Assembly (NCBI GenBank): GCA_937921825.1
Contig: CAKZVK010000170.1
Span: forward strand, 1-38,638
DNA from: an uncultured Saprospiraceae bacterium
GTDB taxonomy: Bacteria > Bacteroidota > Bacteroidia > Chitinophagales > Saprospiraceae
Direction: 5' to 3'
Length of the DNA: 38,638 nt
Position 1 is the stretch's first letter. Each line of letters starts with the position of its first letter. The position numbers were made by a program, and so were the translations under genes. Positions 1 through 38,638 of this stretch are shown here, in pieces. The notes below the pieces were generated by a model. That model ran no database searches, had not been told where the DNA came from, and saw only the letters and a list, made by a program, of their open reading frames with translations.

Positions 1-36
1 GTTCCCGCAGATTTCGGAGATTTTCGCAGATTTATT
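1..36 (+). repeat. CGCAGAT repeat unit, copy U1
   Basis: This is a near-identical copy of the ~33-bp unit that also occurs at 133-166, 232-266, 3837-3870 and 3935-3967, and inverted at 4367-4397. The shared core reads CCCGCAGATTTCGG then AGATTTTCGCAGATT. It sits at the left edge, so the element may continue outside the window. The bases after it (about 50-76) also resemble those after copy U3 (about 271-315), which suggests that a longer segment was duplicated. I see no gene in 1-332. Confidence 0.85.
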
Positions 37-83
37 TTTGAGGGAAGAAAGTGCCTTGGGTATTAGAGTAAAGGGGTTGTTGT

Positions 84-266
84 AGTTGATAATGGACAAT
101 TGATAATGGACAATTGACAATGGATAATTTTTGTTTCCCGCAGATTTCGGAGATTTTCGCAGATTTATTTTCTTTTATAGTTCTGGCGAAAGCTTAACGT
201 AAATATTAATTTTCTGGCTGATTATAATTTTGTTTCCCGCAGATTTCGGGGATTTTTGCAGATTTA
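84..266 (+). repeat. composite repeat A, upstream of the collagen-like cassette
   Basis: The order is an AT-rich stretch built on GATAATGGACAATT (84-132), repeat unit U2 (133-166), a unique-looking spacer (171-231) and repeat unit U3 (232-266). The part 171-264 recurs at 3874-3967 with only two mismatches that I can find (217 G/A and 257 T/C). The AT-rich leader and U2 also have weaker counterparts at 3805-3870. The two composites therefore form direct repeats of about 160 bp around the three collagen-like genes. Confidence 0.9.
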
Positions 267-332
267 TTTTAGTGCTTTGGGTAGTAACCTTTTGGCGTTT
301 GGCAACATAAAGGGGTACTACAATTCATTCCT

Positions 333-1490
333 ATGAAGTACTTCTTCGCTCTCTTGTTATGGCTATTTGCTATTGCTAGTCTTATTTCACAATCGGCCAT
401 TCGGTACCAAGCAGTAGTTTACGACAAGGACAATCAACCATTATTTTCGCAGCCCATAGACTTGGTATTAAGTATCCGAGAAGATGCCATGGATGGTACT
501 GTCCCTTATTCAGAATCACATGAGCTAACCACTGCAGATGATGGCAGTTTCGATCTATTAATAGGCCGCGGTATAGCTGCAACTGCTTCCTTTTCAGAGA
601 TAGCTTGGCTAGAGCACAAACATTTTGTAGAAGTCAAAGTCGATATAGAACAAGATGGCAATTTCAAAGTCATAGGTCTCACAGAATTATTATCAGTGCC
701 TTTTGCTTTCCATGCACAGGTGGCGCAGTATGGGCCTACAGGTGATGAAGGGGAACAAGGAGAACAAGGATTATCTGGTAATGCTGGGCCTCAAGGAATT
801 GCTGGCCCTCCAGGTGAGGATTATCCATGGAGTGGTGCTGTAGGACCTAAAGGTGAGAAGGGCCCACCAGGGCCGCAAGGCTTTGCTGGGCCTCAAGGCC
901 CTAGAGGAGAAGATGGTGACCCGAATGGACCCAAAGGACTCCGAGGTGATCGAGGCCCTAAAGGGCCACAAGGAAAGTCTGGACCTCAAGGAGAAGTGGG
1001 AGTTAGAGGGGAACAAGGGCCGCAAGGCTTTAATGGCAATAGAGGTCCCCAAGGCGAGCAAGGAGATCCAGGGCCAGAAGGTCCTCCAGGGGAAGATGGT
1101 AAAATGGAAGGTGATCCAGGACCTCAAGGCCCTCAAGGTCTTCCAGTACCCGATGGTGACTGTTCTGGTGGAGTTGGTCCAGTCGGTCCAGCTGGCAGAA
1201 ATGGATTAGATTGCTTTGATCTGAACGGTAACGGAGTAGGTGACCCTAGTGAAGATGTAAACGGTGATGGTGATTATAATCAGGCTGATTGCCAAGGAGC
1301 AGTGGGATCCCAAGGAGCAACGGGTCCTACAGGAGCAATAGGTCCCTCAGGCATATCTTTCGATGTGATCCTAGATACACCGCCTACAGGAAAATTACAC
1401 AGTATCTATCTAGATAATGGCTCTAACCGCTCTGATGGGAAAGTAGGATTCAGGTATTATGATGGACAAAAATGGATAGACCTCTACTAG
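333..1490 (+). CDS. collagen-like secreted protein 1
   Basis: This 385-residue protein is predicted to be exported. A signal peptide (1-19, cleavage before Gln20) leads into a domain at about 20-131 ending in [10 protein letters not shown]. That is the N-terminal module (consensus LLSVPYALYA) seen in many Bacteroidota collagen-like and fibre-like surface proteins. Residues 134-290 are interrupted Gly-X-Y triplets rich in GPQ and GPP. An EF-hand-like segment with [13 protein letters not shown] (308-320) and paired Cys interrupts the collagen, then short triplets resume. The C-terminal cap (about 341-385) carries [11 protein letters not shown] and GFRYYDG. The next gene starts one base after the stop, and two paralogues follow, so this is a three-gene operon. 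A trimeric surface or matrix fibre is the natural inference; the ligand is unknown. Confidence 0.85.
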
Positions 1491-1491
1491 T

Positions 1492-2643
1492 ATGAAAAGA
1501 TTAATCAACTTTAGTTTCTGCCTTATTCTTGCCACTGTACTGGCGGGCCAAGCCCCCTTAGCCTTTAATTACCAAGGATTGATATTGGGTATGGATAACA
1601 AACCGTTAAAGAACACAGAATTAGGCTTACGGATAGGAATTATCTCTCTTTCTGATCAATCATTATTGTATCAAGAGGAGAGCAGTGCTAGGACTACAAC
1701 TGCTGGAATATTTGCAGTGAATGTTGGTCAAGGAGCTTCCGTCTCTGGTAATATGGAACAGATAGCTTGGGGTGCTGACAGATTTGCTTTAGTGATCGAA
1801 GTGGATATAACTGGCGCTACGAACTATCAACCATTATTCAGTGAAGAAATTTTCGAAGTTCCTTATGCTTATTACACTAGGACAGCTACCGAAGTGTTGA
1901 ACCCTGGACAGACAGGTCGGCAAGGAGAGAATGGACTTATAGGTGCAGAAGGCCCGCCTGGAGCGGAAGGTATTCCAGGTCCTAGAGGGAGAAATGCGGG
2001 TGAAGGTCCTCGCGGCGAAAATGGAGCGCAAGGTCCATCAGGTCCTGCTGGTCCACAGGGACCACAAGGAAGACATGGAGGACCTACAGGTGATGCTGGT
2101 TATCAAGGACCACAAGGAGATCCTGGACAGGCGATGGGACCACAAGGACTACAAGGTCCAAGAGGAGAGCAAGGTCCACCGGGATTAGTAGGAATTGTAG
2201 GCTTGCAAGGAGAGGTGGGTCCTCAAGGCTCGCAAGGACCTATGGGTGAAGCAGGTCCTATTTCCAATATCAAAGGAGCTACAGGCCCACAAGGGCCGAG
2301 AGGTGAGGATAGGATCTGTGAGGGTCCACAAGGACCAAACGGAAGAAATGGCCTTACATGCTACGATTGCAGCAGTAATGGTACGTGGGTTGATATTGGG
2401 GCAAAGGATGTTAATGGAGATGGTGTTTTCAACCTTGCTGATTGTCAGGGCCCACCAGGTCCCCAAGGACCTACAGGTCCCACAGGACCTCAAGGACCTC
2501 AAGGCAGATCTGCTTCATTTAGTCAAACGTCCACTATACCTAGTCCTTCTACGATGAATATTTATCTAGATGATGGTACTAATAGATCTGATGGTAGACC
2601 TGGTTTTCGCTATTGGAATGGTAATGAATGGGTAGACTTATAA
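1492..2643 (+). CDS. collagen-like secreted protein 2
   Basis: This 383-residue paralogue of the preceding gene has the same layout. The signal peptide is followed by Gln (LAG then QAPL), and the N-terminal beta-rich module ends [12 protein letters not shown]. An interrupted Gly-X-Y region spans about residues 140-285. Then comes a Cys-flanked EF-hand-like loop ([14 protein letters not shown]), a run of GPQ/GPT triplets and a C-terminal cap with [11 protein letters not shown] and GFRYWNG. The ATG is one base after the upstream TAG, so translational coupling is likely. The cap is much better conserved between paralogues than the triplets, which points to a dedicated folding, trimerisation or attachment module. 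No T9SS sorting domain of the usual type is visible. Confidence 0.85.
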
Positions 2644-2645
2644 TT

Positions 2646-3809
2646 ATGAATATGGAATATAGAATATATTGTTTTGTAATCATCTTTCTATTATCTCTTT
2701 GTATTTGCCATGGGCAAGCACCAGATGCTATAAGTCTGCAAGGCATGGCATTAGATGATAACGGTTTACCTCTATCTTCGGAAGAAATATCTATAAAAGT
2801 GGAGATCATTTCTGACTTTACTTTAGGAACTGTTACCTACGAAGAAGAACATTTGGTCACTACTTCAGAGTTGGGTCATTATACATTAGAGATAGGTAGG
2901 GGTGATGATAGAATAGGAGCAATTGAACATGTTGGGTGGCAGAACAGTGATCATTACATGAGACTCAGTCTACAAGAAGAAAATGGAAGCTTTGCTATCA
3001 TGAGTACCTTGCAATTGCTTTCAGTTCCGATGGCTCTAGTTGCAGATATTTCTGGCTCTGGTATCGCAGGAGCTCAAGGGCCAAAAGGTTACGAAGGTCC
3101 GCAAGGTCCCCAAGGTGCCTTAGGTCCGCAAGGACCACAAGGAGAATCAGGAAAAGATACAGGTGGAGCTCCAGTGCAAGGTCCACCCGGTAGCGCTGGT
3201 CCCCAAGGTCCTACGGGTCCGGCAGGTCCAGCGGGCCCGCGTGGGTATGATATAGGGGCAAAAGGGCCTCAAGGCCCTGTGGGTGAACCCGGCGAAGATT
3301 ACGCAGGTCCACTCATTCAAGGTCCAAAAGGAGAGAAAGGTGCAACAGGTTCACGTGGACCTAAAGGTGCACAGGGCCCTCAAGGACCCAAAGGTCCACA
3401 AGGTCCACAAGGCCCCCAAGGCGAAAAGGGAAGAGGTGGAGGCCCTCAAGGGGATCCAGGCCCACAGGGCCCACAAGGAATAGTTGTGCTCAAAGAAGGG
3501 CCAAGAGGATTCCCAGGAATTGATTGTTTTTCAGATCCTAGTGGAATACCTCAAGATGGAGAAGATATTAATGGAGATGGGATCTATAATGCCTATGATT
3601 GTATAGGACCACAAGGCCCTAATGGACCAACAGGACCTTCAGGAAGTTGGGGCCCTCAAGGTGAAAGAGGAGACTTTATAGTAGAGATGTTATCGGAGCC
3701 GCCTGCAGAAAAAGGAGATGGCTTCTATCTTGACAACGGAATGAATAGACCGAGTGGCTTACCAGGTTTTCGATTTTGGGATGATCAGATAGGGGGATGG
3801 TTTAATTAA
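2646..3809 (+). CDS. collagen-like secreted protein 3
   Basis: This 387-residue protein is the third paralogue. I start it at the ATG two bases after the upstream stop (MNMEYR). The ATG at 2628 would overlap the previous gene and put polar residues before the signal peptide. Cleavage is predicted after CHG, leaving N-terminal Gln. The N-terminal module ends [10 protein letters not shown], and the Gly-X-Y region spans about residues 146-300. The Cys-flanked loop is [14 protein letters not shown] and the cap has [11 protein letters not shown] and GFRFWDD, ending GGWFN. The stop codon is directly followed by composite repeat B. The three-gene set may act as a heteromeric or size-variable fibre; this is inference. 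Confidence 0.85.
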
Positions 3810-3967
3810 TTGATAATTGACAATTGATAATTTTTGGGTTCCCGCAGATCTCGCGGAGTTTCGCAGATTTTTTTCTTTTATAGTTCTGGCGAAAGCTTAA
3901 CGTAAATATTAATTTTCTGACTGATTATAATTTTGTTTCCCGCAGATTTCGGGGATTTTCGCAGATT
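3805..3967 (+). repeat. composite repeat B, downstream of the collagen-like cassette
   Basis: This composite begins at the stop codon of the third collagen-like gene. An AT-rich part built on AATTGATAATTGACAATTG (about 3807-3836) is followed by a diverged unit U4 (3837-3870), then a spacer plus unit U5 (3874-3967). The last segment is almost identical to 171-264. Unit U5 points toward the GxxExxY gene and ends only a few bases before that gene's stop codon. It therefore forms an inverted pair with the copy at 4367-4397. Confidence 0.9.
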
Positions 3968-3974
3968 GTTCTAA

Positions 3975-4352
3975 TTAAAGTTTATTGACTTTTCTAAAAA
4001 TTCCCTCATTTATATTGTCAACATTAAAATTTACTAGGATGCCTAATTTCTTGTCCGTGATTTTTAAATAAGTCAAAACCTGTTTATGATGCACCGCCAT
4101 TAAATTTTCAACAGATTTTACTTCTATTACCACCTTGTCTTCAACAAGTAAATCTAACCTAAATCCTATTTCAAGTTTTTTGTCTTTATAGTAGACTGGT
4201 ACTGGCACTTCTTTCTGTACCAAAAGGTTGTTCTCTTTCAATTCGTGCATTAGCGCATTAACATAAACTGACTCCAATAAGCCTGGCCCAAATGCATTAT
4301 ATACATTGTAGATGGCTCCTCTAATCGCATATGAAATATCATTTTCCGTCAT
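3975..4352 (-). CDS. GxxExxY family protein (PD-(D/E)XK-like)
   Basis: This 125-residue protein starts MTENDISYAIRG. It carries the family signature G-L-L-E-S-V-Y and a downstream block with DLLVEDKVVIEVKS, which matches the PD-(D/E)XK nuclease-like core (D, then E-x-K). The family (PDDEXK_3 type) is widespread in Bacteroidota; its biological role is not established as far as I know. A longer frame reaches 4415, but its extra 21 codons translate the repeat copy at 4367-4397 (they read as QISQIFADQF). The ATG at 4352 is therefore the better start. The gene lies between inward-facing copies of the CGCAGAT unit, which hints that gene and repeat belong together. Confidence 0.85.
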   Translation of the reverse strand: MTENDISYAIRGAIYNVYNAFGPGLLESVYVNALMHELKENNLLVQKEVPVPVYYKDKKLEIGFRLDLLVEDKVVIEVKSVENLMAVHHKQVLTYLKITDKKLGILVNFNVDNINEGIFRKVNKL

Positions 4353-4366
4353 CTTTAATTCAAATT

Positions 4367-4422
4367 GATCTGCGAAGATCTGCGAAATCTGCGGGACACA
4401 AAAATCAATTATCAATCTTCCC
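4367..4422 (-). repeat. inverted CGCAGAT repeat with AT-rich leader, copy C
   Basis: On the minus strand this reads AT-rich leader (about 4422-4401), then CCCGCAGATTTCGCAG ATCTTCGCAGATC (4395-4367). It contains three CGCAGAT motifs and has the same internal order as composites A and B. It lies 14 bases before the GxxExxY start codon, so it forms that gene's leader. Its AT-rich part overlaps the last codons of the S24 regulator. Confidence 0.85.
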
Positions 4423-5160
4423 CTCTATACTAGTCATGCGCTTCATAAGTTCTTCCATTTGTGATTCTAGTTTAGTGGCTGCATTTTTCTTGTCGTCGCT
4501 AAAGCTTAGGTGTCCATAATATTCCCAGATTTCATTCACTTGATCGAAGGGTAATTCGTAGGGTAGAAAGACTTCATTGTCAGAAGATAGGATGAGTTGC
4601 TTGTTCTTTTTGTCGGATTTAACGCGTTTGTATACCAGACCGTCTCTATTGCTGATGATGATGTAGGTTTTGTGGTCCTTGATCTGATCTAGTTGCTCTA
4701 CATAAGAGGCGATGATGACGCTGCCGGGTTCTACTGGAAGCATAGAGTCTCCTTGTATCTCAAAACCTCGGTAAGTGCCCTCAGGGATATTAGGAAACTG
4801 AATCTTAGGTAGATCGCGGATGTATTCAGGATTGTGATAGCTATCTAGATAGCCAGCTTCTGCTTTGGTATCTACCAGTTCTATATTGCCTTCATTATTA
4901 CTGTCTACGGAGATAGCCAGCACTTTCATGACTTTGGTCTTCAGAATTTCGTAGTCGCTGTGACTGAGATCGTCTTTTATGAGGTTGTCTACTTTGACAT
5001 CAAAGTATTCTGCCATCTTGATCAGCATGGCAATATTGGGTTCAGTTTTACCTCTCTCATAATCACCGAGAGTAGTCCTGGGAACATTTAAAACTTCTGA
5101 AAGACCTTGTTGAGAGATTTTATTCTTCTGTCGTAGATACTTGAGATTCTTATTGAGCAT
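4405..5160 (-). CDS. XRE-family regulator with S24 (LexA-like) domain
   Basis: This 251-residue regulator starts at the ATG at 5160 (MLNKNLKYLRQK); the TTG at 5178 lies inside a promoter-like box. Residues about 3-60 form an XRE helix-turn-helix (SQQGLSEVLNVPRTTLGDYERG). A linker leads to an S24 domain with GDSM (Ser about 139) and VYKRVK (Lys about 178), the Ser-Lys dyad of LexA/CI-type self-cleaving repressors. An Ala-Gly in KAEAGY lies about 36 residues before the Ser, where LexA is cut. A short heptad-like tail follows (LESQMEELMKRM). The final Ile-Asp-Asn-stop is encoded by repeat copy C. It probably autoregulates; a DNA-damage role fits the nearby SRAP gene but is inference. Confidence 0.85.
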   Translation of the reverse strand: MLNKNLKYLRQKNKISQQGLSEVLNVPRTTLGDYERGKTEPNIAMLIKMAEYFDVKVDNLIKDDLSHSDYEILKTKVMKVLAISVDSNNEGNIELVDTKAEAGYLDSYHNPEYIRDLPKIQFPNIPEGTYRGFEIQGDSMLPVEPGSVIIASYVEQLDQIKDHKTYIIISNRDGLVYKRVKSDKKNKQLILSSDNEVFLPYELPFDQVNEIWEYYGHLSFSDDKKNAATKLESQMEELMKRMTSIEGKIDN

Positions 5161-5175
5161 ATAGAGACTTTTGCT

Positions 5176-5183
5176 CAAAGTTA
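5176..5183 (-). promoter_or_regulatory. putative -7 box of the S24 regulator
   Basis: The minus strand reads TAACTTTG, an exact match to the Bacteroidota -7 consensus TAnnTTTG. It is 15 bases before the chosen ATG, giving a very short leader. A TTGACC about 23 bases further upstream may act as the -33 element. The box contains the TTG that a longer gene model would use as start, which argues for the shorter model. Confidence 0.45.
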
Positions 5184-5192
5184 CGACATCTG

Positions 5193-5231
5193 CCGAATAT
5201 ATCGGTCAATAAATGTTGACTATATCGACAA
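5193..5231. promoter_or_regulatory. candidate operator: two related dyads
   Basis: There are two imperfect palindromes: CCGAATATATCGG (5193-5205) and TTGACTATATCGACAA (5216-5231). They share GA(A/C)TATATCG with a 23-bp offset. The first lies between the candidate -33 and -7 elements of the S24 regulator gene, as expected for an autorepression site. The assignment rests on symmetry and position alone. Confidence 0.4.
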
Positions 5232-5363
5232 TTATTTCATTTTGAAGGTTTGAATCTGAAAAGTGTCTACTTCTATGGGACGTAGGTTATTTCTTTTTCT
5301 GGACTTCAGCACCAAGGCTGGAAGCATAATCACTAACAATAAGGATATTACAAATACTATCAT
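5232..5363 (-). CDS. possible small membrane protein (43 aa)
   Basis: A short frame downstream of the SRAP gene, on the same strand, encodes a hydrophobic N-terminus (MIVFVISLLLVIMLPALVL), then KSRKRNN and a polar tail ending FKMK. This looks like a single-span protein with a positive-inside C-terminal side. The frame stays open upstream of the ATG to just after the SRAP stop (residues read ...YKKLGGFKGIFILSCLVN), so a longer product from a non-ATG codon is possible. Its stop lies at the edge of the candidate operator. I do not recognise a family. The opposite-strand frame here runs into the SRAP gene and looks less protein-like. Confidence 0.4.
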   Translation of the reverse strand: MIVFVISLLLVIMLPALVLKSRKRNNLRPIEVDTFQIQTFKMK

Positions 5364-5446
5364 ATTGACTAGACAAGACAGAATAAATATTCCCTTGAAT
5401 CCACCAAGCTTTTTATACTTTAAGTTGTCTTGCGTCAGCTATCTGA

Positions 5447-6172
5447 CTAGAATAATGTCAGGGTATTGTCATTTAGATTGGGACGCTGTTCTGCGATCAG
5501 ATCAATAGAATTATTCCTGACATTCCCGATCTTGTTAGAGACAGGATAGGCTTTCATATGCTCAGAGGGATAGGGCTCTATCATGCCTACTAATTCAGAA
5601 GGTGGGAGATCATCACTTAGCCAGAGTTCCTCCTGTTCTGGCGTAAGAATAGCCGGCATTCTATCATGAATATCTTTCATGAGTTCATTAGGTCCTTGTG
5701 TAATTACGGTAAAGGAAAAAATAGTCTGCCCATCTGGAGCCTTCCATCTATCCCAGAGTCCAGCCATGGAGAATATTTCTCTATCTGTAGTTTGGATTCT
5801 GTAAGGTTGTTTTGTCGTTTTGCCATTGGGGCCTTTGATTTTTTTCCATTCATAAAAGCCATCTGCAGGTACGAGACAGCGTCTTTTGGCTACAGCCATC
5901 TTGAAAGAGCTTTTTTCAAAAAGGGTTTCTATCCTGGCATTGATCATTTTGTTACCAATCTTGGCATCCTTGGCCCAGGAAGGAATAAGTCCCCAGCGAT
6001 AGGCTTGGAAATGCAGTCTGTCTTCATTGATGATGACGGGCATGACATGGGATGGCGCCACATTGTAATTAGGGAGTGGGTTATAATTAACCAGTCCATC
6101 AGAGTAGAAGGTAGCATTGAAACGTTCTTCTAGTTCTTTTTCAGTTTTGGTGAGTGATGATCTGCCGCACAT
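5447..6172 (-). CDS. SRAP-domain abasic-site protein (HMCES/YedK family)
   Basis: This 241-residue protein begins Met-Cys-Gly-Arg; Cys2 is the residue that, in this family, forms the thiazolidine crosslink to abasic sites in single-stranded DNA after Met removal. Other family landmarks are NVAPS (37-41), WGLIPSWAKD (60-69), INARIET (Asn78, Arg80), DGFYEWK (Glu108) and IHDRMP (His169). The length is normal for the family. It shields abasic sites at stalled forks. The S24 regulator lies downstream on the same strand, which suggests (not proves) damage-linked control. Upstream is a G-rich tandem repeat. Confidence 0.93.
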   Translation of the reverse strand: MCGRSSLTKTEKELEERFNATFYSDGLVNYNPLPNYNVAPSHVMPVIINEDRLHFQAYRWGLIPSWAKDAKIGNKMINARIETLFEKSSFKMAVAKRRCLVPADGFYEWKKIKGPNGKTTKQPYRIQTTDREIFSMAGLWDRWKAPDGQTIFSFTVITQGPNELMKDIHDRMPAILTPEQEELWLSDDLPPSELVGMIEPYPSEHMKAYPVSNKIGNVRNNSIDLIAEQRPNLNDNTLTLF

Positions 6173-6180
6173 ATTTTTTG

Positions 6181-6316
6181 GGTTTTTAATGGGTTATGAG
6201 GGATAATGGGTTTAATAGGTTCAATGGGTTTGGTGGGTTTGGTGGGTTTGGTGGGTTCAATGGGTTCAAGGTTTAATGGGTTTAGTGGGTTCAATGGGTC
6301 TGGTGGGTTCTATGGT
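6181..6316 (+). repeat. G-rich 9-bp tandem repeat
   Basis: This is a degenerate tandem array of TGGTGGGTT / TCAATGGGTT units between the YwaF-like gene and the SRAP gene. GGG runs recur exactly every 9 bases at 6226, 6235, 6244, 6253 and 6262, separated by 6-base spacers. That spacing could form a three-tetrad G-quadruplex on the plus strand. The array reaches to within about 10 bases of the SRAP start. I see no reading frame of interest inside it. Confidence 0.85.
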
Positions 6317-6323
6317 CATTAGT

Positions 6324-7037
6324 TTAGGGGTTTTTGTTTTTTAGGAGGAAAGGGAGGAAGCTAAGGCAGAATAGGGCTAATCCTATAAACTGTAACATAA
6401 TCAGATAAATGGGCCAGGGGCCAAGGTGGTCCATCAGTGACGCCACTTCGGGTTTATGTCTGGTAAACATATAGTTGGACTTGATGCTGAAATTTATGAC
6501 CATAGTCAGTAAGAGGAATGCATTGGCGACCCAGTAGGCATTCCATAGATCCCACTTGTCTATCCTCCTTCCTAGTATGTAGCAATGATAGATAGGGAGG
6601 GGAATCAAACCAAGATGAATGATGAAATAGGTAAAGTAATTAAAATGAGGAAAGTCAAATCTTATGTCCGCAGCGATGACTGCATTGAATGTGCCTACTA
6701 GTATCCAAAAGTAAAAAATGCCTGTCCAGAATTTATTATCCCTTAGATACACTAGTGGTGCAAACAAGGCCAGTATTCTACATATGTGTAATGGCAGGTC
6801 GTCTTGCAGTGTCCAGGTTCCTAGGCCCCATTTAATCAAGTTCTGAACAATTAAAGTCAGAAAGGGAATAAGGGATAATAAAAACAGAACTCGTTTTCTC
6901 TGCTGAGTATCCTTAAGCTTATGGTGACTGTAAATAAAAACAGCCAGGGTAAATAAGAAATACAGGAATATAGGTGCCCTATGGGTCAGAGACCAAAGAG
7001 AGAAAGAATTTTCTTGCAAGAAATAGGAGCTATCCAT
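6324..7037 (-). CDS. YwaF-like (TIGR02206-type) integral membrane protein
   Basis: This 237-residue protein has about six or seven hydrophobic segments spread over its whole length. Family landmarks include LPLHICRI near residue 80, a polar loop with FDFPHFNYFTYFIIH near 130-145, and DHLGPWPIYL near 205. These match the YwaF/TIGR02206 family of small membrane proteins, whose function is unknown to me. It lies upstream of the SRAP gene on the same strand, separated by the G-rich array, so co-transcription is uncertain. A DPP11-like gene diverges upstream. Confidence 0.7.
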   Translation of the reverse strand: MDSSYFLQENSFSLWSLTHRAPIFLYFLFTLAVFIYSHHKLKDTQQRKRVLFLLSLIPFLTLIVQNLIKWGLGTWTLQDDLPLHICRILALFAPLVYLRDNKFWTGIFYFWILVGTFNAVIAADIRFDFPHFNYFTYFIIHLGLIPLPIYHCYILGRRIDKWDLWNAYWVANAFLLLTMVINFSIKSNYMFTRHKPEVASLMDHLGPWPIYLIMLQFIGLALFCLSFLPFLLKNKNP

Positions 7038-7133
7038 CCTTTAAAAATGAGGAATTTTGGGATTTAATAGAATTTTAAAAGTGAATATTAGATATTCTAG
7101 CTACTTTCCGAATTAAACTAACCATTCCAATAG

Positions 7134-9356
7134 ATGAAAAAGATTTTAAACCTCCTTTTGTTCGCCTTTATTATCCAAGTTAGTCATGCTGGAGAAGGCA
7201 TGTGGCTGCCCCTATTTCTGAAGAGTCTTAATGAGGCGGAGATGCAGGACCTGGGTATGCGGTTATCAGCCGAAGATATCTACAGTGTCAATCAAGGATC
7301 GCTAAAAGATGCAATCGTCCATTTCGGTGGCTTTTGTACATCAGAATTAATTTCTTCTCAGGGACTGCTGTTGACTAACCATCACTGTGGTTATGGACAA
7401 ATACAATCGCATACGACTCTAGAAAACAACTACCTAAAGAAGGGTTTCTGGGCTAAGAATAAGTCTGAAGAATTAATGAATGAAGGACTTACAGCTACCT
7501 TGATCAATGAGATAGTGGATGTTACTAGTCAAGCCCTCAAAGGTGTGAAAAAAGGCATGACTGTCAAGGAGCGCCAAGCTATCATAGATATCAATCTGGA
7601 AGCCATAAAAAATGAACTAATCAAGAAGGACTACCAAGATGTAGCGATCAGACCTTTCTTTAATGGCAATCAATACTTTGCATTTCTGACGACGACGTAT
7701 AGAGATATAAGGTTAGTAGGTGCTCCACCAGAAAGCATAGGAAAGTTTGGGGCTGATACTGATAACTGGGTATGGCCAAGACATACTGGAGATTTTTCTC
7801 TATTCAGAATCTATGCAGGACCAGACAACTTACCTGCTGACCCTTCTCCAGAGAACAAACCTTATGAGCCTAAGCACTTCTTACCTATATCTCTTGATGG
7901 AGTAGAAGAAGATGACTTTACTTTGGTCTTTGGTTTTCCAGGAAGAACACAAGAGTATCTTCCTTCTCCAGCGGTAGAAGAAATCGTCGATGTATTAGAC
8001 CCTGCTAAAATCGCTATCAGAGAAAGAGCACTCAATATTATAGATAAGTATATGAGACAAGATGAAGCAACTAGAATACAGTATGCTTCTAAGTTTGCCA
8101 GAATAGCAAACTACTGGAAGAAATGGATAGGGGAGGTCACTGGTCTCAAGAAGACTAGGGCAGTAGCGAAGAAGAAAAATTTTGAAAAAGAATTCCGAGG
8201 TAAATTACCAAGAGATAGTGAGTATCAAAATATTCTTCCAGAGTTCGAACAGCTCTACAAAGAAAGAGCACCATATGCTTATGTCAGAGACTATTACTCT
8301 GAAGTGACAGGACGTAACATAGAATTGATGTCTGTGGCAGGTATTATGCAGCGACTGGTATCTGCCTACGAGAATAATGGCGCTGAGGCTTACCAAGGTT
8401 TCAAAGGAAGAGTGATCAATTATCTCCAAGGCTTCTATAAAAATTATAATCCTAAGATCGACCAAGAAGTATTCGCTGCCCTCACAGAGATGTACTCTGA
8501 GAATATCGATAACAAATATTCTCCAACCCAAATACAATCCAATACCTCTGCTCCTAAAAGCTATAAATATCTTGCAGAAGATCTCTATACGGCTACAGCA
8601 CTAGCAGATAAAGATAAGTTGATGGCTATCCTAGATATGGAACCAGAACAAGCAATCGCCAAACTCAGAGAGGATGAAGTCTTCAAACTAAGCAGTGACT
8701 GGAAGAAAGTCTACGATAAGGAAGTCGCTAGTCCCTATAATGCGCTTAATAGCCAGATAGATTCTCTCCAGAGAATATATATGAAAGCACTTATGGAAAC
8801 CTTCCCAGAGAAGCGTTTCTATCCAGATGCTAATAGTACGATGAGGGTCACTTATGGTCAGGTGAAAGGCTATAGTCCTACTGATGCTGTAACCTATGGG
8901 CCTGTAACCTATCTAGATGGGGTTATGGAAAAGTATAAGCCTGGTGATTATGAATTTGATGTAGATCAGAAATTATTGGATCTCTATGATGCACAAGATT
9001 ATGGGAAGTATGCCGACAAGGATAATGGCAAGCTGCCTGTTTGCTTTATAGGAACGAACCATACGACTGGGGGTAACTCTGGAAGTCCAGCCATAGACGC
9101 CAATGGAAACTTGATAGGATTGAATTTTGATAGAGCTTGGGAAGGAACGATGAGTGATATTAATTATGATCCTTCTATCTGTAGAAACATTATGACGGAT
9201 GTCCGATACATCTTGTTTGTCGTAGATAAATTTGCAGGCGCTTCACATCTTATAGATGAAATGAAAATTGTCTTCCCTAAATCAAAGAGGATGCCGATCA
9301 AGAATCAAACTGTAAAGCATAAAGGCGTCTTCGGAGGTAAGAAATCTAAGAAATAG
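7134..9356 (+). CDS. S46-family dipeptidyl-peptidase, DPP11-like
   Basis: This 740-residue exported serine peptidase has a signal peptide ending near SHA (18-19). The chymotrypsin-like triad is visible: TNHHCGY (His84), GADTDNW (Asp208 or 210) and GGNSGSP (Ser649). DPP7/DPP11 enzymes remove dipeptides from peptide N-termini in the periplasm. Eighteen residues after the catalytic Ser comes Arg667 in FDRAWEG. In characterised enzymes Arg at this place marks DPP11 (Asp/Glu at P1) and Gly marks DPP7. The central insert (about 270-580) is the alpha-helical domain of the family. The C-terminus ends in a Lys-rich tail. The gene stands alone and ends at a strong terminator. Confidence 0.92.
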   Translation: MKKILNLLLFAFIIQVSHAGEGMWLPLFLKSLNEAEMQDLGMRLSAEDIYSVNQGSLKDAIVHFGGFCTSELISSQGLLLTNHHCGYGQIQSHTTLENNYLKKGFWAKNKSEELMNEGLTATLINEIVDVTSQALKGVKKGMTVKERQAIIDINLEAIKNELIKKDYQDVAIRPFFNGNQYFAFLTTTYRDIRLVGAPPESIGKFGADTDNWVWPRHTGDFSLFRIYAGPDNLPADPSPENKPYEPKHFLPISLDGVEEDDFTLVFGFPGRTQEYLPSPAVEEIVDVLDPAKIAIRERALNIIDKYMRQDEATRIQYASKFARIANYWKKWIGEVTGLKKTRAVAKKKNFEKEFRGKLPRDSEYQNILPEFEQLYKERAPYAYVRDYYSEVTGRNIELMSVAGIMQRLVSAYENNGAEAYQGFKGRVINYLQGFYKNYNPKIDQEVFAALTEMYSENIDNKYSPTQIQSNTSAPKSYKYLAEDLYTATALADKDKLMAILDMEPEQAIAKLREDEVFKLSSDWKKVYDKEVASPYNALNSQIDSLQRIYMKALMETFPEKRFYPDANSTMRVTYGQVKGYSPTDAVTYGPVTYLDGVMEKYKPGDYEFDVDQKLLDLYDAQDYGKYADKDNGKLPVCFIGTNHTTGGNSGSPAIDANGNLIGLNFDRAWEGTMSDINYDPSICRNIMTDVRYILFVVDKFAGASHLIDEMKIVFPKSKRMPIKNQTVKHKGVFGGKKSKK

Positions 9357-9375
9357 TCAAAGAAAAAGTTGTATT

Positions 9376-9416
9376 AAAAAGAGCCTACAAGTGAATGCAA
9401 CTTGTAGGCTCTTTTT
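9376..9416. terminator. bidirectional intrinsic terminator
   Basis: A perfect 16-bp stem (9376-9391 with 9401-9416) encloses a 9-base loop, and the arms end in A and T runs on both sides. It lies between the convergent S46 peptidase and FG-GAP genes and can serve both. Confidence 0.92.
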
Positions 9417-9445
9417 TGATGTTAGTGCTCAACTAGATGTTGACC

Positions 9446-11134
9446 TTATTTTACTACAGTAATAGGTTCTATTATAAAGTTCTGTGACTTGGTGTCTTGT
9501 AACTTTAGGATATAGGAACCATTCATTAATTCTTGCAGATCTATGAAACCTTCATCAGCGGTAGTGTTTATTAGCGTCCTACCACTCTGGTCAAAAATGC
9601 TTACTTCTAAATCTATAGATCCGTCTGTCTGAGTGATAAACAGAATTTCTGACGCAGGGTTGGGGAAGATGTTGATAGTCACATTTTCTAAGTTGTGAGT
9701 TGAAGTACTATTGTCCTTGCCATCACAATCTTCATCTATGCCATTGTCTAGTTCTTCAGGTGCTCCTGGATAGATGTCTGGATTGCTGTCGTCACAATCA
9801 TCATAATTTTGTACATAGCCATTCGGCTGCTTACAGTCTACTATTCTATCCTCCATTGGGCCTAAACCGAATCCATCTCCATCATTATCTAGCCACCAAC
9901 TTAAGAAAGTAAGTCCATCATCTATACTCCCATCGCAGTTATTATCTATTCCGTCACAAATTTCTTCTGCACCAGGATAGGTGTCAGGGTCCGAGTCATC
10001 GCAGTCTACATCAGAAGTAAACCCATCTCCATCGTCATCTGATAAGCCGATAGTGCCTTGAAGAGCATATATCAGTTGGGCATCGAAGTTGGTTCTAGAA
10101 AAGAATAAGATATCTATCAGTCCATCATTATTCAGGTCGGAGATAGCTGCTGTATTTAAATCCCTATACTCTGTAGTGATTTCTTTTCTGGAGAAGGTAT
10201 CACTTTCATAGTTTAGTATAGAAACTGATTGGTTAAAATCTCCTTCTCCGATTACGATCTCGTCCTCACCATCCTGATCAAAGTCCTCAACTACTACAAA
10301 TTTTGTGATGTTGTCTAGATCTGGTATATCAACTTTTATGTGTTCATCGTTGGCCTGACTTAAGATTAGAGAGGCGCCTCTATTGAACTCTGAGTAGACT
10401 ACATAGTCAAAGAGTTCATCACCATTAAGATCAGTTGGAAAGAAAATATTGTTGTTAAAACTTTCCTTGAATATTGATTCCTCTGCGAAACTGAGATTCC
10501 CTGTCTGATGGAAAGCTAAGACGCCGTCTCTGTTGAATACGCCGACTATATCCAATAGGCCATCTCTATTGTTATCGAAGATTTTTATGTGTTCTGGACT
10601 ATTCACAAATGGATCGTCAGATAGAACAGCTAAGGATGTAGGGGTGGTCATAGAGACAGAGAAAATTTCTAGTCTATTACCATGACCTAGAATCAGCTCA
10701 TCTGTGCCATCTTCATCAAGGTCAGCAAAAGCTATAGAGTCATAATCAGGATAAGGAAGATCCACTCTTTCAAAGTTTGCTGCTCCATCATTCCTCCACA
10801 TTATCATGAGGTCTTCACTTAGTTCTGAGCAAATAATATCATTGTCACCATCTCCATCGAAATCATAGATAACCATACTCGTTAGCCATAGTCCTTCATC
10901 GAGGATTTCATAGTTTATCTCCTCTAATTCATTTCTGATACCTAGAAAAGTTCTTCTAGTACTTCTTCCTATTACATAATCATCATCTCCATCACCATTT
11001 AGATCTCCGATGGCGAGAGTGCCACCGTTAAGGTCACTGGGTCTTTCTATAATAGTAAACTCCTGTGCTGAGATACAAATCGAAAAAAATAGGCTTATGC
11101 CCAATAGAAAAACTTTAATATTGAATGGATACAT
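9446..11134 (-). CDS. secreted FG-GAP/MopE-motif protein with T9SS sorting domain
   Basis: This 562-residue extracellular protein has a signal peptide ending ISA before Gln24. Repeated DxDGDGxxD loops (LNGDGDDDYV, FDGDGDNDII, LDEDGTDELI and others, about residues 40-355) mark an FG-GAP/VCBS-type beta-propeller with calcium-binding blades. Two MopE-like metal-binding segments follow at about 368-475, each with DCDDS-x-P-x-x-YPGAPEE or the like, and the first with ICDGIDNNCDG. The C-terminal domain (about 485-562, starting NIFPNPASE) is a type A T9SS sorting signal. The protein is therefore likely carried across the outer membrane and anchored or released. Its ligand is unknown. The gene is monocistronic between two terminators. 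Confidence 0.88.
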   Translation of the reverse strand: MYPFNIKVFLLGISLFFSICISAQEFTIIERPSDLNGGTLAIGDLNGDGDDDYVIGRSTRRTFLGIRNELEEINYEILDEGLWLTSMVIYDFDGDGDNDIICSELSEDLMIMWRNDGAANFERVDLPYPDYDSIAFADLDEDGTDELILGHGNRLEIFSVSMTTPTSLAVLSDDPFVNSPEHIKIFDNNRDGLLDIVGVFNRDGVLAFHQTGNLSFAEESIFKESFNNNIFFPTDLNGDELFDYVVYSEFNRGASLILSQANDEHIKVDIPDLDNITKFVVVEDFDQDGEDEIVIGEGDFNQSVSILNYESDTFSRKEITTEYRDLNTAAISDLNNDGLIDILFFSRTNFDAQLIYALQGTIGLSDDDGDGFTSDVDCDDSDPDTYPGAEEICDGIDNNCDGSIDDGLTFLSWWLDNDGDGFGLGPMEDRIVDCKQPNGYVQNYDDCDDSNPDIYPGAPEELDNGIDEDCDGKDNSTSTHNLENVTINIFPNPASEILFITQTDGSIDLEVSIFDQSGRTLINTTADEGFIDLQELMNGSYILKLQDTKSQNFIIEPITVVK

Positions 11135-11220
11135 TGTTCTTTAAAATTTAGATTGGTAAAAAATTATTCTCTTCGGCTTTTGGCGAAAATAAAATGTTCA
11201 AATAAGTCAGTACATAAACA

Positions 11221-11261
11221 AAAATAAAAAAAGGCCTGTCCCTTAAAAGAGACAAGCCTTT
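11221..11261 (-). terminator. intrinsic terminator of the Omp28-like gene
   Basis: The arms 11230-11244 and 11247-11261 pair over 15 positions. On the minus-strand RNA the two imperfect positions are G-U wobbles, whereas on the plus strand they would be C-A mismatches. The T-rich tail (minus TTTATTTTT) follows the hairpin. Both points assign it to the minus-strand gene ending at 11283. Confidence 0.8.
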
Positions 11262-11282
11262 ATCTTTTTATATCTAAAGATC

Positions 11283-12254
11283 TTATTTTATAAAGATCTG
11301 CTGCGTTAGTTGTCCTTTGTCACTCTGTAGATTTAGAATATACATACCAGAGATTAGGTTAGTCTTTTCTATACTTACTGCTTGACTGAAGTTTGTTTCT
11401 CTTAGTTTTCTGCCTGAGATATCAGAAAGTGTCAATCCATAATTTGCATTATCACTTGCTTCGATAATCATAGAGGTACCCGCATCTCTAAATGTAAATA
11501 TTGATGCATCTAGAATTTCATCTGTATCAGAAAGTAAAGAGATATTATGTGCTGCAGTAGAAGCTAACATCATGTAGGTGTCACCGACTTCTTCCCAGAT
11601 AATAGTTACGACACCAAGGTTTTCTTCATTCCACTCTGCATCTACAGGAAGGCTGAATTCATAATCACCGAAATCTGTAATCTCTGTACCCTGATGTTCT
11701 GTAGTCATAGAAGCACGAAGTATATTAGGGTGGACAGCAGCATTGCCTCTTTGTGCTTGATTCGCTACGACCTTATCTTCGAATATATAGGTACCTATGA
11801 AAAACTTATTCATTGGAGCTGGTATGTCTATAACTTCAGCAGTTACATTTATAACCCCTTCTTCTATCAGTACAGAGTTATATTTTACTCCAGCAGTAAG
11901 GTTGTTATTTATTTCATCGATAGATGCGTCAGCTGATTCTAATATTGGCTGCCAGTTACTACCTACAGATATAAACTCGTTGTTAAGATAGAAAAGAGGT
12001 CTGGAACTTGCGCCTAGATTTGCTGCGAACCATTTACTTGTTTCGTTCTCAAGATCACTCCCTTGGAAGTGAACATTAAGAGTAACTGCAGGTCCTGCAT
12101 CTAGATCCATTTTCATGGCTTCCATAAAGTCCCATGCTGAACGACCACAAGTTGGACACCAGGTAGCAGTGGCTTTAGTAATTACAGGAGTATTTTGGCT
12201 AGATAAATGTGTAACACTAAAAAGTAAAAAAGCTAGGTAGATAAATCTCATCAT
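11283..12254 (-). CDS. Omp28-like thioredoxin-fold protein with T9SS sorting domain
   Basis: This 323-residue protein has a signal peptide ending LSS before Gln20. A thioredoxin-like segment follows, with TWCPTCGRS (Cys33, Cys36) and the later RPLFYLNNEF. A middle part has PNILRAS and resembles the Omp28-related proteins of Bacteroidota. Residues about 250-323 form a T9SS-type sorting domain (LSDISGRKL, SGMYILNL, ending QQIFIK). The start may be either of two adjacent ATGs (12254 or 12251). It is the last gene after the glutaminyl cyclase gene on this strand, with a 110-base gap. A secreted redox or disulfide role is possible; no substrate can be inferred. Confidence 0.82.
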   Translation of the reverse strand: MMRFIYLAFLLFSVTHLSSQNTPVITKATATWCPTCGRSAWDFMEAMKMDLDAGPAVTLNVHFQGSDLENETSKWFAANLGASSRPLFYLNNEFISVGSNWQPILESADASIDEINNNLTAGVKYNSVLIEEGVINVTAEVIDIPAPMNKFFIGTYIFEDKVVANQAQRGNAAVHPNILRASMTTEHQGTEITDFGDYEFSLPVDAEWNEENLGVVTIIWEEVGDTYMMLASTAAHNISLLSDTDEILDASIFTFRDAGTSMIIEASDNANYGLTLSDISGRKLRETNFSQAVSIEKTNLISGMYILNLQSDKGQLTQQIFIK

Positions 12255-12364
12255 TTATTATTTTGAATGTATTAGTATTCGAATGTTTTACATGATATAT
12301 ATGAATTCAGCTCCCGAAAGGTTGTACCAACTCCACAAAATCTGTGCAAAGGTCGAGGATAATC

Positions 12365-13366
12365 TTAGAAGTGTCCAGTAGATTCTTTATAAATAGCTGC
12401 AGTTACGACTTGCCCGACAATTCGCATTGATCTTTTATCGATAGCTGAAATGTCATCATCATGAGTATGCCACTCTTTTATAAAAGCCGTAGGAGAATCT
12501 AGCGGCGTATTAATGATATCCAGCATAGGGATCTTAGCTATCTGATTGACAAACATATGGTCGTCAGTAATAGGTCCTGTGGTATCATTTACAAACATAT
12601 CAGAGTAGCCCATATTCTGAGCGAGAGTCCATAATTTGTCAGTGACATTCTTAGCATATCTCTGAGACCAAGCTTCCTTTCCAAAACGAGGGTTTTTTGC
12701 CCCTACCATATCTAGATTGAAACCATATCTGGCATTGTAGTTCTTTTTGTGTTTGTTTTTAGACCAATGTTGAGATCCTAGACACCACCAAGTTTCTGCT
12801 TCTCCTCTCCCTCGTTTCCCTTGATCTTCTGCATCCCATAAAATGATATCTACACCGAGATCTATAGGATTTTCACCTAGTAGTCTAGCTATCTCGATCA
12901 GTACTGCAGTACCCGATCCTGCATCATCTGCGCCAGGTATAGGCTGGTCTCGCTTGTTCTTATCCTTATCTTCTTCTCCTATAAATCTTGAATCCCAATG
13001 TGCAGAAAGGATCACACGTTTCTGATGTTGCGGATTATACTGAGCGATAATATTCCATGCTTGATGGCTCTCACCTGTGTACAGATTGGCTATAAATTCT
13101 TGAGCGATAACATCAGCACCAAAACTCTTAAACTTGCCTACCATCCAATCTTTACAAGCGACATGACCTGGAGCTCCAGGATTACGAGGCCCAAAACTAA
13201 GTTGCTTTTCCAGATAGGCGTAAGCAGAATCTTGCGAAAAGGCTGGAATTTTTGCAGGTGGCTTTTGGACAGTTTGCACTGTCTTAGTAGCAGTGTCACC
13301 GCCACAACCTACTAGCATACCTGCGAGTACTAATATAAAGAAGCTGTAAGTAAGATTGAGTCTCAT
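12365..13366 (-). CDS. lipoprotein glutaminyl cyclase, M28-type (type II QC)
   Basis: This 333-residue protein converts N-terminal Gln to pyroglutamate. A lipobox (LVG then Cys21) places it as a lipoprotein. The zinc-peptidase fold of family M28 shows SAHWDSR (122-127), GADDAGSG (Asp147/148), WDAEDQG (Glu180, Asp181), NLDMVGA (Asp219), TDDHMF (268-272) and EWHTHDDD (Trp299, His300). This matches the zinc ligands and acid residues of animal-type QCs, as in Porphyromonas and Tannerella enzymes. It lies 9 bases after cysS. Many exported proteins in this window are predicted to begin with Gln after signal removal, so substrates are at hand. A generic M28 aminopeptidase is the less likely alternative. 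Confidence 0.87.
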   Translation of the reverse strand: MRLNLTYSFFILVLAGMLVGCGGDTATKTVQTVQKPPAKIPAFSQDSAYAYLEKQLSFGPRNPGAPGHVACKDWMVGKFKSFGADVIAQEFIANLYTGESHQAWNIIAQYNPQHQKRVILSAHWDSRFIGEEDKDKNKRDQPIPGADDAGSGTAVLIEIARLLGENPIDLGVDIILWDAEDQGKRGRGEAETWWCLGSQHWSKNKHKKNYNARYGFNLDMVGAKNPRFGKEAWSQRYAKNVTDKLWTLAQNMGYSDMFVNDTTGPITDDHMFVNQIAKIPMLDIINTPLDSPTAFIKEWHTHDDDISAIDKRSMRIVGQVVTAAIYKESTGHF

Positions 13367-13375
13367 TTTTAGTTT

Positions 13376-14869
13376 TTAATTCATGGTCCAAGATGAACCT
13401 TCCTTGCCATCTTTTACCGTAATGTTAGCTGCTGCAAGGGCATCCCTGATTTTGTCTGATACTCCCCAATTTTTTTCTGCTCTTGCATCTTGTCTCAGTT
13501 CTAGTACCAACTGCATGACTTCATCCAAGGCAGCAGTATTGCCACCATCACTCTCATTAGTCAGTCCTAAAACTTCGTCAATGTAGCGAGGAAAATCTGT
13601 TTTTAGTCTCGTCAGCGTAGAATTTGACACTTTATTAATATCTAGATGACCTTCTTTCAGACTATTAATCTTAGTCACCAAGTCAAAGAGCTGAGCTATA
13701 GCTCTAGGCGTATTAAAGTCATCACACATCTCATCTATAAATCCATCTAAAGGTTTATTGATATCTGCATCGAGCTCAGCACTAGAATCTTTACTCACTA
13801 GACCTTCTAGAGTCTTTTGTGCTTCCATAAGTCTCTTGTATCCTTTTTCTGCAGCGAGTAAGCCATCATCAGTCAGATCATTAGTAGAGCTATAGTGTGA
13901 CTGCAGCATGAAGAACTTGATTACCATAGGCGAGTAAGCCTTAGTGATATGCGGACTATCTCCTGTGAATAGTTGCTGTGGTGTAATGGTATTACCATCA
14001 CTCTTAGACATCTTACGACCATTCATGAGGAGCATGTTAGTATGCAGCCAATAATTACATGGCTGACAATTGCAAGCGCCTACGTTCTGAGCAACTTCAT
14101 TTTCATGATGCGGAAATTTCAAATCATTACCCCCACCATGGATATCAAAAGTCTCCCCAAGATACTTCGTGCTCATTACAGAGCATTCTAGATGCCAGCC
14201 TGGGAAACCGACTGACCACGGAGAGTTCCATTTCATCAGATGATCTGGAGCAGCTTTCATCCATATAGCAAAATCCGATGGATGTTTCTTCTCACTTTGA
14301 TTTTTCAGATTATCTCTTGTCTCTACCAATAGTTCATCTATGACCCTGCCAGACAGCTTGCCATAGCACTTCTTCTCTTCATTGAATTTTAGAGTATCAA
14401 AGTAGACAGACCCATTAGCTTCATAAGCATAACCATTATCTATGATCTGCTGCACCATTTCTATCTGCTCTATGATATGCTGGGTTGCTCTTGGTTCTAT
14501 ACTTGGTTTTTTGGTATTGAAGATGTCCATCATCTTATGGAAGCCATTGGTGTACTTTTGTACGACTTCCATAGGTTCTAACTTATCCGCTCTAGCACCT
14601 TTAGAGATACGATCTTCGCCATCGTCTAGCAAGTGCCCTACATCTGTGATGTTTCTGACGTAACGTACCTTGTATCCTAGGAATAGTAAAAACCTGTACA
14701 TAATATCAAAACTGACAAAGGTTCTGACATTGCCCAGATGGACATCACTATATACAGTAGGACCGCAGACATACATGCCGACGAAGCCTTCATTGATAGG
14801 TTTGAATACTTCTTTCTTCTTGGTAAGACTATTCTGTAGTAATAGTTCTTTTGATTTCATTAAGCTCAT
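13376..14869 (-). CDS. cysS: cysteinyl-tRNA synthetase
   Basis: This 497-residue class I synthetase charges tRNA-Cys. It has [15 protein letters not shown] (HIGH motif as HLGN, Cys35), zinc ligands Cys229, His254 and Glu258 (in GWHLECS and HHENEVAQ), and RKMSKSDGN (KMSKS at about 286-290). The helical anticodon-binding region is C-terminal. A TTG start at 14878 is unlikely. ATGs at 14869 and 14860 are both possible, and a TATTTTTG box at 14882-14875 would favour the latter if used. It follows the endonuclease-family gene by 27 bases and precedes the QC gene by 9, so it belongs to the same run of genes. Confidence 0.97.
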
Positions 14870-14896
14870 AGTTTGCAAAAATAAGTTAACTGACTA

Positions 14897-15907
14897 TTAA
14901 GTTTTTGGATCAAGTGCTATGGTGGTTACGACAGGGTAGTGATCAGATATAGGAGATCTTACAATCTTGTGATCGAGTATTTTTGCTTCTTCACTAGCAA
15001 AACTGTAGTCTATACGTAAGCCCCAGAACTTGGAATTAAAAGTTTGTCCTAGCCCTTTGCCACATACAGTAAAGGCATCTTGATATTCTTCAGAGATCAT
15101 TCTATAGACATATGACTGGGGGACATCATTGAAGTCTCCACTGATGACTACAGGATAAGGGGATTGCTCTGCATGGGCAAGTATTTCTTTGAGTTGGTCT
15201 ACCCGCTTTATGGCGTGGTGATTATACCTATCCAGTATAGACTTAGAGTCATCCCATATTTCTTTGACATTATCAGAGAGCTTGGGCACATAATTAGAGC
15301 TCAGGTGCACGGCATAGATTCTGAAGATAGAGCCCTTGATTTTTATGTCTGCCCAGGTGGCATTATGAGAATAGGTGTCAAAGGCTAAATTGCCTGTTTT
15401 TACAAAAGGATATTTAGAGTAGATAGTTGTACCTGTTTCAGAATTGGGATGTAGATTATACCCTAGAAAGATCTGCTTGTAGTAATCTAGATGTTTGGGT
15501 AGTCTTTCTTGGATGCAGATTATATCCGGTTGCCTATTAGCTATAAATCTTTGGAAGCGATCTATTTTGTCTTGCCTATCCTTGTAATGAAAGTCTTCTC
15601 TGGTCTTGCCGATATTATAGGTCATCACTTCAAAACCCTCTGAAGTAGTATCAGCTGGATTGAATCCTATGGCTCTTTGTATTGCTCCAAAACCTAGGGC
15701 TAGAAAGAGGCCTGACATGACAGCATACTTGGGCTTGAAAGCCAGCCACATAAAAAAGAAAAGTGCATTGATTACTAATAAGAAAGGAAAGCCTAGTCCA
15801 AAAAAGGCAAAAAACCAGGTCGCCTTAGGTGGTACATATGGGGAAACGTAGGCTAGGAGCAATGCCAGCACAGCAAGTATATTAATACCGTAAATGAGTT
15901 TGCTCAC
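14897..15907 (-). CDS. membrane-anchored endonuclease/exonuclease/phosphatase family protein
   Basis: This 336-residue protein has two or three N-terminal hydrophobic segments (about 1-80). A DNase I-like fold then shows MTYNIG, IICIQER (Glu), SGDFNDVP (Asp-Asn) and SPISDHYPV (Asp-His near the end), the usual catalytic set for phosphodiester cleavage. The actual substrate (nucleic acid, phosphoinositide-like lipid or other) cannot be told. The start is GTG, directly after the stop TAG of the rhomboid gene with no gap; no suitable ATG exists before the first membrane segment. Coupled translation with the rhomboid gene is likely. Confidence 0.87.
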   Translation of the reverse strand: MSKLIYGINILAVLALLLAYVSPYVPPKATWFFAFFGLGFPFLLVINALFFFMWLAFKPKYAVMSGLFLALGFGAIQRAIGFNPADTTSEGFEVMTYNIGKTREDFHYKDRQDKIDRFQRFIANRQPDIICIQERLPKHLDYYKQIFLGYNLHPNSETGTTIYSKYPFVKTGNLAFDTYSHNATWADIKIKGSIFRIYAVHLSSNYVPKLSDNVKEIWDDSKSILDRYNHHAIKRVDQLKEILAHAEQSPYPVVISGDFNDVPQSYVYRMISEEYQDAFTVCGKGLGQTFNSKFWGLRIDYSFASEEAKILDHKIVRSPISDHYPVVTTIALDPKT

Positions 15908-16828
15908 CTATTTCTTTTTGCTCGCTCTGTAGAGGAAATCTTTTTCTTCAGCACTAAGGGCATCATAGCCAGAAGAATTTATTTTATCTAAGATTCTATC
16001 TAATTCTCCTTGCTGCGAAAAAGCAGCTTTTGATTTTTCCTCAGTATCTTTTTGAGCAGAGTTGTGGACGACTTTGAATTTTGACCTAGAGGTTTTCTTC
16101 ACTTTTGGTTTCCTAGGAGTCTTAGTGAAAGAACGAGAAGTCTTCTCAGTGAATGCCGCTGTGATATCTGTACCACTACGTAATAAGTAGACATAGAAGA
16201 TGCCAAAGAGTGCCCCTCCGATATGTGCAAAATGCCCTCCTTGATTGAGGTTCCCTGCTGATCCTACTAGGTCCATAAAAAGGAGACCCAAGGCTATATA
16301 TTTTAATTTGACCGGGCCGATCAGTAAGAGGTTCATTCTATAATCTGGGGACAACATCGCTGCTGTCCATATGACGGCCATGACTGCTGCGGAAGCTCCC
16401 ATCGCATAAGCAGCACCGCCTGTGCCTCCGGGAAGATAGAGATCATGAAGCATGTAGACGAGCCCACCGAAAAGACCACTCATGATATAGAGAGGTAGAA
16501 TCTTATCATCCCCTATAAAATCTCCGACTATCTGTCCAAACCAATAGAGCAATAGCATATTCCATAACAGGTGCCAGAATCCTACGTGCAGGAACATATG
16601 ACTGATGATAGCCCATGGCTGCTTTATCAGTCGAGGAAAGCTAGAGGGTAGAGACAAGGTGTTCTTTACTGTCTCGTAGAAGCTGTTTAGATTTTCGCCA
16701 TTCTGAAAGTCAAAAACAAAAATCAAGTTGATTATGATATAGGCTGCGACATTGACTAAGATGAGCTTAGAAATCATATTTCCGCTGCGGAAAGTCTGTT
16801 TCAAATCTTGTAATACAGAATCTACCAT
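15908..16828 (-). CDS. rhomboid-family intramembrane serine protease
   Basis: This 306-residue membrane protease has six or so membrane segments within residues 20-225. Rhomboid landmarks are HLLWNMLLLYWFG (His86, Asn90), the catalytic Ser146 in MGASAAVMAV, and His202 in HFAHIGGALFG. The usual GxSG is GASA here, a variant I believe occurs in Bacteroidota members. A basic linker leads to a C-terminal segment at about 270-306 with LDRILDKINSSGYDALSAEE, which resembles the short DUF6576 domain often appended to such rhomboids. It is first in the minus-strand run rhomboid - EEP - cysS - QC. Confidence 0.9.
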   Translation of the reverse strand: MVDSVLQDLKQTFRSGNMISKLILVNVAAYIIINLIFVFDFQNGENLNSFYETVKNTLSLPSSFPRLIKQPWAIISHMFLHVGFWHLLWNMLLLYWFGQIVGDFIGDDKILPLYIMSGLFGGLVYMLHDLYLPGGTGGAAYAMGASAAVMAVIWTAAMLSPDYRMNLLLIGPVKLKYIALGLLFMDLVGSAGNLNQGGHFAHIGGALFGIFYVYLLRSGTDITAAFTEKTSRSFTKTPRKPKVKKTSRSKFKVVHNSAQKDTEEKSKAAFSQQGELDRILDKINSSGYDALSAEEKDFLYRASKKK

Positions 16829-16999
16829 AAATGCTGGGGTAAAATTAGCTAATTAATTTATAATCTGATTTTTATATATTAAATTAAATGACAATATGAC
16901 ACTTGTTCTACCGCTTTTTCACCTGCATTACTGCTCTGAGAGCGATCGCAATAAAGATTATATCTATTTTGTTAGATATTCAACGCCTGTAAAGTCTAA

Positions 17000-18664
17000 A
17001 TGTCTCTAAGACTAATATATATCTCACTCCTCTTCATCTCTTTCTCTGAGGGCTCTGCTCAGGTAAGTATAGAACACAAATATTCAATCACTGGTTTAGA
17101 AAGAGATTCTGCAGGTTGTCTCTTGATATATGACGAATTGAATCAAAGTTATAGTCTTGGGTCTTATAAGTTTGAAGAAATCACAACATCAGAGGCCAGC
17201 TCTTATCGTCCAAAATATCAACTTCAGAATGGTCAGCTACGACATAACAAGGGTGATATCTATTCTCTTTATGACTTGTCTTTTGAAGTTTCTGATTTTT
17301 ATGAAATTGAAGATAGAGTCTACCTCGCAGGAAATAAGGGCTTATGGATTTTCAAAGAAGGTGTGGTCAAGAAGTATTACGTGCCTGGGATTTCTTTCCC
17401 CAAGGACCTCCATAAGGTCAAAGCCTATGATCAATATGTAGGGATGATATCAAGGGATAAAGAGTTGTACATATATGATACCCTGCATCAGACGATTAAG
17501 TTTATCGATAATCGCGTAGAAGATTTTTCTATAGATAAATGGCATAGTGTCTTTTATTCTAGAGGGAAGACTTTATTCCTATACACCGCTATGGTGAATG
17601 ATCTCACTCCAGCCATTAGCTCTATAGTATTGCGAGATAGTAATCAAGAACTTCTAAGTTCTCCCTATAGAGTAAGTCCAGGTGAGAGAGTAGAAGTGCA
17701 TTTTGAGACGACCTATTCTCCCAAGATGAATGCCATCGATTGTCAGTACAGTCTGAATGGTGGTCCTTGGACTGCAACCACCAGTCCCAATTCTGTATAT
17801 CTAAACTTGAAAGCTGCTGGCGAATATGAGCTTAGACTAAAAGCGCTTGGTGTGAAAGACATGCCGGCTACATCTCGACCCATCGACATCACAGTAGCGA
17901 CGGATGGACTAGCAAAATTCTGGCCGTGGTTATTCGGTAGTGTCTGTCTGTTACTGCTGTTGAATTTCTTTTCTCAAAGTAGACTGAAGAATGAGATGAA
18001 GCAGCTAGAAGCACAAAAGGAGCGCATGCAATTAGAACTACAGATAGCTCATGAACAGCAAAGAGTCGGTCAGGTCCAAATGAATCCGCATTTTTTATTT
18101 AATTCTCTCAATAGTATCAGCGGACTTATCGCTCTGAACGAAAACCAAAAAGCCAGAACGAGTCTTAATAAGTTCAGTCAGCTAATGCGTAAGCTTTTAG
18201 ATGGTTCTATTAATGAATGGACAACTGTAGAAAGAGAATTGTCATTTCTAAATGATTATCTCCATCTAGAAAAGATGATTCGGAACGAAAAGTTTGATTT
18301 TAAGATTGAAAGTGATGTAGAGCAGACAGTGATGATACCTCCTATGATTTTGCAACCCTTCTTAGAGAATGCCATTATCCACGGTATAAAGAATAAACCC
18401 AATAAAGGCCATTTAATCTTACAACTTCGGAGTAGAGGAACAAAGGTAGAAGTCACTATAGAGGATGATGGGATAGGTAGGGATGCCGCTACAGCCTATA
18501 AGAAAGAAGGACATGAGTCTGCAGCACTGAAAATAGTAGAGCAGCGCCTTAAGACTCTTAATAAATGGGACAAGATGGGTATCGTCTATGTTGATCTGAA
18601 AGATACTAATGGGGACCCTATAGGTACAAGAGTGACCCTTCATTTACCGACTAAGAAAGTATAA
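17000..18664 (+). CDS. LytS/YesM-type sensor histidine kinase
   Basis: This 554-residue kinase has a signal peptide (before Gln21) and a periplasmic part of about 285 residues. That part may be a shortened beta-propeller-like region (to about 200) followed by a Y_Y_Y-like beta domain (about 205-300). One membrane segment (306-324) and a coiled coil (328-358) follow. The His_kinase domain has QMNPHFLFNSLNS (phospho-acceptor His364), LQPFLENAIIHG (N box, Asn457) and DDGIGR (489-494). The paired response regulator gene begins two bases after the stop. The sensor is much shorter than the usual two-propeller Bacteroidota kinases of this kind. The signal is unknown. Confidence 0.93.
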   Translation: MSLRLIYISLLFISFSEGSAQVSIEHKYSITGLERDSAGCLLIYDELNQSYSLGSYKFEEITTSEASSYRPKYQLQNGQLRHNKGDIYSLYDLSFEVSDFYEIEDRVYLAGNKGLWIFKEGVVKKYYVPGISFPKDLHKVKAYDQYVGMISRDKELYIYDTLHQTIKFIDNRVEDFSIDKWHSVFYSRGKTLFLYTAMVNDLTPAISSIVLRDSNQELLSSPYRVSPGERVEVHFETTYSPKMNAIDCQYSLNGGPWTATTSPNSVYLNLKAAGEYELRLKALGVKDMPATSRPIDITVATDGLAKFWPWLFGSVCLLLLLNFFSQSRLKNEMKQLEAQKERMQLELQIAHEQQRVGQVQMNPHFLFNSLNSISGLIALNENQKARTSLNKFSQLMRKLLDGSINEWTTVERELSFLNDYLHLEKMIRNEKFDFKIESDVEQTVMIPPMILQPFLENAIIHGIKNKPNKGHLILQLRSRGTKVEVTIEDDGIGRDAATAYKKEGHESAALKIVEQRLKTLNKWDKMGIVYVDLKDTNGDPIGTRVTLHLPTKKV

Positions 18665-18666
18665 CT

Positions 18667-19380
18667 ATGTCTATAACAGCAATGATTATCGATGATATGC
18701 CTCTGGCTATTGCCAGTCTCAGAGCAGATCTAGAAGCAGCCCATCCAGAAATAGAAATATTGGATACTGCAGAAGGTGTACTAGAAGGTGCTAAGAAGAT
18801 CAAGAAACTCAAGCCGCAACTTCTATTCTTAGATATCCATATGGGAGATGGAGATGGCTTTGATCTGTTAGAGATCATTACAGATGAGCAGCTACAAGTA
18901 ATTTTTACGACGGCTTCTAGCGATCATGCTATCAAGGCTTTTCAGTTTCAGGCGACAGATTATTTATTGAAACCAGTAGACCCCAAATTACTTGCTGCAG
19001 CGATTGCAAAAGTCGTCAAGCTCAAAGCTGAGCAGCCAAAAGAGCAGAAAGAAAAATCTGATGCGGGCTCTATTGCACTAAATACGCAAGATGAAATAAG
19101 AGTGGTTGCAATAAAGGACATTCTTAGACTGGAGGCTATGGGCAACTACACCACTTTTTACACTACGGAAGGGAAGATATTAATTACTAAGACCCTAAAA
19201 GAGTTTGAGAAAGTCTTGCCAGGGATATTCATACGAGTACACCAATCACATCTGGTGAATAAGGCTCAGATTAAAGCCTATATAAAAACTGAAGGGGGGT
19301 ATCTAAAGATGAAAGATGGAAGTGATGTGCCAGTCTCAGTTAGAAAAAAAGCCTACGTAATGGATGTTCTTAAAGATTAG
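18667..19380 (+). CDS. LytTR-family response regulator
   Basis: This 237-residue protein has a receiver domain (1-120) with acidic Asp9-Asp10, phospho-acceptor Asp56 in FLDIHMG, Thr in FTTAS and Lys102 in LLKPVD. A LytTR DNA-binding domain follows (about 140-235; LRLEAMGNYTTFYT, IRVHQSHLVNKAQIKAY). It is the output partner of the upstream kinase, almost certainly co-transcribed. LytTR proteins bind direct repeats near promoters. The stop overlaps by a few bases the stop of the convergent small gene. Confidence 0.95.
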   Translation: MSITAMIIDDMPLAIASLRADLEAAHPEIEILDTAEGVLEGAKKIKKLKPQLLFLDIHMGDGDGFDLLEIITDEQLQVIFTTASSDHAIKAFQFQATDYLLKPVDPKLLAAAIAKVVKLKAEQPKEQKEKSDAGSIALNTQDEIRVVAIKDILRLEAMGNYTTFYTTEGKILITKTLKEFEKVLPGIFIRVHQSHLVNKAQIKAYIKTEGGYLKMKDGSDVPVSVRKKAYVMDVLKD

Positions 19381-19682
19381 TTTTTAGAACTGAGGATGTC
19401 TTTGAATTTTTTCTCGTACTCTTCTTTCTTAGCTGTAATCAGTAAGCCATTCTCATTATAATCAGCATCTTCTAGTATAATGGTATTTGCTTTTTCTCTG
19501 GTCATTTTTACCAGATAGTGTTTATCTGCTGTCTCATAAGGCAAGGCGCTAATGAGATGCTTCTTATGATTTTTGAATTGAATGAGATGCTTTTCAAAAC
19601 CGAATGGGTAGTTCAGTTTGATAAGTTGCTTTATCTCCTCATCTAGTTTTTCGAATTCGGTTATAACTTTTGGCTTGCTCAT
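19377..19682 (-). CDS. small conserved protein of unknown function (101 aa)
   Basis: This charged, soluble 101-residue protein opens KVITEFEKLDEEIKQLIKL, then YPFGFEKHLIQF, SALPYETADKHYLVKMT and a Lys/Glu-rich C-terminus. I recall similar small proteins in many Bacteroidota but cannot name a function. It has no signal peptide or membrane segment. The gene is convergent with the LytTR gene; the two stop codons overlap (19377-19380). It stands alone, with the terminator of the HYR gene upstream. Confidence 0.7.
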   Translation of the reverse strand: MSKPKVITEFEKLDEEIKQLIKLNYPFGFEKHLIQFKNHKKHLISALPYETADKHYLVKMTREKANTIILEDADYNENGLLITAKKEEYEKKFKDILSSKN

Positions 19683-19835
19683 GGATTTTGATATTCAGTG
19701 AAAAATCTGAATGTGAATAAAAATGGCCTGGGGCTTAATTTTAATTTCTAGGTAAATAAATATTAAATTATTTGAATTTCAATAGATTTCAGATTTAATT
19801 TTTTTATATATATTTTTTATTTCGGTAACTAGAAA

Positions 19836-19871
19836 TAAAAAAGCCACTTAGAAATGACTCTCCAAGTGGCT
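19836..19871 (-). terminator. intrinsic terminator of the HYR-lectin gene
   Basis: The 8-bp stem AGCCACTT / AAGTGGCT (19842-19849 with 19864-19871) is followed on the minus strand by six T. It lies about 20 bases after the stop of the minus-strand gene ending at 19891. Confidence 0.85.
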
Positions 19872-19890
19872 CAAAAAAATATTTCGGTTA

Positions 19891-22332
19891 CTACATCTTT
19901 ACCAATCTACTGGTTTCTTGGCTACCATCCTTGTATTCTATAACTAGGAAGTAGACATTCTTAGCGAGCTGCGTACAATCTATCAGGTTGCTAGAATAGA
20001 TACCCTTATTTCTATGTACAAGTAGCTGACCAGTACTATTTACGAGCTTGATGGCTGCTACAGCATTCGGGTCATCTACATCGACATTAACTATGTCAGT
20101 AGTTGGATTAGGGTATAATTTGTAAGCTCTTGCCTTGATAGTGGCTACATGACTTTGATTACTTTGTTTCTTATTTAGATTTTCTGCAGTGAGGTCTATT
20201 TCTGTCTCTTCAGCTTCAGAACCAGAATCAGCTGGAGCAAATCCTACGATATCTGAATCATCATTTGTGACTCTTCCAGCAAATGGATCTATGTCCACTA
20301 ATACTCTGAAGCTACATTTCATCACATTGCCACAGGCGTCAGTAGCTTGGTAAGTAATCGGAGTTTTTGATTGATTCGGGAAGGAGCTGCCTGAGGCTGG
20401 TCCTTCTGTCTGAGTGATGGTGACACAACTATTGGGATCAGTACATGCAGAGCAGCAACTGAAGAAATGAGGCACATCCCAGTTAACAGCAACTTCAGCG
20501 GTGCTAGCCGATACTTCTACATAGATATCATCTGGGCAGATTACTGAGAGTCCTTCCCTTACCGTGACATCAAAAGTGCAAAAGTCGTCTACACCACAGC
20601 CATCTGAAATATTATAGATCACAGTGTAGGTGCCAGGTCGCAACCTGTCTCCAGGCAGTGGGCCAGAGATATGTCTAACATTTTCGCATGGGATCTCCAT
20701 GACGAATTCTAGCTTACTATTATTGTCTACATCATTCCATAGTCCTGTGTTCTTTTGTATTTCTACAAAGTCCTGATTATTGTAATCATTAGGTTGGTGC
20801 TTATACCAGTTAGTATAGGTTAGATCTGATCCATCATCCCAAGTGAAGTCGCCTTCAGAATTATAATCACTCAGACCTATAAGCGCTGTTGCAGTTGCTA
20901 TTCTGGTAGCAATGAAATCATTTTCTTCTTCACTATTTATCGTTGCCAGATGGCCTCCATGCTGAGCCATCAGCTCTTGTGCTTCCAGATAAGTATTAAA
21001 GTTTCTACTGCAGTAGTAATTAGATCCATTGAAAGAACCTATGTATATAAACCCATGTTTGATCCCTCCATTATTGCAGGTAGAGCATGTGCCATCATAA
21101 CTTGGAGGCGTATAATTGAGTATTGCTGTTCCTGATTCATCACAGGTTAGCTCTATATCATCAGGGCACCCAGGATAAGTCGCATCCTCTAGCACAGATA
21201 CTCTGAATGAACAAGATGCAGAATTGCCACATTTGTCAGTTGCGGTGTAGAATACTGTAGTAATCCCAACTGGAAAGAATGTACCCGGACTATAGTTACT
21301 AGTCAAGGTTAAAATATTTGCATTATCACTAGCGACAGCGATAGGTTCTTTCCAATGTACTGGCGTAAAGTTATCTACTATGTTAATGTCAGAGGGACAA
21401 TCATACAAGACAATGGCAGACATATCTTGTAAGGTGATTTTTTGCTGACAAGAAAAGAGTCTGCTGGGCATACTGCTGTAGGTTCCAAACCAAGTACGTA
21501 GAGTAGTAGATTGGTCATTACATCCTGTAGCTACTAATTCATCTTCAAAGAAAGTATTGGTTAGAGTGCCGCAGTTTGTGTTTCCAGAGTATGCTGTCGG
21601 ATTACCTATAACTGCTGGAGAAATATCTGCATTTAGATCTCCTACAAAATCCGCTGGACAGGAGATATGACAATCGGCACACATAACATTTACCGTAAAT
21701 TCCATCGTGGTAAAATTTCCACAAAAATCAAAAGCGGTATAAGTAACTGTAGTTACGCCAGCAGGAAAGATACTTCCAGATCTTAAGTTGGTTTCCTGTC
21801 CATTAAATTTAGAGGTAATTTCTATCCTCTGTAAGAGGTGATTATCAGATACCCGAGGATAAGTCCAATATACTTGTGCCTGGCAGGTGCTGGTTTGTAA
21901 GTCCATGTTATCCGTATAGATAACGAGATCATCCTGCGGTGCTAAGAATACCGGCGCTTCTTCGTCTACTTGCTTGATAGTCTGATGGCAAGTGTCTGTT
22001 AGGGCTGAATTATTAGGATCTGTAGCGGTCCATATCCTTGTATAGACTTTATGACAATCATTGATGACATAGATTTCATCTCTGTAGGTCACAATTGGTG
22101 CACTGCAGCCAGTACTTCCTGCTTCTGCTACAGCATAACCTGTTCTGTTAGGATGTGCACTTTCTGAGGGCTTTAACCAGACAAAAGCTGGACAATAAAT
22201 GAGCGGCACTTGATTGCAGTCATCTGCCAGGGGTTCGGCTACCGTAGAGGTATTATATGCAAAAGTACTGGTATTAAAGATCAGGCTTAAAAGTAGGCAT
22301 ACGAGTACACCATATTGCTTAGCAATGGACAT
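19891..22332 (-). CDS. secreted HYR-repeat protein with nested C-type lectin and T9SS domain
   Basis: This 813-residue protein has an N-terminal signal peptide. HYR (immunoglobulin-like) units lie at about 122-217, 306-383, 388-592 (split) and 597-681, with repeats such as FPVGITTVFYTATDKCGN. A C-type lectin-like domain (about 427-550) sits inside the third unit. It has HLATINSEEENDF, WDDGSDLTYTNW, QPND (513-516) and WND (532-534), the places where calcium and sugar are bound in active lectins. Residues about 735-813 (LYPNPTTDIV to SRLVKM) are a T9SS sorting signal. It contains many Cys. A surface adhesin for glycans is likely; the sugar is not predictable, since QPN differs from EPN and QPD. 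Confidence 0.88.
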   Translation of the reverse strand: MSIAKQYGVLVCLLLSLIFNTSTFAYNTSTVAEPLADDCNQVPLIYCPAFVWLKPSESAHPNRTGYAVAEAGSTGCSAPIVTYRDEIYVINDCHKVYTRIWTATDPNNSALTDTCHQTIKQVDEEAPVFLAPQDDLVIYTDNMDLQTSTCQAQVYWTYPRVSDNHLLQRIEITSKFNGQETNLRSGSIFPAGVTTVTYTAFDFCGNFTTMEFTVNVMCADCHISCPADFVGDLNADISPAVIGNPTAYSGNTNCGTLTNTFFEDELVATGCNDQSTTLRTWFGTYSSMPSRLFSCQQKITLQDMSAIVLYDCPSDINIVDNFTPVHWKEPIAVASDNANILTLTSNYSPGTFFPVGITTVFYTATDKCGNSASCSFRVSVLEDATYPGCPDDIELTCDESGTAILNYTPPSYDGTCSTCNNGGIKHGFIYIGSFNGSNYYCSRNFNTYLEAQELMAQHGGHLATINSEEENDFIATRIATATALIGLSDYNSEGDFTWDDGSDLTYTNWYKHQPNDYNNQDFVEIQKNTGLWNDVDNNSKLEFVMEIPCENVRHISGPLPGDRLRPGTYTVIYNISDGCGVDDFCTFDVTVREGLSVICPDDIYVEVSASTAEVAVNWDVPHFFSCCSACTDPNSCVTITQTEGPASGSSFPNQSKTPITYQATDACGNVMKCSFRVLVDIDPFAGRVTNDDSDIVGFAPADSGSEAEETEIDLTAENLNKKQSNQSHVATIKARAYKLYPNPTTDIVNVDVDDPNAVAAIKLVNSTGQLLVHRNKGIYSSNLIDCTQLAKNVYFLVIEYKDGSQETSRLVKM

Positions 22333-22483
22333 GTAGTTTCAGTTTTGAGTTGGATAGAATATGTTCTAAGTCTTCTTTAGACCAGCAAAGACAAAGAAAG
22401 ATACTTATCAAAGAATTCTTTTCACCATTTGATTTCTTTATTAGACAAGTGGTATACATTTTTTTTGATCTTTAACATATATA

Positions 22484-22519
22484 GAAAAAAAGCATACCTC
22501 GCCTTTTTGAGGCGAGGTA
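22484..22519 (-). terminator. intrinsic terminator of the SH3b gene
   Basis: A perfect 10-bp stem TACCTCGCCT / AGGCGAGGTA (22495-22504 with 22510-22519) encloses a 5-base loop. The minus-strand T run (22491-22484) follows after three bases. It lies about 70 bases after the gene ending at 22588. Confidence 0.87.
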
Positions 22520-22587
22520 CAGGGCAATTACTATCTACCAGTCAATCACATTACTTTTTTTCTGATCTCCACAGCTTTTGATTTTTT

Positions 22588-23310
22588 CTACAAATCGCAA
22601 CCCGTATGGAAAGATTTCACAATGATTTTTGAGTGACCATTTTTGAGCTGTCTGATTTCTACGGGATATTCTAGGTTTACTTTTATCCTATGGATATCGC
22701 CCTCTAGATTATCGAGGAATACAGATTTGTTTTCGAAAGTGTGGCGTTCAGGCTTAGTGAGCAACATTGATTTCAATAGATTGTAAGCATCTTCTATTCT
22801 AGTATCGGGAAGCTCCATAGTGACTTTGAAGTCATAAGGATTATCGCTTCTAGTGAGAACGATATCATGCTCTAGATACTGAGTGATTTTATCCAGCTGC
22901 TCTGATTGTATGGTGTCAGAATTTTTTATCTCATCAAAATTATGTTCTGCCCAGGCCAGTAGGGGATAGGTAAGGTCTAGATCATTCTGGGTCATTTCGA
23001 AGTTGTACACCGGAATCGGTAGGCCAGATATAAAGCCCTCGAAGAGATAGCCTTCCTCGCCTTCATGTTCCACCTTGACCCAGTGGCCACTCATCCATTC
23101 TATAAGTTCTTTATGTTCTGTACTCGCCACTACAGTTACTTTCTCTCCGTAGGGGATCACTTTGAGGACTTGTCCTTCAGCGCTTGGTGTCGCTCTGAGC
23201 TTCAGTCCAGAATAGGCGTAGACATATTTTGTGTTGTTTTCGGGTTCTACCTTTCCGAATAAATGTCCTCCGAACAAGGTCAGTGTTAGAAATAAAATTA
23301 GATTTTTCAT
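22588..23310 (-). CDS. exported SH3b-domain protein
   Basis: This 240-residue protein has a signal peptide ending near LFG. A bacterial SH3 domain spans about residues 28-95 (YSGLKLRATPSAEGQVLKVIPYGEKVTVV, GHWVKVEHEGEEGYLFEGFI), a fold often tied to the cell wall. The C-terminal half (about 100-240) has no family that I recognise; it is charged and ends FHTGCDL. It follows the NUDIX gene on the same strand by 126 bases, with no terminator visible between them, so co-transcription is possible. Confidence 0.75.
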   Translation of the reverse strand: MKNLILFLTLTLFGGHLFGKVEPENNTKYVYAYSGLKLRATPSAEGQVLKVIPYGEKVTVVASTEHKELIEWMSGHWVKVEHEGEEGYLFEGFISGLPIPVYNFEMTQNDLDLTYPLLAWAEHNFDEIKNSDTIQSEQLDKITQYLEHDIVLTRSDNPYDFKVTMELPDTRIEDAYNLLKSMLLTKPERHTFENKSVFLDNLEGDIHRIKVNLEYPVEIRQLKNGHSKIIVKSFHTGCDL

Positions 23311-23436
23311 GATTTAAAATTTTAGGTGAATAAATCTGTTCTCTGATTATTACAACCTAAAGATGCAGGCAGAAGGTGCCTGTAATCACAAGACTTGAGT
23401 AGCTGTAGCTGGTTTTCTATTATTCGATGGAGAAAG

Positions 23437-24060
23437 CTAGAGTTGGAGCTTATTCCTACGGATCAGCTCTAGTAGTTCAGAGGTAATCATTGCTGTGGCC
23501 CCCCATAGAAATTCGCCATCTAGATCATAATAGGGCACATCTTTGAGCACTATATCTCTGACTTTATGATCCTTGGACATGAGAGGCTGATGGAAGAGTT
23601 TGGATAGTGGGAAGGTGATAAGTGCAGCAACTTCGGACTCTTGTAGAATGAATTCTGGTCGAGTATGAGAATAGCCTACATAGGCTGAGACTAAGAAATC
23701 ACTAACAAAGACATAGATATCTGATAGACGACCGAGGATCGTAATCTCCCGTTCTTGGACTCCTATTTCTTCAAAAGTTTCTCTGAGGGCAGTGTGCTCT
23801 AGATTTCTGTCCTCATTTTCTACCTGACCTCCTGGAAAGCTTATTTGCCCGCCGTGCTTGTCATTGGGATTATTGGAAGGCCTTCTTATAAAAGTGAGCT
23901 TTAGTTGGCCACTATCAGGAAAGAGGAGCAGCAGTACTGCCGCTTTTTTACTAGTGGGTTTTGCTTTTCGATTACTCTCGTAACCTATAGAAGACATTAA
24001 TTTCTGTCCTTCCCAGCCCGGTAAATCTCCATTCAGTATATCCTTTAGTTGCTCTATCAT
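23437..24060 (-). CDS. NUDIX hydrolase, CoA pyrophosphatase-like
   Basis: This 207-residue enzyme has a full Nudix box, GGQVENEDRNLEHTALRET followed by FEEIGV (about 75-99). It is preceded by LLLFPDSGQLKLTFIRR and HGGQISFPGG, the signature that marks CoA/acyl-CoA pyrophosphatases (NudL/UPF0035 type). It would split CoA into phosphopantetheine and 3',5'-ADP. Length and motif order are normal. It is transcribed away from the permease operon terminator; the SH3b gene lies downstream. Confidence 0.88.
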   Translation of the reverse strand: MIEQLKDILNGDLPGWEGQKLMSSIGYESNRKAKPTSKKAAVLLLLFPDSGQLKLTFIRRPSNNPNDKHGGQISFPGGQVENEDRNLEHTALRETFEEIGVQEREITILGRLSDIYVFVSDFLVSAYVGYSHTRPEFILQESEVAALITFPLSKLFHQPLMSKDHKVRDIVLKDVPYYDLDGEFLWGATAMITSELLELIRRNKLQL

Positions 24061-24151
24061 ATGGTAAGACTCTGCTTTTTAAAAACAGTAAAAGAAAGAA
24101 ATAGTTAGAAGCTGGGAATATTTGGAGAGTAGGATAGCTGACTATAGGGCA

Positions 24152-24190
24152 TAAAAAAAGCCGGTCCTAGTTTTCCCCCTATGAACCGGC
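24152..24190 (-). terminator. intrinsic terminator of the TMTC-GH3-Lol operon
   Basis: The stem GCCGGT / ACCGGC (24185-24190 with 24160-24165) has a 19-base loop and is followed on the minus strand by seven T. It lies about 140 bases after the stop of the permease gene. The rest of 24061-24332 shows no convincing gene. Confidence 0.82.
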
Positions 24191-24332
24191 CTGAAGAAGG
24201 ACTCTTATCGCTAAGCATTCCTCTCCAATAATCTGAACAATAGGATTTGTACCAATACCTTGCCAAAAATGTTAACGTGAGCAGAATTTTGATCTAATCA
24301 TCAAAAAACCTCTCCTTGTCACCAAAAAAGAG

Positions 24333-25553
24333 CTATTTGGACCTCAGTATCGCACTGTTTTTCACTGCTTTGAAGGCTGGAAGTAGAGAAGCAAGACCAC
24401 CTATAATGAATACAGTGATGCTCACGAGTAGAAAATCAGAGGCTTTGAGCTGTACAGGGTAAGAATCCATCATAAAACTAGAGGGCATGCCGACTATTCC
24501 GAATTGTATCTGTATATAATAGATAAGGATGGCTATTGTGAATCCTAAAAGGATGCCGAGGCCTGTAATGAGTAGCCCTAATTGAATAAATAGGTTTCTA
24601 ACCTCTTTGTCTTGGAGACCTAAAGCCTTGAGAACCGAGATGTCTTTCATCTTATCTAAGACGATCATCCATAGAGCACCTAGAAGATTAAAGGCCACTA
24701 AGATCATAGTCATACTGGTGATCAGGAAAAAGATCCACTTCTCTATTTTCATGACCTTAAGTGTAGAGGCATCCTGCTCTATTCTATCTTTCATCGTAAA
24801 TGCTGGCCCTAATTCCTTAGCCAAAGTGGCTTTTAGCGCTGATAGATTGGCATTGGGGTTAATCTTTAGCTCTAGAGCAGACGCTTTTCCTTCATGTTCT
24901 AAGAGCTTAGACACCAACTCAAACGAAGTCAATATGAATTGGTAATCAGAATCACTCTTTACAGAGAAGACACCTGCTGGGTAGAAATTTCTTGAATTAA
25001 ACTCTTTGGCCCCCATGAGTTTCTTTTTCTTGGTGGGCATATAGACGGTGATAGGAGAGAGCTTATCATTGATATTAATAGCCAGCTTGTTCTTCATACC
25101 TAAGCCCAGCATTCCGAAATGGATATTACCCTCCTGAGTTGCATACTCCCCATCTACAAATAAGGTATCAAGACCACTTACTTTCCTGTAAGCATCATCT
25201 ACCCCTTTTATCATGCCATAATCTTGGATACCTCGATATTCAAAGAAGGCAATCTCTTCTACCGTCTTAGACACATATTCAACACCGTCAATGTTAGAAA
25301 TCTTTTTTATCAAGTCTTTATTGCAATCAAAAAGCTTTCCTTCGGCGGCAGTAATTTTGATATCAGGATTGAATGCATTAAAGAGACCTGAGAGTAGTCC
25401 CTCAAAACCATTAAATACACTTAGGATAAGAATCAGTGCTGCGGTTCCTATCGATATCCCAAAGATGGATATACCCGTAATGATATTGATGGCATTAGTT
25501 GATTTCTTGCCAAAAAGATAACGCCGAGCAATATCAAAGGTTAATGAGGGCAT
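24333..25553 (-). CDS. LolC/LolE-type ABC transporter permease (FtsX fold)
   Basis: This 406-residue inner-membrane protein has the FtsX-like layout: one N-terminal membrane segment (about 20-45, in ITGISIFGISIGTAALILILSVFNGFE), a large periplasmic domain (about 48-265) and three C-terminal segments (about 270-395). The start FDIARRYLFGKK and the NGFE stretch are typical of lipoprotein-releasing permeases. These extract lipoproteins from the inner membrane with a LolD ATPase, which is not encoded in this window. Its ATG directly follows the stop of the GH3 gene, so the two are translationally coupled. Confidence 0.9.
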   Translation of the reverse strand: MPSLTFDIARRYLFGKKSTNAINIITGISIFGISIGTAALILILSVFNGFEGLLSGLFNAFNPDIKITAAEGKLFDCNKDLIKKISNIDGVEYVSKTVEEIAFFEYRGIQDYGMIKGVDDAYRKVSGLDTLFVDGEYATQEGNIHFGMLGLGMKNKLAININDKLSPITVYMPTKKKKLMGAKEFNSRNFYPAGVFSVKSDSDYQFILTSFELVSKLLEHEGKASALELKINPNANLSALKATLAKELGPAFTMKDRIEQDASTLKVMKIEKWIFFLITSMTMILVAFNLLGALWMIVLDKMKDISVLKALGLQDKEVRNLFIQLGLLITGLGILLGFTIAILIYYIQIQFGIVGMPSSFMMDSYPVQLKASDFLLVSITVFIIGGLASLLPAFKAVKNSAILRSK

Positions 25554-28478
25554 CTAGTTGAGCTGAGCATCCATGATGGCCTTATAGAATACAGATTGTA
25601 CTCTAGGTCTATAATTTTCCTTTCCAAAGACTCTGTTTTCCATAGTAGGGTAGGTCCGATTGGATAAAAATATATATATAAGGTCATACTTAGGATCAGC
25701 AAATACAGATATTCCTGTAAAACCTAAATGTCCAAAGGCCTGATCTGAGGCTTCTGCGCACATATTTTCTGTCTTATCAGGATTAAGCTCCTTCATATCG
25801 AAGCCTATACCTCTTCGTGTAGACTTATGATATCGAGTGGTAAATCTTCTTATGGTTCTAGACGAGATATAGCGCTTTCCAGCATAAGAGCCACCATTGA
25901 GTAACATCTGCATGAGCACTGCTAGATCTTCTGCATTAGAGAATAGACCGGCATGGCCTGCTACACCACCCAGCATGGCGGCACCCATATCGTGGACATG
26001 TCCATGGATAATTTCATCTCTGAAGTAAGTATCTTTTTCCGAAGGCGGTATTCTGTCTTTAGGAATTCTAGATAGAGGATTGTATAAAGTGTTTTTTAGT
26101 CCTAGTGGTCTGTAGAATTCTTGATCTACATAGGCGTTCAGTCCCATGCCTGTCTTGGACTCAATGATCTGCTGGAAGAGATAGAATCCAAGATCACTGT
26201 ATCTGTATTTTCTTGTGGGCTTAAGATCACAATTATAGATGTACTTATAGATAGTATCTCTGAAGTCATTTCTGAGGTATAGCTTATCCGTTACTTTTAT
26301 ACTGTGAGTACCTGTAAATTCACTTCGATAGTATTTCTCCAGACGCTTAGGATTTTTCACATCCTTTTCCATAGAGTCTTCGTAGAAGGCGATCCATCCT
26401 GGAAGTCCTGCATGATGGGCCATAACGTCTTCTAAGATTAGAGGACCCTTGTTAGTGGTATCTAGTTGGGGAAGATAGGCATCTAGACTTTGATTAAGAT
26501 TGATTTTGTTTTCATCATGAAGTTTCATCATGGCGATAGTAGTCGCTAGAATCTTAGTGACGGAAGCCACATCATAGACATCGTCAACTTTTACTTTTTT
26601 TCTTTTCTTATCTGTATGGTATCCGAAGGCCTTGTTGTAAAATATTTTTCCATGACGAGCCGCTAGAATCTGACAACCCGGTGCCGCTTTCTTATCGAAC
26701 ATCTCTTGGATTATAGTATCTATCTTGAGTAAGGTGTCTGATGAGATAAATACCTCTTCTGGACTGGCATAGCCTAGTCTGTACAGCTTCGGTCTAGTGA
26801 TACCCGTTTCTATCGGGAAATCTGCATGTGCTGTAACGGGTAGCTTGCCACTAATTTTTTGTACTCCAAATAATGCCTGTGCTGCAACTTCTTGCATAGC
26901 CTCATCTTCCTCATAGGCTTGGATAATCGCAGGTAATTTTCTAAAATATTTTAGAGCATAAGGACTGCCATTATTAATCAGTATCACCTTTTGCCTGCTG
27001 TTGAGCTGGTAGATGAGATCGAACATGGACTTACTGATACCAAAATCTTTTCTAGCATAAATAGATTGGTCATGCAGAGAGATAACGACGGTCTCATAGG
27101 ACGCCAGTTGTTTTAGAACGGAAGCTACTTTCTCTGCAGTAGGTTCTTTCGACAAGGAAAGATGTGTAGTCAGACCATACTTCGCTACTGCAGTCTGGAA
27201 AGGGGTTTTCTTTTTGGACCCTAGACTAAGCGTCGCTATTTTAGTAGGGTCGCCATCTTTTATAGGTACCAAGTCCAGTTCATCTTTGACTAGTGTAATG
27301 GCCTGCTCGTAGAGTTTCTTCTTCAGAGTATTAGAAGCAACATCATTTATATCCCTATCTATGCTCGGTACATTTTTTATGTAAGGCTTGCCGGTAAGGT
27401 TTAGTTCATGCTTGGCTTTTAAGATTTTTACCACTTTCTGATCTATGACATTGACATCTAGACGATCAGAGGTCACGGCATCTCTGAGAGTCTTTACAGC
27501 CTTAGCGATATCTATCGGTAAGAGCATAATATCATTACCTGCTTTGATAGCTTCTAGCTCCATTTCACCGGGCTTAAAATGCTTTGCCACGCCTTTCATT
27601 TCTAGGCCATCAGTGAATATCAATCCATCAAAATGCAATTGATCCTGTAGGAGTTCTGTCACAACTTTTCTAGAGAGTGAAGTCGGTCTGTTCTTTTCAG
27701 CATCTAGAGCTGGAATAGCAAGATGAGCAGTCATAACACTTTTGACGCCTAATTGCGTGAGTACCCTAAATGGCATCATCTCTATACTGTCTAACCTTTT
27801 TCTATCATGTGTAATGACGGGTAGGTCGTAATGGGAGTCTACATCTGTATCTCCATGTCCTGGAAAATGCTTCATGCAGGCGAGTACACCACCGTCTTGT
27901 AGGCCCTTAGCATAAGCGTAGGACTTTGTAGCGACATTGAAATTGCTTTCTCCAAATGATCTATTATGGATTACTGGATTGTCAGGGTTATTGTTGACAT
28001 CGACGACAGGAGCAAAGTTTACATGTACGCCTATACGTTTGAGTTGATCGGCGATAGTTTGTCCCATTTCGTAGACCAAGGTATTATCTGTAATCGCCCC
28101 TAAGGTCAGTTGCTTAGGAAAAGAAATAGCGGAGTCTTTATGTCTCATGCCGAGTCCCCATTCAGCATCTATAGCCACCATCAGTGGTGTATCTGAGAGA
28201 CGTTGATATTTGTTTGTCAGTTCTGCTTGCTTGGTAGGGGTGCCTTGGAAGAAGCAGAGTCCTCCTACTTTATACTTTTTTATTTGCTCTTCTACACTTT
28301 TGATATGATCACTACCGAGGTCAGAATGTGCTCGTATCATGAAGAGCTGACCTATCTTCTCATCGAGAGACATGGTTTTCAGCTTGGCATTGGCCCATTC
28401 TAGTGCAGGATCTTTGTAAGATTGTGCATTGAAGAAAGAGGGACTTAAGAGAAGTACGAGTAGGAGTAGTTTATTCAT
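25554..28478 (-). CDS. GH3 - serine hydrolase (beta-lactamase fold) fusion
   Basis: This 974-residue exported enzyme starts at the ATG at 28478, which gives a clean signal peptide cut before Gln19; the ATG at 28511 lies inside the upstream gene. The GH3 domain (about 25-355) has KHFPGHGDTDVDSH (203-216, the His loop of NagZ-type enzymes) and IFTDGLEM (nucleophile Asp290), so it probably cleaves beta-N-acetylglucosamine links. A GH3 C-terminal-like domain spans about 390-560. Residues 580-974 are a class C beta-lactamase/DD-peptidase fold with SVTK (Ser639, Lys642), YSD (760-762) and HLG near the end. The fusion suggests action on cell-wall muropeptides. One base separates it from the TMTC-like gene. 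Confidence 0.9.
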   Translation of the reverse strand: MNKLLLLVLLLSPSFFNAQSYKDPALEWANAKLKTMSLDEKIGQLFMIRAHSDLGSDHIKSVEEQIKKYKVGGLCFFQGTPTKQAELTNKYQRLSDTPLMVAIDAEWGLGMRHKDSAISFPKQLTLGAITDNTLVYEMGQTIADQLKRIGVHVNFAPVVDVNNNPDNPVIHNRSFGESNFNVATKSYAYAKGLQDGGVLACMKHFPGHGDTDVDSHYDLPVITHDRKRLDSIEMMPFRVLTQLGVKSVMTAHLAIPALDAEKNRPTSLSRKVVTELLQDQLHFDGLIFTDGLEMKGVAKHFKPGEMELEAIKAGNDIMLLPIDIAKAVKTLRDAVTSDRLDVNVIDQKVVKILKAKHELNLTGKPYIKNVPSIDRDINDVASNTLKKKLYEQAITLVKDELDLVPIKDGDPTKIATLSLGSKKKTPFQTAVAKYGLTTHLSLSKEPTAEKVASVLKQLASYETVVISLHDQSIYARKDFGISKSMFDLIYQLNSRQKVILINNGSPYALKYFRKLPAIIQAYEEDEAMQEVAAQALFGVQKISGKLPVTAHADFPIETGITRPKLYRLGYASPEEVFISSDTLLKIDTIIQEMFDKKAAPGCQILAARHGKIFYNKAFGYHTDKKRKKVKVDDVYDVASVTKILATTIAMMKLHDENKINLNQSLDAYLPQLDTTNKGPLILEDVMAHHAGLPGWIAFYEDSMEKDVKNPKRLEKYYRSEFTGTHSIKVTDKLYLRNDFRDTIYKYIYNCDLKPTRKYRYSDLGFYLFQQIIESKTGMGLNAYVDQEFYRPLGLKNTLYNPLSRIPKDRIPPSEKDTYFRDEIIHGHVHDMGAAMLGGVAGHAGLFSNAEDLAVLMQMLLNGGSYAGKRYISSRTIRRFTTRYHKSTRRGIGFDMKELNPDKTENMCAEASDQAFGHLGFTGISVFADPKYDLIYIFLSNRTYPTMENRVFGKENYRPRVQSVFYKAIMDAQLN

Positions 28479-28479
28479 G

Positions 28480-30495
28480 TTATTTCTTTCCCTGGATTCC
28501 ATCCAGTGCATTAGGGTCTAAGGCTAAAGCTTTGTTGTAAAAATCTGCTGCAGTGACGGCGTCACCTTTGTTCTTGTAGGCCGTGCCTAAGTTGACATGG
28601 GCCATTGCAGATTTAGGATTTATTTTCAGTGCTTTATCAAAATAGAAGATCGCTCTGTCATGATCTCCTTTGATACCATTAACGATACCAAGGAGTCGCA
28701 AAGTTTCTGGATCTCCAGGACTGAGCTCATAAGAACGTGTTAAATATTTTTCGCTTTTGGCTATATCATTTTTCTTTTGCCCAAAGTGCTTGCCAGCATC
28801 ACGGAGGATAATAGGCAAGTTGTCTTGTGCATCTTTAAAGTCTGGGTAGAGCCCTAGGACTTTATCGTAGTAAGCAATAGATTCTTCATAGTTCTCCTGA
28901 TAGAACAAGGCATTACCGATAAGTAGGTAGGCATTTCTATAGGTAGGATGTATGTTGATTGCTTCTTTTAGATAGCCAATGGCCTCCGTAAGCATCTGAG
29001 ATTTTTTTGTACTTGCTTTTAATTTGGAGGCTTCTGTAGTGAGTGCTCCTCCAGCGGCATTGAGTAATTTCGCACTTCTGCCATTCGTCTTTACATCTGT
29101 CGTAAATAGGGTGAAATCATCTTTCCAGACCTGATTACGAGTGATAGTTTTAAAAGCAAAGCCCAAGAGAATGAGTCCTGTAATTGCCAGTAAGATATTT
29201 TCCTTTTTAATGTACTGCGTCATCAGTCTAGCGATGACCAATAAGATTCCTAGGGAAGGCATGAACATAAATCGTTCACTCATATTGGTGCCGATAGGGA
29301 AGACGATATTAGAAACAATAGACAAGGTTATAATGAAGAACGCTAAACCAAAACTGACTACTTTGTCTTTTTTCCAGAAGTAGACAATGCTTCCTAAGAT
29401 CGCAATATAAAGAGCCACACTAGCTAGCACTTGCCAATTGCTGAATTGCATGATTTCTACAGCTCTAGGATAGTAGTCATGTGACAGCGGATGTGGAAAG
29501 ATGAGCAACCATACATATTTGCCAAGCGTAAAGAAGATAGTCGCTAGTTTTTCGCCTCCAGAAAAAGGCACCCAAGAGGCACCCGATAATTTTAGAAATG
29601 GATTATTCATCAGCTCCATAGAATTAGAACCAAAGTCCATTCCGAGTACTGCTGTTCTGATAGCTAAGAAGGCAATAGTGCTGACTAGGAAGGGCCATAA
29701 GTATTTCAAGCTATTAATAAGTGATAGACGCTTGAAGGCCATATACATTAGTGGCACCACGGCAAGGAAGGTAATCGCATTCTCTTTGCTCATCAGCGCA
29801 ATGAAAAAACTTACAAGCACTAGAATATTCCACTTACCAGACTTAGAGTGATAATATTTAAGACTAGCCCAGAGTGCTATGATGCCTCCCAGCATGGTCA
29901 TGATTTCATCTCTTCCTTTGATATTGGCTACCGCTTCTGTATGAATTGGATGCGCCACATAGAGTAGACAAGTTATAAAGATGAAAAGGCGAATTTTATT
30001 TTCTTTCTGACCTTTCTTGGTGTTGCCTAGGAGTAGAAGTGCCAGAAACTTATACAGCATGATACCTAGAAAAGCGTACAGCAGGACATTTATTAAATGG
30101 CCTATGAAAGGGCTTCTCCCGAAGAGTTGCCACTCCAGGGCATACATGATTTGTGTAAAAGGTCTGTATCTCCCTCCCGCCACCAATTTGGCTTTACCTT
30201 CTTCTTTAAAGAATCCGTAGAATGTATCATTACCGAGTATCCCAGGAATGCCGCTGATACCTTCTTGGGTAAACATATTATCATAGATGACTATAGCGTC
30301 ATCTTGGGTATAATCATGGGTCAGCGTATTGGCATAAAGAAGGATAGCCAAGATTGCCAAAGCCGCTTTATGAAAGGAGATTTTATGCCAAATAGCAGTA
30401 GTGCTAACTGCCTGAGATCCAGCATTCTGTGTCGCTAGTCTAGCAGAGTCATTTGACTTCTGAGCCTTTTTATGTTGTTTCTTGCTTTTGGCCAT
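28480..30495 (-). CDS. TMTC-like membrane protein with TPR repeats (putative protein O-mannosyltransferase)
   Basis: This 671-residue protein starts at the ATG at 30495 (MAKSKKQHKK). A TTG upstream gives only extra residues with no support. A basic N-terminus leads into about ten membrane segments (45-455). TQDDAI (Asp65, Asp66) lies in the first loop, followed by GGRYRPFTQ and HPIHTEAVANIKGRDE, the pattern of TMTC/PMT-type GT-C transferases. Residues about 470-670 are TPR repeats (ATYRNAYLLIG-like, PKSAMAHVNLGTAYKNKGD). In animals TMTC proteins O-mannosylate cadherins; bacterial members are little studied. It is first in the operon with the GH3 fusion and the Lol-type permease. Confidence 0.78.
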   Translation of the reverse strand: MAKSKKQHKKAQKSNDSARLATQNAGSQAVSTTAIWHKISFHKAALAILAILLYANTLTHDYTQDDAIVIYDNMFTQEGISGIPGILGNDTFYGFFKEEGKAKLVAGGRYRPFTQIMYALEWQLFGRSPFIGHLINVLLYAFLGIMLYKFLALLLLGNTKKGQKENKIRLFIFITCLLYVAHPIHTEAVANIKGRDEIMTMLGGIIALWASLKYYHSKSGKWNILVLVSFFIALMSKENAITFLAVVPLMYMAFKRLSLINSLKYLWPFLVSTIAFLAIRTAVLGMDFGSNSMELMNNPFLKLSGASWVPFSGGEKLATIFFTLGKYVWLLIFPHPLSHDYYPRAVEIMQFSNWQVLASVALYIAILGSIVYFWKKDKVVSFGLAFFIITLSIVSNIVFPIGTNMSERFMFMPSLGILLVIARLMTQYIKKENILLAITGLILLGFAFKTITRNQVWKDDFTLFTTDVKTNGRSAKLLNAAGGALTTEASKLKASTKKSQMLTEAIGYLKEAINIHPTYRNAYLLIGNALFYQENYEESIAYYDKVLGLYPDFKDAQDNLPIILRDAGKHFGQKKNDIAKSEKYLTRSYELSPGDPETLRLLGIVNGIKGDHDRAIFYFDKALKINPKSAMAHVNLGTAYKNKGDAVTAADFYNKALALDPNALDGIQGKK

Positions 30496-30499
30496 GGCA

Positions 30500-30507
30500 C
30501 AAAAATA
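30500..30507 (-). promoter_or_regulatory. putative -7 box before the TMTC-like gene
   Basis: The minus strand reads TATTTTTG, matching TAnnTTTG, four bases before the ATG at 30495. If used, the transcript would be leaderless or nearly so. No good -33 element is seen, so this may be chance in AT-rich DNA. The remaining bases up to 30777 hold no gene that I can support. Confidence 0.25.
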
Positions 30508-30777
30508 CAAATTACAAATAATACTAATATATAAAGTCTTAAAAACAAGTAAAGTGAGGGTTTTGGGGCTTTTGGAGCTTTATGACAGATTGTAAGGAAG
30601 GATAGTAGTCTAAGCGAAATTTCTGTTGAAATTCAGAGCCTCTATGATGAAAAACGGGCCAGTGCCGATTTAATTGATTTCTCTGTCGATATTCTGCGAG
30701 CAATCAGCTAAATCTTGCTCATTCTAAGCTTTAAAAAGCTCAGATTATTCTATTTTACAGCCTATCAACCTAGTTAT

Positions 30778-32538
30778 ATGAAAAAATTACTGTTTTTATT
30801 TCCGATGACATTTTTATTGGGGATAATACATCTCTCTGCACAGATCGACTACGATAAGTTTCCAGAGGTAACCTCCACTTATCTGATCAATGATGTCCAT
30901 ATTCAGAAAAGTCCGACAGACAGCTTTGGCCTTGGGGATATTCTGATTAAGGACGGATTTATTTCACAGGTGGCGAGAAATATTACTGCACCAGCTGATG
31001 CCTATGTAATAGAAGGCGATTCCGCTTATGTCTATCCCGCCTTTATAGATGCCCTTTCTCACACAGGCATTGCTAAGAAGGAGGACAAAGGCGACAGACC
31101 CAAAGTCAAATTTCAAGGCTATCCACCCAATAGTGTGGTCGGTATCACTCCAGAGGTTCTGGCTTATAAATTAGTAGACCCTTCTCAAGAGACTATCAAG
31201 AAAATGAAGTCGAATGGATTCGCTGTCTCGCATGTCGTCCCTCGTGGAAAGATGTTGCCTGGTCAGGGAAGTGTCATGTTACTGAGTGGTGAGACAAATG
31301 AAGAGATGCTGCTAGGAGAAGCGGGCTCTATGTATTTTCAGTTAGCAGGAACCAGAGGTTTCTATCCTACGACAGTGATAGGGGTAATGGCTAAGTGGAG
31401 AGACCTCTACAGACAAGCAACCTACCTAGACAAACATCAGGCAGTCTCTAAAGCTTCAGCTGGCCCAGCTAAAAGAGCAAAGGCAGATAAAAGCCTGCAG
31501 GCTCTAGTACCTGTGACTAAAAAGCAGCAGACCGTATTCATGAAAGCCGAAAAGGCAAAAGACATCCATCGGGCAATTGCGCTTCAGCAAGACCTTGGGT
31601 ATAAATTGGTGCTGGCAGAAGTCAAACAAGCGGGTCCTGCTTTGGATAAGATCAAGAAGCTTAATATTCCTGTTTTGATTTCGGCGAAGTTGCCTAAGGA
31701 AGTAAAAGAGAAAGGCGCCAAAGACAAAAAAGATAAAGGAAAGCAAAAGGACATGGATAAAAAGTCCACGGCAGATAAAAATAAAACGTCTGAAAAGCCT
31801 GCAGCAAAAAAGAAAGCCAAGAAAGAGGATAGTCCTGAAGTAAAGGCTATGAAGGAAAGAAAAAAGAAAAGTTATGACGCTTATGTAGGGCAAGCTGCTG
31901 CTCTAGAAAAAGCTGGTGTGCCTTTCGCCTTTTCATTCCTAGATAGTAAGCCTGAGGACCTCAAGAAAACATTGAAGCGTATGATGAAGGCTGGTTTGTC
32001 TCAGTCGGGAGCTTTTGCAGCCCTGACGACACAACCTGCAAAGGTGCTTGGGATAGATAAGCAAGTGGGGACTATAGCTAATGGTAAAATGGCCAATCTA
32101 TTCCTAACTACTGCTCCTTATTTTTCTGATGATGCAAATATCAAGTACACCTTTGTAGAAGGCGATATGACTGAGTTTGAAATAAAACCCAAAAAGAAAA
32201 AAGGAGAGGGCTCAGAAGATTTCAAGAAGACACTAGCTGGAAGATGGAGTTATGAAGTGGAAACACCGATGGGTACCTATGATGGCGTTATCGAAATATC
32301 TGGAGATGAAGATATGGCTGTAAAAGTGATAAGTAGTGATGCACCTGGTGATCCGATGATCGGCAGAGACATAGAGGTTGGTGATCAATCTCTAACTTAT
32401 GTAACCACTCTAGATATGGGAGGCGGTTCTATGGAAATGACGACCTCTGTAGATGTGGATGGTGATTCTATGACGGGTACGGTAGAGATAGACGGCATGG
32501 GATCTATGCCTATTACGGGGACTAAATTGCCAGAGTAA
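30778..32538 (+). CDS. exported amidohydrolase-like protein with degenerate metal site (paralogue 1)
   Basis: This 586-residue protein starts at the ATG at 30778; an upstream TTG would place about 20 residues before the signal peptide. Cleavage after LSA leaves Gln. The amidohydrolase fold is seen in LIKDGFISQV, YPAFIDALSH (90-95) and QVGTIANGKMANLFL. The HxH metal motif is Leu-Ser-His here, so the first His is lost. A strongly Lys-rich insert (about 308-360, mostly Lys, Asp, Glu and Ala) interrupts the barrel. A C-terminal domain (about 485-586) has a repeated beta pattern rich in Asp, Gly and Met. It is first of three tandem paralogues. Catalysis is doubtful. Confidence 0.78.
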   Translation: MKKLLFLFPMTFLLGIIHLSAQIDYDKFPEVTSTYLINDVHIQKSPTDSFGLGDILIKDGFISQVARNITAPADAYVIEGDSAYVYPAFIDALSHTGIAKKEDKGDRPKVKFQGYPPNSVVGITPEVLAYKLVDPSQETIKKMKSNGFAVSHVVPRGKMLPGQGSVMLLSGETNEEMLLGEAGSMYFQLAGTRGFYPTTVIGVMAKWRDLYRQATYLDKHQAVSKASAGPAKRAKADKSLQALVPVTKKQQTVFMKAEKAKDIHRAIALQQDLGYKLVLAEVKQAGPALDKIKKLNIPVLISAKLPKEVKEKGAKDKKDKGKQKDMDKKSTADKNKTSEKPAAKKKAKKEDSPEVKAMKERKKKSYDAYVGQAAALEKAGVPFAFSFLDSKPEDLKKTLKRMMKAGLSQSGAFAALTTQPAKVLGIDKQVGTIANGKMANLFLTTAPYFSDDANIKYTFVEGDMTEFEIKPKKKKGEGSEDFKKTLAGRWSYEVETPMGTYDGVIEISGDEDMAVKVISSDAPGDPMIGRDIEVGDQSLTYVTTLDMGGGSMEMTTSVDVDGDSMTGTVEIDGMGSMPITGTKLPE

Positions 32539-32563
32539 TTACTAAAAAAAGATAATCGACAAG

Positions 32564-33931
32564 ATGATAATGAATAATATAAAATATATAGTTGTGGTCC
32601 TCTCGGCATTGCTGTCTCAGCAATTAGTCGCACAGGATACAGGAGATGTACTCATTAAGAATGGGACTGTCATAACTATTACCGATGGGGTAAAGGAAAA
32701 TACGGACCTACTCATCAGGAATGGAAAAATATCCCAAATGGGAGAAGGCCTCACTGCTGGTGATAACGTCAGAGTCATAGACGCTGATAATATGTATGTC
32801 ATGCCGGGTATAATTGATGCCCACTCTCATATAGCAATAGATGCTGTAAATGAAGCGACTGATCCTGTCACGGCACAGGTATGGGTCGGAGATGCACTGA
32901 ATCCTTATGATGTCAATGTCTACCGTGCACTAGCAGGTGGCGTCACCATCTCTCATGCAATGCATGGCTCAGCCAATGCTATAGGTGGTCAGTGCGAAAC
33001 AATAAAGCACCGCTACGGTGTAGAGGATCCTGAAGCGATGCGTATGAAAGGTGCTATGCGAACTATAAAATTTGCACTAGGCGAAAATCCGATCAGAGTT
33101 CATGGAGAAGGACAGAGCATAGTCCCTAATACCAGAATGGGTATGGAGCAGGTCTTCCGAAATTCATTTGCTGAAGGTAAGGCTTATGCTAAAGCATGGA
33201 AAGACTACAGCAGTGGTAAGACCAAAACACCTCCTGAATACAGCCTTCAAAAACAAACGATGGCTGATATTATTTCAGGGGATATTATGATACACTGTCA
33301 CTCATACCGTGCAGATGAAATATTGATGTTGATGAATGTATTGAAAGATTATGGCGTAGATAAGATTTGTTTTCAGCATGTGAATGAAGGTTTTAAGGTA
33401 GCGCCTGAGCTGGCAGAATTTGGAGCTTATGCTTCTGTGTTTTCTGACTGGTGGGCTTATAAATTTGAAGTCTATTATTCTACTGCTTACAATGCTGCTA
33501 TCCTGACTAAGAATGGGGTAGTGACTTCTATAAATTCTGATTCTAGAGAACTCATCAGACACCTCTATCATGAAGCGGCTAAGACTCAGAAGTATGGTGG
33601 CTTGTCAGATAATGAAGCACTGAAATTGATTACGATTAACCCTGCGATACAGTTGGGCATTCAAGATAGAGTGGGTTCTATAGAAAAAGGAAAGGATGGG
33701 GATATTGCCATATTCAATAAGCATCCCTTGTCTATCTACGCAGTTCCTCAGTATACAATTGTGGATGGCATAGTAAGATTTGATATCAATGAAGATCCGA
33801 TAGATATGCGAATAGATGTAGATCCGGAAGAAGCCGTTCCAGCGTTTATGGAAACTTTAGACCACAGTGAAGATGATAGTTGTATGCAAGGAGTCCAAGG
33901 TCATCATCATTCTCATTCTCACAAACATTAA
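32564..33931 (+). CDS. exported amidohydrolase with intact metal site (paralogue 2)
   Basis: This 455-residue protein has a signal peptide cut before Gln24 (LVA then QDTGD). It resembles imidazolonepropionase-like members of the amidohydrolase superfamily. Metal residues are all present: IIDAHSH (His87, His89), IHCHSY (His244 and/or 246), FQHVNEG (His272) and INSDS (Asp326). The tail is HHHSHSHKH, a natural His-rich end that could store or pass on metal. ATGs at 32564 and 32570 are both possible. It starts 25 bases after paralogue 1 and 9 bases before paralogue 3. Its substrate, perhaps a dipeptide or cyclic amide, is unknown. Confidence 0.85.
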   Translation: MIMNNIKYIVVVLSALLSQQLVAQDTGDVLIKNGTVITITDGVKENTDLLIRNGKISQMGEGLTAGDNVRVIDADNMYVMPGIIDAHSHIAIDAVNEATDPVTAQVWVGDALNPYDVNVYRALAGGVTISHAMHGSANAIGGQCETIKHRYGVEDPEAMRMKGAMRTIKFALGENPIRVHGEGQSIVPNTRMGMEQVFRNSFAEGKAYAKAWKDYSSGKTKTPPEYSLQKQTMADIISGDIMIHCHSYRADEILMLMNVLKDYGVDKICFQHVNEGFKVAPELAEFGAYASVFSDWWAYKFEVYYSTAYNAAILTKNGVVTSINSDSRELIRHLYHEAAKTQKYGGLSDNEALKLITINPAIQLGIQDRVGSIEKGKDGDIAIFNKHPLSIYAVPQYTIVDGIVRFDINEDPIDMRIDVDPEEAVPAFMETLDHSEDDSCMQGVQGHHHSHSHKH

Positions 33932-33940
33932 GAAAGAAAG

Positions 33941-35224
33941 ATGCAAAGAATAATATATACACTAGTTATAATTTCCCTATCAGGTATACTGATGGGGCAG
34001 GGCATAGAAAAAGCACAAGGAGGAAATTTCCTTCTACAGAATGGTCAAGTTTATACCCACGACAAGGGGATGATCGGTGCCGATGTTTTGATAAAGGAGG
34101 GTATGATCGCTGGGCTAGGAAACGACCTCAGTGCTAGCGATGCCACAGTCGTAGATTGTAAAGGCTTAGAAATATATCCAGGTATGATCGATGCGGGTAC
34201 TAAATTGGGTATAGCAGAAGTAGGTGCTGTATCCTTAACTCAGGATCATAACGAGCATGGAGAATATACACCACATATGCAAGCACTAACTGCAGTGAAT
34301 CCTAGTTCTGTCAATATTCCTGTCAATCGTGTGAATGGCGTGACGACAGTATTGACTGTGCCATCAGGAAGCTTGTTTCCAGGTACGGCAGCAGCGATAG
34401 ACTTACATGGCTATACGCCGCAGCAGATGTATGCAGGATTCAAAGGAGTGGTCCTCAGATTTCCTTCTTCTGGTAAGAGAGGACGATGGGATAGGCGATC
34501 AGCAGAGGACATCAAGAAGGACAGCGAGAAGAAACTCAAGAAGCTGAACAAATTCTGGAAGAGTGCCAAGATTTATGCAGGCATTAAAGCTAATAACGGT
34601 GAGACCGACTACAATCCTCAGATGGATGCCTTAGTAGGTGTCATAAATGATAATGAACCCTTACTTATCGAAGTCAATAAAAAGGAAGACATACTATTAG
34701 CCTTAAGTTGGGTCAATAAATCTAAGGTCAATGCCATCTTCACAGGGATGTCAGAAGGATATAGAGTGATAGATAGCTTGGTAAAGTATAAGATCCCTGT
34801 CATTACAGGTCCGATCTTAAATAACCCTGCTCGATCTTCTGATAAATATGATGTTGGATATAGTAATGCAGGACTGATGTCTAAGGCTGGTATCAAGGTC
34901 GCCATCCGAACTAATGAGACAGAGAATGTTAGGAACCTTCCCTACAATGCAGGTTTTGCAGCGACCTATGGAATGGGCTGGGAAGAGGCTTTCAAAGCAG
35001 TCACCCAAAATGCAGCAGATATTATGGGCATAGGGGATAAGTATGGGAGCATAGAGAAAGGTAAGGTGGCAAATCTCTTTGTATCTAATGGTGATCCTTT
35101 TGAAACCAAGACACAAATACAGCATCTCTTCATAAGAGGATGGAAGATATCAATGGAAAGTAGACATACCCTATTGTATGATGAGTTTCTGGAGAGGGAT
35201 CCAGGATTGAATGTAGAGAAGTAG
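33941..35224 (+). CDS. exported amidohydrolase-like pseudoenzyme (paralogue 3)
   Basis: This 427-residue paralogue has signal cleavage before Gln20 (LMG then QGIEK). The fold markers remain: VLIKEGMIAGLG, YPGMIDAG and KYGSIEKGKVANLFV. The metal ligands are replaced: IDAGTK (83-88) stands for IDxHxH, FTGMSEG for FQHVNEG, and RTNET where the paralogue has NSDS. It is therefore probably not a metal hydrolase and may act as a partner or regulator of paralogue 2. It starts 9 bases after that gene and closes the operon. Confidence 0.82.
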   Translation: MQRIIYTLVIISLSGILMGQGIEKAQGGNFLLQNGQVYTHDKGMIGADVLIKEGMIAGLGNDLSASDATVVDCKGLEIYPGMIDAGTKLGIAEVGAVSLTQDHNEHGEYTPHMQALTAVNPSSVNIPVNRVNGVTTVLTVPSGSLFPGTAAAIDLHGYTPQQMYAGFKGVVLRFPSSGKRGRWDRRSAEDIKKDSEKKLKKLNKFWKSAKIYAGIKANNGETDYNPQMDALVGVINDNEPLLIEVNKKEDILLALSWVNKSKVNAIFTGMSEGYRVIDSLVKYKIPVITGPILNNPARSSDKYDVGYSNAGLMSKAGIKVAIRTNETENVRNLPYNAGFAATYGMGWEEAFKAVTQNAADIMGIGDKYGSIEKGKVANLFVSNGDPFETKTQIQHLFIRGWKISMESRHTLLYDEFLERDPGLNVEK

Positions 35225-35561
35225 TCAGAGTACTCTCATGACACGACGATAAGCTCCAAAGCTGAACAACAAAAAGATGATATTTTATTTAGTGTTTAGT
35301 TGCTGACTATCAGCTATTTATACATTTAAAATAAACTATCTGAAAAAAGCTATAGGGGTAAAATGACAAATATCTGTCTTATATACAGATAGATAATGAA
35401 AAAATGGATTAAAAAAGACCTTGCTAAAGAGTAGGGTCTTTTTACTTTTTATAGCTATCTGAAACTCCACTTATTTAGTAGCAGAATAATAATCATCCGC
35501 CTCTTGGATGATAGACAGTTTTAAGGAATACTTCTATCTTCGCTGCCCAAATACATCTCAT
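35225..35561. other. intergenic stretch without a supported gene
   Basis: These 337 bases lie between the amidohydrolase operon and the DUF5606 gene. They contain a short hairpin GCTGACTATCAGC (35303-35315) of doubtful meaning and the terminator at 35411-35443. A TATCTTCG at 35535-35542 is a one-mismatch -7 box for the next gene. I see no other structure. Confidence 0.5.
35411..35443 (+). terminator. intrinsic terminator after the amidohydrolase operon
   Basis: A 9-bp stem AAAAAGACC / GGTCTTTTT (35412-35420 with 35435-35443) has a 14-base loop and T-rich sequence beyond. It is about 190 bases after the last amidohydrolase stop, so the operon would have a long 3' leader, or a weaker end lies closer. 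Confidence 0.75.
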
Positions 35562-35972
35562 ATGAATCTCGAGCCTTATATAGCAGTTAGCGGCGTTGGT
35601 CCTTTATTTTCTTTAGTCACTTCCAAGCCTAATGGCTTAGTCTTAGAAAGTCTAGAAGACGGCAAGACAAAGTTCTACTCTGTGAGAAAGCATCAGTTTA
35701 CCCCGCTAGGAACAGTAGCTGTATATACATTGAGTGGGACGACACCATTACAAGATGTCATGGGTACGATGTTCGAGAAGCTGGCCACAACCCCTTTGGT
35801 CCCTGTAAAATCAGAAAAGCATATAATAGAAGAGTACTTCGAGACGATCTTACCAGACTATGATGAAGATAAAGTGCCCCTAAAGGACATGAAGAAAATC
35901 ATCAAGTGGTTTGGATTCTTAAATGAAAGAGGACTAGCTAAGCCTGTAGCAGACTCAAGTGAAGAAGAATAG
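35562..35972 (+). CDS. DUF5606-family protein
   Basis: This 136-residue protein starts at the ATG at 35562 (MNLEPYIAVSGVGPLFSLV). The frame extends upstream, but those codons do not fit the family. The N-terminal part (SGVGPLFSLVTSKPNGLVLESLEDGKT) and FYSVRKHQFTPLGTVAVYT match the small Bacteroidota family DUF5606. The C-terminal part (about 95-136) has a helical segment LPDYDEDKVPLKDMKKIIKWF and an acidic tail. No function is known to me. A one-mismatch -7 box lies about 20 bases upstream. Confidence 0.8.
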   Translation: MNLEPYIAVSGVGPLFSLVTSKPNGLVLESLEDGKTKFYSVRKHQFTPLGTVAVYTLSGTTPLQDVMGTMFEKLATTPLVPVKSEKHIIEEYFETILPDYDEDKVPLKDMKKIIKWFGFLNERGLAKPVADSSEEE

Positions 35973-35988
35973 GAATATTAGAAAGTGA

Positions 35989-36117
35989 CTATCCTACTTG
36001 GTTAGCGGCATGGTTGTAAACATAAATTAATAGTACTCCGAATAACATTAGAGCAACTAGAAATTTTCCTAGACAAGCGCCTTTTCTTCCCCAATTAATA
36101 TTTTCTCCTCCAGACAT
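35989..36117 (-). CDS. small single-span membrane protein (42 aa)
   Basis: This short frame encodes MSGGENINWGRKGACLGKF followed by a hydrophobic stretch (about 19-34, LVALMLFGVLLIYVY) and NHAANQVG. It has an ATG start, a basic patch before the membrane segment and a polar end, so it looks like a genuine micro-protein. A TTTCTTTGC on the minus strand (about 36150-36142) is one mismatch from TAnnTTTG and lies 25 bases upstream. It occupies the otherwise empty gap between two plus-strand genes. I recognise no family. Confidence 0.6.
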   Translation of the reverse strand: MSGGENINWGRKGACLGKFLVALMLFGVLLIYVYNHAANQVG

Positions 36118-36206
36118 AGTAATTATACTTAGTAATTTCGTGCAAAGAAAAGGATTTTATAGCTTAGACTGTATCTTTTAGTCTCTTTTTCAACAGCAAA
36201 TCACGA

Positions 36207-36590
36207 ATGAAATTACGTTGTACAACCAATAGTATCAGAATCAGGATCAGGAAGTCAGAATTATCGACTCTAATCAATGATCGGCAGATAGAGGAATCTA
36301 TCCTCTTATCTCCTGAGGTTACTTTCCGATTTTCATTAGCTATTGTTGATATTCCTACTGTCGCTGCTGTCTATGAAGAAGCCTCTATCCAAGTCCAGTT
36401 ACCTATCGAGCAAGCTAAAGAATGGGCTACAACCCAGCAAGTGGGTATCGAGGTCAATAACTTGATTCATGGAGATCAATCTCTGCATCTATTGATAGAG
36501 AAAGATTTTCCGTGTCTTGACAGAGAGGAAGAAGATTACAACGATACGTTCTTCGAGTTGTCTGAGCAGGATACGGATAGTAAGTGTTAG
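36207..36590 (+). CDS. DUF7009-family protein
   Basis: This 127-residue protein has the start KLRCTTNSIRIRIRKSELSTL, then AKEWATTQQVGIEV and LIEKDFPCLDREEEDYNDTF. These resemble a small Bacteroidota family I know as DUF7009 (pattern xxNSLRLRL ... LxxLVEKDFxCL ... D). No function is known to me. It is soluble with an acidic C-terminus. It converges on the molybdoenzyme gene, 19 bases apart, with no clear terminator between. In other genomes such proteins can occur near molybdenum enzymes; I am not certain of that. Confidence 0.7.
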   Translation: MKLRCTTNSIRIRIRKSELSTLINDRQIEESILLSPEVTFRFSLAIVDIPTVAAVYEEASIQVQLPIEQAKEWATTQQVGIEVNNLIHGDQSLHLLIEKDFPCLDREEEDYNDTFFELSEQDTDSKC

Positions 36591-36609
36591 ATCTAAAACT
36601 TAACCAGGG

Positions 36610-38638
36610 CTAACTCTCGGGGTCTTGCTTAAAATAGTAAGCAGATTTATCTGGCTTCAATGGACGCTTAAACCATAGTGGTCTTCTGAGGCCATCAGGC
36701 CCAGGCGCAGGTCTGGCCATAGCTAACCATTCTCTATAGTTCTCCATAGACTTATTAGTATCTACGATGATATCCCCATATTTTTCATTAGGATCTGGTT
36801 TTTCTATTCTGACTCTCTGATGCCAGCAATGCATACCTGAGATGGGGTCAGGATGGACAGCATGGGTGATGTTTTGATGGACACCACCGTCTATCCAGAA
36901 TATTCTCTTGCTATCATTATCAGAACTTTGGAAAGGTTTGACACCAGATTTTGTGTTCATGGTATAGATGCCATTCCCTTCAGCATTGATCTTGACAGTA
37001 TTAGTAGACCAGCTATTGCCTTTATCTTGTTCTCTTTTCCATCTACCGAGGTGGTGTGAGCAAGCGACGACTCCCGGTTTCATACCTTGGGTCACCCAGA
37101 CCTTATCTATGAAGTAGCCGATATCAGTATTCATCTTGACGAGGTCTCCTGTTTTGAATCCCCACTTAGCGGCATCTTCGGGATGCATCCATATCGGATT
37201 TCTATTACTAATCTCCATGAGCCATTTAGCACTACCGGATCTAGAGTGAATCAGTGTCGGTAATCTGAAGGTAGGGAGTAGGACGTATTCCCCTTTTGAC
37301 TTATCTAGGAGGTCATTATGGATATGACTTTTTATATAGGTAGGCGTCGCATATTCTGGCCAGCCCCAATCTACCATGGTCTGACTATAGAATTCATTTT
37401 TCATAGAAGGGGTAGGGAAGCCCATTCTAGGAGCCCCATCTATTTCTACAGCTAGATTTTTTCCGTCCTTAGAATAGATGCCGCTTTCTTTGTCGAAACT
37501 AGCCCCTGCTAATTTCTCTTCGGAGATAATTTTTTCGTTCTTATTATAGGTATGTGGCTCTACCTCGAAAGCCCCATATTTTTTCATATAGCCTAGAGGC
37601 GTTAGACCTTCTTTAGCAGCGGCCTCAGGAAGATTTGGGGTATGTTCAAAGATGTACTGGTAGTATTCATCTATGGTTATTTTTTCGCCAGGACGATACG
37701 GAGACATAAAATGCTCTCTGATACCTAAGCTGCCATCTTCATCTATTCTCCAGCTGAGTTCTATCCAGAATTCATCTTCTTCCCAGACTTCTCCTGGATT
37801 GGTCTCATAAGTAAATTCTACTTTCTTGCCCGCTCTTCTTGCCGCTTCTCTAAGGACAGGTTGTCTGAAAGCAATCCACTTTCCAGAATGTGTCGCATAG
37901 CTATTAAGATCATGCCTCTCAGCACTGTGACCCATCGGCAGTACCATATCAGCAAAGAAGGCCGTCTCGTTCCAGATAGGAGTCATCGCTATATGACAAC
38001 CGAAGAGGCTTTCGTCTTGATACGCTTCCATCCAGACAAAACCATCAGGATAAGTCCATACTGGATTGAATACTCTAGAGAAGTATGTGTCCATATAGCC
38101 TCTACCGTCTTTCAGCATATGTGGCAGCAAGAAACTCATCTCGAACATCGCTAATGGGTACTCCTTGGGAAAGTGTAATTCATTCCAGAACTTCTGTCCA
38201 GGAGGTACACTGTGGAATTGTGGTTTGAACTTACTCCATGAATTAGGAGAGGTACCACCCTTAGTGCCGACGCTACCTGTGATGACATTTAAAAAATGCA
38301 AACATCTGCTGACTGCCCATCCTCCCAAGTTTCCACTAGAAGCAGCTCTCCAGTTATGTGTCGCAAAGTGCGGGCCTGCTTCTCCTATCTTTATTGCGAC
38401 ATCTTTTATGACAGCGGCCTTGACACCACTTTCTTTTTCAGCAAATTCTGGCGTATAGCTTTTGTATTTTTCTTTTAATGCGGCAATGAAATTTTCGAAA
38501 GTGCAGGCCGTGTCAGGATGCTCCGCTTTCATGTAGCTGTCCCAGTTGACCCAAGTCTCCATATACTTACGATTATAGAGTTCTTCGTCTAAGATTATTT
38601 TTACCATTGCTAGTAGGACAGCAGCTTCAGTACCGGGG
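36610..38638 (-). CDS. molybdopterin oxidoreductase, C-terminal part (runs off window)
   Basis: The frame stays open to the right edge, where PGTEAAVLLAM precedes MVKIILDEELYNRKY, so the ATG at 38607 is internal and the N-terminus lies outside. The visible ~675 residues match the DMSO-reductase superfamily: FATHNWRAASSGN, SRCLHFLNVITGSVGTKGG, ADMVLPMGHSAERHD and the C-terminal cofactor-binding domain (SRSGSAKWLMEISNRNPIWMHPEDAAKWGFKTGDLV). The molybdenum ligand, any Fe-S motif and any Tat signal are in the missing part. The subfamily and substrate cannot be set. It is probably the catalytic subunit of a complex whose other genes are upstream, outside the window. Confidence 0.88.
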   Translation of the reverse strand, partial: PGTEAAVLLAMVKIILDEELYNRKYMETWVNWDSYMKAEHPDTACTFENFIAALKEKYKSYTPEFAEKESGVKAAVIKDVAIKIGEAGPHFATHNWRAASSGNLGGWAVSRCLHFLNVITGSVGTKGGTSPNSWSKFKPQFHSVPPGQKFWNELHFPKEYPLAMFEMSFLLPHMLKDGRGYMDTYFSRVFNPVWTYPDGFVWMEAYQDESLFGCHIAMTPIWNETAFFADMVLPMGHSAERHDLNSYATHSGKWIAFRQPVLREAARRAGKKVEFTYETNPGEVWEEDEFWIELSWRIDEDGSLGIREHFMSPYRPGEKITIDEYYQYIFEHTPNLPEAAAKEGLTPLGYMKKYGAFEVEPHTYNKNEKIISEEKLAGASFDKESGIYSKDGKNLAVEIDGAPRMGFPTPSMKNEFYSQTMVDWGWPEYATPTYIKSHIHNDLLDKSKGEYVLLPTFRLPTLIHSRSGSAKWLMEISNRNPIWMHPEDAAKWGFKTGDLVKMNTDIGYFIDKVWVTQGMKPGVVACSHHLGRWKREQDKGNSWSTNTVKINAEGNGIYTMNTKSGVKPFQSSDNDSKRIFWIDGGVHQNITHAVHPDPISGMHCWHQRVRIEKPDPNEKYGDIIVDTNKSMENYREWLAMARPAPGPDGLRRPLWFKRPLKPDKSAYYFKQDPES

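Follow-up and report, generated by a model that had tools for sequence, protein, structure and literature searches.

GxxExxY/PDDEXK_3 nuclease-like genes and the facing repeat arrays around them in a Saprospiraceae genome and in other bacteria

In RAYT/REP systems a small gene is 'always' flanked by two repeats of inverted orientation, according to the excerpt of PMC2817692. Cognate repeats are also found elsewhere in the genome, facing gene-less doublets occur and the repeat tracks the sequence of the enzyme (excerpts of PMC2817692 and PMC3116915). The excerpt of PMC2817692 further reports from 37 to 427 perfect repeat copies and a rapid evolution of rayt genes. Another system to be considered is the 23S intervening sequence (IVS) of Coxiella, with 428 nt, whose termini pair as a 28-bp stem and which RNase III cuts out (excerpt of PMC4990558). 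Four-helix-bundle genes are listed in putative phage regions in PMC5524665, the excerpt of which holds nothing on an association with repeats. For GxxExxY/PDDEXK_3 genes, no description of an association with repeats was found by title or abstract in the open-licence literature. The family name GxxExxY states no function.

The locus studied here is part of a window (the whole stretch of DNA that was analysed, 38,638 nt) from an uncultured Saprospiraceae bacterium. Its organisation is like that of RAYT/REP, with a different enzyme and a different unit.

The window gene and its units in the host genome

The GxxExxY/PDDEXK_3 nuclease-like gene occupies positions 3975-4352 on the minus strand and encodes 125 aa. 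Its protein matches PF13366 (PDDEXK_3; Pfam profile search, E 5.3e-40, 136.9 bits, cut-off 22) and TIGR04256 (GxxExxY; E 3e-41, 140.4 bits, cut-off 35), above both of the curated cut-offs used as the family criterion. PF13366 was the sole Pfam match at E<=0.001, with neither a Y1 (HUH) tyrosine transposase nor a DDE transposase domain found in this search. In an alignment of 38 rows, G22, E27, Y30, D67, E77, K79, Q91, G104 and N108 are invariant. The AlphaFold2 model (pLDDT 96) has a predicted fold nearest to that of a Cas4: the sole PDB match at E<=0.001 is 4ic1 (SSO0001; TM 0.59, E 5.5e-4), which we take to be a Cas4, and the weaker matches include lambda exonuclease (E 0.02). A sequence search against PDB gave no match at E<=1. 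The preliminary description had assigned the gene to a PD-(D/E)XK-like family, and this is supported by the PF13366 match, by the conserved acidic residues and the E-x-K expected of such enzymes (E27, D67, E77 and K79, all invariant), and by the match of the core fold to 4ic1.

On the 3' side of the gene, the inward-facing unit TTCCCGCAGATTTCGGGGATTTTCGCAGATT lies at 3937-3967 on the plus strand (repeat 3937-3973; 0 mismatches). On the 5' side, its inverted copy, recognised through inverted-repeat pairs, lies at 4368-4397 on the minus strand (within 4362-4405; 2 mismatches). The inverted score of these flanks is 24, whereas shuffled flanks reach 14 at most (500 shuffles). The gene had been described as lying between inward-facing copies of one unit that recurs in the window, and both statements hold. 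The further copies, all on the plus strand, are an additional unit in direct orientation at 3839-3869 (repeat 3839-3875; 2 mismatches) and solo units at 2-32 (repeat 2-38; 0 mismatches), 135-165 (repeat 135-171; 0 mismatches) and 234-264 (repeat 234-270; 1 mismatch). An ORF of 146 aa, which starts from a TTG at 4415, crosses the inverted unit before it enters the GxxExxY gene; the ATG at 4352 seems to us the likelier start. The neighbours of the gene are protein genes, and an Rfam search of positions 1-6000 of the window gave no match at E<=1.

Three neighbouring genes at 333-3809 contain long collagen-like Gly-X-Y repeats (PF01391 matched in the first, the only one scanned). At both ends of them we found a 100-nt cassette, composed of an inter-unit spacer and the next unit, at 165-264 and at 3868-3967 (plus strand), the two being 97% identical. 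Recombination between these direct cassettes could result in deletion or multiplication of the three genes.

The genome (4.0 Mb, 172 contigs) contains 17 copies of the unit at <=3 mismatches, 10 forward and 7 reverse, and no copy of the unit pattern read backwards. Contigs other than that of the window hold 11 of the 17. For the 10 scorable copies on those contigs, no GxxExxY gene was found within the stretch read (0/10). The 10 scored solo units all lack a facing partner and most have direct neighbours, with direct arrays on contigs C67 (~40-nt period) and C76 (51-nt period). Two more PF13366 places, L002 and the remnant L003, are near other repeats. The remnant (L003:1-560) has a stop and lies within a ~225-nt tandem array that has a facing repeat of another kind, catgattttaaagataataggatagacaagatg. 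The best Y1_Tnp gene of this genome (L342) has inverted flanks with a score of 14 (AGCTCCAGAGGAGC), and is possibly part of an ordinary RAYT/REP pair. Around the orthologous HTH gene in 29 relatives (45-63% identical in the HTH protein) the window unit was found in none within the stretch read (0/29), and 3/29 contain another GxxExxY gene, on the opposite side of the HTH gene.

Bracketing across genomes and the composition of the units

PF13366 is present in 151/296 Bacteroidota genomes. A first set of 92 distinct full-length genes was drawn from 30 loci, 60 regions from the list of PF13366 matches and one other region; these are strong matches among the matches listed, not a random draw. L021 and L112 are the same and were counted once, and 10/103 matches were left out (own-genome copies, partial genes and one without flanks). 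Flanks of 250 nt were compared without the use of any word pattern, a score of at least 13 being taken as positive, with other ORFs of these regions, at a distance of more than 500 nt, as controls. Inverted flank repeats were found in 53/92 GxxExxY genes versus 4/414 control ORFs (Fisher p 1.4e-41), the other 39/92 genes being under the threshold of 13. Direct repeats reach a score of at least 13 in 30/92 genes, and inverted or direct ones in 69/92 versus 14/414 controls. The preliminary description had proposed to count the association of repeat and gene across Bacteroidota, and the count thus favours it. When the left flank of one gene was compared with the right flank of another, only 14/279 pairs matched, so the flank match is mostly specific to the locus.

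The second set, partly from other phyla, comprises the best 80 of 572 loci from GTDB genomes, 5/80 being left out for short flanks. An inverted score of at least 13 was found in 46/75 of them versus 12/382 control ORFs, these controls being unscreened for other GxxExxY genes. Of the scored loci whose names place them outside Bacteroidota in the narrow sense, 10/15 reach 13: Nostoc (L214), Leptolyngbyaceae (L245), Acidobacteria (L187, L230 and L240), Desulfobacteraceae (L195), Zetaproteobacteria (L213), Pirellula (L243), Hatepunaea (L232) and Ignavibacteria (L207). L235 and L237 score 12, and L186, L204 and L222 only 8-9.

The flanks consist of 7-nt words in rows, for example CACAGAG, CGCAGAT and CACGGAT. 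For the word C[AG]C[AGT][AG]A[GTA], the start-to-start spacing peaks at 9 nt (120) and 10 nt (102). In the matched repeats of the two sets the words face inward in 42/53 and 31/46 loci, outward in 7/53 and 8/46 (L187, L230 and L243 being among the outward ones) and neither way in 4 and 7. Inward word arrays on both sides are present in 38/92 and 24/75 GxxExxY loci versus 1/801 control ORFs. Outward arrays are also above controls when counted by side (14 and 15/92, 23 and 19/75, versus 29 and 27/801). Since the word pattern was drawn up after the flanks had been read, these word-array counts describe the pattern and are no independent test. Within a locus the two arrays agree by 0.90 in words and by 0.60 in spacers, and across mismatched loci by 0.75 and 0.33, respectively (37 loci). 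In 8 units checked we found no GTAG-type (GT[AG]G) head and no hairpin clearly stronger than in shuffled sequence, the folding energies being within ~1.3 standard deviations of shuffles.

A similar bracketing was found around genes of another family, PF05635 (23S_rRNA_IVP), present in 116/148 Bacteroidota genomes. Inverted flanks with a score of at least 13 occur in 16/30 IVP loci versus 1/13 control ORFs of the same loci, and 2/6 IVP genes of the window's own genome reach 13. The IVP words differ from those of GxxExxY, the GxxExxY word array being present in 0/30 IVP loci. Facing-repeat bracketing is thus found in no fewer than two small ORF families that are unrelated to each other and have different words, and because IVP genes are bracketed too it need not require a nuclease. 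In L142-L171 and L346-L351, the IVP four-helix-bundle genes are often bracketed by facing TTAGCTATTAGCTG- and AAGTATCAAGATATG-like repeats.

The units are cognate to the GxxExxY genes. Across 3818 gene pairs with members from different bacterial families, unit similarity climbs with protein identity (Mantel r 0.34; 0/999 permutations as high, the top one reaching 0.08), and flanks 350-500 nt away show no trend with it (rho 0.01). A three-word unit pattern is found in 82/296 Bacteroidota genomes, and PF13366 in 77/82 of these versus 74/214 others (p 3.5e-22), a count to which the gene's own arrays add; 5/82 unit-bearing genomes have no PF13366. Stratified by family (22 families, 238/296 genomes, labels by hand), the odds ratio is 20 (p 2.3e-6). 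Within genomes the link is weak. Thirteen solo units compared with the sampled gene of their own genome give it a mean rank of 0.30 (0.5 expected; p 0.010), the gene being first or tied first in 3 and 9th or worse in 8, and solo units often fit GxxExxY genes of other genomes better. Several GxxExxY genes per genome are common, and one or two were sampled for this ranking.

Presence, absence and conservation at two sites

Two sites of one genus were compared. The first, in genus g18, is the spacer between the methionyl aminopeptidase gene (TIGR00500; map) and a methyltransferase-like gene, the latter having weak profile matches under the cut-offs. Among the best 30 of 121 matching genomes, the spacer is empty (19-27 nt) in 10, contains element A (510-553 nt) in 8 and element B (506-548 nt) in 7, has what we judged to be a remnant in 3 and another insert in 2. 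The GxxExxY subfamilies of A and B are 38% identical on average, and their arrays differ. On the tree of the neighbour genes, in which 5/27 inner branches are well supported, 16 state changes are needed (shuffled mean 16.9). L295, a B site, is grouped with support beside two empty sites and one other insert. At the remnant sites L283 and L304, an unrelated facing repeat (CTGCAAGGTTTTCAAAACCTTG-like) is found where the element would be.

The second site is the spacer from a bioF-like gene (TIGR00858 as best match, below cut-off) to bioD (TIGR00347). Among the best 30 of 87 matching genomes, with states called by eye, 7 have a GxxExxY gene, 2 have gene-less facing arrays (L323 and L339), 3 a single array, 3 no unit and 5 other ORFs, 1 is unclear and 9/30 were unscored because bioF was not found upstream. 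In L312:990-1040 the bioF-like gene and the unit overlap where the gene ends, and its stop codon and last few residues appear to be provided by the unit. At both sites the elements sit between co-oriented genes. In the filled sites the original spacer is lost, with no target-site duplication or exact junction readable, and we found no recent insertion of an element.

Units without the gene are also seen elsewhere. In the first pattern matches in other genomes (L113-L141), 24/29 have no GxxExxY gene in the stretch read. Seven of these 24 solo loci are gene-less facing pairs at a score of at least 15 and 10 at a score of at least 11, a threshold chosen afterwards; all 10 face inward, and L124 is a clear example. 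The preliminary description had suggested a search for empty sites, and empty spacers, single units and gene-less pairs are indeed found at the two sites. It had also named, as grounds for giving up the idea, a lack of association between repeat and gene across genomes, or repeats at fixed positions with no empty sites; the association holds, and empty sites and gene-less units exist.

The sequences of gene and arrays are conserved. Pairwise dN/dS ranges from 0.02 to 0.06 in A (5 sequences) and from 0.03 to 0.09 in B (6 sequences), at dS values between 0.38 and 2.0 (above 1 in 20/25 pairs), which indicates strong purifying selection on the gene. Across the same species, word columns of the arrays are 0.85-0.97 identical and spacer columns 0.75-0.94.

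Possible origins of the bracketed genes and comparison with known systems

We suggest, with confidence and doubt about equal, that the GxxExxY gene and its arrays are a nuclease-plus-cognate-repeat element that is copied via cutting of the arrays and host repair. The gene and the two facing word arrays would be one element of ~0.45-0.58 kb. The arrays would be putative cognate recognition sites, made of CRCAGAK-like 7-nt words (CGCAGAT in the window), and their period of 9-10 nt, about one helical turn, could be readable by a nuclease oligomer. The Cas4-like PD-(D/E)XK nuclease would bind DNA and act at the arrays, cutting or resecting it at unit pairs, and host repair would then place copies of the units, either alone or together with the gene, in new intergenic positions. 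The gene-less facing pairs and single units would be leftover non-autonomous relatives of such a mobile element.

What weighs most against mobility is the age of the occupied sites, along with the tight conservation of the gene and the lack of a readable target duplication. With sites this old (dS >1 in 20/25 pairs, low dN/dS), a kept host gene fits as well as a mobile one. The gene could be a domesticated host nuclease whose arrays selection maintains as fixed operators or cutting sites, in regulation, repair or defence; the element would no longer be mobile, and the changes at the sites would be losses and local recombination. We consider this a serious possibility, though a rather unlikely one. 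The very low dN/dS at high dS and the conservation of the arrays at orthologous sites are in agreement with it, as is the finding of GxxExxY in 8 records in the plasmid search and 0 in the phage search. A purely fixed host function is hardest to reconcile with the way in which solo units and gene-less pairs are scattered and with the turnover at two sites. At the map site, this turnover amounts to the 16 changes close to the shuffled mean, with a B element grouped with empty sites, and two subfamilies as distant as 38% identity share that one place.

The facing units could also act at the level of RNA, like the 23S IVS: they would form a stem in the transcript, which RNase III removes or shields so that the insert can sit in operons, with the ORF as a passenger. 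The location between co-oriented genes at both studied sites would suit this, as would the 28-bp stem and RNase III excision of the Coxiella IVS (excerpt of PMC4990558). The IVP family, named after the 23S intervening sequences, is bracketed alike (16/30 versus 1/13 controls). Pairing could be read from the within-locus identity of spacers, which at 0.60 is still above the 0.33 of mismatched loci, and from the spacers of one array being sometimes as conserved as words across species (0.94 versus 0.92, A left). Words of the two arrays nevertheless match by 0.90 and spacers only by 0.60, and some direct arrays have no facing partner at all (L008, L009, L116, L133 and L136), so that we consider an RNA-level element improbable. 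Still less probable is that the units owe their movement to a different cellular enzyme (Y1/RAYT or an IS), the nuclease gene being merely carried along. The genome does have four Y1_Tnp places, but the window unit was found at 0/4 of them in the stretch read (scores 7-9, shuffled mean 7.9), a result on proximity and on Y1 alone, and the unit sequence tracks that of the nuclease. A chance or low-complexity artefact of intergenic DNA could be imagined, since the words are short and degenerate and their pattern was written after the flanks had been seen. We rejected it, as next to inconceivable, on the pattern-free inverted-repeat test with control ORFs of the same regions, the mispaired flanks and the shuffles.

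If the gene and its arrays are indeed a nuclease-plus-cognate-repeat element, they may belong to a distinct class of repeats across phyla, a proposal that we make tentatively and rather expect to need revision. In such a class, a Cas4-like nuclease would read helically phased arrays on either side of its gene. By cutting and repair, and with no transposase involved, it would spread copies both with and without the gene. IVP elements would be a parallel line with the same plan and another protein, and the class would be defined by the facing arrays, not by the ORF. The tie to a cognate repeat gives GxxExxY proteins a candidate DNA substrate that is testable at once, and suggests where a family of short repeats interspersed in many bacterial genomes may have come from. 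RAYT/REP-like repeat systems would then have evolved anew around an unrelated enzyme. The function of the 23S intervening-sequence protein may belong to the same problem.

Among other known systems, the 23S IVS resembles these elements in having an ORF of similar size between complementary ends and a similar element length. It differs in that the GxxExxY protein is PDDEXK_3 and not S23/IVP, the words are different and the elements that we followed are located between protein genes. Cas4 and other PD-(D/E)XK exonucleases are similar in predicted fold (4ic1, TM 0.59), although the GxxExxY protein has no PDB sequence match at E<=1. As in MITEs, gene-less facing pairs akin to gene-bearing ones are found, but there is no DDE transposase domain on the GxxExxY protein, and no target duplication was seen.

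The closest comparison is RAYT/REP. The GxxExxY gene likewise lies between inverted repeats (53/92 versus 4/414), but not always. The unit goes with the gene across genomes (77/82 versus 74/214; odds ratio 20), with a weak match within genomes. Gene-less facing doublets also occur (7/24 at a score of at least 15, 10/24 at a score of at least 11), with 0/10 in the window's own genome. In contrast, the enzyme is PD-(D/E)XK, whereas RAYT is a Y1 tyrosine transposase, and the unit consists of 7-nt words 9-10 nt apart, without a GTAG-type head or a hairpin clearly above shuffles. With 17 copies at <=3 mismatches, the window's genome has few units, and the gene evolves slowly (dN/dS 0.02-0.09), unlike rayt. 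The preliminary description had likened the locus to the RAYT/REP relation: the organisation is indeed alike, but membership fails on the Y1 transposase, the head and the hairpin. GxxExxY genes and their units thus seem to combine an organisation known from RAYT/REP with a new enzyme and a new unit, and there is a real chance that they represent a class of their own.
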